Below are positions 1 through 64,000 of a DNA stretch of 64,000 bases, piece by piece. The DNA lies in NCBI RefSeq assembly GCF_006715395.1, contig NZ_VFNC01000002.1, forward strand, positions 930,001-994,000. Direction: 5' to 3'. Position numbers and translations under genes: made by a program. Under the pieces are notes generated by a model. That model was not told the origin of the DNA. It searched no databases and saw only the letters and a program-made list of their open reading frames with translations. Position 1 is the first letter of the stretch. Each line of letters begins with the position of its first letter. Source of the DNA: Streptomyces sp. SLBN-31 (GTDB lineage Bacteria > Actinomycetota > Actinomycetes > Streptomycetales > Streptomycetaceae).

Positions 1-321
1 GGCGAGGAGGTCGGCGGCGCTGACGTCGCCCTCCCGCCGGGCCACCGGCTGCGCCGCGAAGCGGGCCTCGGGTGCGGGCGACGTAGCGGGGGCGAACACG
101 TCGGCGGCGCTGACGTCGCCCTCCCCCCAGGCCACCGGCTGCGCCGCGAAGCGGGCCTGGGGTGTGGGCGATGTCGTGGGGGCGAGCACGTCGGCGGCGC
201 TGACGTCGGCCTCCCCCCAAGCCACCGGCTGCGCCGCGAAGCGGGCCTCGGGTGCGGGCGACATCGTGGGGGCGAGCAGGGCGGCGCAGGCCGCGGCCAG
301 CGTCAGCGACTGAACATGCAC
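1..321 (-). CDS. Secreted protein with 30-residue tandem repeats (partial, 5' end only)
   Basis: The frame opens with GTG at 321-319, with AGGAG/GAGG 12-14 bases upstream, and runs off the left edge without a stop. The first 25 or so residues (VHVQSLTLAAACAALLAP) look like a signal peptide, so export is likely. A 30-residue unit then repeats; it contains RFAAQPVAWGE and DVSAAD. Third codon positions are almost all G or C in this frame, unlike the other two, which supports it over the alternative open frames on the same strand. No enzyme domain is visible in the part present. I do not recognise the family, and the function is unknown. Confidence 0.6.
   Translation of the reverse strand, partial: MHVQSLTLAAACAALLAPTMSPAPEARFAAQPVAWGEADVSAADVLAPTTSPTPQARFAAQPVAWGEGDVSAADVFAPATSPAPEARFAAQPVARREGDVSAADLLA
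11..280. repeat. Three tandem 90-bp repeats
   Basis: Units lie at 11-100, 101-190 and 191-280, and each begins TCGGCGGCGCTGACGTCG. They differ at only a few positions per unit. The first ten bases of the window look like the end of a fourth unit. The period is a multiple of three, so each copy encodes 30 residues of the secreted protein read on the minus strand. Confidence 0.9.
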
Positions 322-437
322 GATAGGGGGAGCCTCTCCTGGGGGACACTGACGAACACTCAGTCAATCTGACCCCGGTGCGCCGGCGCGGCCACCGCAG
401 GGGGGCCGGACGGTGCACAACCCGAACGGCGGGCAGG

Positions 438-479
438 GGCCGGGGGACCTGAGCCGGCGTCGGCTCAGGTCCCCCGGCC
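438..479. terminator. Long perfect hairpin, probable bidirectional terminator
   Basis: Bases 438-456 pair with 461-479 (19 bp, no mismatch) around a GCGT loop. Such a stem between genes is typical of Streptomyces terminators, which often lack a U-run. It would stop minus-strand transcription arriving from the right before the repeat-protein gene, or plus-strand readthrough. Confidence 0.6.
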
Positions 480-577
480 GCCCGTTCCCGGCGCGGGATC
501 AGCGACGACAGCGGCCCGCGCCACGGCATGAACTCCCGAGCCCTCGAGGAGAGTTCGGCCGTCAGGAGCTTCAGCAT
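441..577 (-). other. Possible small ORF or remnant starting at 577
   Basis: ATG at 577-575 has an excellent GGAGG seven bases upstream and begins MLKLLTAELSSRARE. Codon third positions stay G/C-rich to about 440, then the bias fades inside the hairpin at 438-479. No in-frame stop appears before the window edge, so the end given here is only where coding character stops. It may be a truncated gene whose 3' end was lost. I do not recognise it. The rest of the 322-700 gap holds nothing else I can support. Confidence 0.25.
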
Positions 578-700
578 ACGTAACCTCCGCGGGCGGTCAC
601 CAACGCACCGTGTCGGCAGCACGGCCCCTTGCCGCGCGTACGCACCCGCCGCCATATTGGTCCGTACCATTGCCGCCGTGTCCGTCCGGAGGGCCGAGCC

Positions 701-1672
701 GTGCCTCTCGCCGCCGTTCTGCTGCGTCGATCCCTCGCCCTGTGCGGCGCTGTTGCCTGTGCCGCGGCGTGCGGCTCAGGGGGCACCGACGACGGCCGGC
801 TGCCGGCGGCACCCGCCGGCGTCACCGCGGCGGCGGGCAGCGCCGCGAGCGTGCACGTGATGTGGGACGCGGTGTCGTCGACTCCCCGCGCCCGGTACTA
901 CGAGGTGTACCGCGGCACCACAAAAGTCGCCCGCGTGCCGGCCTCCGAGCACATGGTGGACGTCACCCGCCTCCGACCCGCCACCCACTACGTCTTCACC
1001 GTGCGGGCACGCGACAGCGAGGGCCGGCTCGGCCCGCCCAGCCGCCGGGTGCGCGCGACCACCCCGGCGGCCGTGGCCGCGGACGACACGGCCCCCACCC
1101 GCCCGGCACGGGCCCGCGGCCGGATAGTCGGCAGCCGCGAGGTCCAGCTGTCCTGGTCCGCGTCCCGCGACGACACGGCCGTGCTGTCGTACGACGTCTA
1201 CCAGAGCGGCACGAAGATCCACAGCGTGGGCGGGAACCAGACGGCGACCGTGCTCACCGGCCTGCGGCCGGGCACCCGCTACGCCTTCTCCGTCCGCGCC
1301 CGCGACGCCGCCGACAACGTCTCCCCGCCCGGCGGCACCGTCCGCCTGACCACCCCCGGCACCGACGACGGACGCGGCACCGCGCCCACCGCCTTCCGCG
1401 CGAAGTGCCACCGCGCCGGCGGGGCGTACTACCTCGACCTCTCCTGGACCGTGCCCCGCACGGACGGCGTGGTCACGGAGTACCAGATCCGGCTGGACGG
1501 ACAGCCGGCCACCTCCCTGGTGTACGGCGGCGCCGCGCCGCGCGACCGGGCGCGCTACAGCTTCTACGTCGGCCGGGACACCGGTGTCACCCACCGCGTA
1601 CGGGTCCGCGCCAGACTGCCCGACGGCACCTGGGGCGGCTTCTCGGCGGAGCGGTCGGTGACGACGCGGTAG
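701..1672 (+). CDS. Lipoprotein with three fibronectin type III domains
   Basis: The GTG start at 701 follows GGAGG by eight bases. The N-terminus has a short hydrophobic stretch ending in a lipobox-like CAAAC, so the mature protein is probably lipidated on Cys and held on the outer face of the membrane. About 323 residues. Three Fn3 modules follow (about residues 38-120, 125-215 and 220-323), each with the WxA/WD strand, a Y-x-Y/YxVY strand and the LRPxTxYxFxVRARD motif. No catalytic domain is attached, so it is probably a cell-surface adhesion or carbohydrate-associated protein. Longer upstream starts exist but have no ribosome site. Confidence 0.8.
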   Translation: MPLAAVLLRRSLALCGAVACAAACGSGGTDDGRLPAAPAGVTAAAGSAASVHVMWDAVSSTPRARYYEVYRGTTKVARVPASEHMVDVTRLRPATHYVFTVRARDSEGRLGPPSRRVRATTPAAVAADDTAPTRPARARGRIVGSREVQLSWSASRDDTAVLSYDVYQSGTKIHSVGGNQTATVLTGLRPGTRYAFSVRARDAADNVSPPGGTVRLTTPGTDDGRGTAPTAFRAKCHRAGGAYYLDLSWTVPRTDGVVTEYQIRLDGQPATSLVYGGAAPRDRARYSFYVGRDTGVTHRVRVRARLPDGTWGGFSAERSVTTR

Positions 1673-1838
1673 GCGGCGGTCGCGCCACGGACGGGGGAAC
1701 GCGTCACCTGCCCGGCTGCGCTCCGCATGCGCTCCCGGACGCTGCCACGTTGGCTGACCCCGAGGCAGCACGGGCCGATCCCGACCCCCGGCGGCGCAAG
1801 GGATGTACCGCCGACCGTGCCGCCGGAGGGCAGTCGAC

Positions 1839-2399
1839 ATGCGCAACTCTCAGCCTCTGATCCGGACCGGCCTGGCCGTGGCAGCCGCCGCCGCGCTGCC
1901 CGTCGCCCTGGCCGCCGCCACGCCCGCCGCCGCGCTGGGCTCGGGCATCTCGGTGAGCACCAGCGGGTCCACCGTGTCGGTGACGACCACGGTGTGCAAC
2001 CAGACCGCGAGCAACGGCATGTGGGGCACCGCCTCACTGCTCAACAGCAGCCAGGCGAACTTCTCCCAGGGCCGGCAGGTGGCGCTGTCGGGGACGACCA
2101 GCATCCAGACGGCCGCCTGGCAGGGCGTCAGCCCCGGCACCTACACCGTGATCGTGATGTGCGCCTTCAACAACAGCACCGCGGGCACGCAGTCCGTCAT
2201 TGTCTCGTCGGCCTCCGCGTCCCCCACCATCTCGGCCACCTCCTCGGCGTCGCCGTCGAGGGGCGTGATGGGCGGTTTCGGCGGCGCGGTGCGGGACTAC
2301 GGACCCGTGACGCTGGGTGTGGGCAGCGCGCTGGTGGGGACGGGTGTCATCGCGACGGCCTGGTACCTGCGCCGCCGCACCAAGCCCCACCGGCTCTGA
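1839..2399 (+). CDS. Secreted protein with C-terminal membrane anchor
   Basis: ATG at 1839 follows GGAGG nine bases upstream; a TTG-type start at 1803 would add a basic segment and is less likely. 186 residues. It has a signal peptide (LAVAAAAALPVALAAATPAAA), a Ser/Thr-rich middle with two Cys that could form a disulfide, a Ser/Ala/Pro-rich linker, then a hydrophobic segment near residues 155-178 followed by RRRTKPHRL. This fits a protein displayed outside the cell and anchored by one C-terminal helix. No LPxTG-type sortase signal is present. The function is unknown. Confidence 0.7.
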   Translation: MRNSQPLIRTGLAVAAAAALPVALAAATPAAALGSGISVSTSGSTVSVTTTVCNQTASNGMWGTASLLNSSQANFSQGRQVALSGTTSIQTAAWQGVSPGTYTVIVMCAFNNSTAGTQSVIVSSASASPTISATSSASPSRGVMGGFGGAVRDYGPVTLGVGSALVGTGVIATAWYLRRRTKPHRL

Positions 2400-2402
2400 G
2401 GC

Positions 2403-2954
2403 TCACGCGCCCTCGCCGCCGGGCAGTTCGGCGAACTCCTCCAACGCGTGGGCGAGCCACTGCGTCCAGAAGGTCTCCAGGTCGATGCCCGCCCGCAGCA
2501 CGAGGTGCCGCAGCCGGTCCTCGGCACTGGCCCTGCCGGGCGGGAAGTCGCGCTTCTCGATCTCCTCGTACTCCGCCAACTGCCGCTGGTGCAGGGCGAG
2601 ATGCCGACGCAGGTCGGCCTCGATGCCCTCGGTGCCCACGACGGCCGCGGCGCGCATCCGCAGCAGCAGGGTGTCGCGGTGCGGCCGCGGGTCCTGGGCG
2701 GCGGCGGTCCACCGCTGGAGTTCGGCGCGGCCCGCGGGCAGGACCTCGTAGCTCTTCTTCTGCCCGCGGGCCGGCTGCTCGGTGGGCAGCGCCCGGATGT
2801 GTCCCTCGGCCTCCAGCCGTCCCAGTTCCCGGTAGATCTGCTGGTGCGTCGCCGACCAGAAGTAGCCGATCGACCTGTCGAACCGGCGGGTCAGCTCCAG
2901 CCCCGAGGACGGCTTCTCGAGCAGGGCGGTGAGGATCGCGTGCGGGAGGGACAT
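2403..2954 (-). CDS. PadR-family transcriptional regulator
   Basis: 183 residues. The N-terminal PadR winged helix covers about residues 1-85, with the family hallmarks LTALLEKPSSGLELTRRFD, then YxxLxxLExEGHI and GQKKSYEVLPAGRAEL. A C-terminal helical dimerisation region follows (AEYEEIEKRDF). PadR proteins are usually repressors of detoxification or catabolic genes. The gene starts 22 bp after fadH on the same strand, so the two are probably one transcript and the palindrome upstream of fadH is a candidate target. Its stop lies only 3 bp from the stop of the convergent secreted-protein gene. Confidence 0.9.
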   Translation of the reverse strand: MSLPHAILTALLEKPSSGLELTRRFDRSIGYFWSATHQQIYRELGRLEAEGHIRALPTEQPARGQKKSYEVLPAGRAELQRWTAAAQDPRPHRDTLLLRMRAAAVVGTEGIEADLRRHLALHQRQLAEYEEIEKRDFPPGRASAEDRLRHLVLRAGIDLETFWTQWLAHALEEFAELPGGEGA

Positions 2955-2976
2955 GGAGTCATCCTAGGGACGGCCC

Positions 2977-6258
<3,282 letters not shown>

Positions 6259-6259
6259 A

Positions 6260-6281
6260 CCCGCGCCCGAAGGGGCGCGGG
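6260..6281 (+). terminator. Hairpin right after the M20 stop codon
   Basis: CCCGCGCCC (6260-6268) pairs with GGGCGCGGG (6273-6281) around GAAG, starting one base after the stop codon. The right arm is also the front edge of a dispersed repeat. Confidence 0.6.
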
Positions 6282-6334
6282 GAACTGCGCGACCAGCCAC
6301 GACCAAGCCGCACCCCACCAACCACCGGACCCGG
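6271..6334. repeat. Dispersed intergenic repeat, copy 1 (64 bp)
   Basis: Identical over 64 bp to 6381-6444, 110 bp downstream. It contains GGGGAACTGCGCGACC and continues with CACGACCAAGCCGCACC. Similar elements recur between genes in Streptomyces genomes. Confidence 0.8.
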
Positions 6335-6380
6335 AGCCTGCCGACCCGAACCCATCAGCACCGGCCCGCCACCCCACCCC

Positions 6381-6444
6381 AGGGGCGCGGGGAACTGCGC
6401 GACCAGCCACGACCAAGCCGCACCCCACCAACCACCGGACCCGG
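6381..6444. repeat. Dispersed intergenic repeat, copy 2 (64 bp)
   Basis: Second perfect copy of 6271-6334. The 46 bp between the copies also share CCACCCC-type segments, so this looks like a local tandem duplication with a 110-bp period in the gap between two convergent genes. Confidence 0.8.
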
Positions 6445-6483
6445 CACACGCAACCCGGCACCCGGCACCCCGCCCCGCACCTC

Positions 6484-6852
6484 TCAGCGGCTCTCCAAGA
6501 TCACATGCAGCTCCCGCTCCTGATCCCCCGACGCGGAGGACAGGTCGCGCACGCTGAACAGGGGATCCAGCGTGCTGCGCAGCCGCTCGATCGCCCAGTA
6601 GCCGCCCTGGGCGTCGACCTCGACCGAGGACGTGAGGCGGGCGGGTGGCGGGCAGGAGTGGGCTTCGGTGACCTCGAAGGTGCCGAGCCACACCATCGGC
6701 CGGGTCTCGTGCAACTGCTGGGGCACCTCGTCGGCGCCGCGGTCGGACTCGAAGCACGCGCACAGCGCGTCGAACACGATCCGGGCGTCCTCCTTGCTGC
6801 AGCCACTGATCTCGAGGGAGACGGGCTCCTCGTGCGATCGTTCGCGGTCCAT
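6484..6852 (-). CDS. Conserved-type hypothetical protein
   Basis: 122 residues from ATG 6852 (GAGGAG ten bases upstream); longer starts up to 6933 are possible. The protein is soluble and mixed alpha/beta, with SLEISGCSKEDARIVFDAL near the start and a WLGTFEVTE strand in the middle. Three Cys fall in the first half. No catalytic motif, membrane segment or signal peptide is visible. I do not recognise the family. The gene is flanked by a repeat-bearing gap and a secreted-protein gene on the same strand. Confidence 0.65.
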   Translation of the reverse strand: MDRERSHEEPVSLEISGCSKEDARIVFDALCACFESDRGADEVPQQLHETRPMVWLGTFEVTEAHSCPPPARLTSSVEVDAQGGYWAIERLRSTLDPLFSVRDLSSASGDQERELHVILESR

Positions 6853-6957
6853 GTCCTGATCGCTCCTCTCGTGGAGGTGACGCGGCACGGCGGGTTCCCC
6901 GCGAACCGCGTCACATCCCCAGAAAAGCACCACTGCGGTCAGGGGACCAGCGAGGGC

Positions 6958-7830
6958 TCAGCTCTTGGTGAACCGGTAGGTCTTGCTGTCCGTCAGCACG
7001 CAGAAGCCCGGCGAGACGACGATGACGCGCAGGGTGCCGTCGCGGCGGTCGTAGTCGATGCCCTCCGCCTCGAACGTGCCCGAGCAGGAACTCCGCAGCG
7101 GCAGCTGCCGCACCGCCGTGACATGGCCGGTGACGTCGGACGCGCCGTTCGGCGGGGCGGACAGGTCGACCTGGAGCAGCGGCTTGGTGATCCCGAACAG
7201 CGTGCCGGCGGGGTCGTCGGAGGAGCACAGCAGCCGCGTAGCCGTGACGAAGTCGCAGCCCTGCACATCGCGGACGGCGTGGTCGAGACGGACGGTGGAG
7301 ACCTGCGGGAGGTTCGCCGAGGGCGAGGTGGCCGCGTTGACGCCGGGGGTCGGGAAGACGAGGAAGCGGCTCATGGTGCCGTACTCGCCGGACAGCATCC
7401 ACTGCCCGTCGGGCGAGATCGCCACCCAGGAGTTGTTCAGGGCCTCGCCGGAGCCCAGCGTGTGCGTGTACTCGGACCAGGTGCCGCCGGGCGCCTGCAC
7501 CCGGAACATCTTCGCGGTGCCCGAGTCGGCCTGGTAGGGCTCGATGTAGTAGCCGGTGGAGGAGGCGTCGGGGTCGCCGACGTGGTTCCAGCCGCGGCTG
7601 GAGACGGAGACGGGGATGGTGCCGATGCCGGTGTAGCGGTTGGGACTGCGGGCCGGGACCTCCACCGAGGTCAGGCCCTGGCTCTCGGTCAGCGGGTCGG
7701 CGCGGTCGGAGCCCACCTCGGTCCAGGTGTCGGCGGCCGAGGCGGACGGCGCGGCCGACAGGACGGCGGCGGTGGCGAGGGCGAGGGCGGTCAGGACCGT
7801 GTGACAACGTTGCCGGGCACGCAGAGGCAT
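6958..7830 (-). CDS. Secreted hypothetical protein, possible beta-propeller
   Basis: 290 residues. ATG 7830 follows GGAGGAG six bases upstream; the ATG inside that ribosome site is less likely. A classic signal peptide ends in SASA-ADTW. The mature part is beta-rich with blade-like phrases such as NNSWVAISPDGQWMLSGEYG, DVQGCDFVTATRLLCSS and YDRRDGTLRV, which resemble WD/NHL-type propellers. No active-site residues can be named. Exported; role unknown. Confidence 0.75.
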   Translation of the reverse strand: MPLRARQRCHTVLTALALATAAVLSAAPSASAADTWTEVGSDRADPLTESQGLTSVEVPARSPNRYTGIGTIPVSVSSRGWNHVGDPDASSTGYYIEPYQADSGTAKMFRVQAPGGTWSEYTHTLGSGEALNNSWVAISPDGQWMLSGEYGTMSRFLVFPTPGVNAATSPSANLPQVSTVRLDHAVRDVQGCDFVTATRLLCSSDDPAGTLFGITKPLLQVDLSAPPNGASDVTGHVTAVRQLPLRSSCSGTFEAEGIDYDRRDGTLRVIVVSPGFCVLTDSKTYRFTKS

Positions 7831-8103
7831 GCGGGGCTCCTCCATGGGGGGCGGGGTGTGCGCTCGGCGGCCAGTCTGGCCCGGACGGAGGGTCATGTAC
7901 AGACCAAGTCGACCTCGAAGGCTCGCGGTCCGGTGACAGCGCGTCCCCGGTAGTGTCGTCACCGCTACGACGACGTCCCGGTCGTGTCGAGGGATGGTGG
8001 AGGTGGGCGACGGGGACGTCACGAAGACGGTTGAGCGCGGTAGAACATGGGGAGTCGGCACGGGGGACGGCGTGCCGCGCGAACGGCGAAGGCGGTGCGT
8101 GCC

Positions 8104-10167
8104 ATGGGTGCACCCGGGTTTCCGGTGGCCGACGGCCACGAGCCGGTGCGGCCGAGCGGTCTGCTCGACGTACTCGGCATGGCCTCGGTGGTGCTGGACG
8201 CCGAGGGGCGAATCGTGCTGTGGAGCCCGCAGGCCGAGGAGCTGTTCGGCTACCCGGCGCAGGAGGCGCTCGGGCACTACGCGGCCCGCATCATGGTGCA
8301 CGAGCAGAATCTCGACCTGGTGATCAAACTCTTCGCCGACGTCATGGTCACCGGCCAGAGCTGGGCCGGCGCCTTCCCCATCCGCCGCAAGGACGGCAGC
8401 ACGCGTCTGGTCGAGTTCCGCAACATGCGGCTGCTGGACGACCGTGGTGACGTCTACGCGCTGGGCCTGTGCGCCGACCGCTCGACGGTACGGCGGCTGG
8501 AGCGCGACGTGGCCCTGTCCACGCGCATGATCGCCCAGTCACCCATCGGACTGGCCGTCCTCGACATCGACCTGCGCTACGTCTCCGTGAACCCGGCACT
8601 CGAACGGCTCAACGGCGTTCCGGCGGAGAAGCTCATCGGCAGGTCGACGCGCGAGGTGCTGCCGCACCTGGACGTCGACGCCATCGAGGCGGCCGCGCTC
8701 GACGTGCTGCGGACCGGCCGCCCGCTCGTGGACCGGCTCACCGTCGGCCGGACCCCGGCGGATCCGGTGCGGGAGCACGCCTGGACGATCTCCCTGTACC
8801 GCCTCGAGGACGCCGTCGGCACCGTGCTGGGCGTCGCCGCCATGGTCGTGGACGTCACCGAGCAGCACCGGGCGGGCATCGAGGCCGAGGCCGCGCGGCG
8901 GCGGCTGGCCGTCATCGCGGACGCCACGACCCGTATCGGCACCACCCTGGAGCTGGAGCGCACGGCACGCGAGCTGGCCGAGGTGGCCGTGCCGGAGCTC
9001 GCCGACGTGGCGGCCGTGGACCTGCTGGACGCGGTGGTGGCGGGCAGACGCAGCATTCTCGGACCGACGGAGCCGGCGGTGATAAGGGCTCTGGCCGTAC
9101 GCGCGGACGACGCTCCGGAGGCGCTGCGGGCGGCCGACCCGCCCGGGCAGGTGGCCCGCTACGGCTCCGATCGCCTGGTCACCGAGTGCGTGCGCACCGG
9201 CCGGCCGGTCATGCTGGCGCGGGTCGAGGAGGCCGACCTGCCGCGCATCGCCCGCTCCGCGGAGGCGGCCGAGCGACTGGCCCGTGCGGGCGTCCACTCC
9301 TATCTGGCGGTGCCGTTGATCGCGCGCGGCGAGGTGCTGGGCGCCCTCGACCTCAAGCGCACGCGCAACGCGCTGCCGTTCACCGAGGACGACCTGCTGC
9401 TCGCCCGGGAGCTGGCGTCCCGCGCGGCCGTGCAGATCGACAACGCCCGCTGGTACCAGAACGCCCGCGACACCGCCCTGACCCTGCAGCGCAGCCTGCT
9501 GCCCAGCCATCCGCCGGTCATCGGCGGTCTGGAGGTGGCCTCCCGCTACCAGCCCGCCGGCGCCACCAGCGAGGTGGGGGGCGACTGGTTCGACGTGATC
9601 CCCCTGGACGGAGGGAAGACCGCGCTGGTGGTGGGCGATGTGATGGGCAGCGGCATCACGGCCGCCGCCACCATGGGCCGGCTGCGCACCGCCACCAACA
9701 CGCTCGCCTCCTTGGACCTCGACCCGGCCAGGCTCCTGGAGCACCTGGACCGCATCACCGAGGACCTGGACCACTCCATCGCCACCTGCGTCTACGCCAT
9801 CCACGACCCGGCGCTGCGGCAGTGCCGGATCGCCAACGCCGGCCATCTGCCGCCGGTCCGGCTGCGCGAGGGCCGTCCCCCGGAACTGCTCGAACTGCCC
9901 ACCGGTGCGCCGCTGGGCGTGGGCGGGGTGGCCTTCTCCACCACCACGGTCGACCTCGGCCCCGGCGACCGGCTCGTGTTCTACACCGACGGTCTCGTCG
10001 AGACCCGGCAGCACCCTCTCGACGAACGCCTGGACGCGCTGCTGTCCCTGCTCGACGGCCCCGACCGTCCCCTGGAGGAGGTCTGCGACCTGCTGCTGCG
10101 CACGCTGCACCAGCCGGACAACTCCGACGACGTGGCCCTGCTCATCGCCCGCGTGCAGCACCCGTAG
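8104..10167 (+). CDS. PAS-PAS-GAF-SpoIIE protein phosphatase
   Basis: 687 residues from ATG 8104 (an in-frame ATG at 8047 adds 19 basic residues; neither has a strong ribosome site). Two PAS folds (about 20-130 and 145-265; the second ends VVDVTEQHRAG), a GAF domain (about 285-455, LAVPLIARGEVLGALDLKR) and a PP2C/SpoIIE phosphatase domain (about 475-685). The metal-binding signatures GGDWFDV, GDVMGSGI, NAGHLPP, YTDGLVE and DDVALL are all present. This is the normal build of actinobacterial SpoIIE-like phosphatases, which dephosphorylate anti-sigma antagonists in response to a sensed signal. It lacks the extra histidine-kinase-like ATPase domain that many relatives carry. Monocistronic. Confidence 0.92.
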   Translation: MGAPGFPVADGHEPVRPSGLLDVLGMASVVLDAEGRIVLWSPQAEELFGYPAQEALGHYAARIMVHEQNLDLVIKLFADVMVTGQSWAGAFPIRRKDGSTRLVEFRNMRLLDDRGDVYALGLCADRSTVRRLERDVALSTRMIAQSPIGLAVLDIDLRYVSVNPALERLNGVPAEKLIGRSTREVLPHLDVDAIEAAALDVLRTGRPLVDRLTVGRTPADPVREHAWTISLYRLEDAVGTVLGVAAMVVDVTEQHRAGIEAEAARRRLAVIADATTRIGTTLELERTARELAEVAVPELADVAAVDLLDAVVAGRRSILGPTEPAVIRALAVRADDAPEALRAADPPGQVARYGSDRLVTECVRTGRPVMLARVEEADLPRIARSAEAAERLARAGVHSYLAVPLIARGEVLGALDLKRTRNALPFTEDDLLLARELASRAAVQIDNARWYQNARDTALTLQRSLLPSHPPVIGGLEVASRYQPAGATSEVGGDWFDVIPLDGGKTALVVGDVMGSGITAAATMGRLRTATNTLASLDLDPARLLEHLDRITEDLDHSIATCVYAIHDPALRQCRIANAGHLPPVRLREGRPPELLELPTGAPLGVGGVAFSTTTVDLGPGDRLVFYTDGLVETRQHPLDERLDALLSLLDGPDRPLEEVCDLLLRTLHQPDNSDDVALLIARVQHP

Positions 10168-10304
10168 CGGCGGCCCGGGGGCGTCCGTCGGCCGCGGCCC
10201 GGCATTCACAGCTACTGATTATCCGGCCCTTATCGGGCTGCTCGCACAATCACAGCAAGGGATGGCATGGGGATGCCGGGTGCCGTGACCGATGGGAGCA
10301 CACC

Positions 10305-11060
10305 GTGACACACGATCCGCACGAGGAATCCGCCGCCGGCGGCGGGCCGTCCGAACACCGTGGCGATATAGCACCGCAGTGGGAGGTGATGACGGGGCCG
10401 GGTGGCGCGGAACCCGCGTCGGAACCGGCCTGGGACCGGGTCTGGAGGCATCGCTCCGGCCGCGCCCGGGCGGTGATCGCGGCGACGACGGTCGCCGTGC
10501 TGGCCCTCGGCGGCACCGTCGCCTACGCCGCCACGTCGGGCGGTCCGGCTTTGGGCGCCACACCCGCCGCCTCGGGTTCCGCCTCCGCGTCCCCGGACCG
10601 ACCCGGGCACGGGCACGGCGGCCGCTGGTTCGACTTCGGCGGCATGGGCGTGCACGGCGAGTCGACGGTGAAGGACCAGGACACCGGCAAGTGGGTGGTA
10701 CGGGTCTGGCAGCGCGGGACCGTCGAGAAGGTCGCCGGCGACCAGGTCACCGTCAAGAGCGAGGACGACGCCCAGTGGTCGTGGATCGTCGACTCGGGCA
10801 CCACGGTCCTGCACGACGGCACCAAGGGCACGGGGGCCGGCGCCCTGAAGAAGGGCGACACCGTCTTCCTGGTGGGCAGCCGCTCGGACAGCGGCACCAG
10901 GACGGCGCTGCGGGTGCTGTCCGGGACCTTCGACGGCAGGGGGCCGGGCGACGAGGACTCGGGCCGCGGCCCGCACGGCGGTTTCCCGGGCCACGGCCCC
11001 CGCGGCTGGGGCATGCCCTCGCCGTCGGCGAGCCCTTCGGACAGCGGGACGACGGCCTGA
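10305..11060 (+). CDS. Membrane-anchored DUF5666-like protein
   Basis: 251 residues from GTG 10305 (GGGAG seven bases upstream). A cytoplasmic acidic/basic head (about 1-65) is followed by one transmembrane helix (AVIAATTVAVLALGGTVAYA) and a Ser/Pro linker. A small beta domain follows (VRVWQRGTVEKVAGDQVTVKSEDDAQWSWIVDSGTTV, interrupted here for length) with the DUF5666-type OB-like pattern. The tail is rich in Gly, His and Pro. The extracytoplasmic part may bind a ligand or metal; the role is unknown. Confidence 0.75.
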   Translation: MTHDPHEESAAGGGPSEHRGDIAPQWEVMTGPGGAEPASEPAWDRVWRHRSGRARAVIAATTVAVLALGGTVAYAATSGGPALGATPAASGSASASPDRPGHGHGGRWFDFGGMGVHGESTVKDQDTGKWVVRVWQRGTVEKVAGDQVTVKSEDDAQWSWIVDSGTTVLHDGTKGTGAGALKKGDTVFLVGSRSDSGTRTALRVLSGTFDGRGPGDEDSGRGPHGGFPGHGPRGWGMPSPSASPSDSGTTA

Positions 11061-11127
11061 CGGATGCCGTGACCCGGCCCGCCGGACCTACGGCCTGACG
11101 GATGCCGTAGCCCGGCCCGCCGGAGCT
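11052..11127. repeat. Two tandem 38-bp repeats across a convergent gene junction
   Basis: Units at 11052-11089 and 11090-11127 both begin ACGGCCTGACGGATGCCGT and differ at four bases. Another 11 bases of a third unit follow. The first unit contains the stop of the DUF5666-like gene; the last contains the stop of the PrmC-like gene read from the other strand. Confidence 0.85.
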
Positions 11128-11131
11128 ACGG
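11105..11131. terminator. Bidirectional hairpin between convergent genes
   Basis: CCGTAGC (11105-11111) pairs with GCTACGG (11125-11131), with an inner CCGG/CCGG pairing. It overlaps the stop codon of the minus-strand methyltransferase and lies 44 bp past the plus-strand stop. Confidence 0.6.
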
Positions 11132-11911
11132 CCTGACGCCGATCACCACGTGCGCGTACAGCTCCTCGGAGACCGCGGTCGTGGTCCTGAGTCCGGCGCC
11201 GGAGAAGGCGTCGACGGCCGTCTCCGCCTGGCGTTCGCTCGTCTCCACCAGCACACAGCCACCCGGTGCGAGCCAGTCCGGCGCCTGTGCGGCGACCCTG
11301 CGCAGGACGTCCAGCCCGTCGGAGCCGCCGTCGAGGGCGACGAGCGGTTCGTGGTCGCGGGCCTCCGCGGGCAGCAGGCCGACCTCGCCGGTGGGGACGT
11401 AGGGCACGTTGGCCGCGAGGATGTCGATCCGGCCGCGCAGGTCGCCGGGGAGCGCGTCGAAGAGGTCTCCCTCGTGGACGCGGCCGCCGGCGCCGGCGAT
11501 GTTGCGGCGGGCGCAGCGCACGGCGGCCGGGTCGATGTCGGCGGCGTGCAGTTGCACGGCGCCGAGGGCGGTGGCCAGGGCGGTGCCGACGGCGCCAGAG
11601 CCGCAGCACAGGTCCACCACGACCGATGCCTCGGGGGCGTGCGCGAGGGCCTGTTCGACGAGGAACTCGGTACGGCGGCGGGGCACGAAGACGCCGGGTT
11701 CCACGGCGATGCGCAGTCCGCGGAACTCGGCCCAGCCCAGGACGAGTTCGAGGGGCAGTCCGGCGGCCCGGCGCTCGACGAGCGCGGACAGCTCATCCGG
11801 TGTGCGGGCGGTGGCGAGGATCAACCGGGCCTCGTCCTCGGCGAAGACGCAGCCCGCGGCGCGCAGCGCGGTCACGATCGAATCATGGGAGGTCAGGGGG
11901 AAGGGTGGCAT
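11126..11911 (-). CDS. PrmC/HemK-like SAM-dependent methyltransferase
   Basis: 261 residues. A helical N-terminal domain (about 1-75) is followed by a class I methyltransferase fold with the SAM loop VVDLCCGSGAVGTAL (about 98-112), ADIDPAAV and the PrmC-type tetrapeptide region AANVPYVP (168-173). PrmC enzymes carry NPPY there and methylate a glutamine in release factors. NVPY points to the paralogous subfamily annotated as putative glutamine-N5 methyltransferases of unknown substrate. The ATG at 11911 has only GAAAGG as a ribosome site, and that lies within a hairpin; a short leader ORF precedes it. The gene is divergent from a MarR regulator. Confidence 0.87.
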   Translation of the reverse strand: MPPFPLTSHDSIVTALRAAGCVFAEDEARLILATARTPDELSALVERRAAGLPLELVLGWAEFRGLRIAVEPGVFVPRRRTEFLVEQALAHAPEASVVVDLCCGSGAVGTALATALGAVQLHAADIDPAAVRCARRNIAGAGGRVHEGDLFDALPGDLRGRIDILAANVPYVPTGEVGLLPAEARDHEPLVALDGGSDGLDVLRRVAAQAPDWLAPGGCVLVETSERQAETAVDAFSGAGLRTTTAVSEELYAHVVIGVRP

Positions 11912-11916
11912 GGAGC

Positions 11917-11950
11917 CGAGAGCCTTTCGGTGGAGCGAAGGGCGCTCTCG
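11917..11950 (-). promoter_or_regulatory. Attenuator-like hairpin before the PrmC-like gene
   Basis: On the mRNA strand CGAGAGC (11950-11944) pairs with GCTCTCG (11923-11917), with further CCTT/AAGG-type pairing inside. It begins eight bases after the leader stop codon and ends five bases before the methyltransferase start. It buries the GAAAGG (11928-11923) that is the only plausible ribosome site. Pausing in the leader could change its folding. Confidence 0.5.
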
Positions 11951-11957
11951 CGGTCGC

Positions 11958-12026
11958 CTAGCGGCGGCGATCCGCGTCGACGCGAGGAGAGAGCACCCGA
12001 GCTGACACAGCGGTAATGGGTCTCAC
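11958..12026 (-). CDS. 22-residue leader peptide upstream of the PrmC-like gene
   Basis: The frame GTG (12026) to TAG (11958) encodes VRP followed by ITAVSARVLSPRVDADRRR. GAGGAGG stands directly before the GTG, which is too close for that start. The ATT at 12017, eight bases after AGGAGG, is an alternative non-canonical start, as is the internal GTG at 12008. The ORF ends 46 bp before the methyltransferase start, and a hairpin fills that gap. The three arginines before the stop resemble the +X+ pattern at which macrolide-bound ribosomes can stall. A regulatory leader is an inference from position, ribosome site and downstream hairpin. Confidence 0.5.
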   Translation of the reverse strand: MRPITAVSARVLSPRVDADRRR

Positions 12027-12070
12027 CTCCTCGGTCCCCGGCGGCCGGGACACTCCGCGGCCGGACGGCA

Positions 12071-12076
12071 ACACTA
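12071..12076 (-). promoter_or_regulatory. Possible -10 box of the leader/PrmC-like transcript
   Basis: TAGTGT read on the minus strand, about 45-60 bp before the leader start. No clear -35 hexamer is visible at 17 bp. If used, transcription would start near 12064 and the MarR palindrome would lie just upstream. Confidence 0.3.
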
Positions 12077-12125
12077 CCCCAACGCCCAGACACCGACGGT
12101 CTCCTCGCGACCACCGTGAGCTTCA

Positions 12126-12140
12126 GTTGTACTATACAAC
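12126..12140. promoter_or_regulatory. Palindromic MarR-type operator
   Basis: GTTGTACTATACAAC: perfect 6-bp arms around CTA. It ends 22 bp before the GTG of the MarR gene and is about 50 bp from the candidate promoter of the divergent leader/PrmC-like transcript. MarR proteins usually bind such palindromes in their own promoters, so autoregulation is likely and co-control of the divergent unit is possible. Confidence 0.7.
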
Positions 12141-12162
12141 CAGTAGCGCGAGGGAGGCCCCG

Positions 12163-12600
12163 GTGGACGCGGACGAGGCGGTGGAGACGATCCAGCGCGA
12201 GATGACGGCTTTCGCCCGGCGCGCCCGGGCCTCGGCGGGGCGCATGCATCCCGAGCTGTCGCTCGTGTCGTACACGCTGCTCGGGCACCTGGAGGAGAGC
12301 GGCGGCTGCCGGGCGACCGACCTGGCGGCCCACTACGCCCTGGACAAGTCCACGGTGAGCCGTCAGGTGGCGGCGCTGGAGCGGGCCCGGCTCGTCGAGC
12401 GGCGCCTGGATCCGGACGATCACCGTGTGCAGGTCCTGCACCTGACCGAGAAGGGCCGCCGCATCCTCGCCCAGGTGACCGACAGCCGCCGGGCCGCGTT
12501 CCGCGAGCGGCTGGCGGACTGGCCGGAGGAGGACCTGCGGCGGTTCGCCGGGTACCTGGCGCGGTACAACGCGTGGGCGACGCGAGGCGCGGAGGGGTAG
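12163..12600 (+). CDS. MarR-family transcriptional regulator
   Basis: 145 residues from GTG 12163, which has GGGAGG six bases upstream; longer frames run through the operator and are rejected. The winged helix spans about residues 30-120, with the recognition region TDLAAHYALDKSTVSRQVAALERARLV and the wing DPDDHRVQVLHLTEKG (both abbreviated to the key stretch). MarR repressors usually release DNA on binding phenolic or antibiotic ligands. No partner gene follows, so the likely target is itself and the divergent leader/PrmC-like unit. The 263 bp to the convergent GNAT stop hold nothing I can support. Confidence 0.9.
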   Translation: MDADEAVETIQREMTAFARRARASAGRMHPELSLVSYTLLGHLEESGGCRATDLAAHYALDKSTVSRQVAALERARLVERRLDPDDHRVQVLHLTEKGRRILAQVTDSRRAAFRERLADWPEEDLRRFAGYLARYNAWATRGAEG

Positions 12601-12863
12601 GCCCGGGGTGCCGCCGAGGCCCCCTCGTCCGTTCGGGGCCGGTCCGGCAGCGACGGGTCCCCGACCGAGGTCGTCCGAGCGCACGATCGCACCGCGCCGG
12701 CGCGGCAGCCTCCGGGCGGACGAGCCATGTGGATGGTCGGCGCCGCAGGCATCGCCGCCGATGCCGGGCAGCTCCCGGCCGGGGCAGGAGGCCGCGTCGG
12801 TACAGCCGCTCGAAGGCGAAGGCGCGCGAGGCGCCGCCGGGCGGCCGGCACCGACGGCGGAGC

Positions 12864-13574
12864 CTAGGACACCGCCAACTCCCTGCCCTCCGTGAGGTGT
12901 TCGGGGGCGCGGGCCGCCAGGAAGGCGGTCGTGCGGCGGAGCCGGAAGCCGAGGGTCTCGTACAGGCGGATGGCGTCGGTGTTGCGGGCGGAGGTGTGCA
13001 GGAACGGGGTCTCGCCGCGCTCGCGGATGCCGTGGGCGACGGCGAGGATCAGCCGGGTCGCCAGTCCCTCGCCGCGGAAGGCGGGATCGGTGCAGACGGC
13101 GCTGATCTCGGTCCAGCCCGGCGGACGCAGTCGCTCCCCCGCCATGGCCACCAGGGCGCCGTTCCGGCGTATGCCGAGGTAGGTGCCGAGCTCGACGGTG
13201 CGCGGCAGGAACGGGCCGGGCCGGGTGCGCGCGACGAGGTCGAGCATCTCGGGCACGTCGGCGGGGCCGAGACGGACGGCCTCCGCGTCCGGCGCGGCGG
13301 GGAGGCCGTCGTCGACGAGTTGCGCGCCCTCGACGTGGAAGACGACCTCCCAGTCGGCGGGGACCTCGGGGCAGTAGCCGTTCAGCGGCACCTCCGCCCC
13401 GGGGCCCGCGAGGGCGGCCAGGTCGGCCCAGTCGTCGGCGTCGGGCTCGTCGGGCAGCGCGAGCCACGGTGAGACGTCCACCGGGTAGCGCAGCACCCGG
13501 CCGCGCCGCTCGGCGAAGTGGGCATGCGGGCCGGTGAGGGCGGCGAGGGCCGGATTGTCCAGGACGTGGCTCAT
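12864..13574 (-). CDS. GNAT-family N-acetyltransferase
   Basis: 236 residues. An N-terminal region of about 100 residues with WLALPDEPDADDW precedes a GNAT fold (about 105-225). The acetyl-CoA pyrophosphate loop is visible in DPAFRGEGLATRLI (Q/RxxGxG/A form), followed by FLHTSARNTDAIRLYETLGF. The substrate is unknown, probably a small amine. AGGAG is seven bases before the ATG. The start overlaps the stop of an upstream 58-residue dehydrogenase fragment by 4 bp (ATGA), so its translation may be coupled to that remnant. Confidence 0.87.
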   Translation of the reverse strand: MSHVLDNPALAALTGPHAHFAERRGRVLRYPVDVSPWLALPDEPDADDWADLAALAGPGAEVPLNGYCPEVPADWEVVFHVEGAQLVDDGLPAAPDAEAVRLGPADVPEMLDLVARTRPGPFLPRTVELGTYLGIRRNGALVAMAGERLRPPGWTEISAVCTDPAFRGEGLATRLILAVAHGIRERGETPFLHTSARNTDAIRLYETLGFRLRRTTAFLAARAPEHLTEGRELAVS

Positions 13575-13747
13575 CCGGCGACTCCTATGACGATCGCGCC
13601 CCGGACGTCGACGCTTCCGGCCTCCGCCACTCCCGCGGTCCGCACCGCGATGAGGCGCCGACCCGAACCCCGCTCCCGTCCGGGCGCCTCGACGAGTCCC
13701 TCGGCCTCCAGGCCCCCGTACCGCCTGACGACGTGCGCCTTCGGCAT
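13571..13747 (-). pseudogene. N-terminal remnant of a zinc-type (MDR) oxidoreductase
   Basis: 58 residues starting MPKAHVVRRYGGLE, with an EGLVEAPGRERGSGRRLIAV stretch and RTAGV. This matches the first GroES-like strand set of quinone reductases and NADP-dependent alcohol dehydrogenases (about 320 residues normally). The frame then ends at the GNAT start, so the catalytic and Rossmann parts are missing. It has a plausible ribosome site (GGAAG) and is probably still translated as a short upstream cistron coupled to the acetyltransferase. Confidence 0.55.
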
Positions 13748-13935
13748 GTGCTTCCACTCTCCTTCGTGCTCACCCGCTGCCACAGGCGGCAAGGAAGATC
13801 GGGGAGCGGCTGTTCCCGGGGCCCGGGAGAGTTCACACGGCGTTGACGATCGCGGGGTCCCCGGGGTCGGGGCATACCTGACGTGCACGTACGGTTGAAC
13901 ACGTAAGAAACCGATCTCCCTCCCGCTGGATCCCC

Positions 13936-14541
13936 ATGAACGTCACCCGAGGCTTCACCGGGCGCCCCCGCGTCCCCGATCCGGGCCTGCCGCCCGGCCA
14001 GTACGACGCGGGCGACGACTGGCCCGTCCTGTCCGCCGAGGTCACGCCCGAACTGGCGGCGGCCGACTGGACCTTCCGCGTCGACGGACTGGTGGAGCGG
14101 CCACTGACCTGGGACTGGGCGCAGGCGCACGCGCTGCCCGGGTCGGCGTACAAGGGCGACATCCACTGTGTGACGGGCTGGTCCAGGTTCGGCGTGCGGT
14201 TCGCGGGCGTATCTCTGGACGCCTTTCTCGACGAGGCGCGGCCCCTGGCGTCGGCCACCCACGCCGTCGCCTACGCGCACACCGGGTACACCACCAGCCT
14301 CCCCCTGACGGACCTGACCGGCGGGAGGGCCTGGATCGCCTGGGAGTACGACGGCGAGCCGCTCCCCGCCGAACACGGCGGTCCCGCACGGCTGTTGGTG
14401 CCGCATCTGTACTTCTGGAAGAGCGCCAAGTGGATAGCGGGCATCCGGCTCCTGGACCACGACGAGCCGGGCTTCTGGGAGCGGAACGGCTACCACGAAC
14501 GCGGCAACCCGTGGGAGGAGCAGCGGTACTCCGGTGACTGA
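13936..14541 (+). CDS. Sulfite oxidase-like molybdopterin oxidoreductase
   Basis: 201 residues. It corresponds to the oxidoreductase molybdopterin-binding domain of the sulfite oxidase/YedY family, with the Mo-ligand cysteine in GDIHCVTGWSRFG, then GYTTSLPL and WEYDGEPLPAEHGGPARLLVPHLYFWKS (key phrases). No signal peptide and no heme or dimer domain, so it is a compact cytoplasmic member. Its 3' end overlaps the start of a flavoprotein reductase by 8 bp. This supports a two-component system in which the flavoprotein exchanges electrons with the Mo centre. Substrate unknown. Confidence 0.88.
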   Translation: MNVTRGFTGRPRVPDPGLPPGQYDAGDDWPVLSAEVTPELAAADWTFRVDGLVERPLTWDWAQAHALPGSAYKGDIHCVTGWSRFGVRFAGVSLDAFLDEARPLASATHAVAYAHTGYTTSLPLTDLTGGRAWIAWEYDGEPLPAEHGGPARLLVPHLYFWKSAKWIAGIRLLDHDEPGFWERNGYHERGNPWEEQRYSGD

Positions 14542-15310
14542 GCGAGCGACCGAGACGTCCCCCGTGTTCGTTCCCCCGACGCGCTTCGCCGTGCCCGGCC
14601 GGATCGAGGTGAGCGACCAGGGTGCCGCGCACTGGCAGACCGCCACCCTCACCGAGATCCGGCCCGAGACGCCGCACGCCTCCACGTTCCGCTTCGCGGT
14701 GCCGGCCTGGACGGGTCATCTGCCCGGCCAGCACCTGATGCTGCGGCTGACGGCCGAGGACGGCTACGTGGCCCAGCGGCACTACTCGATCGCCTCCGCT
14801 CCGGACGACGGCGGGCACATCGAGCTGACCCTCGACCACGTCGACGGCGGCGAGGTCTCGGGCTGGTTCCACACGGTGGCACGACCCGGTGACCGGGTCG
14901 AGGTGCGCGGCCCGGTGAGCGGCTTCTTCGCCTGGCCCGGCGACCGGTCCGCGCTGCTCATCGGCGCCGGCTCCGGTGTCGTACCGCTGATGTCGATGGT
15001 GCGCCACCGCCGGGCGCGTGGCCTGGACGTGCCGCTGCGGCTGGTGGTGTCGGCACGCAGTCCCCAGGAACTGATCTACGCGAGGGAGTTCGGCGCGGAG
15101 ACGACGGCGGTCTTCACGCGGAGCGCTCCCGAGGGTGTGCCGGTGGGCCGTCTGGCCGCCGCCCATCTGGCACCGCTCCTGGCCGATCGGCCGCCCGGCG
15201 GGTGGGAGGCCTATGTGTGCGGCTCGAACTCCTTCGCCGAGCACGCCTCCCGGCTGCTCGTCGCGGCCGGGCAGCCCGTGGACCGGATCCGCATCGAACG
15301 CTTCGGCTGA
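14534..15310 (+). CDS. FAD/NAD(P)-binding ferredoxin reductase-like protein
   Basis: 258 residues from GTG 14534. The FAD-binding barrel carries RHYSIAS, and the NAD(P) domain carries LLIGAGSGVVPLMSMVRH and YVCGSNSFAEHASRLL. It belongs to the oxygenase-reductase class but lacks the [2Fe-2S] domain often fused to it. It overlaps the sulfite-oxidase-like gene by 8 bp, so translation is probably coupled and the proteins are likely redox partners. Confidence 0.87.
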   Translation: MTERATETSPVFVPPTRFAVPGRIEVSDQGAAHWQTATLTEIRPETPHASTFRFAVPAWTGHLPGQHLMLRLTAEDGYVAQRHYSIASAPDDGGHIELTLDHVDGGEVSGWFHTVARPGDRVEVRGPVSGFFAWPGDRSALLIGAGSGVVPLMSMVRHRRARGLDVPLRLVVSARSPQELIYAREFGAETTAVFTRSAPEGVPVGRLAAAHLAPLLADRPPGGWEAYVCGSNSFAEHASRLLVAAGQPVDRIRIERFG

Positions 15311-15460
15311 CGCACGGGTCCGGCCGGCCCGACGGTGAGCGATCTCGCCGCCGCTGGGTACCCGCTTCCCTGGGAACTCGCGCGCGCATGCGGCGCGGAG
15401 GGACAATACGGACCGGACCCCATCAGTCCCTCCGGCTCCGGTGACGGCGGGGAGGTCGAG

Positions 15461-16054
15461 ATGCGAACCCGGGTGCGCGGCTGGCGCTGGCGGCGCAATC
15501 CGCTGCGGCGCCGGTCGGACGTCGTGGAGGCGTGGACGGTGCTGGCCGTCGCCGTGCTGCTGCTCGTGGCCGCCCCCCTGGCGGGGGCGGTGGCCGGCTG
15601 GTGGGCACACGACCACGCGCGGGCCGTGGCGGCCGCGGACCGGGCCGAACGCCATCGGGTGCGGGCGGAGGTCGTCGGCACGCCGCCCGACAGGCCCACG
15701 ACGACACCGGGCGGGCGCGACCACTCGTACCCCGTGGAGGTGCGCTGGACGGATCGGGCGGCCAGGACGCACACCACGCAGGCGCGCGTCCCGGCGGGCA
15801 CCCGGCGCGGCGACACCGTCGACGTGTGGTTCGACTCCCGGGAGCGCAGCGTTCCCCCGCCGCCCGGGGACAGCCAGATCTGGCAGCACACCGTCACCAT
15901 CGGCACGTGCGCCGCGGGCGGCGCGGCCGCCGTGGTGCTTCTGGCCAACGCCGTGGTCCGCCGGGTCGCCACCCGCCACCGGCTGGCCGAGTGGGAGCGC
16001 GCATGGGCGCGCACCGAGCCGCAGTGGACGCGACGGCAGGCCGGGGGACCCTGA
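15461..16054 (+). CDS. Rv1733c-family membrane protein
   Basis: 197 residues from ATG 15461 (GGAGG five bases upstream). The start RTRVRGWRWRRNPLRRRSD is typical of the family. Two transmembrane helices (about 27-47 and 145-168) flank an extracytoplasmic domain with PVEVRWTD and VDVWFD strands. Proteins of this family are common in Streptomyces and mycobacteria (Rv1733c is a dormancy-regulon antigen), but their activity is unknown. A longer start at 15335 lacks a ribosome site. Confidence 0.8.
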   Translation: MRTRVRGWRWRRNPLRRRSDVVEAWTVLAVAVLLLVAAPLAGAVAGWWAHDHARAVAAADRAERHRVRAEVVGTPPDRPTTTPGGRDHSYPVEVRWTDRAARTHTTQARVPAGTRRGDTVDVWFDSRERSVPPPPGDSQIWQHTVTIGTCAAGGAAAVVLLANAVVRRVATRHRLAEWERAWARTEPQWTRRQAGGP

Positions 16055-16084
16055 CCCCGCTGGAAGGCGGATCTCTCCGCCGGG

Positions 16085-16228
16085 CCTGGCTACGTTCGAA
16101 GGACCGGCCTCCCGGTCGGACCTGGCTACGTTCGAAGGACCGGCCTCCCGGTCGGACCTGGCCCCGTTCGAAGGCCGGACTTCCCGATCGGACCTGGCCC
16201 CGTTCGAAGGCCCGACCTCTCCGTGCGG
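16085..16228. repeat. Four tandem 36-bp repeats with internal hairpins
   Basis: Units at 16085-16120, 16121-16156, 16157-16192 and 16193-16228, preceded by a degenerate unit from about 16052. Units 1 and 2 are identical; 3 and 4 drift. Each contains CGTTCGAAGG. In units 1 and 2, GACCGG-CCTC-CCGGTC folds as a 6-bp hairpin. The array fills the 359-bp gap between the Rv1733c-like gene and the esterase gene; it may act as a repeated terminator. The remaining 16229-16413 holds the esterase promoter, with no clear boxes. Confidence 0.85.
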
Positions 16229-16413
16229 CCGAGCGGCCGACGCCGCTCGTCCGATCCGTCGGACAATTCCATGCACGCGTTCTTGACCTGCTGATTCCTC
16301 ACCTGCGGCGGCTTCTCGCCGTCGAGCGGGCGAGAGACAGAGGTCTGGCGAGTCGTCCGATCACCCACGTACGGTGTGACAACCGTACGGCCCCGACTCG
16401 AAGGCGGTCCTGC

Positions 16414-17382
16414 ATGGCCCTGTTCGACCTTCCCCTCGACGAGCTCCACGACTACCGCAGCGCGTCCGTCGAGCCCTCGGACTTCGACGCGTTCTGGTCC
16501 AAGACCCTCCAGGAGGCCCGCGAGCACGACCTGGACGCCCGCTTCGAGCCGGTCGACACGGGGCTGACGACGGTCCAGGTGTACGACGTGACGTTCGCCG
16601 GGTTCGGCGGGCACCCCGTGAAGGGCTGGCTGACGCTTCCCGCCGGAACGACGGAACCGGTCCCGCTGGTCGTGGAGTTCATCGGCTACGGCGGCGGACG
16701 CGGACTCCCGCACGAGCACCTGCTGTGGGCGTCCACCGGCCGGGCGCACTTCGTGATGGACACCCGCGGCCAGGGCAGCGCCTGGGGCGGCGGTGGCGGC
16801 ACGGCGGACCCGATGGGCGGCGCCCCCGCGTACCCGGGGTTCGTGACCCGTGGCATCGACGCGCCCGAGAACTACTACTACCGCCGCGTGTTCACCGACG
16901 CGGTCCGCGCCGTCGAGGCCGCTCGGTCGCATCCGCTGACCGACGCCTCCCGCACGGTGGCGACCGGCGGCAGCCAGGGCGGCGGCATCACGATCGCCGT
17001 GGGCGGGCTGGTCCCGGACCTGGTCGCGATCGCCCCGGACGTCCCGTTCCTGTGCGACTTCCCGCGCGCCACCACCGTGACGGATCGTCACCCCTACCGT
17101 GAGATCGGCCTGTTCCTCAAAACACACCGCGGCCGCACCGAGGACGCCCTGCGCACCCTCTCCTACTTCGACGGCGTCCACTTCGCCACGCGCGGCCGCG
17201 CGCCCGCCCTCTTCTCGGCGGCCCTGGAGGACCAGACCTGCCCGCCCTCGACGGTCTACGCGGCGTTCAACAACTGGGCGCACGCCGACAAGAAGATCGA
17301 GGTGTACGAGTTCAACGACCATGAGGGCGGGGGGCCTTACCAGGAGGCGGCCAAGGTGAAGTGGCTGCGGGCGTATGCCTGA
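16414..17382 (+). CDS. Acetylxylan esterase / cephalosporin-C deacetylase
   Basis: 322 residues, the normal length for carbohydrate esterase family 7. It begins MALFDLPLDELHDYRS. The nucleophile lies in ATGGSQGGGITIAV, the acid in LEDQTCPPSTVYAAFN, and the base in FNDHEGG. The oxyanion region is EFIGYGGGRG. The enzyme removes acetyl groups from xylo-oligosaccharides and related compounds. No signal peptide, so it acts inside the cell on imported sugars. The next gene starts 10 bp after its stop. Confidence 0.92.
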   Translation: MALFDLPLDELHDYRSASVEPSDFDAFWSKTLQEAREHDLDARFEPVDTGLTTVQVYDVTFAGFGGHPVKGWLTLPAGTTEPVPLVVEFIGYGGGRGLPHEHLLWASTGRAHFVMDTRGQGSAWGGGGGTADPMGGAPAYPGFVTRGIDAPENYYYRRVFTDAVRAVEAARSHPLTDASRTVATGGSQGGGITIAVGGLVPDLVAIAPDVPFLCDFPRATTVTDRHPYREIGLFLKTHRGRTEDALRTLSYFDGVHFATRGRAPALFSAALEDQTCPPSTVYAAFNNWAHADKKIEVYEFNDHEGGGPYQEAAKVKWLRAYA

Positions 17383-17392
17383 GGGGCCCGGC

Positions 17393-17797
17393 ATGGAGAC
17401 ACAAGAGGCGGCGGAACGCTTCGTCCGGGTCTGGGAGCGGGCCTCGGCCGCGCACGACGTGGACGCCCTGCTCAGGCTGTACGCCGAGGAGTGCGTCCAC
17501 CGCTCCATGCCGTTCCGCCGGCCGCACCGGGGCCGGGCCGAGCTGGCCGACTACCTGCGCCGGTCCTTCGCACGGGAGCGGGTGACCGACGTGCGCTTCT
17601 CGCCGCCCGTCGTCGGCCCGGACGGGGTGGCCGTGGCCGAGTTCCGAGTGCTCGCGGAGGAGGACGGAGCGCCCTCCACCCTGGCGGGCTGCGTGTTCGT
17701 GCGGTTCGACGAGGAGGGGCTGGCGGTCGCGACACGGGACTACTGGCACACGGTGGACGGTCACGAGGAGCCGGCAGGCGACCTGTTCTTCCTCTGA
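17393..17797 (+). CDS. SnoaL-like / NTF2-fold protein
   Basis: 134 residues from ATG 17393, which has GAGGGG six bases upstream; an ATG at 17375 inside the esterase end is the alternative. The pattern AERFVRVWERASAAHDVDALLRLY (abbreviated) then HRGRAELADYLRRSF and FVRFDEEGL is the small cone-shaped NTF2 fold used by SnoaL cyclases, isomerases and many small-ligand-binding proteins. The catalytic role cannot be told from sequence. Probably co-transcribed with the esterase. Confidence 0.75.
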   Translation: METQEAAERFVRVWERASAAHDVDALLRLYAEECVHRSMPFRRPHRGRAELADYLRRSFARERVTDVRFSPPVVGPDGVAVAEFRVLAEEDGAPSTLAGCVFVRFDEEGLAVATRDYWHTVDGHEEPAGDLFFL

Positions 17798-17886
17798 CCT
17801 TCCCTCCAGTCCGACCAGTCGGTACGTTCAGGAGGCCCGGATTGCGGCGGAGCGGCCCGGGCTTCCGACGGACGACGGAGGGGCCC

Positions 17887-19053
17887 ATGGCGGAACGCGA
17901 GCCCATCGCGCGGGGACACTGTGACGCGCGGTTCGAGGCGGTGCGCACGGCGTTCGAGGAGAACTTCCGCGAACGCGGGGAGCTGGGCGCCGCGGTCACG
18001 GTGACCGTCGGCGGTGAGGTCGTGGTGGATCTGTGGGGCGGCTGGGCCGACGCGGACCGCACCCGGCCCTGGGAGCGGGAGACCCTGGTCAACGTGTGGT
18101 CGACGTCGAAGGGGCCGACCGCGCTGTGCGCGCACATCCTGGCGGACCGGGGGCTGCTCGACTTCGACGCGCCGGTGGCCGACTACTGGCCCGAGTTCGC
18201 CGCGGCCGGCAAGGGGAAGGTCCTCGTACGGCACCTGCTGTCGCACCGCTCCGGCCTGTCGGGCCTGCGTGAGCCGCACTCCGTCGAGGAGCTCTACGAC
18301 TGGGAGCTGACGACGCGGCGGCTGGCGGCGACGGAGCCGTGGTGGGAGCCGGGGACGGTGTCCGGCTATCACGCGCTCACCTTCGGCCACCTCGTCGGGG
18401 AGGTCGTGCGGCGGATCTCGGGGCTGTCGCCGGGGGCCTTCCTGGAGCGGGAGGTGACCGGACCGCTGGGGATCGACTTCACCATCGGCCTGCCCGAGAA
18501 GGAGGCGGGGCGGGCCGCCGAACTGGTGCATCCGCCGGCCGCCTCCGACAGCGAACAGGCCGCCGCCTTCGGCCGGTTGACGCCCGCGGTGCTCGCCGCG
18601 CTGACCAATCCCCCGGTGGGCGCGGCCGAGGCGAACACGCCGGAGTGGCGGGCCGCGGAGATCCCGGCCGCGAACGGCCACGGCACGGCGCGGGCGGTCG
18701 CCGCCCTGTACGGGATCTTCGCGGGACGAGGATCGTACGGCGGCCGGCTCGTGCTCTCCCCCGAGTCGGCGGAGCGGGTGCGCGAGGGGCAGGGCAGGTG
18801 CCGGGACCTGGTGCTCGGCCCCGGACTCGGCGCCGACACGGAGATCGGGCTCGGCCTGTGGCTGAGCGGGCCGAACGGCTCCTACGGGCCCAACCCGAGG
18901 GCTTTCGGACACGACGGTTTCGGCGGCTCCTGCGGACTGGCCGACCCCGAGGCGGGGGTGTCTCTGGGCTACGTCATGAACCGGATGGGGCCTCATATCG
19001 CCGACGACCCGCGGAAGACGGCACTGATCGAGGCCCTCTACGGCGCCCTGTGA
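17887..19053 (+). CDS. Serine hydrolase of the beta-lactamase / class C family
   Basis: 388 residues; ATG 17887 follows GGAGG. The active-site SxxK is STSK in NVWSTSKGPTALCAH, the Tyr motif is in SGYHALTFGH, and the third motif is probably in GHDGFGGS. No signal peptide, so it is cytoplasmic, like EstB/LovD-type esterases and many actinobacterial members, rather than a secreted penicillin-binding protein. Substrate unknown. An imperfect hairpin at 19065-19093 probably ends the transcript. Confidence 0.88.
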   Translation: MAEREPIARGHCDARFEAVRTAFEENFRERGELGAAVTVTVGGEVVVDLWGGWADADRTRPWERETLVNVWSTSKGPTALCAHILADRGLLDFDAPVADYWPEFAAAGKGKVLVRHLLSHRSGLSGLREPHSVEELYDWELTTRRLAATEPWWEPGTVSGYHALTFGHLVGEVVRRISGLSPGAFLEREVTGPLGIDFTIGLPEKEAGRAAELVHPPAASDSEQAAAFGRLTPAVLAALTNPPVGAAEANTPEWRAAEIPAANGHGTARAVAALYGIFAGRGSYGGRLVLSPESAERVREGQGRCRDLVLGPGLGADTEIGLGLWLSGPNGSYGPNPRAFGHDGFGGSCGLADPEAGVSLGYVMNRMGPHIADDPRKTALIEALYGAL

Positions 19054-19064
19054 GCCCGGTGCGC

Positions 19065-19093
19065 GGCGGGCCGGTTTCGGCCGAACCGCCCGC
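19065..19093 (+). terminator. Imperfect GC hairpin after the serine hydrolase
   Basis: GGCGGGCCGGTT faces AACCGCCCGCC with one unpaired base, starting 12 bases after the stop. Confidence 0.5.
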
Positions 19094-19107
19094 CCACCCT
19101 TCCCTGG

Positions 19108-19119
19108 TGGTTTAGACCA
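19108..19119. promoter_or_regulatory. dre-like GntR/HutC operator
   Basis: TGGTTTAGACCA, 65 bp before the GntR start. It is one base from the perfect palindrome TGGTCTAGACCA, the core of the DasR-responsive element (GlcNAc regulon) of Streptomyces. It could be the autoregulatory site of the adjacent HutC-type regulator or a true DasR target. Confidence 0.6.
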
Positions 19120-19183
19120 ATGCTAGATCTGGTGGCGCACCGACCCCGTACGGCTACCGCACGTCACCAACAGGAGGCGCGGC

Positions 19184-19930
19184 ATGGCCCGCACCACCCC
19201 GCACGACCACTCCACCGTCCCCGGCCCGCCGCTGTACTGGCGCGTCGCCACGCGCCTGCTGGACGAGCTGCACGACGGAGGCATCCCGCCGGGTGAACGG
19301 CTGCCGAGCGAGAGGAAGCTGGCCGAACGCATGGGGGTCAGCCGGGAGACCGTACGGCAGGCCCTGGAGGTACTGCGCCGGGACGGTCTGGTCGCCACCG
19401 ACCGGCGGGGCAGCCATGCCACACTGCCCGGACCGGCGGTACGGAGCCCGTCCTCGCTCACCTTCCCGATCGGCGCCCGGGTCACGGACCCCGGCGGCGC
19501 GGTCGACCGGGCCACGGTCACCTGGGAGCCTCCCCCGCCCGAGCACGCCGAGGCCCTCGGGCTCGCCCCGCACCGGCCGACACTGATGCACCGCTACGAG
19601 TCGGCGGGCGCCGACGGCCGGGGCCGCCGTACCGCCGTGACCTCCTTCTCCGCCGTCGCCCTGTCGGAGGTCGAGGAGCTGGCCCGCTACCGCGACCGCG
19701 CCGACGGTGCCGCGACGGCACAGCTGCGCCGTGCCTACGACTGGATGCGCAAGGCCGGCCTGACGCTCCACCACCGCGACTGCATCACCCCGCTCGCCGA
19801 CGCGCCCTCGGTACGGGTGAGACGGCGCGTGCACGACCAGTACGCGCGGCCGCTGGAGATCACCGATCTGCTGGTGGACGCCCAACAGGAGGCTCTGGTC
19901 TACGAGTTCACGCTGCCGGCGGCCGGCTGA
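19184..19930 (+). CDS. GntR-family (HutC/UTRA) transcriptional regulator
   Basis: 248 residues from ATG 19184 (AGGAGG nine bases upstream). The winged helix covers about residues 15-85, with the GntR signature LPSERKLAERMGVSRETVRQ and ALEVLRRDGLV. A UTRA-type ligand domain follows (about 105-245; RYESAGADGRGR, then YDWMRKAGLTLHHRD). HutC proteins sense metabolites such as sugar phosphates or histidine intermediates. The dre-like site lies upstream. No metabolic partner is adjacent; the universal stress gene follows after 161 bp. Confidence 0.88.
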   Translation: MARTTPHDHSTVPGPPLYWRVATRLLDELHDGGIPPGERLPSERKLAERMGVSRETVRQALEVLRRDGLVATDRRGSHATLPGPAVRSPSSLTFPIGARVTDPGGAVDRATVTWEPPPPEHAEALGLAPHRPTLMHRYESAGADGRGRRTAVTSFSAVALSEVEELARYRDRADGAATAQLRRAYDWMRKAGLTLHHRDCITPLADAPSVRVRRRVHDQYARPLEITDLLVDAQQEALVYEFTLPAAG

Positions 19931-20091
19931 GCGGCGCCCGGGCGAGGCACCGGCCCGCCGAGAGAGGCCGAACGGCCCGCCCGGCGCACCTTCCGGCCCT
20001 GCCCCCGGTGCCGGGACGACGGCGATCCTTGAAGCGGGGACTGCGTACGGCGCGGCCGCCCCGGGTGCCGCGCCGGGACCGGAGGTGGGCC

Positions 20092-20979
20092 ATGACCGGA
20101 CCTGTCGTCGTCGGAATCGACGGCTCCCCGGCCGGGACGACGGCCGCGTGGTGGGCCGCCCGCGAGGCCGCGACCACGGGGCGGCCTCTGCTGCTGCTCC
20201 ACTCCTGGTCCACGCAGCCGCTCGACGTCCCCCTCGCCCGGGAGGCGCTCGGCAAGCAGCGCAACGGAGGACGGCTCCTGCAACGGACCGAGACCGAACT
20301 GCTGCGCCGGTACCCCGGTCTGAAGCCGACCACGGAACTGACGTCGACGCCCGCCGCCGAGGCGCTGCTGGACCTCGGCGGGCTCGCCGAGCTGCTGGTC
20401 CTCGGCAGCCGGGGGCACGGTTCCACGGCGAGCTTCCTGCTCGGTTCCACCAGCCTGTACGTCCTGGGGCGGGCACGGTGTCCGGCCGTCGTGGTCCGGG
20501 CCGGCGATCCGGCGGTCGAGGACGGCTCGGGCCGTCCTGGGGCGGACCGCGGCGAGGTCGTCGTCGGCGTGAAGGAGACGGGCCCGGCCGCCGAACCACT
20601 GCTCGAGTTCGCGTTCACGGCAGCCGACGCGCGCGGCACCCGGGTGCGCGCGGTGCGGGCCCTGCAGCCGTTCGGGACGGTGGACCCGGTGCACGCGATG
20701 GCCGCCTCTCACGCCGACAGCCGTCACGAGGCGGAGAAACACGCCCGGCTCACGGCCGCACTGGCCCCCTGGCGGGAGAAGTTCCCCCATGTCCCGGTCG
20801 TGGAGCAGGTGGCGGCCGGTCCGGCCGGCGCGGTGCTGCTGTACGCCGCGGAGCACGGCGAACTCACCGTGCTGGGGCGCAAGCGCCACCCCTCGCACCT
20901 GACCTGGAAACTCGGTCCGGTGACCCACGCGGCCCTGCACCACATGCCGTGCCCGGTCGCCGTCGTCCCGCACGGCTGA
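20092..20979 (+). CDS. Universal stress protein (tandem UspA domains)
   Basis: 295 residues; ATG 20092 follows GGAGG. Domain 1 (about 1-145) begins VVVGIDGSPAGTTAAWWAA and has the nucleotide loop GSRGHGSTASFLLGSTS, matching the GxxGxxxxxxxxxGS ATP-binding pattern. Domain 2 (about 155-295) begins VVVGVKETG and ends with a GRKRHPSHLTWKLGP loop that lacks the pattern. One half probably binds ATP and the other is structural. The gene stands alone and is likely induced by dormancy or stress. Confidence 0.9.
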   Translation: MTGPVVVGIDGSPAGTTAAWWAAREAATTGRPLLLLHSWSTQPLDVPLAREALGKQRNGGRLLQRTETELLRRYPGLKPTTELTSTPAAEALLDLGGLAELLVLGSRGHGSTASFLLGSTSLYVLGRARCPAVVVRAGDPAVEDGSGRPGADRGEVVVGVKETGPAAEPLLEFAFTAADARGTRVRAVRALQPFGTVDPVHAMAASHADSRHEAEKHARLTAALAPWREKFPHVPVVEQVAAGPAGAVLLYAAEHGELTVLGRKRHPSHLTWKLGPVTHAALHHMPCPVAVVPHG

Positions 20980-21012
20980 CCCAGGTCGGCCGGCCAGTGG
21001 GGACGGGACCGC

Positions 21013-21237
21013 TCAGCCGGCGCACCGCACATGGTCGAAGGCCTCGGCCTCATGGCACGAGGGACATGTCACGCGCCGCGCGAGCCTGCGGCCGACGCTC
21101 GGCCCCGAGCCGGGGGCGCGCTCCATCAGCAGTCCGACGACATGGGCGTGCCGCAGGCACACACCGCAGCCACAGCGGTCGCACACCGCGACAGCCGGGG
21201 CCGTCGTGTCCTTGAGCGCGCAGTCGTAGCAGTTCAC
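21013..21237 (-). CDS. DUF2180-family cysteine-rich protein
   Basis: 74 residues from GTG 21237 with GGGAGGTG upstream. The sequence starts VNCYDCALKDTTAPAVAVCD. It carries CxxC pairs (CYDC, CDRCGCGVC, CPSC) and His that form a zinc-binding module of the DUF2180 type, common in Streptomyces. A longer same-strand frame starting at 21882 is only an antisense artefact. Probably a small metal-binding accessory protein; role unknown. Confidence 0.85.
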   Translation of the reverse strand: MNCYDCALKDTTAPAVAVCDRCGCGVCLRHAHVVGLLMERAPGSGPSVGRRLARRVTCPSCHEAEAFDHVRCAG

Positions 21238-21344
21238 GACGCACCTCCCTGAGGCCCGTTCCGCACTGTCATCGTGGCGCGCGGCGGGGTCCGAGGCGCC
21301 GGGCCGGTCGGACCTTTCCGGGGACCGATGGCCCAGCCCCGCCC

Positions 21345-22067
21345 TCAGCCCCTGACGGCCCGCACCAGCCGCACCCGCGGGCTCCCGTCGCCCCGCCGCC
21401 CGAACTCCGGCAGCGCTTCGAGGCCGACACGGAATCCGGCACCCTCCAGGTCCCGCCGGACGTCCCCGAGCCGGAAGGCCCGGTAGTACATGACGAAGGG
21501 CGGGCGCCACACGGCGTTGCGCACGCGCATGACGGCGTCGAAGCCGAGCAGCATCCAGAAGGCCGGCGACGAGGGCCGGGGCGGTGCGAGGACGGGGAAG
21601 GCGAAGCAGCCGCCGGGCCGGAGCACCGCGTGCACCTGCCGGAACAGGCCCGGGAGTTCGCCGGGCAGGAAGTGGCCGAACGCCCCGAAGCTGACGACTA
21701 GGTCGAAGGCCGGGCCGAACGGCAGCGCCCGGGCGTCCGCGCGCACCCAGGAGACGGCCGGGCCCGCGGGCCGGACGTTCTCCCGGGCCACGGCGAGCAT
21801 TCCCGCGCTGAAGTCGACCCCTGTCACGCTCTCCCGGCAGACCCGGCCGAGCACCTCGGTCCCCGCTCCGGTGCCGCAGCACAGGTCGAGCCCCGCCCTG
21901 TAGGGCCCGGTGCGGGCAAGGGCCGCCGCGACGGCGTCGAGCACCGTTTCGGCCGTCCGGAAGGGGGTGTGGTCGAACTTCGGCGCGAGCAGGTCGTATC
22001 CGCGCTCGACGGACGAGAGCGCCTGGACGGCGAGTTCGCGCAGGCTGGGGCCTTCGGGGCTGAACAT
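21345..22067 (-). CDS. Class I SAM-dependent methyltransferase
   Basis: 240 residues from ATG 22067 (an in-frame start at 22109 adds 14 residues; neither has a convincing ribosome site, so the mRNA may be leaderless). The SAM loop is LDLCCGTGAGTEVLG, with motif II VTGVDFSAGML, motif III WVRADARALPF and the post-motif VLRPGGCFAFPVL. The opening VERGYDLLAPKFDHTPFR and a long C-terminal region suggest a ubiquinone/tocopherol-type small-molecule methyltransferase. Substrate unknown. Confidence 0.82.
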   Translation of the reverse strand: MFSPEGPSLRELAVQALSSVERGYDLLAPKFDHTPFRTAETVLDAVAAALARTGPYRAGLDLCCGTGAGTEVLGRVCRESVTGVDFSAGMLAVARENVRPAGPAVSWVRADARALPFGPAFDLVVSFGAFGHFLPGELPGLFRQVHAVLRPGGCFAFPVLAPPRPSSPAFWMLLGFDAVMRVRNAVWRPPFVMYYRAFRLGDVRRDLEGAGFRVGLEALPEFGRRGDGSPRVRLVRAVRG

Positions 22068-22176
22068 CTCCGTCAGCTTAGGGGAAACCGGTCGTGGGCG
22101 GCCGCCCATGGACAGGCGCCCGGCTACTGGATAGTGTCATCGGCACCTATTCCACTAGTTCACTATGGAGTGATCG

Positions 22177-22584
22177 ATGCGCGCGTTCCGCGAAGCGGTC
22201 GAGGCGGGTGATCTCGACGCGGTCGAGGCGCTGCTGGCGGAGGACGTCGTGTTCTCCAGCCCGGTGGTGTTCAAGCCGTACCCGGGCAAGGCGATCACGG
22301 CGGCGATCCTGCGGGCGGTGGCGCAGGTCTTCGAGGACTTCCGTTACGAGCGTGAGCTCGCCGGGCCCGACGGCCGCGACCACGCCCTGGTGTTCGCCGC
22401 GCGGGTGGGCGACCGCGAGCTCACGGGCTGCGACTTCATCCACCTCGACGAGGACGGCCTGATCGACGAATTCACCGTCATGGTCCGACCGTTGTCCGGC
22501 GCCCAGGCGCTGGCGGCGGCCATGGGCGCGAGGTTCGAGGAGATCGCCAAGGAGGCGGAGGCGCGGTCCGCCTCCGCCTCCTGA
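22177..22584 (+). CDS. NTF2-like (SnoaL) protein
   Basis: 135 residues; ATG 22177 follows GGAG by seven bases. Starts MRAFREAVEAGDLDAVEALL, with the cone-fold strands YERELAGPDGRDHALVFAAR and CDFIHLDEDGLIDEFTVMVRP (phrases trimmed). This is the common small NTF2-fold family; no catalytic dyad can be assigned. Upstream, ATAGTG (22131-22136) and CACTAT (22161-22166) form a spaced inverted pair around a likely promoter. A strong hairpin overlaps the 3' end of the coding sequence. Confidence 0.78.
   Translation: MRAFREAVEAGDLDAVEALLAEDVVFSSPVVFKPYPGKAITAAILRAVAQVFEDFRYERELAGPDGRDHALVFAARVGDRELTGCDFIHLDEDGLIDEFTVMVRPLSGAQALAAAMGARFEEIAKEAEARSASAS
22550..22582 (+). terminator. Perfect 14-bp hairpin overlapping the stop codon
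   Basis: AGGAGGCGGAGGCG (22550-22563) pairs with its full reverse complement at 22569-22582 around CGGTC. The last base is the T of the TGA stop. It encodes the Lys-Glu-Ala-Glu-Ala / Ser-Ala-Ser tail of the NTF2-like protein. Confidence 0.65.
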
Positions 22585-22627
22585 CGTCACGCGACGGTGA
22601 GGACCAGGGCGCCCCTGTAGCCGCGGA

Positions 22628-23120
22628 CTGGTGAACAACGCGGCATTCCCCTGCGGGCCCGTCTCGGCGAGGTCGAACTCGCGGACGGGAACCGGGCGTT
22701 CGCGGTCAACATGACCGGCGCCCTGCTCGGCATCCAGGCCCTGACACCCCTGATGCCGCCCGGCTCCTCCGTCGTGAACGTCGGTTGGTCGCCGCCCTCA
22801 CGGCCCGCCACGCGGTGGCGTACACGGCCAGCAAGTGGGCGCTGCGGGGCCTGTCGAAGTTGCGGCCCCGGAACCGGCCCCGCGCGGCATCCGCACCGAC
22901 CTCGTCAGCCCGGTTACATCGACACGGCGCTGATGGAGTCCGCCAACCCGGTGTTCGTCCGGGCCCACGTCTCGATGACGCCCCAGGGCCGCGGCGATAC
23001 CGTCGACGAGGTCGCCCCCCTGGCCGTCTACCTGCTCTCCGACGAGGCCTCCTACGTCAACGGCGCGGAGATCACGGTCGACGGCGGCTACACGGCGCAC
23101 GGCGGCGTGAAGGCCATCAC
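22628..23120 (+). pseudogene. Decayed short-chain dehydrogenase/reductase
   Basis: Pieces of one SDR appear in order but in shifting frames: LVNNAAFP, then RAFAVNMTGALLGIQAL, then VAYTASKWALRGLSK (active-site YxxxK), then GYIDTALMESANPVF, then VAPLAVYLLSDEASYVNGAE and ITVDGGYTAHGG. The N-terminal cofactor loop (TGxxxGIG) is missing altogether, and at least three frame changes are needed. The gene cannot make a working enzyme. Confidence 0.85.
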
Positions 23121-23153
23121 AACGCCCTGGACCCGGGCAAGGGCCGGTCGGCG

Positions 23154-23282
23154 TCAGCCTCCGAGGCGCTGCCCGGCCAGCCAGATGTCCGGGGCGCCGG
23201 GGGTGTGGATCGCGCGCAGGAGCGCGGCGAGGGCTCGGCGGAGTCGGTCGGGTCGGGGCGTGGTCATCGCGGTCTCGGTCAT
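23154..23282 (-). CDS. Small ORF (42 residues) behind an ECF42-type promoter
   Basis: ATG 23282 has GGAG six bases upstream; the peptide begins MTETAMTTPRPDRLRRAL and ends WLAGQRLGG. It is basic, with one amphipathic helix likely in RLRRALAALLRAIH. It lies 26 bp after the sigma gene stop on the same strand. A near copy of the sigma operon's own promoter sits in the last codons of the sigma gene and points at it, which supports it as a real, separately transcribed gene. No known family recognised. Confidence 0.5.
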   Translation of the reverse strand: MTETAMTTPRPDRLRRALAALLRAIHTPGAPDIWLAGQRLGG

Positions 23283-23308
23283 CGCGGTCTCCTCGGTGGC
23301 GAGTGGTC

Positions 23309-24589
23309 TCACCCCACCGACGAAGGGCCCTCCGCCGATCGACACTCCGCGAGCCGCTTCTCCAGGAACCTCCGTTCGGAGTCGTTCTCCACGAGTTCCA
23401 GGGCCCGTTCGTAGGCCTCGGCCGCCTCGGCGGTACGCCCGTCGCGGCGCAGCAGGTCCGCGCGGGTGGCGGGGAGCAGGTGGTAGTCGGCGAGGTCGCC
23501 GTCCCGCTCCAGTTCGGCGACCAGGGCGAGCCCGGCGTCCGGGCCCTCGGCCATGCCGACGGCGACGGCGCGGTTGAGCCGGACGACGGCCGAGGGCACG
23601 AAGCGGAGCAGGGCGCCGTAGAGCGCGGCGATGTCCGCCCAGTCCGTCTCGTCCGCCGAGGCGGCGCCTGCGTGACAGGCCGCGATGGCCGCCTGGATCT
23701 GGTACGGCCCGGGCCGGCCGCGGCGCAGGGCCGTCTCCACCAGCGCCGTGCCTTCGTCGATCTCCGCTCGGTCCCAGGCCGTACGGTCCTGGTCCTCCAG
23801 GGTCACCAGGTCGCCGGCGGCGTCCACGCGCGTGTGCCGGCGGGCGTCGTGCAGCAGCAGGAGGGCGAGCAGGCCGAGCGTCTCCGGCTCGTCGGGCATG
23901 AGACGGGCCAGCAGCCGGGCGAGGCGGACGGCCTCCGCGCACAGGTCGGTGCGTACCAGTTCGGCTCCGGAGGTGGCGGCGTAGCCCTCGTTGAAGAGGA
24001 GGTAGACCACGCCCAGGACGCCGGTGGTGCGTTCGGGCAGGAGGTGGGCGGGCGGCACCCGGTAGGGGATCCCGGCGTTGCGGATCTTCCTCTTGGCCCG
24101 CACCAGGCGCTGGGCCATGGTCGCCTCGGGGACGAGGAAGGCGCGGGCGATCTCCGGCGTGGTCAGGCCCGCGAGGGTGCGCAGGGTCAGGGCGACCCGG
24201 GCCTCGACGGGCAGGGCGGGGTGGCAGCAGGTGAAGATCAGGCGCAGCCGGTCGTCCTGGACGCCGCCGTCGTCACGGTCGTACTCGGGGTCGTACGGAT
24301 GCTCGTCACGGGCCAGCACGGCGGCCTCCCGGAGTCTGGCCGCCCCGACTGCCCTGCGGCGCAGGACGTCGAGGGCGCGGTTGCGGGCGGTGGTGGTCAG
24401 CCAGGCGCCGGGGCGGCGCGGGACGCCGTCGCGCCGCCACCGGTCGAGGGCCTGGGCGAAGGCGTCCTGCGCGCACTCCTCGGCCAGGTCCCAGTCGCCG
24501 GTCACCCGGATGAGGGTGGCCACGACCTGGCCCCATTCCTCGCGGAAGGCGGCGGCGACGGCCGCCTCGACGTCGTCCGTGGCGCTCAC
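23309..24589 (-). CDS. ECF42-group RNA polymerase sigma factor
   Basis: 426 residues from GTG 24589. Region sigma-2 (about 12-80, with AEECAQDAFAQALDRWRRDG) and sigma-4 (about 125-180, LTTPEIARAFLVPEATMAQRL) are followed by a 230-residue C-terminal extension with TPR-like helices (EAAEAYERALELVENDSERR). That extension, and two DGPF-domain genes directly upstream, are the hallmarks of group ECF42. No anti-sigma factor is present in this group; the extension is thought to control activity. It overlaps the upstream gene by 4 bp (ATGA-type junction read as GTGA). Confidence 0.93.
   Translation of the reverse strand: MSATDDVEAAVAAAFREEWGQVVATLIRVTGDWDLAEECAQDAFAQALDRWRRDGVPRRPGAWLTTTARNRALDVLRRRAVGAARLREAAVLARDEHPYDPEYDRDDGGVQDDRLRLIFTCCHPALPVEARVALTLRTLAGLTTPEIARAFLVPEATMAQRLVRAKRKIRNAGIPYRVPPAHLLPERTTGVLGVVYLLFNEGYAATSGAELVRTDLCAEAVRLARLLARLMPDEPETLGLLALLLLHDARRHTRVDAAGDLVTLEDQDRTAWDRAEIDEGTALVETALRRGRPGPYQIQAAIAACHAGAASADETDWADIAALYGALLRFVPSAVVRLNRAVAVGMAEGPDAGLALVAELERDGDLADYHLLPATRADLLRRDGRTAEAAEAYERALELVENDSERRFLEKRLAECRSAEGPSSVG
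23319..23344 (-). promoter_or_regulatory. Second ECF42-type promoter, inside the sigma gene 3' end
   Basis: On the minus strand TGTCGA (23344-23339) and CGTC (23322-23319) are separated by 16 bp. The downstream stretch CGTCGGTGGGGTG is identical to that of the operon promoter at 25647-25673. It would start transcription close to the sigma stop codon, just ahead of the 42-residue ORF. Confidence 0.6.
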
Positions 24590-24885
24590 TCCCAGACCGG
24601 CCGTACCTCGACCGAACCGCCGTCGAGGGCGTACGGATGCCCGGCCGCCAGGGCGATGGCCTCGTCGAGGTCGTCGACGTCGATGAAGGCGATCGCGGCC
24701 AGGTCCTCCCCTCTGTTCGCGAACGGCCCGTCGCCGAGCAGGACTTCACCGGACTGGACGCGGACGGTGGTGGCGTCGGCGGCCGGCCGCAGCCGCACCC
24801 GGCCGGTGATCTCCGGGGGGACCAGGCACTCCGCAGGACGTTCCTCACCCCCGGCCGGGCAGCGGACCAGCAGGGCGTACCTCAT
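24586..24885 (-). CDS. YCII-related (DGPF) protein
   Basis: 99 residues: MRYALLVRCP, a GEVLLGDGPFANRGEDLAAI core with the DGPF motif, and a VEVRPVWE end. It has the dimeric alpha+beta ferredoxin-like YCII fold. DGPF proteins are the standard partners and targets of ECF42 sigma factors; their biochemical role is unknown. Its start overlaps the stop of the upstream gene by one base and its stop overlaps the sigma start by 4 bp, so the three are translationally coupled. Confidence 0.9.
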   Translation of the reverse strand: MRYALLVRCPAGGEERPAECLVPPEITGRVRLRPAADATTVRVQSGEVLLGDGPFANRGEDLAAIAFIDVDDLDEAIALAAGHPYALDGGSVEVRPVWE

Positions 24886-25607
24886 CACGCCCCCTTCAGG
24901 GCCACGGCGTGTTCGTGGGTGATCAGCCGGCGCAGGCCGGTGTCGCGGTAGCCGGTGGTCACCCGCAGTGTCTCGTCGAGCGCCGTGCCGTCGGCCCGGT
25001 CCGCCGTCAGCCGGACCAGGGCATGGGCGAAGCCGACGCTCTCGTCCACGTGGACCCGCAGGTCCAGGACCTGGCGGGTCACGGGGCCGGTGACGGACGC
25101 GAACAACTCCCGCAGCGCCTCCCGGTGGGCTTTCAGGCCCTGGCGCTCCCGGCCGTCGGCGAGGTGGAAGACGGCCGCGTCCGGTGTGTAGCAGGCCAGC
25201 GCGCGGTCGAGGTCGCGGGCGCGGAAGGCGGCGGTGAGTTCCGTGTCGCGGGCGCGGATCGCGCTCTCGGCGTCGTCCTCGTCGTCCATCGGCCAGAACG
25301 GCCGTACCTCCATGGCCCCGATGGTGGCCACGGGGTGTGCGGCGGCCGCCGCGACCGCCTCCTCCAGGCTGTCGCACTCCAGGATGTCGAATCCGGCGAC
25401 GTACTCCTTGGTCTCGGCGAAGGGCCCGTCGGTGCGCAGGACCTCGCCTCCGCGCACCCGCACGGTGACCGCCTCGGCGGGCAGGGCCAGCCGGTGGCCG
25501 TGCAGGCGTGCGCCGCGCTCCCCGAGTTCCTCCACCCAGGGCTCGACGGGTGCCATGCCGGAGGCGTCGGCGGTGTCGTCGCCGCAGACGAGCAGCATGT
25601 ACTTCAT
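24885..25607 (-). CDS. DGPF (YCII) - SnoaL fusion protein
   Basis: 240 residues; GGGAGGG precedes the ATG at 25607. The first 108 residues are a YCII/DGPF domain (MKYMLLVCGDD, then VLRTDGPFAETKEYVAGFDI). The rest is an NTF2/SnoaL-like domain (LTAAFRARDLDRALACYTPD, then ADGRERQGLKAHREALRELF). This is the first gene of the ECF42 operon, and the fusion links the sigma-associated fold to a ligand- or substrate-binding module. A TGTCGA/CGTC promoter lies 40 bp upstream. Confidence 0.88.
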   Translation of the reverse strand: MKYMLLVCGDDTADASGMAPVEPWVEELGERGARLHGHRLALPAEAVTVRVRGGEVLRTDGPFAETKEYVAGFDILECDSLEEAVAAAAAHPVATIGAMEVRPFWPMDDEDDAESAIRARDTELTAAFRARDLDRALACYTPDAAVFHLADGRERQGLKAHREALRELFASVTGPVTRQVLDLRVHVDESVGFAHALVRLTADRADGTALDETLRVTTGYRDTGLRRLITHEHAVALKGA

Positions 25608-25646
25608 GGGGCCCTCCCGGTCGTCATGAGCTTCCTACACCCCACC

Positions 25647-25673
25647 GACGAACGGGACCGCACCGAATCGACA
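25647..25673 (-). promoter_or_regulatory. ECF42-type promoter of the DGPF-sigma operon
   Basis: On the minus strand TGTCGA (25673-25668) and CGTC (25650-25647) are 17 bp apart, followed by GGTGGGGTG. This agrees with the TGTCGA / CGWC motif reported for ECF42 in Streptomyces and implies that the sigma factor activates its own operon. Confidence 0.75.
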
Positions 25674-25726
25674 CCCGGCGTGCCGAGAGGCCGGAGCGAG
25701 TGCCCCGGCCTCTGTTCGCTCGTCCT

Positions 25727-26270
25727 TTACGCCGACCACGCCGACGCCGTCTGCACCGTCGGCTCTCCCGCGCCCACCGTCGACCGGGCGATGTTGCCCC
25801 GGACCAGCAGCATGGTGACCAGGGCGCCCAGCAGGGAGGCGCAGCCGCAGATCACCACGCCCACCGCCATGCCGTGCCGAGGGCGCTCTGGGCGGCGGCG
25901 CGGGCGCTGTCGCTGCCGGCGTTACGACGGCGAGCGGTCCGGCGGCCGCCTCCATGCCGGCGTCGGCGCCGCTGAGCTTGCCGACGAGCACCGAGGATGC
26001 GGCACTCATCGCGACCGTGCTGACGACGGCCGGCCCGAGGGCCTGGCCGGACTCGCGGACCAATCAGCAGCCAGCGGGGCTCGACCCGGGTGAGCATCCT
26101 GCTCAGCACGGGCGCCAGCAGCAGCGGGATCAGCTACGGGCCCCGAAGGGGCAGGCCGGCCCTGAGGGCGCTGCGGTGCATGACGGCGCCCAGCCGGATG
26201 GACACGCAGTAGGCGATGCAGATGAAGCCGCACATGCCGGCCAGGGCGACGGCGGCCGCGAAGAGTAGGC
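25727..26270 (-). pseudogene. Decayed DHA2-type MFS drug exporter (C-terminal half)
   Basis: Transmembrane pieces of a 14-helix exporter can be read in order on the minus strand: LFAAAVALAGMCGFICIAYC, an in-frame TAG near 26133, LIPLLLAPVLSRMLTRVEPR, then (shifted) GPAVVSTVAMSAASSVLVGK and (shifted) VICGCASLLGALVTMLLVRG with a TAA at 25727. At least one stop and three frameshifts destroy it. Confidence 0.75.
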
Positions 26271-26280
26271 CGGGACGGCG

Positions 26281-26355
26281 ATCCTCGGCTCGCTCGCCCT
26301 CGCCGCCATGGCCCTGATCGGGTTCCTCGTCGCGGAGATGCGTGCGGCGTCCCTT
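26281..26355 (+). pseudogene. Inverted MFS fragment
   Basis: On the plus strand, 26281 onward reads ILGSLALAAMALIGFLVAEM, a typical helix and loop from the middle of DHA2 exporters. It directly abuts the minus-strand exporter relic but in the opposite direction, as if a piece of the same or a related gene had been inverted. Confidence 0.45.
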
Positions 26356-26394
26356 GGTGGCAGGTATGCGCCCCGAGCGGAATAGGCGCGGCGC

Positions 26395-26699
26395 CCAGCG
26401 TGTTGAGGATGCTGAGCAGTCGAACCGGTTTGGGCCCGCGGCGCCTGTGGTACCGTCCTGCTAGCACTTGTGTACGCCCCGTTGAGGGCGCCGGTGCCAG
26501 TTCCACTTCAGTTGGCCGCCCGCCCGCCGTCTTCCGGCCGGCGCACCGGCTTCCCACCTCCACCTCGTGACCGGCGCGTTCCCGCCCCGCATCGAGGTGC
26601 CGTTCCCGCCGCCGAAAGCGCATGCCTGCCTTTCCCTCGCGGCCTTCCCCCTCCCTCCCGCATGTCCCATGCCATTCGTCCTCGAAAGGACCGACCATC
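26395..26699 (+). other. Long 5' leader of the rho-like gene
   Basis: No ORF with support. A promoter may lie near 26450 (TGTGGTACCGTCC). From about 26620 to 26690 the strand is very rich in C and T and poor in G, the composition expected of Rho-binding (rut-like) RNA. This hints at autogenous control, as for other rho genes. The last bases hold AAGGA, the ribosome site. Confidence 0.35.
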
Positions 26700-27842
26700 A
26701 TGACCACCACTCTCGAACACCCCCCTGTACAGCAGGAATCCCGGACACAGCTCGCCGGCGGTGTCCTCGACATCGACGCGGGCGGAAAGGGCCATCTGCG
26801 CGCCGACAGCCTCCACGCCACACCTTCCGACCTGCCGGTTCCGCCCGCGCTGATCCGCCGTCACGGCCTGCGCAAGGGCGACCTGGTGGAAGGCGTGCGC
26901 GACGACAGGCGCGCGCTCACCGAGGTCGTACGGGTCAACGGGCGTACGCTCGAGGAACTTCGCGGCCGCCCGCACTTCCGCGACCTCACCCCGCTGCATC
27001 CCCGGGGGCGCATCCGCCTGGAGCACCCGGCGGCCGGGCTCGCGGGGCGTGTCACCGACCTCGTCTCACCCGTCGGGAAGGGCCAGCGCGGTCTGATCGT
27101 GGCCCCGCCCAAGACCGGCAAGACCGTGCTGCTGCAGCAGATCGCGGCCGCCGTCGCCGGCAACCATCCCGAGTGCCACCTGATGGTGGTGCTGCTGGAC
27201 GAACGGCCCGAGGAGGTCACCGAGATGCGGCGCTCCGTGCGCGGCGAGGTGTACGCCTCCACCTTCGACCGGGGTCCCAAGCAGCACATCGCGCTCGCCG
27301 AACTCGTCATCGAGCGCGCGAAGCGGCTCGTCGAGGCCGGCGAGGACGTCGTGATCCTGCTCGACTCCCTGACCCGGCTGTGCCGGGCGCACAACAACGC
27401 GGCCGCCTCGAGCGGCCGTACGCTCAGCGGCGGTGTGGACGCCTCCGCGCTGCTCGGCCCTAAGCGGTTCTTCGGCGCCGCCCGGCTCGCCGAGGAGGGC
27501 GGCTCGCTGACGATCCTCGCCACCGCCCTGGTGGAGACCGGCTCGCGCGCCGACGACTACTTCTTCGAGGAGCTGAAGAGCACCGGCAACATGGAGTTGC
27601 GCCTGAGCCGCGAACTCGCCTCGCGCCGCGTCTTCCCGGCCGTCGACATCAACACCTCCGGCACCCGCCGTGAGGAACTCCTCCTCTCCCCCGCCGAGTT
27701 GACCGCCGTACGCGGCCTGCGCCGTGCCCTGCAGACCCGGGACGGGCAGGCGAGCCTGGAGACCCTTCTGGAGCGCATGCGCGACACCCCGGACAACGCC
27801 GCCTTCCTGCGGCGCATCCAGCCCACACTGCCGGCCGGCTGA
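26700..27842 (+). CDS. rho: Short transcription termination factor Rho paralogue
   Basis: 380 residues from ATG 26700 (AAGGA upstream). All ATPase-core motifs of Rho are present: Walker A GLIVAPPKTGKT (131-142), LLDERPEEVTEM (165-176), Walker B VVILLDSLTRL, the Q-loop LSGGVDASAL and the R-loop/arginine-finger region ending NTSGTRREE. Actinobacterial housekeeping Rho is usually around 600-700 residues with a long charged insertion; this one lacks it and starts near the cold-shock-like RNA domain. Two differences from E. coli stand out: the aromatic pair of the RNA site (GFGF, F62/F64) is GKGH, and Gly337 is Ser (ELKSTGNME, S294). Probably a second, specialised Rho. Confidence 0.9.
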   Translation: MTTTLEHPPVQQESRTQLAGGVLDIDAGGKGHLRADSLHATPSDLPVPPALIRRHGLRKGDLVEGVRDDRRALTEVVRVNGRTLEELRGRPHFRDLTPLHPRGRIRLEHPAAGLAGRVTDLVSPVGKGQRGLIVAPPKTGKTVLLQQIAAAVAGNHPECHLMVVLLDERPEEVTEMRRSVRGEVYASTFDRGPKQHIALAELVIERAKRLVEAGEDVVILLDSLTRLCRAHNNAAASSGRTLSGGVDASALLGPKRFFGAARLAEEGGSLTILATALVETGSRADDYFFEELKSTGNMELRLSRELASRRVFPAVDINTSGTRREELLLSPAELTAVRGLRRALQTRDGQASLETLLERMRDTPDNAAFLRRIQPTLPAG

Positions 27843-27934
27843 CGAAGCCCCTCGGTTCTGAGCACCGGATTGTCCCCTATCCTTCGGGCTGACCTGCACA
27901 TGCAAAGCACAGGTTCGACACGGGGGTACAGCAC

Positions 27935-29017
27935 ATGACATATCGGCGCGCGGTCATACCGGTACTGGCCGGAGGCGCCCTGCTCACACTGCTGATGCTG
28001 TGGGCGGGAGCGAGCGCCTCGGCACTGCAACTCCAGGGCTCGGGCAACGTGTTCGACATCGAGTCCGCGAACGCCCTCAGAGTCCTGCTCTCACCCTGGT
28101 CGTACTCGGACGTGGGCGGCGGCGGCCCGTACACCGACCTCTACCGCACCGCGATGCAGATCAGGTTCGTGACGCTCTTCCTGTTCTTCGTGGCCGGTGC
28201 GCTCCTCCTGCTGCGCCGGCTGCCGCCGGTGCAGGGCCGCACACCTGCCACGCTGCTCGCGCTGTGGGCCTGGGCCCCGGTGGCGGCGACGCTGGCCGTG
28301 ACCGTGTCGGCGCCCTGGCTGATCGCCTCGCGGGGGCACGGCAGTTTCCGGGTGCTGCCCCAGCTCGCGGGCGTGATCGCGTCGGGCGGTCCGGTCGCGG
28401 TGTTCGCGGGGCTGCTGGCCGCCCCGGTCACGGTGGTGGTGGCGCGTGTCATGGACAAGGACGAGGAACCGCTGCCCCGGAGAAACGTGCCGCCGCTCGC
28501 GGCCCGTCTGTCGGCGAGCACCGGGACCGCCGTGGTGGCGCTGTCGCTGGTGGTCCTCTCGTACCAGTCGGTGGCGGCCTGGATCCAGACGTCCTTCCCC
28601 GGCGAGGGACTGCTGTCCGAGCCCGGCGACCTGCTGCGCGAGTGGCTGCTGCTGGGAGCATGGAGCGACCCGACGACGTCACCCCTGGGCGACTGGCTGA
28701 CGTACCGGGCGGCCGACGTGCTCGTGCTCGCCGTGGTGTGGTGGGCGCTGCGGCTGCTGCCGGCCCTCCTCACCGAGGCCACGGCGCCGACCATGGCGGC
28801 GGGCGCTGTCTGCGCGACCGTGCTGGGCCTGCTGGCGAGCCAGCTCCTGCACTGGGCGATGGACGACACCACCGCCGTACGCGGGCCGGTGTCCCTGTTG
28901 GCCGGGCTCGGCGGCGGCGTCCCGGCCGCCCTCACCTTCGGCATTCTCGCGGGGATCGCGGCCGTCGTGACGCTACGGCTGGCCGGGCACCGCAAGACCG
29001 CCGACTCCTCCGGGTGA
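27935..29017 (+). CDS. Multi-pass membrane protein of unknown function
   Basis: 360 residues with about eight predicted membrane helices (AVIPVLAGGALLTLLMLWAG, TLFLFFVAGALLLL, LLALWAWAPVAATLAVTV, VIASGGPVAVFAGLLAA and others). An extracellular loop rich in Ser/Gly follows the first helix. No conserved polar signature of a transporter or enzyme is evident, and I do not recognise the family. ACCTG (27892-27896) and CAGGT (27910-27914) form an inverted repeat just before the start. It is a single gene between rho and a D,D-carboxypeptidase. Confidence 0.75.
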   Translation: MTYRRAVIPVLAGGALLTLLMLWAGASASALQLQGSGNVFDIESANALRVLLSPWSYSDVGGGGPYTDLYRTAMQIRFVTLFLFFVAGALLLLRRLPPVQGRTPATLLALWAWAPVAATLAVTVSAPWLIASRGHGSFRVLPQLAGVIASGGPVAVFAGLLAAPVTVVVARVMDKDEEPLPRRNVPPLAARLSASTGTAVVALSLVVLSYQSVAAWIQTSFPGEGLLSEPGDLLREWLLLGAWSDPTTSPLGDWLTYRAADVLVLAVVWWALRLLPALLTEATAPTMAAGAVCATVLGLLASQLLHWAMDDTTAVRGPVSLLAGLGGGVPAALTFGILAGIAAVVTLRLAGHRKTADSSG

Positions 29018-29096
29018 CTGCGGCATCCGGGTGCTCCCGACCGTGGCCCGGCCCGGCCATCGGCCCGCACGCCGGACCGATTCCTACGTTGACGAT

Positions 29097-30332
29097 ATGA
29101 CCATCGGATTCTCCTTCCGTATGCCTCGCACCGCGGTCGCATTCCGTGTGCCCGGGACCGCGGCCGCGTTCCGTATGCCCAGGGCGGCCGCCGCGACCTG
29201 CGCGGTGTGCGTGGCGGGCGTTCTGGCGCTCGCGCCCGTCGCGGCCGCCGCCGCGACGAAGCCGGCTCCGGCCGGCGGGCCGAGGGCGGCGGCGATGCCG
29301 CGCCCGTCGCTGCTGTACCGGCACGGCACGCTCGTGCGCCCCCACCGCGGCGCTCCCGCGCTTCCCGACGTCTCCGCGCTGTCGTGGCTGGTGGCCGACG
29401 CCGATAGCGGCGAGGTGCTCGCCGCGCACGACGCGCATCGCAGGCTGCCGCCCGCCAGCACCCTCAAGACCCTGTTCGCGCTCACCGTGCTGCCGACCCT
29501 GCCGGGCGGCATCCGGCACCGGGTGCGGGAGGAGGAGTTGGCGGGCATCGGAGCAGGCAGCAGCATGGTCGGCGTCGCCGAGGGACACACGTACACCGTC
29601 GCCGACCTGTGGCGCGGGGTGTTCCTGAACTCCGGCAACGACGCGGTGCACGTCCTCGCCGCCCTCAACGGCGGCTGGGCCACGACGGCCACCCGGATGC
29701 AGGCCGAGGCGCGGGCCCTCGGCGCCCTCGACACACAGGTGCGCTCGCCCGACGGCTACGACACGCCGGGCCAGGTGTCGTCGGCGTACGACCTCGCGGT
29801 CTTCGGCCGGTCCGGGCTGCGCAACGCGGACTTCGCGCGGTACTGCGGCACCGCAGAGGCGCAGTTCCCGGACGGCACCGGAGGGTCGTACGGCATCCGG
29901 AACACCAACCGGCTGCTGACCGGAGCGGACGGTGTGGAGCCGTACCGCGGGCTGATCGGCGTCAAGAACGGCTACACCACCAACGCGGGCAACACCCTCG
30001 TGGCCGCCGCCCGACGAGACGGGCGCACCCTTGTCGTCACGGTGATGAACCCTCAGGCCGGTGGCGGAGTCACCGTCTACGAGGAGGCCCGTCAGCTGCT
30101 CGACTGGGGGTTCGGGGCGGCCGGGCGGGTGGCACCGGTGGGGTCGCTGGACGGGCTGCGGGCGCGGCCCCACCCGGGACCCCACGCCGCGCCCTTGGCC
30201 GCGGTGGTGATGCCGGAGGGCGGCGGCCCCGGATGGCCGGAGACCGGCGTCATCGCGGGGGCCGCCGCGCTGGGTGCCGGTGCCGTGGCGCTCGTGCTGC
30301 GGGGCAGAAGCCCGCGCCCGTCGGAGAGTTGA
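29097..30332 (+). CDS. D-alanyl-D-alanine carboxypeptidase (class C-type low-mass PBP)
   Basis: 411 residues from ATG 29097. The penicillin-binding motifs are in order: SxxK as STLK (121-124), SxN in FLNSGNDAVH, and KTG replaced by KNG in IGVKNGYTTNAGN. A signal sequence ends in PVAAAAA and a C-terminal helix (IAGAAALGAGAVALVL) followed by RGRSPRPS anchors it, the S11 build. It trims the terminal D-Ala from peptidoglycan stems. The first 30 residues hold a curious triple FR(M/V)P repeat, so translation may really begin at a later ATG. Its 3' end overlaps the convergent mannosyltransferase relic. Confidence 0.9.
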   Translation: MTIGFSFRMPRTAVAFRVPGTAAAFRMPRAAAATCAVCVAGVLALAPVAAAAATKPAPAGGPRAAAMPRPSLLYRHGTLVRPHRGAPALPDVSALSWLVADADSGEVLAAHDAHRRLPPASTLKTLFALTVLPTLPGGIRHRVREEELAGIGAGSSMVGVAEGHTYTVADLWRGVFLNSGNDAVHVLAALNGGWATTATRMQAEARALGALDTQVRSPDGYDTPGQVSSAYDLAVFGRSGLRNADFARYCGTAEAQFPDGTGGSYGIRNTNRLLTGADGVEPYRGLIGVKNGYTTNAGNTLVAAARRDGRTLVVTVMNPQAGGGVTVYEEARQLLDWGFGAAGRVAPVGSLDGLRARPHPGPHAAPLAAVVMPEGGGPGWPETGVIAGAAALGAGAVALVLRGRSPRPSES

Positions 30333-31858
30333 CCGACGGGCAGCCGCAGCAGCAGACCGAGGGTGATCCACGCGTAGGCGTTGCCGCCCAGGAATCCGTC
30401 GATGCCGGAGGCGTCGTCGAACCACAGCCACACCACGCTGGTGCACAACACCGCGTACAGCACACCGGCGGTCCGCGGGTGCCCGGCGCGGACCAGCACC
30501 GCGAGCGCCGGCAGCACCCACACCAGGTGGTGCACCCAGGTGATCGGACTGAGCAGACACGCGGTCAGGCCGGTGAGGGCGAAGGCGCCCGGCCAGTCCC
30601 CCGCGGCGACGGCCCGCCTGGTCCGCCGGGCCCACACGGCGAGCACCACGAGCACGACGCACGCCCAGACCGCGTGGTCCGGCACTCCGAGGCGGGCCAG
30701 GACACCCTGCAGGGACTGGTTGGAGACGTAATCCAGGCGGCCCACCCGGCCGGTGTCCCACAGCGCCCGTGTCCAATAGAACCGAGAGGCGCCCGGGGCC
30801 GCCCACGCGGCGAACGCGGTCGCCGCGCACGCGACGACCGCGGTTGTGCCAGACCGCTGCCGGCCTTCGTGAGCAGCGTGGCGGTGGCGCGGCCGAGCAG
30901 GCTGGTCAGCGCCCAGTTGTGCGGGGAGACGGGCGTCCCGAGCGCCGCGATCCAGCCGTAGCCGGCGCCGGTCAGGACGGTGGTCGCGACGGCGGCCGCG
31001 GCGGTCGTGAGCACCGCGGGTGCCGGTCCGTGGCCGGCGCGGACACGAAGCGCGACGACCGCCACGAGACCGAGCACCGCGGGTGCCTTGACCAGGGCGG
31101 CCAGGGTGACGAGCACGGCCGCCGCCACCGGCCACCGGCCGAGCGCGGCAACCAGTCCCGTGCCGAGCAGTCCGAGCATGATCGCGTCGTTGTGGGCGCC
31201 GGCCACCAGGTGCAGCAGGACCAGCGGATTCAGCGCGCCGAGCCAGAGCGCCTGAGCGGGATCGGCGTCGCTGTGGCGGGCCAGGCGGGGCAGCGCCGCC
31301 GCCATCAGGGCCACGCCGAGCAGCGCCAGCAGGCGCATCCCGATCAGCCCGGCCGGCAGTTCACCGCGGGTCAGGCCCGTCAGGGCGGAGGCGACGCCGA
31401 GGAACACCGGGCCGTAGGGGGTGGCCGTCTGCCGCCACAGCGCGGGGACCTCGTCGGCGAGCGGCCCGCCGAGGTGGGCGGGACCGTATGTGTACACGTC
31501 CATGTGCGCGTCGACCATGGCGCCCCTGGGCGAGGTAGCTGTAGACGTCCCGGCTGAACAGCGGCGGGGCGAGCAGCAGCGGCGCCGCCCAGACCGCGAG
31601 GACCAGCAGCAGGGCCCGTGTCGTGGGAGGCTCGGCGGCGCGCACGAGCCTGCCCAGCAGCAGCCATGCGGCGATCAGCAGGACGACACCGAGGTACACG
31701 CAGACCAGCCCCAGCGCCACGCGCACGTCGGCGGGGGCCGACAACTCCTCGACGGGCAGGGCGCCGGCCGTCTCCCCGCCCAGCGCGAGGAAGGCGGTAC
31801 CGGCCAGCCCCAGCACCTGGCAGCGGCGGAGATCGACGGGAAAGGCCATGGCCAACAC
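30092..31858 (-). pseudogene. Frameshifted polyprenol-phosphomannose-dependent mannosyltransferase (MptB-like)
   Basis: The first frame (from 31858) has a GT-C start and the key loop LFSRDVYSYLAQG; there the frame shifts by one G (CAGGGGCGCC) into AMVDAHMDVYTYGPAHLGGP. A second shift near 30855 joins LLTKAGSG to GTTAVVACAATAFAAW. The remaining helices (TWVHHLVWVLPALAVLVRAG, then DDASGIDGFLGGNAYAW) complete the family pattern. Intact members add alpha-1,6-mannose to lipid-linked glycans at the membrane. The last 240 bp overlap the carboxypeptidase on the other strand, beyond the normal end of the family. Both shifts are small and could be sequencing errors. Confidence 0.75.
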
Positions 31859-32011
31859 TCGGGAAGCGTGTCAACGCCGGATGGCCGGAGATTGACGCGC
31901 CGCCCTCGCGTCGGAGACCTGGACGTGACCGGCGTGTGATCCCGTGGACGCGGCGATGAGTTCCACCGGGCCGGGGGGTCCTACCCGCATACGACACACC
32001 AGCGAACGGAC

Positions 32012-32785
32012 GTGATGACGATGCCGGACAGCTCCGCCCATGCCGAGGTCAACGGGCTCCACATGTACTACGAGCTGCACGGCTCGGGCGACGGCGACCG
32101 GCGCCCGCTGGTGCTGCTGCACGGCGGGGTGCACACGATCGAACTGTCCTTCGCGGCCGTGCTGCCCGCGCTGGCCTACGGCCGGCGGATCGTCGCGCCC
32201 GAACTGCAGGGGCACGGCCGCACCGCCGACACGGCGCGCGAGATGACGGTGGCGAACCTCGCCTCGGACGTCCTGGCCCTCCTCGACGAACTCGGCATCG
32301 AGCAGGCCGACTTCCTCGGTTTCAGCCTCGGCGGGCTCACCGCGCTGGAGATCGCGGTGCGCCATCCCGAACGCGTCGGCCGCCTGGTGCTCGCCGCCAC
32401 CCACTACCGCCAGGACGGCTACCACGACGAGGTGCGCACACCGGACTACGCCTCCCCGCGGCTGCCCAGCCAGGCCGACTTCCAGGAGATGGCCGAGGCG
32501 TACGCCGCCGTCGCCCCGCACCCCGAGCACTTCCAGGACTTCCTCGTCAAGGTCACGGGCGCGGCCCACGCGACGCTGCCCTGGACCGCCGACGACCTGC
32601 GCGCGCTGACCGCGCCCACCCTCCTGGTCATTGGCGACAACGACTTCGTACGAGTGGAACACGCGGCGGAGATGCAGGCTCTGATCCCCGCGGCACGGCT
32701 CGCCGTCCTGCCCGGCACCACACATGTGACCCTGATGCGGCGGGCCTCGGTGCTGGTGCCGCTGCTGACCGAGTTCCTGGACTGA
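32012..32785 (+). CDS. Alpha/beta-fold hydrolase
   Basis: 257 residues; GTG 32012, ATG 32015 and ATG 32021 are all possible starts with a weak ribosome site. The fold is clear: VLLHGGVHT oxyanion loop, nucleophile elbow GFSLGG (Ser near residue 109), acid in VIGDNDFVRVEH, base in PGTTHVTL. The cap region is short. Substrate unknown; relatives include esterases, chloroperoxidase-like enzymes and lactone hydrolases. The stop lies 15 bp from the convergent glutaminase stop. Confidence 0.88.
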   Translation: MMTMPDSSAHAEVNGLHMYYELHGSGDGDRRPLVLLHGGVHTIELSFAAVLPALAYGRRIVAPELQGHGRTADTAREMTVANLASDVLALLDELGIEQADFLGFSLGGLTALEIAVRHPERVGRLVLAATHYRQDGYHDEVRTPDYASPRLPSQADFQEMAEAYAAVAPHPEHFQDFLVKVTGAAHATLPWTADDLRALTAPTLLVIGDNDFVRVEHAAEMQALIPAARLAVLPGTTHVTLMRRASVLVPLLTEFLD

Positions 32786-32800
32786 GCGCGGCCCGGCGGC

Positions 32801-33730
32801 TCAGAACACCGACAGGCCCGTCAGGGTGGTGAAGCGGTCCAGTGCCGCCACCCCCGCCACCGAGTTGCCGCGCTCGTCGAGCCCGGGGCTCCACACGCAC
32901 AGCGTGCAGCGCCCCGGCACGACCGCGATGATGCCGCCGCCCACCCCGCTCTTGCCGGGCAGGCCGACCCGGTAGGCGAACTCGCCGGCCGCGTCGTACG
33001 TCCCGCAGGTCAGCATCACCGCGTTGACCTGCTTGGCCTGGCTGCGGGTGAGCAGCCGGGTGCCGTCGGAGCGGATGCCGTGGCGGGCCAGGAAGGTGGT
33101 GGCCAGGGCGAGGTCGGCGCAGGATGCCGTGAGGGAGCACTGGCGGAAGTACTGGTCGAGCAGGACCGGGACGGGGTTGTCGATGTTGCCGTAGGACGCC
33201 ATGAAGTGGCCCAGGGCGGCATTCCGGTCGCCGCGCCCCGCCTCCGAGGCGGCGACGTCCTTGTCGAAGTCGAGCGCCGGGTTGCCGCTCTCGGCGCGCA
33301 GGAAGGACAGCAGCTCGCCGGCCGCGTCGCCGGTACGAGTGTGCAGGCGGTCGGTGACGACCAGCGCGCCGGCGTTGATGAAGGGATTGCGCGGGATGCC
33401 GTTCTCGTACTCCAGCTGGACCAGGGAGTTGAACGGGTTGCCGGAGGGCTCGCGGCCCACGTGCTCCCACAGCTCGTCGCCCTCGCGGGCCAGGTCGAGG
33501 GCGAGGGTGAAGACCTTGGTGATGGACTGCGTGGAGAACGGCTCCCGCCAGTCCCCCACCCCGTACACCGTCCCGTCCAGCTCGGCCACCGCCATGCCGA
33601 AGCGGCGCGGGTCGCGGGCGGCGAGCGCCGGGATGTAGTCGGCGGGCCGGCCGCGGCCGGGGGTGCGTTCGACCTCCGCGAGGATGCGGTCGAGTACCGG
33701 TTGGAACTGCGCGGACATGATCTTCATCAT
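32801..33730 (-). CDS. glsA: Glutaminase A
   Basis: 309 residues from ATG 33730 (in-frame ATGs at 33727 and 33718 also fit). The serine beta-lactamase-like glutaminase signature FSTQSITKVF supplies Ser69 and Lys72. YENGIPRNPFINAGALVV, CGTYDAAGEFAYRVGLPGKSG (trimmed) and GGGIIAVVPG are all typical. It hydrolyses glutamine to glutamate and ammonia in the cytoplasm. It stands alone but near the asparagine/aspartate operon, giving a local set of amide-nitrogen release genes. Confidence 0.93.
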   Translation of the reverse strand: MMKIMSAQFQPVLDRILAEVERTPGRGRPADYIPALAARDPRRFGMAVAELDGTVYGVGDWREPFSTQSITKVFTLALDLAREGDELWEHVGREPSGNPFNSLVQLEYENGIPRNPFINAGALVVTDRLHTRTGDAAGELLSFLRAESGNPALDFDKDVAASEAGRGDRNAALGHFMASYGNIDNPVPVLLDQYFRQCSLTASCADLALATTFLARHGIRSDGTRLLTRSQAKQVNAVMLTCGTYDAAGEFAYRVGLPGKSGVGGGIIAVVPGRCTLCVWSPGLDERGNSVAGVAALDRFTTLTGLSVF

Positions 33731-34007
33731 GCCGTATGCCCGTTCCTGATCGCACGGCGGACGGTCGGCCACCCGACGCGGGCCCCTTCCTTCCTTGGCA
33801 GGAGGCCAATCAGGCATGTCTTGAACGAACCCCGCGCGCTGCCCCTGCGTCGGGCGCGCGGCAGGTCAGGGTGAGGGGTCGCGGGCTTCGCCGATCCGGG
33901 TCCGCGGCTGTCCATAGAGCAGAGGAGGAGCGACGCTGCGCCGGCAGAACGAATGCACCGCAGTCGCCGGCTCACCTGGGCGAGCCGACGGGCGCAGCCC
34001 CGGGGGC

Positions 34008-34500
34008 ATGGGACTCCTGCGCACACGCGCCGCGGCGGGACTGTGCGCGACAGCGCTGGTGCTGGCCGGATGCAGCCTGCCCCGTCCGCATGTTTCCCCC
34101 CGCAGGCCAATGCTCAGACGCGGGCGGACGTTCCACCTCAGCCCGCAGGGCGACGACGGCGCCGACGGCCGCACTCCGCAGACCGCCTGGCGGCCACTGC
34201 GGCACGCCGACGCCCTGCGCTTCAAGCCGGGCGACCGGCTGCGGCTGAAGGGCGGGGCGCGCTTCACCGGCACCCCGAGCATCGGGCCGGGAGACGCCGG
34301 CGACGTCCGCAAGCCCGTCGTGGTCGAATCCTATGGATCGGGCCGTGCGACCGTCGCCGCCGTCGGCACACGCGGCATCGAGGTGCACGACACGAGCGGG
34401 GTCAGCGTCCGCGACCTGGTCCTCGTCGGCGACAAGGAGTCCTACCGGCTCCGGGACTGCATCCCCTTCGTCAGCGATCTTCCGGGCCGCCCGCGCTCGC
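34008..34500 (+). pseudogene. Truncated right-handed beta-helix lipoprotein
   Basis: ATG 34008 begins a lipoprotein signal ending LVLAGCSLPRP (lipobox LAGC). FHLSPQGDDGADGRTPQTAW, FKPGDRLRLKGGARFTG and VVVESYGSGRATV follow, the opening of secreted beta-helix (pectate-lyase-like) proteins that normally exceed 400 residues. Similarity stops near 34500, where the convergent aspartase gene begins. The open frame continues for 2.6 kb only because it is antisense to GC-rich genes. The 277 bp upstream hold no gene. Confidence 0.7.
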
Positions 34501-34517
34501 CGCACGCGGACGGGACG

Positions 34518-35933
34518 TCAGATCGCCTGCGGCGCGCCGCTGCCGGCGAGCACCTCCGGCCGCAGGAGCTCGGCCAGCCGTTCCGACGGCAACAGGCCCT
34601 TCTCCAGGACGAGTTCGGCCACACCGCGGCCGGTGACGAGGGCCTCCTTGGCGATGTCGGTGGCGGCCGTGTACCCGATGTGCGGGTTGAGGGCGGTCAC
34701 CAGGCCGATGGAGTTCTCGACGCTCGCGCGCAGCCTCTCGGTGTTGGCGGTGATGCCGTCCACGCACCGCTCGGCCAGCGTGACGCAGGCGCTCTGCAGA
34801 TGCGTGATGCTCTCCGAGAGGGAGTGCAGGATGATCGGCTCGAAGGCGTTCAGCTGGAGCTGCCCGGCCTCGGCGGCCATGGTGATCGCGACGTCGTTGC
34901 CGATCACCTCGAAGGCGACCTGGTTGACGACCTCGGGGATCACCGGGTTGACCTTTCCGGGCATGATGCTCGAACCGGCCTGCACCGGCGGCAGGTTGAT
35001 CTCGCCCAGGCCCGCACGCGGCCCGGACGACAGCAGCCGCAGGTCGTTGCAGCTCTTGGAGAGCTTGATGGCGATCCGCTTGAGCACCCCGGACATCTGG
35101 ACGAACGCTCCGCAGTCCTGGGTGGCCTCGACCAGGTTGGCGGCCGTGACCAGCGGCAGCCCGGTGATGGCTGCGAGGTGGCGGCGGGCCGCCTCCGCGT
35201 ATCCGGCCGGAGCGTTGAGTCCGGTGCCGATGGCCGTGGCACCGAGGTTGATCTCATGGATCAACTGGACCGCCTCGTCAAGACGGTTGCGGTCCTCGTC
35301 GATCATGACCGCGTACGCCGAGAACTCTTGACCGAGCGTCATCGGCACCGCGTCCTGCAACTGTGTACGGCCCATCTTGAGCACGTCACGGAACTCGACG
35401 GCCTTGCGGGCGAAGGAGTCCTGCAGTACGGACATCGCCTTGAGCAGTCCACGTACCGCGAAGACCGTCGCGATCTTGACGGCGGTCGGGTAGACGTCAT
35501 TGGTCGACTGGCCGAGGTTGACGTCCTCGTTGGGGTGCAGGAATCCGTACTGCCCCTTCTCGTGCCCCAGCAGCTCCAGGGCCCGGTTGGCGACGACCTC
35601 GTTGGCGTTCATGTTGGTCGAGGTCCCGGCGCCGCCCTGGATCACGTCGACGACGAACTGGTCGTGCAGCTTGCCGCCCCGGATCTCCCGGCAGGCCCCG
35701 ACGATCGCGGCGGCCTTCTCCGGCGCCAGCAGCCCCAGCTCCTCGTTGGCGAGGGCGGCGGCCTCCTTGACCGCGGCCAGGGCGTCGATCAGATGCGGGT
35801 AGGCGGAGATCGGCGTGCCGGTGATCGGGAAGTTCTCCGTGGCCCGCAGGGTGTGCACACCCCAGTAGGCATCGGCGGGAACATCCCGGTCACCGAGCAG
35901 ATCGTGCTCGCTACGGGTGAGGGCGGCGGTCAT
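34518..35933 (-). CDS. aspA: Aspartate ammonia-lyase
   Basis: 471 residues from ATG 35933 (GAGGA about ten bases upstream); the upstream extension lacks family similarity. Aspartase features are plain: GGAGTSTNMNANEV substrate loop, HPNEDVNLGQSTND, KMGRTQLQDAVPMTLGQE and the superfamily signature GSSIMPGKVNP with the catalytic Ser. It deaminates aspartate to fumarate and ammonia. Asparaginase lies 117 bp upstream on the same strand, so the pair converts asparagine to fumarate with release of two ammonia. A copy of the intergenic repeat sits between them. Confidence 0.95.
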   Translation of the reverse strand: MTAALTRSEHDLLGDRDVPADAYWGVHTLRATENFPITGTPISAYPHLIDALAAVKEAAALANEELGLLAPEKAAAIVGACREIRGGKLHDQFVVDVIQGGAGTSTNMNANEVVANRALELLGHEKGQYGFLHPNEDVNLGQSTNDVYPTAVKIATVFAVRGLLKAMSVLQDSFARKAVEFRDVLKMGRTQLQDAVPMTLGQEFSAYAVMIDEDRNRLDEAVQLIHEINLGATAIGTGLNAPAGYAEAARRHLAAITGLPLVTAANLVEATQDCGAFVQMSGVLKRIAIKLSKSCNDLRLLSSGPRAGLGEINLPPVQAGSSIMPGKVNPVIPEVVNQVAFEVIGNDVAITMAAEAGQLQLNAFEPIILHSLSESITHLQSACVTLAERCVDGITANTERLRASVENSIGLVTALNPHIGYTAATDIAKEALVTGRGVAELVLEKGLLPSERLAELLRPEVLAGSGAPQAI

Positions 35934-35980
35934 GAGGGTACGGTTCCTCTTTCTGAGAGGGGGACATGGGCGCCCCTGCA

Positions 35981-36010
35981 AGGGGCGCGGGGAACTGCGC
36001 GACCGGCCAC
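35981..36010. repeat. Dispersed intergenic repeat, copy 3 (30 bp)
   Basis: Matches the first 30 bp of the copies at 6271 and 6381 with one change, including GGGGAACTGCGCGACC. GCGCCCCT just upstream (35970-35977) and AGGGGCGC form a hairpin, as at copy 1. Confidence 0.75.
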
Positions 36011-36050
36011 ACCCGGCCCGCAGTCGCGAAACTGCACATCTGGCAGGGCC

Positions 36051-37067
36051 CTAGGCGCAGGCCTTGACGACAACGGGGTCCAGCGACCGAGCGGGCCGCA
36101 CACACCCCACCGGCCGCCCACCACCGAGAAGCGCCTCACCCCGGAACTCGGCGAGCACCGCCGGATCGACCCCGGCCCGCGCCAGGGCGGCCGCCGCCAC
36201 CGGCACCCGCGCCCGGTTCGCCCCGTCGGCGATCTTCACGGCCACGGCCCGCCCGTCCGGCAGCGCGGCGACCTGCACGCCCTCGAAGCCGTCCTTGGCG
36301 AGCAGCCCCGGCACGGCCCGCATGAGGGCGGCCACGTCCCGGCCCGAGCCGGAGGCCATCTCGGCGTGGGCGCGCATCGCGTCGGCGACGCGCGCCTCCG
36401 GTGTGCCGACGGCCGCGGTGGTGACGCGCGCGGCGGCCCGGGCGAGCCCGTGCAGGGACACCGAGAACAGCGGCGCCCCGCACCCGTCGACCGTGACCCG
36501 GGCGATCCGCTGTCCGGTGAGGTCCTCGACGATCTCGGCGATCGCCTGCTGCAGCGGATGCGCGGGGTCGAGGTACCCCTCCAGCGGCCAGTCGTTGAGC
36601 ACGCACGTGTACAGCATCGCCGCGTGCTTGCCCGAGCAGTTCTGGGCGAGCCGCGAGGGCGGCCGGCCCTCCCGCACCCAGGTGTCCCGGACGACCGGGT
36701 CGAAGGGCAGGTCCGGGACGTTGCGCAGCTGGTCCTCCGTCAGAGCGGCGAGTTCGAGGATGCGCCGGGTCCCGGCGAGGTGCCGCTCCTCGCCGGAGTG
36801 GCTGGCCGCGGTGAGCGACAGGAGCTCGCCGTCGAGCGGCAGCCCCGCCCGGACCATGGCGACGGCCTGGACGGGCTTGAGGGCCGAGCGGGGGTAGAAG
36901 GCGGCCTCGATGTCGCCGAGCTGGAAGTCGACCTTCCCGTCGGTGCCGAGGACGACGACGGAACCGTAGTGGATGCCCTCCACGACCCCGCCGCGTATCA
37001 GGTGGGCGACGGGGGCGTGGAGGGGCTCGCGGATCAGGGGTGCGTCCGCGACGGAACTGCTGAACAT
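36051..37067 (-). CDS. L-asparaginase (type II-like, Rhizobium-type family)
   Basis: 338 residues from ATG 37067 (a GTG directly before it is the alternative). It belongs to the asparaginase family found in Rhizobium etli and actinobacteria, not the E. coli AnsA/AnsB fold: FYPRSALKPVQAVAMV, SHSGEERHLAGT, NCSGKHAAMLYTC with the conserved Cys and Lys, and DGCGAPLFSVSLHG. It makes aspartate and ammonia from asparagine. Positioned between the permease (31 bp gap) and aspartase, it supplies the middle step of the pathway. Confidence 0.9.
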   Translation of the reverse strand: MFSSSVADAPLIREPLHAPVAHLIRGGVVEGIHYGSVVVLGTDGKVDFQLGDIEAAFYPRSALKPVQAVAMVRAGLPLDGELLSLTAASHSGEERHLAGTRRILELAALTEDQLRNVPDLPFDPVVRDTWVREGRPPSRLAQNCSGKHAAMLYTCVLNDWPLEGYLDPAHPLQQAIAEIVEDLTGQRIARVTVDGCGAPLFSVSLHGLARAAARVTTAAVGTPEARVADAMRAHAEMASGSGRDVAALMRAVPGLLAKDGFEGVQVAALPDGRAVAVKIADGANRARVPVAAAALARAGVDPAVLAEFRGEALLGGGRPVGCVRPARSLDPVVVKACA

Positions 37068-37098
37068 CACTGCCTCTTGTCAGGGAGCGCCGCGTGGG

Positions 37099-38550
37099 TC
37101 ACGCGTCGGCTCCGGTAGATGCGTTCTCGGTGGAGGTGCGTCCGACACGGCCGCGGATGGCGAACCATCCGCCGACCAGGGCTCCGACGATCAGCGGCAG
37201 GCACAGCACGGTGGTGCGGCCGGCGCCTCCGTCGGCGTACATGAGGACCAGGACGGAGGCGAGGAAGGCCAGCGTCACGAGTTCGGTCCAGGGAGAGCCC
37301 GGCAGCCGGTAGCCGGGGCGAGTCAGCTCGCCGTTCTGGGTCTTCCGCCAGAACAGGAGGTGACAGACCATGATCATGCCCCAGGTGGAGAGGATGCCGA
37401 TCGCCGCGAAGTTCAGGACGATCTCGAAGGCGTCCGCGGGGACCACGAAGTTCAGGCCGACGCCCAGGACACAGATACCGCTGGTGAGCAGGATGCCGCC
37501 GTAGGGGACCTGGCTCCGGCTCATCACACGGGTGAACTTCGGCGCGGAGCCTGACATGGCCATGGAGCGCAGGATGCGGCCGGTGGAGTACAGGCCGGAG
37601 TTGAGCGAGGACATGGCCGCAGTGAGCACGACGAGGTTCATCACGCCGCCCGCCGCGGGGATGCCGATGTTGGAGAGCACGGTCACGAAGGGGCTCTCGG
37701 CGGCGCTGTACCTGTTCCAGGGCAGCAGCATCGACAGCAGGACGACCGAGCCGACGTAGAACAGGCCGACGCGCCACATGATCGAGTTGATCGCCTTGGG
37801 CATGATCTTCTCGGGGTTCTGGGTCTCGCCGGCCGCGACGCCGACCAGTTCGACGGAGGCGTAGGCGAAGACGACGCCCTGGATGATCAGCAGCATGGGC
37901 AGCAGGCCGTTGGGGAAGACGCCGCCGTTGTCGGTGATCAGGGACGGTCCGGGGTGCGCGCCGTCGACGGGGTGCTGGGTGACCAGCAGGAAGATGCCGA
38001 TGCACATGAACACCACCAGCGCGCTGACCTTGACGATCGCGAACCAGAACTCGAGCTCACCGAAGATCTTGACCGAGATCAGGTTGACGGTCAGCACGAC
38101 GGCGAGGGCGATCAATGCGATCAGCCATTGGGGGACGTCGGAGAACATGCCCCAGTAGTGCGTGTAGGTGGCCACGGCGGTGATGTCGGCGATGCCGGTG
38201 GTCGCCCAGTTCAGGAAGTACATCCAGCCCGCGGTGTAGGCGCCCTTCTCGCCCATGAACTCGCGGGCGTACGACACGAAGGCGCCGGAGGAGGGCCGGT
38301 ACAGCACGAGTTCGCCGAGGGCGCGCACGACCAGGAAGGCGAAGATGCCGCAGACCGCGTAGGCGATGAACAGGGAGGGGCCGGCGTCGGCGAGACGGCC
38401 GCCGGCGCCGAGGAAGAGACCGGTGCCGATGGCGCCGCCGATGGCGATCATGTTGACGTGCCGGGACTTCAGCGACTTGCTGTAGCCCGCGTCGCCCGCG
38501 TCGACGTGTACGGCCGGTGTGCGCGTCTCTTCTTTGAGGTGCTCGCTCAC
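37099..38550 (-). CDS. ansP: Amino-acid permease, probable asparagine transporter
   Basis: 483 residues with twelve helices of the APC superfamily. The N-terminal signature is [20 protein letters not shown], with [20 protein letters not shown] and [20 protein letters not shown] in conserved places. Sequence alone gives an amino-acid permease; asparagine is inferred from the downstream asparaginase and aspartase. GTG 38550 overlaps the regulator stop by 4 bp. Confidence 0.88.
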
Positions 38551-39278
38551 GCCTCGGGTCCGCCTTCCGTGGGTGTTTCCGCGCGCGGAGGGCGCACGAT
38601 GTCGGTGAGGGTGGTCTCGACGCGGTCGAGATGGTGCGCCATGGCGTCCGTCGCGTCGAGTTCGGAACCGTCCATCAGCGCCTCGACGATCGCCCGGTGC
38701 TCGCGGTTGGACTGCTCGCGGCGTCCGCCCAGTTCGTTCAGGAAGGCCGACTGACGCGCCAGTGCGTCGCGGATCTCCTCGATGACCCGGCGGAAGACCG
38801 GGTTCTGGGCGGCCTGGGCGACGGCGAGGTGGAACAGCGAGTCCAGGGCGACCCAGGAGGTGGTGTCGGTCTCCCGCTCCATGCGCTCCAGCAGGTGCGT
38901 CAGGTGGTCGAGGTCCTCCGGGGTGCGGCGCCGGGCCGCGTAGCCCGCCACCGGGATCTCCACGTGGCGGCGCACCTCCAGCAGGTCGCTGGCCGCGTAG
39001 TCGCCGAAGGTGGGGTCCTCCACGGCGCTCGCGACGACGAAGGTGCCCTTGCCCGTCTTGGAGACCGTCAGGCCCATCGTCTGCAGGGCCCTGAGGGCCT
39101 CGCGCAGGACGGGCCGGCTGACCTCGAGGGTGCGGCACAGCTCGGCCTCGGAGGGAAGCTTGTCCCCCACCGCGTACTCGCCGTTCTCGATGGCGGCGCG
39201 CAGATGGGCCAGGACCGCTTCCATGGCGCTGATGCGCCGCGGACCCTGACTGGCTGTCTTGCTGTCTGACAGGTTCAC
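38547..39278 (-). CDS. GntR-family regulator with FCD domain
   Basis: 243 residues from GTG 39278 (GGAGG 9-12 bases upstream). The winged helix (about 15-80) has [20 protein letters not shown] and [10 protein letters not shown]. The FCD ligand domain (about 90-230) has the metal-binding pattern in [13 protein letters not shown] and [11 protein letters not shown] (His residues). It heads the asparagine operon, with a 4-bp overlap to the permease. A repressor that responds to aspartate, asparagine or a related acid is likely. TTGACA at about 39310 is a possible -35. Confidence 0.9.
39262..39272. promoter_or_regulatory. Possible FadR/GntR operator inside the regulator's first codons
   Basis: CTGTCTGACAG: perfect 5-bp arms around T, spanning codons 3-6 of the FCD regulator. 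Other CTGTC half-sites occur at 39253-39257 and 39309-39313. Binding here would block early transcription of the operon. Confidence 0.4.
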
Positions 39279-39335
39279 GGGAGTGATCCTCCGGGTGACG
39301 TACGGGGGCTGTCAAGGGAGCTGAATGAAAAGATT

Positions 39336-39375
39336 CGCGGGGTGTGCGATCTGAAAACAGACCTCACACCCCGCG
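39336..39375 (-). terminator. Strong hairpin downstream of uppP
   Basis: CGCGGGGTGTG (39336-39346) pairs fully with CACACCCCGCG (39365-39375), and TCTG-AAAA-CAGA forms an inner stem. It follows the uppP stop by 17 bp and separates it from the asparagine operon on the same strand. Confidence 0.75.
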
Positions 39376-39392
39376 TCGGGCGACCGTACGGG

Positions 39393-40229
39393 TCAGCTGC
39401 TGATCGCGCCCCCGCCGAGCAGGCCCAGCAGCAGCACGCCGACGATGATCCGGTAGATCACGAAGGCGTTGAAGGAGTGCTTGGCGACGAACTTCAGCAG
39501 CCAGGCGATGGAGGCGTAGGCGACCACGAAGGAGGTGGCGGTGCCGACGGCCAGGGGGGCGAGCCCCACCCCGGCGCCCAGGGCGTCCTTGAGTTCGTAC
39601 AGGCCCGCACCGGTCAGCGCGGGGATGCCGAGGAAGAAGGACAGGCGCGTGGCGGCCACGCGGTCCAGGTCCAGGATCAGGGCCGTGGACATGGTGGCAC
39701 CCGACCGGGAGAAGCCCGGGAACAGCAGGGCGAGGATCTGCGAGCCGCCGACCAGCATCGCGTCCTTGAACGTGGTGTCGTCCTCACCGCGCTTGTGCCG
39801 GCCCATCTGGTCCGCCGCCCACATCACACCACTGCCGACGATCAGCGAACCGGCGACCACCCACAGCGAGGCGAGCGGGCCCTCGATCAGCGGCTTGGCG
39901 GCCAGACCCACGACCACGATGGGGATGGTGGCGTAGATGACCCACCAGGCGAACTTGTAGTCGTGGTGGTAGCGCTCCTCCTTGTTGGCCAGACCCCGGC
40001 CCCACGCGGAGACGATCCGCACGATGTCCTTGAAGAAGTACAGGAGCACCGCGGCGATCGCGCCGACCTGGATGACCGCCGAGAAGCCGACGACGGCGTC
40101 GTCGTCGACCGGGATGTTCATGAGCCCTTCGGTGATCTTCAGATGCCCGGTGGAGGAGACGGGAAGGAACTCGGTCAGTCCTTCCACGACTCCGAGGACG
40201 GCGGCCTGACCGACGTTGATGACGCTCAT
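39393..40229 (-). CDS. uppP: Undecaprenyl-diphosphatase (bacitracin-resistance type)
   Basis: 278 residues. The two catalytic signatures of the UppP/BacA family are present: EGLTEFLPVSSTGHLKI near residue 17 and FPGFSRSGATMSTALI near 170, in a protein with eight or so helices. It recycles the undecaprenyl carrier by removing one phosphate, which supports cell-wall synthesis and gives bacitracin tolerance. Transcribed alone and ended by the hairpin at 39336-39375. Confidence 0.95.
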   Translation of the reverse strand: MSVINVGQAAVLGVVEGLTEFLPVSSTGHLKITEGLMNIPVDDDAVVGFSAVIQVGAIAAVLLYFFKDIVRIVSAWGRGLANKEERYHHDYKFAWWVIYATIPIVVVGLAAKPLIEGPLASLWVVAGSLIVGSGVMWAADQMGRHKRGEDDTTFKDAMLVGGSQILALLFPGFSRSGATMSTALILDLDRVAATRLSFFLGIPALTGAGLYELKDALGAGVGLAPLAVGTATSFVVAYASIAWLLKFVAKHSFNAFVIYRIIVGVLLLGLLGGGAISS

Positions 40230-40302
40230 GGGATCCAGTTCTGAGGAGTTGGTCGACAGTGCTGTAGACAGTCTTACTACGAGCGGGTGTGGGCCTTTGC
40301 GG

Positions 40303-40677
40303 CTACCCCCACAGCGCCCGGGCGAGCGAAACCCCGGCAAAGGCCGCACCCAGGCCCGCCGTCACACTTCCGACGACGTTGGCCGCAGCGTAGAGCCCCG
40401 CCCCTGTCTCGGTCAGCCGCAGGGTCTCGTAGGAGAAGGTCGAGTAGGTCGTCAGCGCTCCGCACAGGCCGGTTCCGAGGAGCAGCTGCGCCTGGGAACC
40501 GGCGGCACCCTGGGCCGCGGCACCGGTCAGCAGGCCCAGGATCAGGCAGCCGGTGACGTTGACCGCGAACGTGCCCCAGGGGAAGACCGAGTCGTGCCGG
40601 GACTGCACCGCGCGGTCGGTGAGGTAACGCAGCGGTGCGCCGACCATGGCCCCCGCGACGACCAACAGCCAGTTCAC
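40303..40677 (-). CDS. crcB: Fluoride efflux protein CrcB/FluC, first copy
   Basis: 124 residues, four helices. The family motifs [24 protein letters not shown] and [17 protein letters not shown] are present; the last holds the conserved Thr/Ser and Phe of the fluoride pore. Start codon GTG 40677 overlaps the DUF190 stop by 4 bp. With the second copy upstream it probably forms a dual-topology or heterodimeric channel. Confidence 0.93.
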
Positions 40678-41054
40678 AACGACTTCTTACCCTTCCTGTC
40701 CGACGCACCGGCGGCCCTGTCGCGGCCGACGTACCGGATGACCTCGCAGTCGTCGAGGATCACGAGTCCTTCCTCCACGAGTTCGTCGAGCTGCGGCAGG
40801 AAGGCGCGGACGCGCTCCTCGGTGTCGACGACGACGATCGCCACCGGCAGGTCCTCGCTCAGCGACAGCAGCCGCGAGGTGTGGATCAACGAGGAGGCGC
40901 CGAAGCCCTCGATACCGCGGAAGACGCTGGCGCCGGCGAGGCCGGCCGCGTGCGCGCGGTGGACGATCTCGGAGTACAGCGGTTTGTGGTGCCAGGTGTC
41001 GTTCTCACCGATGAAGACGGTCACGCGCAGGGCACTGCCGGTCAGCCTCGTCAT
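40674..41054 (-). CDS. DUF190 protein
   Basis: 126 residues of the DUF190 family: [20 protein letters not shown], then [20 protein letters not shown] and [18 protein letters not shown]. It has a PII-like alpha/beta fold and often sits with crcB genes. It is soluble, so it may bind or regulate the channel. It overlaps both neighbouring crcB genes by 4 bp, so the three are made together. Confidence 0.92.
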
Positions 41055-41512
41055 GGCTGCCTCCACTTCAGGACGCGGCGGGCGGCGGTGACCGCGAGCC
41101 ACACCGCCGTGAGGGCCGCGAGCAGCGTCGCGGCGAGGTAGGCCAGCCCGGTGCCCGGGTGGCCGGCGTCGACGAGCTTCTGGATGTCGACGGCGTAGGT
41201 GGAGAAGGTGGTGAAGCCGCCCAGGACCCCGGTGCCGAAGAAGGGGCGCACGAGCCGGTGGGCGGCCCACACATCGGTGATGACGACCATGAAAACGCCG
41301 ATCACGGCGCAGCCGACGACATTGGTCCAGAACGTCGCCCACGGGAAGTGACCCGCCGGGGTGGGCCACGCCAGGGTGAGCGCGTAACGGGCGCTCGCGC
41401 CGAGGGCTCCGCCCAGCGCCACCACCGCGAGGACCGGCGCCTGGGTGCGCCAGGCCGGCGCTCGCCGGGTGCGGGCCGGGGCGCGCAGGCTCTCGGCTTC
41501 CGGTGCGGTCAT
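41051..41512 (-). CDS. crcB: Fluoride efflux protein CrcB/FluC, second copy
   Basis: 153 residues from ATG 41512 (AGGAG ten bases upstream). A 20-residue basic N-terminal extension precedes four helices with [29 protein letters not shown] and [17 protein letters not shown]. First gene of the crcB-DUF190-crcB operon. I looked for a fluoride riboswitch in 41513-41680 and did not find the consensus; a 16-bp palindrome is there instead. Confidence 0.92.
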
Positions 41513-41581
41513 GGTCGTACGTCTCCTACTCGCCGGGATCCGGATGCGCGGGCGCCGCTCCTTCGCAAGTAGGGACCGTTG

Positions 41582-41597
41582 GCGGCACCGGTGCCGC
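41582..41597. repeat. Perfect 16-bp palindrome upstream of the crcB operon
   Basis: GCGGCACCGGTGCCGC is its own reverse complement. It lies 70-85 bp upstream of the crcB start and 84 bp past the stop of the same-strand SMP-30 gene. It could be an operator or the stem of a terminator. Confidence 0.5.
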
Positions 41598-41680
41598 GGT
41601 TCGGGTACGGCGGGCCCCACCGCCGCGCCGCGAAAGGGGTCGCGGCCGGGCTACAGCGTAGCGTCCGGGCCGCGCGGAGG

Positions 41681-42643
41681 TCATTTCGGGTCCGGCCGCT
41701 CGCACACGGCCACTCCGCGCTCCCAGATGCTGCCCAGGACGAGGCGGTCGCCGGCCTGGCAGACGCTGGTGACGAAGCGGAAGCCGGAGCGGTGGTGGGT
41801 GAGGTGGTGGACGACCGTGCCCCGGTCGTCGACCGCGAGGACACCGATGGTGCCGGTGGGGCGGTAGGGGGCGCGGACGGCGACACGGGCGGCCGCGGCG
41901 CGGACCGCGGGGGCGGTGCGGTGCAGCAGGTCCAGCGGGGGGATGCGGGGGCCGGCCAGGGAGACCCAGACGGGTCCGTCGGGTGCGCAGCGCCAGATGT
42001 TGTCGGGCATGCCGGGGAGGTTCTCGACGAAGGGCTCGCCGTGTCCGGCCTTCGGTCCGCTCAGCCAGTAGCGGGTGAGCCGGCGGGCGCCGGTCTCGGC
42101 GACGACCAGGAACGACTCATCGGAGCTCAGCGCCAGCCCGTTCGCGAACTGCAGGCCGTCCAGCAGCACTTCGGGGTGTTCGCTGCCGGGCGCCAGGCGC
42201 AGCAGCCGGCCGCTGGCGGTGTGTTCGACGATGTCGCCGATCCACTGGTGCAGGGGGTAGCGGCGGCTGGAGACGGTGAAGCAGACGCTGCCGTCGGACA
42301 GCGCCACGACGTTGCTGCAGAACCGCAGCCGCTCCCCCGCCACCGAGTCGGCGAGGATGCGGACGATGCCCTCGCGCAGGTCGACGCGGAGCAGGCCGAG
42401 CTCGGCGTCGCAGACCAGCAGGGCGTCGTCCGGCAGCAGTTCGAGGCCGAGGGGCCGGCCGCCGGTCTCGGCGAGGACCTCGACGCGGGCGGGCGAGTCG
42501 TCGGTGAGGCCGTCGATGCGCAGGATGCGGCCGTCCTCCACGCCGGTCAGCACGCGGCCGCGGGCGTCGGCCACGACGTCCTCGGGGCCGCGGCCGCCGA
42601 CGGCGACGTATTTCAGCGGGACAAGTGCGGCGGGACGGTCCAT
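41681..42643 (-). CDS. SMP-30 / strictosidine synthase-like propeller protein
   Basis: 320 residues from ATG 42643 (AGGAGG five bases upstream). A six-bladed propeller is suggested by GPEDVVADARGRVLTGVEDG, GLELLPDDALLVCDAELGLL, FANGLALSSDESFLVVAETG and GMPDNIWRCAPDGPVWVSLA (motif phrases). It belongs to the SMP-30/gluconolactonase and strictosidine-synthase clan; metal-binding Glu, Asn and Asp positions seem kept. It probably hydrolyses a sugar lactone or ester; exact substrate unknown. Confidence 0.85.
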   Translation of the reverse strand: MDRPAALVPLKYVAVGGRGPEDVVADARGRVLTGVEDGRILRIDGLTDDSPARVEVLAETGGRPLGLELLPDDALLVCDAELGLLRVDLREGIVRILADSVAGERLRFCSNVVALSDGSVCFTVSSRRYPLHQWIGDIVEHTASGRLLRLAPGSEHPEVLLDGLQFANGLALSSDESFLVVAETGARRLTRYWLSGPKAGHGEPFVENLPGMPDNIWRCAPDGPVWVSLAGPRIPPLDLLHRTAPAVRAAAARVAVRAPYRPTGTIGVLAVDDRGTVVHHLTHHRSGFRFVTSVCQAGDRLVLGSIWERGVAVCERPDPK

Positions 42644-42825
42644 GAGAACCTCCTCGTCGAGGTCGGGACAGTTCATGCTGGCATGCGTACGGACGTCCGA
42701 CGGGTACCCGCGTCACTCGATCAGGTTTACCTCGGGGCTTTTCTGCCCACTCAGTCCATCGCCACCAGTGTCTCCACCGGACCATGCGCACAGCGGTGTT
42801 CCGGTCACGAAGAAGGGGTGGTCCC

Positions 42826-43665
42826 ATGTCACGGTCGTCCGCGTGGTGGCACCGACTGGGGCTGGCCGAGCTCCATCGGCGCGGCGCGGAACTGGAGTTG
42901 CTGCACCGGGCCATGGGCTTCGCCACTCTCGCCCTGGTCACCCTGGCGCCGCTGCTGATCGTCGTCGCGGCGGCGGATCCGCTCGGGCACGGTGGGTTCG
43001 CGTTGTGGCTGGTGGACGGCATGGACCTGTCGGGCCGGTCCGCGCAGGCGCTCTCGCACGTCTTCACCCCGCCGCGCAAGGTCATCAGCACCACCAGCGC
43101 GTGGAGCGTGGCACTGCTCGCGCTGTTCGGTCTGTCCTTCGCGTCCAGCGTGCAGAACGGCTACGAGAGGATCTGGAAGCCGTCGGCCGGCCCGTGGCAC
43201 CGCCTGTACCGCCAAGTGGTGTGGCTGGTGGTGCTGATGATGTACGTGTACACGCAGGTGCAGACCCGCAGTGTGCTCGGCGGCACGCCCCGCATCCCGC
43301 TCAGCCTGGTGGTCGGGCTGCTGTTCTTCTGGTGGAGCGCCCACTTCCTGCTCGCCGGCGAGGTGCGCTGGCGCCATCTGCTGCCCGGGGCCGTCGCCAC
43401 GATGGCGGGTCTGGTGGGCCTGCGCTGGTTCTCGTATCTGGTGTTCACGCCGCTGCTGGTCACCAACGCGGTCAGCTACGGGCCCATGGGCACCATCCTG
43501 GTGGTGGAGTCCTGGCTGGTCGGCGTGGGATTCGTGGTGTTCGGCGGCGCGCTGGTCGGGCGGCTGCTGTGCGAGCGGTTCGGTTACACGGAGGAGCCGC
43601 CCGAGGACGAGAGCGGCACGGATCAGGGACCGCCGACGGTGCCGTCGTCGCGGGGGACGGTCTAG
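42826..43665 (+). CDS. YihY/BrkB-like inner-membrane protein
   Basis: 279 residues from ATG 42826 (AGGGGTGG upstream); six likely helices. Family features include ELELLHRAMGFATLALVTLAP, the SSVQNGYERIWK motif, and a long tail with ERFGYTEEPPEDE. The YihY/UPF0761 family is widespread; its function is unsettled (it was once annotated as RNase BN). The gene stands alone, divergent from the SMP-30 gene. Confidence 0.82.
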   Translation: MSRSSAWWHRLGLAELHRRGAELELLHRAMGFATLALVTLAPLLIVVAAADPLGHGGFALWLVDGMDLSGRSAQALSHVFTPPRKVISTTSAWSVALLALFGLSFASSVQNGYERIWKPSAGPWHRLYRQVVWLVVLMMYVYTQVQTRSVLGGTPRIPLSLVVGLLFFWWSAHFLLAGEVRWRHLLPGAVATMAGLVGLRWFSYLVFTPLLVTNAVSYGPMGTILVVESWLVGVGFVVFGGALVGRLLCERFGYTEEPPEDESGTDQGPPTVPSSRGTV

Positions 43666-43697
43666 GGGCCTGTCCCACGTCCCCTCCCCCGCCGCGG

Positions 43698-43985
43698 CTA
43701 CCAGCCCTTCTCGAACATGCGGGCCACCTCGGCGATGCGCACCTCGTCGCGCCGGTAGTAGGTGCGCTGCCGGCTCCCGCTGGTGCTCAGCAGGCCCAGG
43801 TCCGCGAGCAGGTCGAGGTGGGTCACGGCGACGGCGCGGGGCACGCCCAGCCTGCTCGCCACGGCGTCCGCGGTGACACCGTCCTCGACCGGGTCTCCGT
43901 GCGGCTGCGGGGCGAAGTGCGCGACCGGGTCCTTGAGCCACTCCAGGATGTCCTGACGCAGCGTGCCGCCGGGAGTCCTCAGCAT
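43698..43985 (-). CDS. Small ArsR-like winged-helix regulator
   Basis: 95 residues from ATG 43985. One winged helix: TLRQDILEWLKDP, then VTADAVASRLGVPRAVAVTH and LLADLGLLSTSGSRQRTYYR. No metal-binding cysteines are present, so it is not a classic arsenic or zinc sensor. It lies convergent to the YihY gene with a 32-bp gap; its target is unknown. Longer same-strand frames are artefacts. Confidence 0.82.
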   Translation of the reverse strand: MLRTPGGTLRQDILEWLKDPVAHFAPQPHGDPVEDGVTADAVASRLGVPRAVAVTHLDLLADLGLLSTSGSRQRTYYRRDEVRIAEVARMFEKGW

Positions 43986-44139
43986 CTCGTCCCCCTTACC
44001 GGACGGGGCCACCGCGTACCGCGTCCTCCCACTGTCCCGCAGGGCGCGCCGCCGTGTCCGGGACTCGGTGGCCTTTGTCCGGGACCCGTCGGCCCGGTGC
44101 GGGGTGGGCCGTCGGTCCCGGCGGCGGGAACATGGGCGA

Positions 44140-44169
44140 GGGCCCGGCCGCTCCCCTGCGACCGGGCCC
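44140..44169 (-). terminator. Hairpin after the endo-galactanase gene
   Basis: GGGCCCGG (44140-44147) pairs with CCGGGCCC (44162-44169), 13 bases beyond the GH53 stop. Confidence 0.65.
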
Positions 44170-44182
44170 CCTCCACACAGGT

Positions 44183-45742
44183 TCAGCGATGGCTGAACCA
44201 GCTCATGGCCGAGGTCGCCCTGTCGTTGTAGTCGAACAGGGCCTGGTTCTCCCAGCCGTTGCCGGAGGCGGAGTCGGTGGGGTCCCAGCCGTTGCCGGTG
44301 ACCGCGGTCCAGGTGGCCTCCCAGTAGAAGACGCCGAGGCCCTTGTTGCCGGGGACGGCCTCCACGATGTTCGCGACGGCGTTCATCCAAGCCAGCTGGC
44401 CCGCCTGGGTGGCCGGGTAGCCGGTGACGAGCTCGCCGGTGGTGTCGATCTGGTTCTCCAGCGAGTCGTCCTGGGCGAGGGTGAACGGGTAGGCCGTCTC
44501 CGCGACGAACACCGGCTTGCCGTAGCGGGAGACGACGTCGTCCAGGGTGGTCTGGGCGGCGGCGAGCGAGCCGTGCCAGTACCCGTAGTAGGACAGGCCG
44601 ATGACGTCGTAGTCGACGCCGTACGTCCTGGCGTTGTCGAACCACCAGCGGACGGTGGAGTCGTCACCGGCGTTGGCCAGGTGCAGCGCGACCCGGGTGC
44701 CGGCGGAGACCGCCTTGACGGCGCTGTAGCCGGAGTTGAGCAGGCCGGCGAGCTGCGACCAGTTGTCCGTGGAGCCCTCGCTCCACAGCATGCCGCCGTT
44801 GATCTCGTTGCCGACCTGCACCATGTCGGCGGTGGTGCCCTGCGCCTTCAACGCGTTCAGCACGTCGTACGTGTGGTTGTACACGTCCGTCTTGAGCTGA
44901 CCGTAGGTGTGGCCGGACCAGGCGGCCGGCTTGGTCTGCTTGCCGGGGTCGGCCCAGGAGTCCGAGTAGTGGAAGTCGACCAGCAGCTTCATGCCGGCCA
45001 ACTTGACGCGCTTGGCCATGGCCAGCACACGCGCCTTGTTGTTGTAGCCGTCGGCCGGGTCGACCCAGACCTTCAGCCGCGCGTAGTTCATGCCGGCGCT
45101 CTTGAGGATGGTGACCGCGTCACCGGTGGTGCCGGAGCCGGTCCTGTACACCCCGCCGAGGGCCTCGCTCTTGGCGAGGGAGGATATGTCGGCACCCTTG
45201 ACGGACAGTCCCGTCGATCCGGATGCGAACGTCAGGTCGTCGACATTGATCCAGTTGCCCGCGTTCGCGTCACTGTTGATGCTGATGGTGCACTGATTGT
45301 TGGTCACCTTGACCGACGTGACGACACGGACCCAGCTGCTGGTGGAAACCGGCAGGTCGGTGCGCTGTTCGGAACTGCCGCAGTTCTTCAGGGACATGTA
45401 CGCGGAGTTCTGCCCGCCGCTGGAGCGCACCCAGGCGGTGAGCGTGTAGCTGCCATTGGTCAGCCCCGACAGGTACTGGTAGGTCTCCACCTTGTAGGCG
45501 GACGCCGAGTAGTGGGACAGCCGGTAGCTCCCGCTGTGACCGCCGGACTCGGTGTACGAGGCGCCGGTGTCGCCGTACTCGGACCAGCCCGCGGGGGCGG
45601 CGACGCCCGTGCCGTCGGACTCGAAGCCGCCGTTGGCCAAAGCGGTGGCCGCGTGTGCGCTGGTGGCGGGCAGGGCGATGAGGGCGAGCCCGGCCACGAG
45701 CGGCAGCAGCAGGGCTCTGAGGGTGCGTCTGGGATGGAACAT
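44183..45742 (-). CDS. Secreted endo-beta-1,4-galactanase (GH53) with N-terminal CBM
   Basis: 519 residues. A signal peptide (about 1-31, ending TSAHA-AT) is followed by a beta-sandwich module of CBM61 type (about 32-175; NGGFESDGTG, then WVRVVTSVKVTNN) and a GH53 catalytic barrel (about 180-519). The acid/base is Glu313 in VQVGNEINGGMLW and the nucleophile Glu415 in FVAETAYPF. It cuts galactan and arabinogalactan side chains of pectin outside the cell, releasing galacto-oligosaccharides for the divergent ABC system. Its 5' leader carries 31-bp repeats. Confidence 0.93.
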   Translation of the reverse strand: MFHPRRTLRALLLPLVAGLALIALPATSAHAATALANGGFESDGTGVAAPAGWSEYGDTGASYTESGGHSGSYRLSHYSASAYKVETYQYLSGLTNGSYTLTAWVRSSGGQNSAYMSLKNCGSSEQRTDLPVSTSSWVRVVTSVKVTNNQCTISINSDANAGNWINVDDLTFASGSTGLSVKGADISSLAKSEALGGVYRTGSGTTGDAVTILKSAGMNYARLKVWVDPADGYNNKARVLAMAKRVKLAGMKLLVDFHYSDSWADPGKQTKPAAWSGHTYGQLKTDVYNHTYDVLNALKAQGTTADMVQVGNEINGGMLWSEGSTDNWSQLAGLLNSGYSAVKAVSAGTRVALHLANAGDDSTVRWWFDNARTYGVDYDVIGLSYYGYWHGSLAAAQTTLDDVVSRYGKPVFVAETAYPFTLAQDDSLENQIDTTGELVTGYPATQAGQLAWMNAVANIVEAVPGNKGLGVFYWEATWTAVTGNGWDPTDSASGNGWENQALFDYNDRATSAMSWFSHR

Positions 45743-45802
45743 CGTCGTCCGTCGTCCCTTCGACGAATGGGGATGGGGGTTCCCTCCGATGGGCCCTCCG
45801 AT

Positions 45803-45880
45803 GGAGGTGCACCTCCGATGGAGACCCTTCGGTGGAGGTGCACGTCCGATGGAGACCCCCCGGTGGAGGTGCCTTTCGGT
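45803..45880. repeat. 31-bp tandem repeats in the GH53 leader
   Basis: Units at 45803-45833 and 45834-45864, with a partial third to 45880. Each starts GGAGGTGCAC. The first also holds the perfect palindrome GGAGGTGCACCTCC (45803-45816), and further CCTCCGATGGAGG-like hairpins lie just before it. The array fills the gap between the GH42 stop and the GH53 start. Confidence 0.8.
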
Positions 45881-45946
45881 GGTGCCCGGAGGGAGAGCCC
45901 CTCCGCCCGCGGCTCTCGTGGCACACGCGGGCGGAGGGGAGTCGGC

Positions 45947-47968
45947 TCAGCCGTCGAGTCGTACGACCCGCACGGCTCCCGCGGGCACTTCCAGGCGGCC
46001 CGCGGCGCGTTCGCCCGTGAGCAGTTCGGTGCCGTGCGCCTCCAGCGGCACCTTGGCGTCCGTGGCGGTGTGGTTGATCGCGAAGAGGTAGCTGCCCGAG
46101 TCGCCGGTGCGGCGTACGACCTCGACGTCGCGGGGCAGGTCGGCGCGCGGCGCGATACGGGCGTCCTCGACGGCCCAGCCGAGCAGCGCGTCCAGCCCCT
46201 CGGGGGCAAGGCGGGTGGAGACGTACCAGGCGGTGCCCTCGCCGAGGCGGTGGCGGGTGACGGCCGGGTGGTCCGCGGTCAGGCCGTCGGCGTACGTCCA
46301 CACGGTCTCCGCGCCGCGCGGGGCGACGAACTCCGTCCACACGTCGCCGGCGAGTTCGGAGCCGTCCGGGCCGGTCAGGCGCACCGACTCGCCCGGCAGC
46401 AGCGGCGAGAACTCCTCGACGGTCAGCCCGAGCACGTCCCTGAGCGCGCCGGGGCAGGCGCCCTCGTGGACCCCGTCGTGCTCGTCGACGATGCCGGAGA
46501 AGTACGACACCACGAGGGTGCCGCCGTTCTCGACGTACTCCCTGAGGTTGTTCCCGGCCGCCTCCGTCATCAGGTACAGGGCGGGCACGACGACAAGGGG
46601 ATATTTCGACAAGTCGGCTTCCGGGTGCGCGAAGTCGACGGTGAGGTGGCGGTCGTAGAGGGCTTCGTAGAAGGCGTCGGCGCGTTCGCGCGCGTCGTGG
46701 TCCTGGCTGGGGCGCCAATCGAGGGTCTGCGCCCACCAGGAGTGCCAGTCCCACAGGACGGCGACGTCGGCCTCGGTGCGGGTGCCGCGGACGGTGCCGA
46801 TCGAGCCGAGTGCCGCGCCCAGTTCGACGACCTCGCGCCACACGCGCGTGTCGGTGCCGCCGTGCGGGACCATCGCCGAGTGGAACTTCTCGGCGCCGCG
46901 CCGGGACTGGCGCCACTGGAAGAACATCGCACCGTCGGAGCCGCGGGCCACGTGTGCCAGGGAGTTGCGGGCCATCTGGCCCGGCGCCTTGGCGGGGTTG
47001 CGGGGCTGCCAGTTGACGCCCGAGGTGGAGTGTTCGAGCAGCAGCCAGGGGGCGCCGCCCGCCACGGAGCGGGTGAGGTCGGCGGCCATGGCGAGGTTGA
47101 CGTGGGTGCGGCGGCCGTCGGTGATCAGGTAGTGGTCGTTGGTGACGATGTCGACCTCGCGGCCCCAGGCCCAGTAGTCGACGGAGTCGCATTGGCTGAG
47201 GGCGGTCATGAAGTTCGTGGTGACCGGCACGCCCGGCGAGAGGCGGTGCAGGATGTCCCGCTCCATGCGGAAGTTCTCGCGCATGGTGGCGTCGGCGAAG
47301 CGCTTGTAGTCCAGCGCCTGGGCCGGATTGACGGCCGTCGGGGTGGCGCTGGGCGGCGCGATCTGCTCGAAACCGGTGTAGCGCTGGCCCCAGAAGGCCG
47401 TGCCCCACGCCTCGTTGACGGCTTCGAGGCTCCCGTACGACGACTCGAGCCAGCGTCGGAAGTGGGCGGCGCAGGAGTCGCAGTAGCAGGCCGAGACCGG
47501 GACGCCGTACTCGTTGTGCACGTGCCACATCGCCACGGCCGGGTGGGCGCCGTAGCGCTCGGCGAGCCGAGTGGTGATCCCGGCGGCGGCCGCGCGGTAG
47601 TCGGCGTTGCTGTGACAGATGGCGGCGCGCGAGCCGAACGCGAAGCGCACGCCCTCGCGGCTGACCGGCAGCGCCTCCGGATGGGCCCGGTAGAACCACG
47701 CGGGCGGGCAGACGGTGGGGGTGCCCAGGTCGACGCGGATGCCGCCCGCGTGCAAAAGGTCGAGGACGCGGTCCAGCCAGCCGAAGTCGTACGCGCCGGG
47801 TGAGGGTTCCAGCAGCGCCCAGGAGAAGATCCCGACGCTCACCATGGTGACGCCGGCCTCGCGCATCAGCCGGACGTCCTCCTGCCACACGCTCTCCGGC
47901 CACTGCTCGGGGTTGTAGTCCCCGCCGAAGGCGAGCCTGGTGAGGCCCCTGGGGCTGTTCTCCGGCAT
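45947..47968 (-). CDS. Beta-galactosidase, GH42
   Basis: 673 residues from ATG 47968 (GGGAGAG upstream). The GH42 barrel starts GGDYNPEQWPESVW. The acid/base is Glu153 in WHVHNEYG, the nucleophile Glu312 in LLEHSTSGVNW. A zinc cluster is suggested by CYCDSC (161-166) and an upstream Cys. The trimerisation domain and C-terminal beta domain follow. No signal peptide, so it hydrolyses imported beta-galactosides inside the cell. Transcribed away from the ABC operon, with LacI-type sites between. Confidence 0.95.
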   Translation of the reverse strand: MPENSPRGLTRLAFGGDYNPEQWPESVWQEDVRLMREAGVTMVSVGIFSWALLEPSPGAYDFGWLDRVLDLLHAGGIRVDLGTPTVCPPAWFYRAHPEALPVSREGVRFAFGSRAAICHSNADYRAAAAGITTRLAERYGAHPAVAMWHVHNEYGVPVSACYCDSCAAHFRRWLESSYGSLEAVNEAWGTAFWGQRYTGFEQIAPPSATPTAVNPAQALDYKRFADATMRENFRMERDILHRLSPGVPVTTNFMTALSQCDSVDYWAWGREVDIVTNDHYLITDGRRTHVNLAMAADLTRSVAGGAPWLLLEHSTSGVNWQPRNPAKAPGQMARNSLAHVARGSDGAMFFQWRQSRRGAEKFHSAMVPHGGTDTRVWREVVELGAALGSIGTVRGTRTEADVAVLWDWHSWWAQTLDWRPSQDHDARERADAFYEALYDRHLTVDFAHPEADLSKYPLVVVPALYLMTEAAGNNLREYVENGGTLVVSYFSGIVDEHDGVHEGACPGALRDVLGLTVEEFSPLLPGESVRLTGPDGSELAGDVWTEFVAPRGAETVWTYADGLTADHPAVTRHRLGEGTAWYVSTRLAPEGLDALLGWAVEDARIAPRADLPRDVEVVRRTGDSGSYLFAINHTATDAKVPLEAHGTELLTGERAAGRLEVPAGAVRVVRLDG

Positions 47969-47995
47969 GGATCTCTCCCGAGTTGGTCGATCATT

Positions 47996-48009
47996 TGGGA
48001 ACGTGCACA
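47996..48009. promoter_or_regulatory. LacI-type operator before the GH42 gene
   Basis: Read on the minus strand, TGTGCACGTTCCCA matches 12 of 14 positions of TGTGAACGTTCACA, the kind of site bound by Streptomyces sugar LacI regulators. It is 27-40 bp upstream of the GH42 start. Confidence 0.5.
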
Positions 48010-48083
48010 CACATCCGGGGCGGTGCTAGCCCAACATAACCGCACAGCAACAACCATTGACAAGTGTCCGGGATGTTTCTCTA

Positions 48084-48099
48084 CTGTGAACGCTCACAG
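48084..48099. promoter_or_regulatory. LacI-type operator before the galactoside ABC operon
   Basis: CTGTGAACGCTCACAG: perfect 6-bp arms around ACGC, 100-115 bp before the binding-protein start. The likely ligand is the LacI regulator encoded as the last gene of the same operon. Confidence 0.75.
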
Positions 48100-48198
48100 A
48101 GCAGAACGACAGGTCCTCGCGACGGGCGGGGGCCCGGCTCATGTGATTCGCACGGCAGATTCCCGCAGAAGGCGGGACCCAGGTCAGGGGAGAAATCC

Positions 48199-49530
48199 AT
48201 GCCCAACGCGCAGCGCCGCCGTCTCGCTGTCAGAAGTGCAGCGTCCGCCCTCGCCGTCGCCCTCGGCGCCACCGCACTCACCGCCTGCGGTTCGTCCGAC
48301 GGCGACAGCAAGGCCGAGTCCGGTCCGGTCTCGCTGACGTACTGGACCTGGACGCCCGGCATGGACAAGGTCGTGGACCTGTGGAACGAGGGCCCGGGCA
48401 AGAAGGACCGGATCAAGGTCACCGTGAAGAAGCAGGCGTCCGGCGACTCGCTGGTCACCAAGATCCTCACCGCGCACAAGGCGAAGAAGGCCCCGGACCT
48501 GGTGCAGGCCGAGTACCAGGCGCTTCCGACGCTGGTCAGCAATGACGCGCTGGCCGACATGGCGAAGGACGTCGGCGACGCCGAGGGCAAGTTCGCCGCC
48601 GGCGTCTGGCAGCAGACCACGCTGGGCACGGACGCGGTCTACGCGATCCCGCAGGACATCGGGCCGATGATGTTCTACTACCGCGCCGACCTGTTCAAGA
48701 AGTACGGCCTGAAGGTCCCGACGACCTGGGACGAGTTCGCGCAGGTCGCCCGGCAGCTGAAGAAGAAGGCCCCGGACAAGGACCTGACCACCTTCTCCGC
48801 CAACGACTCGGGCCTGTTCGCGGGCCTCGCCCAGCAGGCCGGCGCCAAGTGGTGGACGACCTCCGGCGACAAGTGGAAGGTCGGCATCGACGACGCGGCG
48901 ACGCAGAAGGTCGCAAGGTTCTGGGGCGGCCTGGTCAAGGAGGGCGCCGTCGACAACCAGCCGATGTACACCCCGGCCTGGAACAAGGCGCTCAACACCG
49001 GCAAGCAGATCGCCTGGGTCTCCGCCGTGTGGGCGCCGGGCACGCTGACCACGGCCGCGCCCGCCACGAAGGGCAAGTGGGCCATGGCCCCGCTCCCCCA
49101 GTGGTCCGCCGGCCAGAACGTCACCGGCAGCTGGGGCGGCTCCTCCACGGCCGTCACCACGGACTCCGCCCACCGGGAGGCCGCCGCCAAGTTCGCCGCG
49201 TGGCTGAACACCGACGGCTCCGCGCTGCAGGCGCTGGCCAAGGAGAGCGGCATCTACCCGGCCGCCACGAACGCCCAGACCAGCGGCGCCTTCGCCACTC
49301 CCCCGGCGTACTTCGCCAACCAGTCGGACTTCTACACCAAGGCCGCCGAGATCGCGAAGACCACCGCGCCCTCCGCCTGGGGCCCGAACGTGAACGTCGC
49401 GTACACCACCTTCAACGACGCCTTCGGCGCCGCCGCCAAGAACAAGTCGGACTTCGTCGCCGCCCTGAACACAATGCAGGACGCCACGGTCGCCGACCTG
49501 AAGAAGCAGGGCTTCGGGGTCTCTCAGTGA
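48199..49530 (+). CDS. Sugar ABC transporter substrate-binding lipoprotein
   Basis: 443 residues from ATG 48199 (AGGGGAG seven bases upstream). The lipobox LTACGSS marks Cys29-30 as the lipidated residue. The fold is family 1 (CUT1) of sugar-binding proteins: LTYWTWTPGMDKVVDLWNEG, PDLVQAEYQALPTL and TWDEFAQVARQLKKK. It captures galacto-oligosaccharides at the cell surface, judging from the GH42/GH53 neighbours. The permease gene overlaps its stop by 4 bp. No ATPase is encoded here; a shared MsiK-type ATPase elsewhere is the usual Streptomyces arrangement. Confidence 0.93.
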   Translation: MPNAQRRRLAVRSAASALAVALGATALTACGSSDGDSKAESGPVSLTYWTWTPGMDKVVDLWNEGPGKKDRIKVTVKKQASGDSLVTKILTAHKAKKAPDLVQAEYQALPTLVSNDALADMAKDVGDAEGKFAAGVWQQTTLGTDAVYAIPQDIGPMMFYYRADLFKKYGLKVPTTWDEFAQVARQLKKKAPDKDLTTFSANDSGLFAGLAQQAGAKWWTTSGDKWKVGIDDAATQKVARFWGGLVKEGAVDNQPMYTPAWNKALNTGKQIAWVSAVWAPGTLTTAAPATKGKWAMAPLPQWSAGQNVTGSWGGSSTAVTTDSAHREAAAKFAAWLNTDGSALQALAKESGIYPAATNAQTSGAFATPPAYFANQSDFYTKAAEIAKTTAPSAWGPNVNVAYTTFNDAFGAAAKNKSDFVAALNTMQDATVADLKKQGFGVSQ

Positions 49531-50453
49531 CCAGCGCCGCCCGCCGGAGGTCGTACGGGGTCAAGGGGGCCCCGTACGGCTTCCTGATCCCCGCGACGAC
49601 CCTCTTCCTGCTCTTCTTCGCGCTGCCCATCGGCTACGCCGTCTACCTCAGCTTCCGCAAGGTGCACGTCTCCGGACTCGGCCTGGGATCGGGTGCGCGG
49701 AGCGAGGTCTGGGCCGGCGCCGAGAACTACACCGACGCGCTGACCGACAGCGAACTGATGCACGGGGCGCTGCGCGTGCTGGGCTACGGCTGCATCGTCG
49801 TACCGGTGATGCTGGGCCTCGCCCTCCTCTTCGCGCTGATGCTCGACTCCGACAAGGTGCGGTTCGCACCCGTCACGCGGCTCGCCATCTTCCTGCCGTA
49901 CGCCATCCCCGGCGTCGTCGCGGCGCTGATGTGGGGCTTCCTGTACCTGCCGGACGTCAGCCCCTTCTACTACGTGCTCGAAAAGCTCCACCTGCCGCAG
50001 CCGGACCTCCTCGACGGCGGTCCGCTGTACCTCGCCATGTCGAACATCGCGGTCTGGGGCGGCACCGGCTTCAACATGATCGTCATCTACACCTCGCTGC
50101 GGTCGATCCCGGCCGAGGTGTACGAGGCGGCGAGGCTGGACGGCGCCACCCCGCTGCAGACCGCGCTGCGGATCAAGATCCCTATGGTGGCGCCGTCGCT
50201 GGTGCTCACCTTCTTCTTCTCGATCATCGCCACGCTCCAGGTGTTCAACGAGCCGACGACCCTCAAGCCGCTCACCAACTCCCTGCCCCTGACCTGGAGT
50301 CCGCTGATGACCGTCCACCAGGACGCGTTCCGCAAGGGCGACATCTACCAGGCCGCCGCCGAGGCCGTGATCATCGCTGTCGTGACGCTCGTGATGTCCT
50401 TCGGCTTTCTGCGGGCGGCCAACCGCCGCCAGAAGCAGGAGGTGAAACGATGA
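49527..50453 (+). CDS. Sugar ABC transporter permease (MalF/LacF type)
   Basis: 308 residues from GTG 49527 (GTGA overlap with the binding protein). Six helices, and the EAA loop EVYEAARLDGATPLQTALRI that contacts the ATPase. The start GFLIPATTLFLLFFALPIGY is typical of CUT1 permeases. It forms a heterodimer with the next gene product. It overlaps the next gene by 4 bp (ATGA). Confidence 0.93.
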   Translation: MTSAARRRSYGVKGAPYGFLIPATTLFLLFFALPIGYAVYLSFRKVHVSGLGLGSGARSEVWAGAENYTDALTDSELMHGALRVLGYGCIVVPVMLGLALLFALMLDSDKVRFAPVTRLAIFLPYAIPGVVAALMWGFLYLPDVSPFYYVLEKLHLPQPDLLDGGPLYLAMSNIAVWGGTGFNMIVIYTSLRSIPAEVYEAARLDGATPLQTALRIKIPMVAPSLVLTFFFSIIATLQVFNEPTTLKPLTNSLPLTWSPLMTVHQDAFRKGDIYQAAAEAVIIAVVTLVMSFGFLRAANRRQKQEVKR

Positions 50454-51355
50454 GCTCCCTCGCCGTCCGCAAGGCCCCGTCCGCCGCGGGCACCACCGGC
50501 GCCACCCGAAGCCGGCCGCCGTCGCGCCGCCGTATCGCCCTGGTCCCCACGCTCACCCTGGTGCTGGGCGCGCTCTACACGCTGCTGCCGGTGGCGTGGG
50601 TGATCATCGCGTCCACGAAGTCGGGCAGTGAGCTGTTCTCCACGTTCACCTTCCTGCCCGGCACCGGCTTCGGCGACAACATCGAGCAGCTCGACGCCTA
50701 TCGCGACGGCGTGTACTGGACCTGGATGGGCAACTCCGCCCTGTACGCCGGTCTGGGCGCGCTGCTGTCGACGTGCGTGTCGGCGTTCAGCGGCTTCGCG
50801 CTGGCGACGTACCGGTTCCGCGGCCGCGAGACGATCTTCAACATCCTGCTCGCGGGCGTGCTCATGCCGCCGATCATCCTCGCCATCCCGCAGTACCTGC
50901 TGCTGGCGAAGGTGGACCTCACCGACTCCTACCTGTCGGTGCTGCTGCCGCAGATCCTCTCCCCCTACGGCGTGTACCTGGCGCGGATCTACGCCTCCGC
51001 CGCCGTGCCCGCCGACGTGGTGGAGGCCGGGCGGATGGACGGCGCCGGCGAATGGCGGATCTTCACCCGGGTCGCGCTGCCGATGATGGTGCCGGGCCTG
51101 GTGACGGTGTTCCTGTTCCAGTTCGTGGCCGTGTGGAACAACTTCCTGCTGCCGTACATCATGCTCAGCGACGACGAGAAGTTCCCGATCACGCTGGGCC
51201 TGTACACGCTGCTCGAGCAGGGCTCGAACCAGCCCGCGCTGTACACCCTGGTGATCACGGGAGCCTTCCTGGCGGTGCTCCCGCTGATCGCGCTCTTCCT
51301 GGTCATCCAGCGCTTCTGGAGCCTCGATCTGCTCTCCGGGGCCGTAAAGTCATGA
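50450..51355 (+). CDS. Sugar ABC transporter permease (MalG/LacG type)
   Basis: 301 residues; six helices. The EAA loop is DVVEAGRMDGAGEWRIFTRV, a slight variant. It also has ALYTLLPVAWVIIASTKSG and FQFVAVWNNFLLPYIML. Second half of the galactoside translocation pore. Its stop overlaps the LacI start by 4 bp, so regulator and transporter levels are linked. Confidence 0.93.
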   Translation: MSSLAVRKAPSAAGTTGATRSRPPSRRRIALVPTLTLVLGALYTLLPVAWVIIASTKSGSELFSTFTFLPGTGFGDNIEQLDAYRDGVYWTWMGNSALYAGLGALLSTCVSAFSGFALATYRFRGRETIFNILLAGVLMPPIILAIPQYLLLAKVDLTDSYLSVLLPQILSPYGVYLARIYASAAVPADVVEAGRMDGAGEWRIFTRVALPMMVPGLVTVFLFQFVAVWNNFLLPYIMLSDDEKFPITLGLYTLLEQGSNQPALYTLVITGAFLAVLPLIALFLVIQRFWSLDLLSGAVKS

Positions 51356-52383
51356 CCATGAGCAACACGGGGGGCCGACGCAGGCCGCCGACGATCCACG
51401 ACGTGGCGCGCGAGGCCGGTGTCTCACGGGGCACCGTCTCGCGGGTGCTCAACGGCGGGCACTACGTCAGCCCGGCCGCGGCGGAGGCGGTCAACGCGGC
51501 GATCCGCAAGACCGGCTACGTGGTCAACCGGCACGCCCGCTCGCTGATCACCGGCCGTTCGGACTCCGTCGGCTTCCTGTTGACGGAGCCTCAGGAGCGG
51601 TTCTTCGAGGACCCGAACTTCAACGTGCTGCTCAGCGGCTGCACGCAGGCGCTGGCGGCGCACGACATGCCGCTGCTGCTGATGCTGGCGGGCACCAAGG
51701 ACGAACGGCGTCGCATCACGCGCTACATCACCGCGGGCCATGTCGACGGGGTGCTGCTGGTCTCCAGCCACTCCGGCGATCCGGTCGCGGAGGAGCTGCG
51801 CAAGGCGGGGGTGCCCCTCGTGCAGTGCGGCAAGCCCATGGGGCCCGGCTCCAAGGTCAGTTACGTCGCGGCGGACGACCGGGACGGTGCCCGGGACATG
51901 GTGCGCCATCTGCTGTCCCTGGGCCGCCGCCGCGTCGGCATGGTGACCGGCCCGCTGGACCTGCCGGGCGGTGTGGACCGCCTCGCCGGTTACAAGGAGG
52001 TGCTCGGGGAAGCGGGCATCGACGTCGACGACCGGCTCATCGTCTCCGGCGACTACAGCCGCGCCAGTGGGGAGGCGGGCGCCGAACGGCTGCTGGCGCA
52101 GGCCCCGGACATGGACGCCGTGTTCGTCGCCTCCGACCTGATGGCGCAGGGCGCGCTGACCGCGCTGGCCCGCGCGGGCCGCCGGGTCCCCGAGGACGTG
52201 GCCGTGGGCGGCTTCGACGACTCCGTCGCGGCCGTGGAGGCCACCCCTGCCCTCACCACCATCCGGCAGCCCTACGACCGCATCAGCGCCGAGATGGTGC
52301 GGGTGCTGCTCGCGCAGATCGGCGGCGAGGACCCGGCGGCGGTGATCCTCCCGACGGAGCTGGTCAAGCGGGACTCGACGTAG
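51352..52383 (+). CDS. LacI-family regulator of the galactan locus
   Basis: 343 residues from ATG 51352 (a second ATG at 51358). The LacI headpiece is TIHDVAREAGVSRGTVSRVL with a hinge helix NRHARSLITGRSDSVG. The periplasmic-binding-like core has VDGVLLVSSHSGD and AVFVASDLMAQGAL. It most likely binds the TGTGAACGCTCACA-type sites in the 47969-48198 gap and releases them on galactose or galactobiose. Last gene of the operon; a hairpin follows. Confidence 0.93.
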   Translation: MTMSNTGGRRRPPTIHDVAREAGVSRGTVSRVLNGGHYVSPAAAEAVNAAIRKTGYVVNRHARSLITGRSDSVGFLLTEPQERFFEDPNFNVLLSGCTQALAAHDMPLLLMLAGTKDERRRITRYITAGHVDGVLLVSSHSGDPVAEELRKAGVPLVQCGKPMGPGSKVSYVAADDRDGARDMVRHLLSLGRRRVGMVTGPLDLPGGVDRLAGYKEVLGEAGIDVDDRLIVSGDYSRASGEAGAERLLAQAPDMDAVFVASDLMAQGALTALARAGRRVPEDVAVGGFDDSVAAVEATPALTTIRQPYDRISAEMVRVLLAQIGGEDPAAVILPTELVKRDST

Positions 52384-52387
52384 CGTC

Positions 52388-52408
52388 CGGCCCGGGCCGC
52401 GCGGGCCG
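52388..52408 (+). terminator. Hairpin after the lacI-type gene
   Basis: CGGCCCG (52388-52394) and CGGGCCG (52402-52408) around a 7-base loop, five bases after the stop. Confidence 0.6.
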
Positions 52409-52431
52409 TGCCCCTGCCCATACTGAGGGGC

Positions 52432-53174
52432 ATGGCCATCTACGACACGCTCGGCACGACGTACGGCCGGACCGTCGGCCCGATCCACGGATCGCCGCTC
52501 GGATACACGCGGCTCTCGGGGATGCCACGGACGTGGTCAACGTCGGGGCGGGCACCGGTTCCTACGAGCCCGCGCGCACCGTGCTCGCCGTCGAGCCCAG
52601 CCGGGTCATGGTGGCCCAGCGCCAGCTGGGGAGCGCGCCCGCGGTGTGCGCGGTGGCCGAGCGTCTTCCGCTGCGGGACGGCGCCGCCGACGCCGTCATG
52701 GCGCTGCTGACCGTCCATCACTGGACCGACCCGGCGGCCGGGATCGCCGAACTGCGCAGGGTCGCCCGCCGCCGGATCGTCGTTCTGACCTGGGATCAGC
52801 GGATCTTCCGCGAGCGGTTCTGGCTGGTGCGCGAGTACCTGCCCGCGGCGGCCGCCTTCGACGACTCCCGGGCCGTCGCCGTCGACCGCCTCGCGGCCCT
52901 GCTCGGCGGGGCGCGCGCGGAGCCGGTGCCCGTCCCGCACGACTGCACGGACGGCTTCGGCGCCGCGTTCTGGCGCCGCCCCCACGCCTATCTCGATCCT
53001 CGGGTCAGGGCCGGCATCTCCCTGTTCGCGCAGACCGGCGAGGACGCCGTCGCACCCGGGCTGGCAGCGCTCGCCGACGACCTCGCGGCGGGGCGCTGGC
53101 AGGCACGGCACGCCGGTCTGGTCACCTTGGACACCCTCGACGTCGGCTACCGGCTCCTGGTGGCGGATGTCTGA
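52432..53174 (+). pseudogene. SAM-dependent methyltransferase with an early frameshift
   Basis: The ATG at 52432 reads MAIYDTLGTTYGRT, the normal opening. The family then needs a shift of one base near 52475 to read DPRIAARIHAAL, VVNVGAGTGSYEP (SAM loop), VLAVEPSRVMVAQR and MALLTVHHWTDP. After the shift the frame is open to 53174 and keeps its codon bias. It is either a recent pseudogene or a single-base sequencing error. Confidence 0.7.
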
Positions 53175-53231
53175 ATCGCAACCGGTCAGGATCCGAGAAG
53201 CCCCACCCCGCTCCCCCGCTCTAGCGTGACA

Positions 53232-53254
53232 TCACCGACGAAATCCGTCGGTGA
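53232..53254 (+). promoter_or_regulatory. Inverted repeat in the leader of the VOC gene
   Basis: TCACCGACG (53232-53240) and CGTCGGTGA (53246-53254) around AAATC, 25-47 bp before the start. It could be a repressor site or an mRNA stem. Confidence 0.45.
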
Positions 53255-53278
53255 CACCGCCGAGTCGAGGAGAACGCC

Positions 53279-53629
53279 ATGACCGCCGGCCTGAACACGA
53301 TCATCTACCCCGTCAAGGACATCGCCCGAGCGAAGGCGGTGTTCAGCGCCCTGCTGGAGACGGAGCCCTACGCGGACGAGCCGTACTACGTCGGCTTCAA
53401 GGACGCCGGACAGGACATCGGTCTCAACCCCAACGGCCACGCGCAGGGGTGGACCGGGCCGGTGCCGTACTGGCACGTCTCCGACATCCGGGGACGTCTG
53501 GCCGCGCTGGTGGAGGCGGGTGCCGAGGTGCTGGAGGACGTCCGCGACGTGGGCAACGGCAGGCTGATCGCCTCCCTGAAGGACGCGGACGGCAACCTTA
53601 TCGGGCTGCTCCAGGACCCCGCCGCCTGA
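53279..53629 (+). CDS. VOC-family (glyoxalase-like) protein
   Basis: 116 residues; AGGAG seven bases upstream. One vicinal-oxygen-chelate domain: NTIIYPVKDIARAKAVFSAL, YYVGFKDAGQDIGLNP, then ADGNLIGLLQDP. Metal ligands typical of glyoxalase I are only partly present (a His in VPYWHVSD). Small VOC proteins often serve as resistance or binding proteins; the function is not clear here. Confidence 0.85.
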   Translation: MTAGLNTIIYPVKDIARAKAVFSALLETEPYADEPYYVGFKDAGQDIGLNPNGHAQGWTGPVPYWHVSDIRGRLAALVEAGAEVLEDVRDVGNGRLIASLKDADGNLIGLLQDPAA

Positions 53630-53657
53630 CGTTCCGCGGGCCGCATGCATCCGCACT

Positions 53658-53676
53658 AGTTGCACACTCAACAACT
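53658..53676. promoter_or_regulatory. Imperfect MarR-type operator
   Basis: AGTTG (53658-53662) and CAACT (53672-53676) are inverted, 9 bp apart, with another CAAC between. The pair lies 26-45 bp before the MarR start and resembles the GTTG/CAAC half-sites at 12126-12140. Confidence 0.4.
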
Positions 53677-53702
53677 GGCCGATTCGGTGTTACCGTGCGG
53701 GT

Positions 53703-54089
53703 ATGGCGGTGAAGACGGCAGACGCCCGGCTCGAGGCGAAGTGGCGGGACATCCTGTCCGTGCACGCGCGCGCGATGTGCGAGATCGACCGGGCGCTGCA
53801 CCCGCACGGCCTGGGCGCGAGCGATTTCGAGGTGCTCGACATCCTCGCGTCCGAGGCGCCCGAGGAGGGCGCCCAGTGCCGGGTGCAGAACCTCGTGGGG
53901 CGGGTGCATCTCAGCCAGAGCGCGCTGTCCCGCCTCATCGGCCGGCTGGAGAAGGACGGCCTGGTCGAGCGTTCCGTCTGCGCCGAGGACCGGCGGGGCG
54001 TGTACGTCGCTCTCACCCGCAAGGGGCGCGACCTGCACACCGAGGTCCTGCCGCTGCAGCGCGCCGCGCTGGGGCGCATCCTGGGCTGA
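53703..54089 (+). CDS. MarR-family transcriptional regulator
   Basis: 128 residues from ATG 53703. A winged helix with FEVLDILASEAPEEGAQCRV, the recognition helix VHLSQSALSRLIGRLEKDGL, and the wing AEDRRGVYVALTRKG. A Cys near residue 26 and others at 59 and 81 could sense oxidants as in OhrR-type proteins, though the OhrR pattern is not exact. Its stop immediately abuts that of the convergent TetR gene. Confidence 0.88.
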   Translation: MAVKTADARLEAKWRDILSVHARAMCEIDRALHPHGLGASDFEVLDILASEAPEEGAQCRVQNLVGRVHLSQSALSRLIGRLEKDGLVERSVCAEDRRGVYVALTRKGRDLHTEVLPLQRAALGRILG

Positions 54090-54710
54090 TCAGTCCGGCG
54101 CGCAGCCCCGCAGCACGAAGGCGATGACGTCGTCGAGCCCCGTCTCGCCGACCTCCGGGGGCAGGTGTCCGGTCGCCGCGAGGTCGGCGTAGCCGTGCAG
54201 CACCGCGAAGATCGGGCTCCCGACCCGCTCCAGCGACCCCTTGCGCACCTCGCCCCTGCGCTGCCCCTCCTCGATCAGCCGCTCGAGCAGCTCCGACCAG
54301 CGCTCGGTGGCCACGACCAGGGCCTCGGACGCCTCCGGGGCGTGCTTGAGCGAGTACATCAGCTCCAGCAGCGCGGCGTTCTCCAGGGCGAAGCCCACGT
54401 AGGCGCGGACCATCGCGTCGAAACGCTCCGCGAAGGATTCGCCGGCCCCCTGCTGTGACGCCTCAAGGACCTCCCGCAGCCGTTCGAATCCGGCCTGCGC
54501 CAGCGCGTCCAGCAGCGCCTGCTTGTCCTTGAAGTGACGGCTCGGCGCGGCGTGGCTGACGCCGAGATCGCGGGCGAGTTCCCGCAGCGACAGGTCGGCC
54601 GGCCCCCTCTCGCGGAGCGTCTGCTCGGCTCGCGCCATCAGGGCGGCGCGCAAATCTCCGTGGTGGTAGCGGCGAGTCCGGGAGTGCATGGGCTTCAGTG
54701 TAACGGTCAT
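54090..54710 (-). CDS. TetR-family regulator
   Basis: 206 residues from ATG 54710 (ATG 54689 gives 199). The HTH is LSLRELARDLGVSHAAPSRH with HFKDKQALLDALAQAGFE; the ligand domain has the WHG-like C-terminal pattern seen in TetR_C_33 types (LLELMYSLKHAPEASEAL). Divergent from the SDR gene across a 79-bp gap with three CATTGTTG repeats, so it is probably the local repressor of that SDR and of itself. Confidence 0.9.
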   Translation of the reverse strand: MTVTLKPMHSRTRRYHHGDLRAALMARAEQTLRERGPADLSLRELARDLGVSHAAPSRHFKDKQALLDALAQAGFERLREVLEASQQGAGESFAERFDAMVRAYVGFALENAALLELMYSLKHAPEASEALVVATERWSELLERLIEEGQRRGEVRKGSLERVGSPIFAVLHGYADLAATGHLPPEVGETGLDDVIAFVLRGCAPD

Positions 54711-54724
54711 GTTTGTGACGCCTA

Positions 54725-54768
54725 CATTGTTGCCGCCGTCACCATTGTTGTCATTGACAGCATTGTTG
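54725..54768. repeat. Three CATTGTTG repeats at 18-bp spacing in a divergent promoter
   Basis: Copies at 54725-54732, 54743-54750 and 54761-54768. GCCTACATT occurs twice (54720-54728 and 54773-54781), the second as a likely -10 (TACATT) only 8 bp before the SDR ATG. GTGACG (54715-54720) faces CGTCAC (54737-54742). Probably the binding region of the divergent TetR protein. Confidence 0.6.
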
Positions 54769-54789
54769 GCGCCGCCTACATTTGCGGTC

Positions 54790-55707
54790 ATGGCTACTCG
54801 ATCCAGCAAGTGGAATCTCAGCGACATCCCCGACCAGACCGGCCGTACCGCCGTCGTCACGGGCGCCAACAGCGGGCTGGGCATCGCCACCGTGGAGGCG
54901 CTGGCCGGCGCCGGCGCACATGTGGTGCTCGCCGTGCGGGACCCGGCTCGGGGCACGGCCGCCGCGGCGCGGGTGAACGGAAGCGTGGAGGTACGCCGTC
55001 TCGACCTCGCCGACCTTGCCTCCGTGCGGGAGTTCGCGGCGCAGTGGCAGGGCGATCTGGAGCTGCTCGTCAACAACGCCCGCGTCATGAACATCCCGGA
55101 GTCCACCACGAAGGACGGCTTCGAGACGCAGTTCGGCACCAATCACCTGGGCCACTTCGCCCTGACCAACCTGCTGCTGCCGCACATCACCGACCGGGTG
55201 GTGACCGTGTCCTCCGGCGCGCACCGGATGCCGGGCAGCCCGCGCATCCACTTCGACAACCTCAACCTGACCGGCGAATACGCCCCGATCAAGGCCTACA
55301 GCCAGTCGAAGCTCGCCAACCTCCTGTTCACCCTGGAACTGCAGCGCCGGCTCGAGGCCTCGGGCTCGTCCATGCGGGCGCTCGCCGCGCACCCCGGGTG
55401 GGCCGCGACCAACCTCCAGAGCCACGACGGCAGCGCGGTGCGCCGCCTCCTGATGCGGTTCGGCAACCGCTTCGTCGCCCAGGACAACAAGGCGGGCGCC
55501 CTGCCCACCCTGTACGCCGCCGTCCAGGACCTGCCCGGCGCGAGCTACGTCGGGCCGGACGGCCTCGGCGAGATGCGCGGTGCCCCGGCCCTGGTCGGCC
55601 GTTCCGCGGCGGCCAGCGACCCGGTCACCGCCCGCCGCCTGTGGGACGTCTCCGAGGAACTGACCGGCGTCGCCTTCCCGCTGTCCGCGGCCGTCGCGCG
55701 GGTGTGA
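54790..55707 (+). CDS. Short-chain dehydrogenase (retinol-dehydrogenase-like)
   Basis: 305 residues from ATG 54790. The cofactor loop is VVTGANSGLGIATVEAL, followed by DLADLASVREFA and the active site Ser in VVTVSSGAHRM with YSQSKLANLL (YxxxK). The usual NNAGVM motif reads NNARVM, a Gly to Arg change in a structural loop. The TACATT box 8 bp upstream suggests a leaderless mRNA. Substrate unknown; under control of the divergent TetR gene by position. Confidence 0.9.
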   Translation: MATRSSKWNLSDIPDQTGRTAVVTGANSGLGIATVEALAGAGAHVVLAVRDPARGTAAAARVNGSVEVRRLDLADLASVREFAAQWQGDLELLVNNARVMNIPESTTKDGFETQFGTNHLGHFALTNLLLPHITDRVVTVSSGAHRMPGSPRIHFDNLNLTGEYAPIKAYSQSKLANLLFTLELQRRLEASGSSMRALAAHPGWAATNLQSHDGSAVRRLLMRFGNRFVAQDNKAGALPTLYAAVQDLPGASYVGPDGLGEMRGAPALVGRSAAASDPVTARRLWDVSEELTGVAFPLSAAVARV

Positions 55708-55710
55708 GCG

Positions 55711-55782
55711 GTGACGGCGCTGCTCCTGGCGGCCGTACTCCTTCTCGGCATCGCCTGCCTGGTCACCGCGGTCGGCTTCTGA
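55711..55782 (+). CDS. Possible 23-residue membrane peptide
   Basis: GTG 55711 to TGA encodes VTALLLAAVLLLGIACLV then TAVGF, essentially one transmembrane helix. It starts 3 bp after the SDR stop, with no good ribosome site, so it would rely on coupling. The composition is hard to get by chance, but no family is recognised. Confidence 0.35.
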   Translation: MTALLLAAVLLLGIACLVTAVGF

Positions 55783-55846
55783 CGGGCCCCGGTCGGGCAC
55801 ACACGCGACGCGGCACCACCCGCCCGGCCACGCGCCGCGCCCTGAC

Positions 55847-56968
55847 TCACTTCGTCGGTCCCGCTGCCGGTGGTCGGCCCGAGGAGTCCTCGCCCGGTCT
55901 GCGGTCCGCCGGGCGGCGCGGGGGGATGGGGGTCGAGGTGAAGTCGCGCGGGCCGGTCCACAGGGCCGGTACGGCGTCGCAGCGGCGGCACAACCGGTAG
56001 GCGATCGACTCGTAGTTGACCCGCCACCCGTGGAAGTGCGGCCAGGCCTCGGCGGTGGCGCGTTCGACGCGGAAGCCCGCCGCCTCCAGCATGGCGACGG
56101 CGGCCTCGAACTCGACGGGGTCGAGCTGGATCGGGGCGTCCGGGTCGGGATCGGGGTCGAAGGGTATGCGCAGGGCACGGGCGACATCACGCAGGGCGGT
56201 GAACCCGGCGCGCAGCACCAGGCGCGCCTCGGGCGGGGCGCTGCGCGGAGTGAGCGCCAGCTGCATGGCCGCCGCGTCCATCACGGCGACGAGGCCGACC
56301 AGCCAGTGCCGGTAGGGCCGGGGTGAGCGGAACGCCAGCAGCACAGGGTAGGTGGAGTGGCTCTCGCCGATGTCGGAGGCCAGCCGCTCCCAGGCCCGGT
56401 ACAGCTCCGGCAGCGCGGTCTCGGTGTCGACGAGGTACTGCCGGGCCAGGATCTCCGGACCCCACGCCGGTTCGCCGGCCCGTGACTGCAGCAGCGTCAC
56501 CTCCAGTTCACGGCGGTTGTAGGCCGCGTAGAGCGTGGGCAGGTAGGCGATCTGCAGGGCGATGAGGACGGGGCCGGTGGCCGCCGCGACGAAGTCCAGT
56601 GCGGACAGCCGCAGCCGGGCGCCGCTGGCGAAGCCGAGGGTGAGCAGGCTGGAGCCCGCCTCCCGGAAGGAGCTGCCCCAGGACAGCCCGGACAGGGCGT
56701 GCAGCAACAGCCCGAAGCCGACCAGGGCGCCGCCCAGCCAGCTGGCGAGCATGCCGATCAGGATCAGCGGAGCGAGCCAGGTCTGCGCGCGGTCGATGGC
56801 GCCGTAGTCACCGCGCGGCGCAGCGAGCCGCAGCAGCCGGCGCAGCGTCCACCACAGCCGGTACACCAGCGTCGAGTACAGGCCTCGGGGTACGACCAGA
56901 GTGCGCAGCACACTGAGGCCCATGACCGCCAGCAGCAGCCCACCGGCCACGCCGGAGATCCATGTCAT
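55847..56968 (-). CDS. Membrane protein resembling a two-helix channel module
   Basis: 373 residues. Three or four helices in the first 145 residues (WISGVAGGLLLAVMGLSVLR, LAPLILIGMLASWLGGALVG, TLGFASGARLRLSALDFVAA) and a long cytoplasmic tail. The loop SSLLTLGFASG sits where ion channels of the two-helix type have TxGxG, but the filter sequence is not standard. The tail has LDPVEFEAAVAMLEAAGFRV and a CRRC near the end. Function unknown. Confidence 0.75.
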   Translation of the reverse strand: MTWISGVAGGLLLAVMGLSVLRTLVVPRGLYSTLVYRLWWTLRRLLRLAAPRGDYGAIDRAQTWLAPLILIGMLASWLGGALVGFGLLLHALSGLSWGSSFREAGSSLLTLGFASGARLRLSALDFVAAATGPVLIALQIAYLPTLYAAYNRRELEVTLLQSRAGEPAWGPEILARQYLVDTETALPELYRAWERLASDIGESHSTYPVLLAFRSPRPYRHWLVGLVAVMDAAAMQLALTPRSAPPEARLVLRAGFTALRDVARALRIPFDPDPDPDAPIQLDPVEFEAAVAMLEAAGFRVERATAEAWPHFHGWRVNYESIAYRLCRRCDAVPALWTGPRDFTSTPIPPRRPADRRPGEDSSGRPPAAGPTK

Positions 56969-57065
56969 GCGGCCATTGTGACCCGAGCCGAGGCCCGGCG
57001 ATCAGTGGCGGGGAGACGCAGGTCGGGGCCGGCACGATGCCCCACGATCGGCCTCGCACTCGGGG

Positions 57066-57116
57066 GACGGGTGGTTCGCCACCGGCGACCTCGGCTCCCT
57101 CGACGAGGACGGCTAG
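57066..57116 (+). pseudogene. Fragment of an AMP-forming acyl-CoA ligase
   Basis: DGWFATGDLGSLDEDG followed by TAG. This is the A8-region signature of acyl-CoA synthetases (TGDLG). Nothing of the rest of the enzyme is visible in 56969-57180, so it is a short relic. Confidence 0.55.
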
Positions 57117-57180
57117 GCGGTCGGGACCAACGCAACATCTCGCGGGCAGCGGCGGGCCGGCCCCGTGGGGCCGATGCGCG

Positions 57181-57582
57181 TTACGGCCGGGCCAGCAGGG
57201 TGCGGACGCCTTCCGAGGTGAGCGTCAGGGGGCGGTCGGAGCCGGCGTCTATGGTCAGCGACAGGTCGTCGGCGGGCCACTGCGAGGCGAGCGCGCCCAG
57301 CGGCACCAGCCGGTAGCGCGAGACGAAGGGCAGCAGGTCGGCGAGTTCTCCCTCCGACGTGAACACGGGCACCACCGGGTCACCGCCCGGCTGCTCGAGG
57401 ACGGGCAGCGCCACGGCCGAGGGGTCGGCGCCGTCCTCCTGGTTCGCGTCGTCGGGTACGGGCACGAGCACCTCGCTGCCGGCGAGGGTGTCCAGCGCCG
57501 CGGTGTCGTCGGTGTTCACGGCCAGCGCGTCCAGCGCCTGCCGGGCCGGTGTGGCGGGGTGGTCGTTGGCAGGTGTGTCCAT
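57181..57582 (-). CDS. SseB-family protein
   Basis: 133 residues from ATG 57582. An acidic N-terminal half with LAGSEVLVPVPDDANQEDGA leads to the SseB-like fold (PVVPVFTSEGELADLLP, then LVPLGALASQWP and LTIDAGSDRPLTLTSEG). SseB-domain proteins are common in Streptomyces, often near type VII or stress genes; their role is unclear. It stands alone. Confidence 0.82.
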   Translation of the reverse strand: MDTPANDHPATPARQALDALAVNTDDTAALDTLAGSEVLVPVPDDANQEDGADPSAVALPVLEQPGGDPVVPVFTSEGELADLLPFVSRYRLVPLGALASQWPADDLSLTIDAGSDRPLTLTSEGVRTLLARP

Positions 57583-57749
57583 GGAAAGTCCCCAGGTAGC
57601 GGCGGTCGTACGGCCTGCCCGGGGCATGATCGCGTCCGGGCACGGTTCTGCTCGCGTACCCGAACCCCGGCAGGCCATTCCCGTGACGCCCGGGGAAATC
57701 GCGGCGGTTCGTCCAGCGCATTGAGGCGGACCGTGCCGACTCCGGCGGT

Positions 57750-58484
57750 TCAGGGCAGCGGCCGGCACTCCAGCGCCTGTTCGTCGGCGCCGCCGCGCCC
57801 GTCCGGCTCCACCCGGTGCACACGGGCGTGCGGCAGCCGGGTCACAGTCTCCGTGAGCCGGCCGTCCGTGAACAGGGCGCCCGTCCCGTCGTCCAGCGCC
57901 CAGCCGGCCGGCAGCGATCCGGCGGCGACGGCGGACCGGTAGGAGGGGCGCCGGCCCGGTTCGCTGTCGTAGTGGGGGCAGACGGAGCCGGGCAGCAGGC
58001 CCAGTCCGTCCCGCAGGAAGGTCAGCGGGCCGAAGGAGTCCGTGTGCGAGCCCTCCGCCCAGCAGTTGGCGCCGGCACTGATGCCGCACAGCAGGGTGCC
58101 GCGGTCGTAGGCCTCGCGCAGCAGCCGGTCGACGCCGTGCACGCGCCACACCGCGAGCATGTTGGCGGTGTTGCCGCCGCCCACGTACACGACGTCCTGC
58201 GCGAGCAGATGCGCGCGCAGGGCGTCATTGTCCAACTCCCTTTCGAACAGCGGAAGTACGGAAGGCATGCAGTGCCGACGGGGCCGGAAGGCGTCGAGGA
58301 ACCGCTCGACGTACTCGGGCGCGTCACCGCTGGCGGTCGGCAGGAAACAGATGCGCGGCCAGTCGGTGCGCACATGGCTGAGCATCCAGTCGTCCAGGAG
58401 CCCGTCGTCGTCGCTGCTGAAGCCTCCGCCGAGGAGGGCCACGCGGCGTCGCGGGCTCGGGGTCGGGTTCGTTCCGGCTCTCAC
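57750..58484 (-). CDS. Peptidase E-like protein (family S51)
   Basis: 244 residues from GTG 58484. Class I glutamine-amidotransferase-like fold of peptidase S51: VALLGGGFSSDDDGLLDDWM, ICFLPTASGD, VVYVGGGNTANMLAVW and the nucleophile in LCGISAGANCW. Peptidase E removes N-terminal Asp from dipeptides; some relatives act on cyanophycin fragments or other isoaspartyl bonds. Last gene of an operon with a cysteine hydrolase and an NCS1 transporter, 4-bp overlaps throughout. Confidence 0.9.
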   Translation of the reverse strand: MRAGTNPTPSPRRRVALLGGGFSSDDDGLLDDWMLSHVRTDWPRICFLPTASGDAPEYVERFLDAFRPRRHCMPSVLPLFERELDNDALRAHLLAQDVVYVGGGNTANMLAVWRVHGVDRLLREAYDRGTLLCGISAGANCWAEGSHTDSFGPLTFLRDGLGLLPGSVCPHYDSEPGRRPSYRSAVAAGSLPAGWALDDGTGALFTDGRLTETVTRLPHARVHRVEPDGRGGADEQALECRPLP

Positions 58485-59029
58485 TGCGCCTCCGCGAGCA
58501 ACTGGGCGACCGTGGTGACTCGGACCAACGGCCGGTAGAGGTCCATGATGTGCAGCGCCTTGGCGTGCGAGTCGTCATCGGCGCCCGCGCAGGCGTCCGC
58601 GGCGACCAGTACTTCGATGCCGGAGTCGGCGGCGGCGAGGGCGGTGGACAGCACGCAGCAGTCGGTGCTCACCCCGGCCAGGACCAGATGGCCCTCGGGC
58701 TCCGCGAGGGCGGCGAGGGAGGGGCCCCACTTGCCGAAGGTCGGCGCGTCCAGGACGCGCGGGGCCAGGTCGCCGAAGTCGTCGGTCAGCTCCCACAGGC
58801 GGGCATCCGGCGCCTGCCGGGCGAAGGGCCACCGGTCGTAGTAGGCCCGCCAGGCGCCCTCGGGGCGGGTGGGGGCCACGAAGCGGGTGAAGACGGTCCG
58901 GTCGCCGTGGGCCGGCAGCAGGCGTCGTACTCCCGCCGCGGCCTCGGCGTAGCGCGGTGCCGCCCAGGGGCTGTCGGGTTCGGCGAAGACGCGTTGCATG
59001 TCGATGACGGCGAGCAGTCCGCTGGTCAT
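58481..59029 (-). CDS. Isochorismatase-like cysteine hydrolase
   Basis: 182 residues. The triad of the isochorismatase/nicotinamidase superfamily is visible: Asp in LAVIDMQRVF, Lys in FGKWGPSLAAL, and Cys in AGVSTDCCVLSTAL. Family members cleave amides, ureido groups or enol ethers. Next to an NCS1 nucleobase/hydantoin-type transporter, an amidase acting on an imported cyclic amide breakdown product is plausible. 4-bp overlaps with both neighbours. Confidence 0.9.
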   Translation of the reverse strand: MTSGLLAVIDMQRVFAEPDSPWAAPRYAEAAAGVRRLLPAHGDRTVFTRFVAPTRPEGAWRAYYDRWPFARQAPDARLWELTDDFGDLAPRVLDAPTFGKWGPSLAALAEPEGHLVLAGVSTDCCVLSTALAAADSGIEVLVAADACAGADDDSHAKALHIMDLYRPLVRVTTVAQLLAEAQ

Positions 59030-60525
59030 ACGACCGCTCCCGCGTCCGCCTGGCTCGGGGCCTGCGCTTCCTGGTCGCGCACCCGCCCGCGGCCCAGCGC
59101 GAGGGTGCCGAGGAAGCCCAGGGCGAGGGCGGCGAGGACCCCGAGGTTGGCGTAGGCCCAGGCGCCGCTCTTGCCGCCGAGGCCGAAGGGCTGCAGCAGG
59201 TAGCCCTGCCAGGTGAGCCAGTGGGCGGCCGAGTTGGTGACCAGGCCCCAGCCGAGGGCGGTGGCGGCGACGGTGAGCAGGAGCGGGGTGAGGGGTACGT
59301 CGCCGTAGCGGCCGGCGGGGCGGTACAGGTCGCTCTCGTCGTAGTCGCGGCGGCGCAGGGCGAGGTCGGCGAGCATGATGCCGCACCAGGCGGCGATGGG
59401 GACGCCCAGGGTGGTGAGGAAGCCCATGAACTGGCCGAGGAAGTCGTCGGCGACGAACACGATGTAGACCGAGCCGGCGATCATGAGGACGCCGTCTATG
59501 AGCGCGGCCAGGTAGCGGGGGATGCGCAGGCCCGCGGAGAGCAGGGCGAGGCCGGAGGAGTAGATGTCGAGGACGGCGCCGCCGACCAGGCCGAGGACGG
59601 CGACGACGGCGAACGGCACCAGGAACCAGGTGGGCAGCAGGGTCGTGAGGGCGCCGATGGGGTCGGCGGCGACGGCGGTGCCGAGCCTGTCGGAGGAGCC
59701 CGCCAGCAGCAGGCCGAAGACCAGCAGGAGCAGGGGGGCCACCGACGCGCCGAAGGTGGTCCAGCCGATCACACCGCGGCTGGAAGAGCCGCGCGGCAGA
59801 TAGCGGGAGTAGTCGGCGGCGGCGTTGACCCAGCCGAGGCCGAAGCCGGTCATCATGAACACGAGCGCGCCGATGAACTCCTGCGCGGAGCCCGCCGGGA
59901 TCGCGCTGACGGTGCTCCAGTGGATGTGGTCGGCGACGAGGACGACGTAGACGACGGTGAGGACGCCCGTGACCACGGTGATCACCGTCTGCAGCCGCAT
60001 GATCAGGTCGAAGCCCATGACTCCGCCGACGACGGTGAGCGCGCCGACGATGATCAGGGCGACGACCTTGGTCTCGGTCCCGCCTCCCCAGCCGAGGCGG
60101 GAGAAGACGGTGGCGGTGGCCATGGTGGCCAGCGCGCACAGCACGGTCTCCCAGCCGACGGTGAGGACCCAGGAGATCACCGAGGGCAGGCGGTTGCCGC
60201 GTACCCCGTAGGCGGCCCGGCCCAGCACCATCGTCGGCGCGGAGCCGCGTTTGCCGGCGACCGCGATGAAACCGCACAGCAGGAACGAGAAGACGATGCC
60301 GACGATCCCGGCGATCAGCGCCTGCCCGAAGGAGATCCCGAAGCCGAGCGCGAAGGCGCCGTAGCTGAGTCCGAGGATGGAGACGTTGGCTCCGAACCAG
60401 GGCCAGAACAGGGTGCGGGGCGTGCCCTTGCGCTCGGCGTCGCCGATCACGTCGAGCCCGTGCGTCTCCACCTGGAGCTGCCGGGCCGCCGCTCTGCCCT
60501 CGGGGTTGTCCGGGGACCCTGCCAT
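59026..60525 (-). CDS. NCS1-family transporter (purine/cytosine permease type)
   Basis: 499 residues, twelve helices. ATG 60525 follows GGAGG. The NCS1 marks are FWPWFGANVSILGLSYGAFA near the start and the GLGWVNAAADYSRYLPRGS loop. Substrates in the family are cytosine, purines, allantoin, hydantoins, thiamine or vitamin B6. First gene of a three-gene operon with a cysteine hydrolase and peptidase E. Confidence 0.92.
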   Translation of the reverse strand: MAGSPDNPEGRAAARQLQVETHGLDVIGDAERKGTPRTLFWPWFGANVSILGLSYGAFALGFGISFGQALIAGIVGIVFSFLLCGFIAVAGKRGSAPTMVLGRAAYGVRGNRLPSVISWVLTVGWETVLCALATMATATVFSRLGWGGGTETKVVALIIVGALTVVGGVMGFDLIMRLQTVITVVTGVLTVVYVVLVADHIHWSTVSAIPAGSAQEFIGALVFMMTGFGLGWVNAAADYSRYLPRGSSSRGVIGWTTFGASVAPLLLLVFGLLLAGSSDRLGTAVAADPIGALTTLLPTWFLVPFAVVAVLGLVGGAVLDIYSSGLALLSAGLRIPRYLAALIDGVLMIAGSVYIVFVADDFLGQFMGFLTTLGVPIAAWCGIMLADLALRRRDYDESDLYRPAGRYGDVPLTPLLLTVAATALGWGLVTNSAAHWLTWQGYLLQPFGLGGKSGAWAYANLGVLAALALGFLGTLALGRGRVRDQEAQAPSQADAGAVV

Positions 60526-60654
60526 CGACGACCTCCCGTGTCGCGCGCGTGATGGCTGGAGGCTAAGTCGGGGCCGGTCGGCCGTCAATGATCAATGGGG
60601 ACCGCCGCGCCGCGCTCGCCCCGGACCGCGCGGGGCGATGCCGCCTCGGGAGCC

Positions 60655-61138
60655 TCAGCGCGCCCAGAACGGCAGCGGTGCGCAGACGTTCGCGCAGGTG
60701 TAGCCGCCAGGCATGAGCAGGCCCGCGTCGTCCTCGTTGTTGTCGCCGCCGGCGAAGTGGACCTCGGGGACCCAGCCCCAGCGGCCGTTGTCCGCCATGG
60801 TGCTGCCCCACCAGTTGTTCTCGGCGGTGCCGTCCCGGACGGTCTGGCCCTTCATCTCGGTGACTGACCGGTTCGCCGCGTGCCCTGTTCGAGGTGGCCG
60901 ACGACGAGGGCGCCCGGTGAGCGGGAGGCCAACACCGGGACATGCCCGCGGGTGAGGTTGCAGTGCAGGACGGTGGTGCCCGGCCACACCCGGCCGGAGA
61001 GCGGATCGGTGAGGTCCCGCTCGACGGGGCCGTGGCAGGGGACGTCGTCGGTCGCGTGGGCGGCGGGAGCGGTCAGGGCCGCCAGGGCGGCGAGCGCCGC
61101 TGGCGGCCCGTGAGGAGTCCGCGCTTGATGTGGATCAC
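60655..61138 (-). pseudogene. Frameshifted secreted SH3-like protein
   Basis: Three segments in different frames form one small secreted protein: a start VIHIKRGLLTGR (GTG 61138), a signal peptide ALAALAALTAPAAHA and mature part with VPCHGPVERDL and VWPGTTVLHCNLTRG. After a second shift come VRDGTAENNWWGSTMADNG, GRWGWVPEVHFAGGDN and a Cys-rich end (TCANVC). The middle resembles bacterial SH3 modules. The last segment (ATG 60855) is open on its own for 66 residues. Confidence 0.6.
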
Positions 61139-61150
61139 GCAGAAGGGAAC

Positions 61151-61169
61151 GACCCCTCGCCCGGGGGTC
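61151..61169 (-). terminator. Hairpin after gnd
   Basis: GACCCC (61151-61156) and GGGGTC (61164-61169) around a 7-base loop, 14 bases beyond the gnd stop. Confidence 0.55.
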
Positions 61170-61182
61170 ACGGCGGTGTGGG

Positions 61183-62622
61183 TCAGGCGGGGGTCTCGGT
61201 CCGGTCGGGCGCGGCCCAGTGGGTGTGGAAGGCGCCGGGGCGGTCGGTGCGGAGGTAGGTGTGGGCGCCGAAGTAGTCGCGCTGACCCTGCAGGAGGGCG
61301 GCGGGCAGGCGGTCGGCGCGCAGGGTGTCGTAGTGGGCGAGCGCGGCGGAGAAGGCGGGGACGGGGATGCCGCGGCGGGCCGCGGAGGCGACGGTCTCCC
61401 GCCAGGGCACCTGCGCGTCGGTGATCTCCATGGCGAACTCCATCTCGCCGAGCAGGCTGACCAGTTCGCGGTCGGCGGCGTACGCGGCGCGGATGCGGTC
61501 GAGGAAGGAGGCGCGGATGATGCAGCCGCCGCGCCAGATCTTCGCGACCGTGCCGAGGTCGATCTTCCAGCCGTACTCGGCGGCCGCGTCCTGGATCATC
61601 TTCAGCCCCTGGTCGTAGGCGATGACCTTGGAGGCGTACAGGGCGTGCTCCACCTGGGAGGTGAAGCGTTCGGCCTCGGTACGGCTGAGCGCGGGCCGGG
61701 TGCCGCCGGGCAGCCCGGCGTAGGCGGCGCGCAGTTCGCTCTGGCCGGAGGCGGCGCGGGCGAAGGTGGCCTGGGCAATGGCGGTGACGGGCGAGGCCAG
61801 GTCGAGCGCGGTCTGCACGGTCCAGCGGCCGGTGCCCTTCTGGCCGGCGGCGTCGGCGACGATGTCGACGAAGGGGGCCCCGGTCTCGGCGTCGGTGTGG
61901 GCGAGGACCTCGGCGGTGATCTCCACCAGGTAGGAGCCGAGGCGGCCCCGGTTCCAGCTGCGGAAGACGTCCGCGATCTCGGCGGGCGTGTACCCGGCGA
62001 CCTGGCGGAGCAGGTCATAGGCCTCGGCGATGAGCTGCATGTCGGCGTACTCGATGCCGTTGTGGACCATCTTGACGAAATGCCCGGCGCCGTCGCTGCC
62101 GATGTGGGCGGCACAGGGCTCGCCGTCGACCTTGGCGCTGATCCTTTCGAACATCGGCCCGAGGACGTCGTACGCCTCCGCCGAGCCGCCGACCATGATC
62201 GACGGTCCCTCCAGCGCGCCCTCCTCGCCGCCGGAGACGCCGGTGCCGACGAAGTGCAGGCCCCTTTCGCGCAGGGCGGCCTCGCGGCGGCGGGTGTCGG
62301 AGTAGTGCGCGTTACCGCCGTCGATGATCATGTCGCCGGGCTCCAGCAGCGGGGCGAACTCGTCGATGACGGCGTCGGTGGCCGCTCCCGCCTGGACCAT
62401 GATCATGAGGCGGCGGGGGCGTTCGAGGGCGGCGACGAACTCCTCGGCCGTCTCGGCGGGCACGAACGCGCCCTCGTCGCCGTACACCTCGATCAGCGCG
62501 CGCGTGCGACTGGCCGAGCGGTTGTGGACGGCGACGGTGTAGCCGTTGCGGGCGAAGTTGCGCGCCAGGTTGCGGCCCATCACGCCCAGGCCGGTCACGC
62601 CGATGGCTGCGGTTGCGTTCAT
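61183..62622 (-). CDS. gnd: 6-phosphogluconate dehydrogenase (decarboxylating)
   Basis: 479 residues, the long NADP-type form. ATG 62622 follows GGGAC. The cofactor loop is GVTGLGVMGRNLARNFARNG. The substrate site shows FVGTGVSGGEEGALEGPSIM and GHFVKMVHNGIEYADMQL (family signature with Lys and Asn), and the C-terminal all-helical domain is complete. It makes ribulose-5-phosphate, CO2 and NADPH in the pentose phosphate pathway. Divergent from gap; this is likely the alternative Gnd, as Streptomyces often carry more than one. Confidence 0.96.
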   Translation of the reverse strand: MNATAAIGVTGLGVMGRNLARNFARNGYTVAVHNRSASRTRALIEVYGDEGAFVPAETAEEFVAALERPRRLMIMVQAGAATDAVIDEFAPLLEPGDMIIDGGNAHYSDTRRREAALRERGLHFVGTGVSGGEEGALEGPSIMVGGSAEAYDVLGPMFERISAKVDGEPCAAHIGSDGAGHFVKMVHNGIEYADMQLIAEAYDLLRQVAGYTPAEIADVFRSWNRGRLGSYLVEITAEVLAHTDAETGAPFVDIVADAAGQKGTGRWTVQTALDLASPVTAIAQATFARAASGQSELRAAYAGLPGGTRPALSRTEAERFTSQVEHALYASKVIAYDQGLKMIQDAAAEYGWKIDLGTVAKIWRGGCIIRASFLDRIRAAYAADRELVSLLGEMEFAMEITDAQVPWRETVASAARRGIPVPAFSAALAHYDTLRADRLPAALLQGQRDYFGAHTYLRTDRPGAFHTHWAAPDRTETPA

Positions 62623-62799
62623 GGAGTTCGTCCCTTGAATCGGAGCGGTGGCGGGGCGGGCGTGCCCCATGCCCGTCAGGTACGGACGGGCGGCCGGATC
62701 GTCTCGATTTCCGCGGAGGCGGATGTGACGAACCCCGCTCAAACGATCGATCAACCAGGGTTTAACATATGAGCGCCGCCTAGCTCGAAAGATGGATCA
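62623..62799. promoter_or_regulatory. Divergent promoter region of gnd and gap
   Basis: No ORF. Around 62740-62780 the DNA is unusually A/T-rich (AACGATCGATCAACC, GGGTTTAACATATGAGC). CGCTCA (62737-62742) and TGAGCG (62770-62775) form a spaced inverted pair that could be an operator. TAACAT (62763-62768) is a possible -10 for gap. Confidence 0.4.
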
Positions 62800-64000
62800 G
62801 TGACTGCTGTCAACGACGACTCGTTCACCAACTGGAAGACCCGCGAGGAGATCGCGGAGTCGATGATCCCCCTCATCGGGAAGCTGCACCGCGAGCGGGA
62901 CGTCACCGTCCTGCTGCACAGCCGCTCCCTGGTGAACAAGTCGGTGGTGAGCATCCTCAAGACCCACCGCTTCGCCCGGCAGATCGCCGGCGAGGAGCTG
63001 TCGGTCACCGAGACCATGCCGTTCCTGCGGGCGCTGACCGCGCTCGACCTCGGTCCCTCCCAGATCGACCTCGGCATGCTCGCCGCGACCTACCGCGGCG
63101 ACGACCGCGGTCTGACGGTGGAGGAGTTCACCGCCGAGGCCGTCGCGGGTGCCACGGGCGCCAACAAGATCGAACGCGGCGAGGGCCGGGACGTCGTCCT
63201 GTACGGCTTCGGCCGCATCGGCCGGCTCGTGGCCCGCCTGCTCATCGAGAAGTCGGGCTCGGGCAACGGACTGCGGCTGCGCGCGATCGTGGTGCGCGGC
63301 GGCGGCGAGCAGGACATCGTCAAGCGGGCCTCGCTGCTGCGCCGGGACTCCATCCACGGGCAGTTCCAGGGCACCATCACCGTGGACGAGGCGTCGAGCA
63401 CGATCTTCGCCAACGGCAACGCGATCAAGGTGATCTACGCCAACGACCCCTCCGAGGTCGACTACACCGCGTACGGCATCCGCAACGCGATCCTCATCGA
63501 CAACACCGGCAAGTGGCGCGACCGCGAGGGCCTGTCGCAGCACCTGCGTCCCGGCATCGACAAGGTCGTGCTGACCGCGCCGGGCAAGGGCGACGTCCCG
63601 AACATCGTGCACGGCGTCAACCACGACACGATCAAGCCGGACGAGCAGATCCTGTCCTGCGCGTCCTGCACCACCAACGCGATCGTGCCGCCACTGAAAG
63701 CCATGGACGACGAGTACGGCGTGCTGCGCGGCCACGTGGAGACGGTCCACTCGTTCACCAACGACCAGAACCTGCTGGACAACTACCACAAGGCCGACCG
63801 CCGCGGCCGCTCGGCGCCGCTGAACATGGTCATCACCGAGACCGGCGCCGCCTCCGCCGTCGCCAAGGCTCTGCCCGACCTCAAGGCCCGGATCACCGGC
63901 AGCTCGATCCGCGTCCCGGTCCCGGACGTCTCGATCGCGATCCTCAACCTGCAGCTCGCCCGGGAGACCGACCGCGAGGAGGTCCTCGACCACCTCCGCG
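62800..64000 (+). CDS. gap: Glyceraldehyde-3-phosphate dehydrogenase, long form (partial, 3' end missing)
   Basis: At least 400 residues, cut by the window edge. GTG 62800 begins VTAVNDDSFTNWKTREEI. An N-terminal extension of about 130 residues precedes the NAD fold (LYGFGRIGRLVARLLIEK). The catalytic Cys is in ILSCASCTTNAI near residue 290, and the substrate His region is VETVHSFTNDQNLLDNYHKA. This matches the roughly 480-residue GAPDH subgroup of actinobacteria, distinct from the 335-residue glycolytic form, and it may favour gluconeogenesis. Divergent from gnd. Confidence 0.95.
   Translation, partial: MTAVNDDSFTNWKTREEIAESMIPLIGKLHRERDVTVLLHSRSLVNKSVVSILKTHRFARQIAGEELSVTETMPFLRALTALDLGPSQIDLGMLAATYRGDDRGLTVEEFTAEAVAGATGANKIERGEGRDVVLYGFGRIGRLVARLLIEKSGSGNGLRLRAIVVRGGGEQDIVKRASLLRRDSIHGQFQGTITVDEASSTIFANGNAIKVIYANDPSEVDYTAYGIRNAILIDNTGKWRDREGLSQHLRPGIDKVVLTAPGKGDVPNIVHGVNHDTIKPDEQILSCASCTTNAIVPPLKAMDDEYGVLRGHVETVHSFTNDQNLLDNYHKADRRGRSAPLNMVITETGAASAVAKALPDLKARITGSSIRVPVPDVSIAILNLQLARETDREEVLDHLR

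Follow-up and report, generated by a model that had tools for sequence, protein, structure and literature searches.

A short second Rho of Streptomyces and other actinomycetes that keeps the motor residues, lacks the rut-contact aromatics and often carries serine at position 337

The locus raises the question of why a Streptomyces genome with a normal, full-length Rho carries a second, short rho gene, and whether a serine in a presumed antibiotic pocket accounts for it. The window, the whole stretch of 64,000 nucleotides that we analysed, covers positions 930001-994000 of contig 2 in a genome of 9.47 Mb. The short Rho paralogue is encoded at 26700..27842 (+) and has 380 aa; the mechanically called open reading frame begins upstream at 26622, and the MTTTLE-type ATG start at 26700, preceded by GAAAGGA, is the one kept in relatives. 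Pfam finds an N-terminal Rho RNA-binding OB domain (Rho_RNA_bind, PF07497; 26757..26951, +) and an ATP-synthase-type motor. The alignment shows the RecA-type motor set to be present, with Walker A (PPKTGKT, E. coli 179-185; 27105..27125, +), catalytic Glu211, Walker B (Asp222, E. coli Asp265; 27363..27365, +) and the arginine finger (Arg323, E. coli Arg366; 27666..27668, +) all intact. The R-loop stretch reads ETGSR (E. coli DTGSK, 322-326; 27534..27548, +), and the Q-loop stretch (E. coli 278-290; 27402..27440, +) has Ala for Pro279, with His for Tyr274 just before it. An AlphaFold model built from 25 rows reaches a mean pLDDT of 69.6 and a pTM of 0.63, a modest quality; it retains an OB-like strand pattern at residues 17-79 and the motor core, and has no bearing on the pocket. 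The long Rho of the same genome has 732 aa (L001, 1222-3420) and, over 367 positions, shares 58% identity with the short Rho.

Residues 288-302 of the short Rho read FFEELKSTGNMELRL and contain Ser294 (codon AGC; 27579..27581, +). The HMMER alignment to the solved E. coli Rho is gapless here (EELKSTGNMEL against EEFKGTGNMEL) and places Ser294 opposite Gly337, a numbering fixed by counting back from E. coli Arg366 and Phe355, which confirms the equivalence drawn in the earlier note. G337S is a bicyclomycin-resistance change in E. coli Rho, as are M219K and S266A, and we take 337 to lie in the segment around the bicyclomycin pocket. We checked whether the housekeeping Rho of the strain has the same serine; it reads EEFKGTGNAEL, with Gly at 337. 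Two further differences in that note, Thr for Ala182 and Glu for Asp322, are correctly read and uninformative: the strain's own long Rho also has Thr, and Glu is found in M. tuberculosis Rho as well as in 17 of the 46 housekeeping rows. As both residues occur in housekeeping Rhos, they support no special pocket.

Compared across short Rhos, as the earlier note had proposed, residue 337 is Ser in 113 of 181 rows and Gly in 68, with no other residue in any of the several families, and it is Gly in all 46 housekeeping rows. The housekeeping set comprises E. coli, 30 loci and 15 others (35 from the window's genus; L262 is counted here). Three rows were dropped (F_L252 and F_L261, which are long frames, and L175, in which no frame was found), and F_L224, a fragment that groups with long Rhos, enters the 181-row counts but not the 180-row counts. 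Four short genes are present twice (window/L115, L081/L126, L082/L129 and L070/L121), and their removal leaves Ser in 110 of 177 rows. Chance as the source of Ser337 is ruled out by the contrast of 113/181 with 0/46, and assembly error is rejected too. A resistance mutation peculiar to the strain is likewise ruled out, since the window and 80 relatives have Ser in 69 of 81 rows (Gly in 12), although these relatives are the best 80 of 299 from named records and the sample leans towards the query. All 30 long Rhos fetched from Streptomyces have Gly337.

Outside Streptomyces but within its family, 26 of 40 loci (taken from 51 listed) have Ser and 14 have Gly; six of them (L156, L158 and L160-L163) are still housekeeping-like at Phe335 and Met327, and all six have Ser. 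Across the 120 loci L005-L084 and L125-L164 the serine codons are AGC (93) and AGT (1), with no TCN, and the glycine codons are GGC (20), GGG (4) and GGA (2), so that most pairs of states differ by a single base. Further afield the spread is uneven. Short Rhos of family f17 taken genus by genus have Ser in 4 of 37 and Gly in 33, whereas a search with an f17 short Rho finds Ser in 36 of its best 37 proteins, the cut after the 37th being our own choice. Many of these 37 are named Microbispora, Planotetraspora, Acrocarpospora or Herbidospora; since Microbispora belongs to the Streptosporangiaceae, f17 is probably that family. The remaining 83 proteins of the search comprise 68 of at least 500 aa, all Gly, and 15 shorter ones, 14 with Gly and one with Ser. 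In the search with the window protein, 112 of the best 120 have Ser, the query counted.

An alignment-free scan of 246 genomes across the class, using a DNA pattern for E-E-x-K-[Ser and look-alikes]-T-G-N, matched 17 genomes. One match lies outside any Rho and encodes Thr; the other 16 are inside second Rho genes (11 in the window's genus, four in f17 and one in f37), and no main Rho in the scan was met with Ser337, with the proviso that the pattern misses a few Rhos. The control Gly pattern matched 89 of 98 genomes; six of the nine misses have no Rho match, and the other three (G543, G561 and G605) have one, which shows that such a codon pattern overlooks a few. Being met only in extra Rho copies, Ser337 looks like a family trait and not like the self-protection of one strain.

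A profile built from 25 short Rhos gave two Rho matches in 210 of 392 Streptomyces genomes, one in 178 and none in four, so presence of the second copy in the genus is patchy; the 210 were counted by hand and include a few genomes, such as G389, in which the second copy is not of the short type. The two Rhos of G389 (L176 and L182) are near-identical and housekeeping-like, and both have Asn at Ser266, another bicyclomycin-resistance position. Second copies are not confined to Streptomyces: further genera of its family and further actinomycete families have them, and trees split these copies into several groups. A tree that combines 75 short rows with 14 housekeeping rows requires no fewer than 13 changes of state at 337, and well-supported branches for the Ser group force 11 of these. 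A single Ser clade is rejected (p 9.8e-39), as is expected from the Gly rows nested within the main Ser clade, and gains are indistinguishable from losses. The housekeeping rows fall on one side of a weakly supported branch (40/86), and with such weak deep branches one ancient Rho2 and several duplications are both possible.

So many changes at one site, together with the patchy presence, could be read as the mark of a decaying duplicate in which 337 simply drifts between Ser and Gly. We regard this as very improbable: dN/dS lies between 0.085 and 0.464 across 19 close pairs, which indicates purifying selection on short rho, the catalytic residues Lys184, Glu211, Asp265 and Arg366 are kept in 180 of 180 short rows, and 337 is restricted to the two residues throughout.

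What the short Rhos have lost is found in the RNA-binding surface. The aromatics F62, F64 and Y80 of E. coli Rho, which we take to be contacts to rut RNA in the primary binding site, are not present in the window protein, which has K30, H32 and P46 there; the strain's long Rho has Y/F/Y. An aromatic residue at 62 is found in 46 of 46 housekeeping rows and in 0 of 180 short rows, while Phe64 is kept in 41, Tyr80 in 11, Pro279 in 54 and Tyr274 in 56 of the 180; the window protein has Ala at 279 and His at 274. Positions 106 and 108-110 are gapped in all 81 rows of the close-relative alignment, and a later alignment fills some of them. Mutations at several of these positions impair Rho in E. coli: Y80C Rho is defective in most Rho functions, and P279S and Y274D are among termination-defective mutants, according to the cited portion of PMC1950744, which describes the primary RNA domain as perhaps a master switch. 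Such losses, read from sequence, need not mean that RNA binding as such is lost. The window protein also has Val at 168 and Gly at 235, positions with which a study of the NusG surface is reportedly concerned.

A kept ATP site and arginine finger in a protein stripped of its rut aromatics would also suit a subunit that joins housekeeping Rho hexamers and tunes or poisons termination. The short Rho co-occurs with the long one, to which it is 58% identical; however, the 42% at which they differ may block mixing, and we consider such a modulator of the ring unlikely.

Position 337 is one of many changes. Of 142 positions between 130 and 414 that are invariant in housekeeping Rhos, it is the 13th most changed in short Rhos, and the adjacent 330, 331 and 335 and the Q-loop positions 279 and 281 have changed more, while Leu320 is kept in 181 of 181 short rows. 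Met219 and Asp210 are kept in 112 and 113 of the 113 Ser rows, against 43 and 47 of the 68 Gly337 short Rhos; those with either position changed belong mainly to f17. We take 219 to be a bicyclomycin-resistance site, and Asp210 adjoins the catalytic Glu211. In second Rhos of f17 and f4 (L185, L186, L189, L191 and others), Asp210 is replaced by Gly together with Gly337, and Met219 is often Leu, Ile, Val or Phe. Mutual exclusion between Ser337 and changes at 219 or 210 appears strong by Fisher test but unsupported on independent pairs (11 pairs, median p 0.5); the pattern tracks clades.

The surroundings of the gene were inspected for clues to its role. Upstream lies a leader (26470..26699, +, limits approximate) in which 16 aligned sequences, the window and 15 loci, share conserved blocks, among them GTGGTAC..T.C...CAGCAC.TGTGT.CG, and a ribosome-binding site; from its sequence the leader is possibly regulatory, and no match to a sigma-70-type promoter was found in 26100-28000. 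The ten neighbours scanned encode a methyltransferase, a SnoaL-like protein, a sigma factor with DUF6596, a YCII/SnoaL-type protein, a protein without a Pfam match, a D-Ala-D-Ala carboxypeptidase, a hydrolase, a glutaminase, a fumarase/aspartase-type lyase and an asparaginase-II-type protein. The carboxypeptidase lies close to the short rho gene in 43 of the 81 loci, the glutaminase in 42. The DUF6596 sigma factor and the adjoining YCII/SnoaL-type protein (23309-25607, -) lie upstream and divergent and are kept in 23 and 24 of the 81 loci. Directly downstream is a 360-aa protein (27935-29017, +) with no Pfam match, which appears membrane-like by eye.

The earlier note had suggested that the short Rho might be a self-resistance or competition trait and had proposed looking for a bicyclomycin-like cluster in the genome. 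The suggestion found no support here: a search of this genome gave no match to a cyclodipeptide synthase (CDPS), and there is no biosynthetic cluster among the ten neighbours. Of 392 Streptomyces genomes, 142 have a CDPS match, as against none of 14 control genomes. We inspected 15 CDPS loci from 15 of the 142 genomes, mostly weak scorers, by counting paralogues within each locus (L282 and L291 end at a contig end; the Pfam scan covered L294 only). One of the 15, L294 in genome G165, is a bicyclomycin-type cluster in the order CDPS, 2OG, 2OG, P450, 2OG, 2OG; it is otherwise close to the bicyclomycin set but has four 2OG enzymes where the cited portion of PMC5930311 describes five. Genome G165 has one Rho match only. 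Seven weak-CDPS genomes (G035, G064, G139, G158, G258, G263 and G337) fall outside this inspection, and two of them, G064 and G158, have two Rho matches.

A wider form of the idea is that the short Rho is kept as a resistant spare target, Ser337 allowing it to work when bicyclomycin-type inhibitors, the cell's own or those of neighbours, block the main Rho. That the residue of an E. coli resistance change is met only in paralogues fits this, as do the many Gly337 short Rhos, mainly of f17, that change 219 or 210 instead. Bicyclomycin does not affect Streptomyces even though the ATPase of S. lividans Rho is sensitive in vitro, and the same source suggests that export, or a Rho that is not essential, may account for this (PMC6934819). 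Those explanations count against a spare target; moreover, the paper speaks of Streptomyces generally, whereas a second Rho is found in only the 210 of 392 genomes. The missing CDPS match, the bicyclomycin-type cluster whose genome has a single Rho match, the repeated exchange of Ser and Gly on the tree and the way the 219/210 pattern follows clades also weigh against it. The loss of the rut-contact aromatics makes it unlikely that short Rhos simply replace the main Rho, and from their sequences we consider it unlikely that they stand in for an inhibited one. We judge the spare target improbable as the reason why the gene is kept. By analogy with the E. coli change, it is plausible that Ser337 incidentally leaves the short Rho insensitive to bicyclomycin; that short Rhos exist is more likely due to a second function of the Rho motor.

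We have high confidence in the description of the family and moderate confidence in the mechanism that we suggest for it. The reading that we favour, with some reserve, is that the short Rho is probably a Rho2 ring motor that is blind to rut, has a remodelled pocket and loads by another route. Starting from the kept motor residues, the lost rut aromatics, the finding of Ser337 in paralogues only and the purifying selection, we infer the following. An actinomycete Rho paralogue with neither the long N-terminal extension nor the rut-reading aromatic pocket, present beside the normal Rho, would form a Rho-like, ATP-driven, RNA-translocating ring. It could load on naked RNA, through RNA polymerase or a partner, or by mixing with housekeeping subunits. 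The altered segment of the ATPase and bicyclomycin pocket (330, 331, 335 and 337) and the Q-loop region (274, 279 and 281) may shift ring closing or hydrolysis, such that rut RNA would no longer be needed as activator, and Ser337 would weaken bicyclomycin binding incidentally. Some observations sit awkwardly with this reading: the f17 rows spread across genera are mostly Gly, 337 ranks only 13th among the changed positions, one row of the 81-row alignment (L080) has Phe at 62, and among the 81 loci and ten neighbours scanned no conserved neighbour points to transcription.

The housekeeping Rho (TIGR00767; E. coli 1PV4, M. tuberculosis 7OQH) is homologous across the OB and motor domains and shares Walker A/B, the R-loop and the arginine finger; the short Rho differs from it in lacking the long N-terminal extension and the rut aromatics and in its altered Q-loop flank and pocket segment. 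The short Rho scores 486.3 bits with TIGR00767 (485.8 in the genome search), below the curated cut-off of 509.45, and 476 with PRK09376, above the cut-off of 315. NF041509 (paralog_Rho2, 'Rho, short form') also describes a short extra Rho, and L189, from an actinomycete genome of family f4, is a member. Membership of the window protein is rejected, as its 488.1 bits fall below the curated cut-off of 628, which is passed by L189 (686 bits) alone among eight further second Rhos and in none of 199 Streptomyces genomes. A literature search by title or abstract start, with subscription papers outside its scope, returned no described short or second Rho. A natural pocket change is known from M. tuberculosis, whose main Rho is bicyclomycin-resistant through Met for Leu320, as stated in the cited portion of PMC8828861; here the change is in the second Rho, and Leu320 is retained.

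On a broader reading, which we hold as fairly unlikely, a widespread, rut-blind second Rho of actinomycetes would have had its bicyclomycin pocket repeatedly remodelled into that of an insensitive motor, through Ser337 in Streptomycetaceae and in proteins of the Microbispora/Planotetraspora type and through changes at 219 or 210 in other short Rhos. This would help to explain tolerance of an inhibitor that hits the main Rho. If bicyclomycin insensitivity of the short Rho is true, it could help to explain why Streptomyces tolerates the drug, and the short Rho is a concrete candidate for the point left by the sensitive S. lividans ATPase in the cited text of PMC6934819. Rho has a single main copy, whose rut-reading domain is described in PMC1950744 as possibly a master switch. 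A paralogue that keeps the motor and drops the rut surface would imply a second Rho-driven process in actinomycetes.
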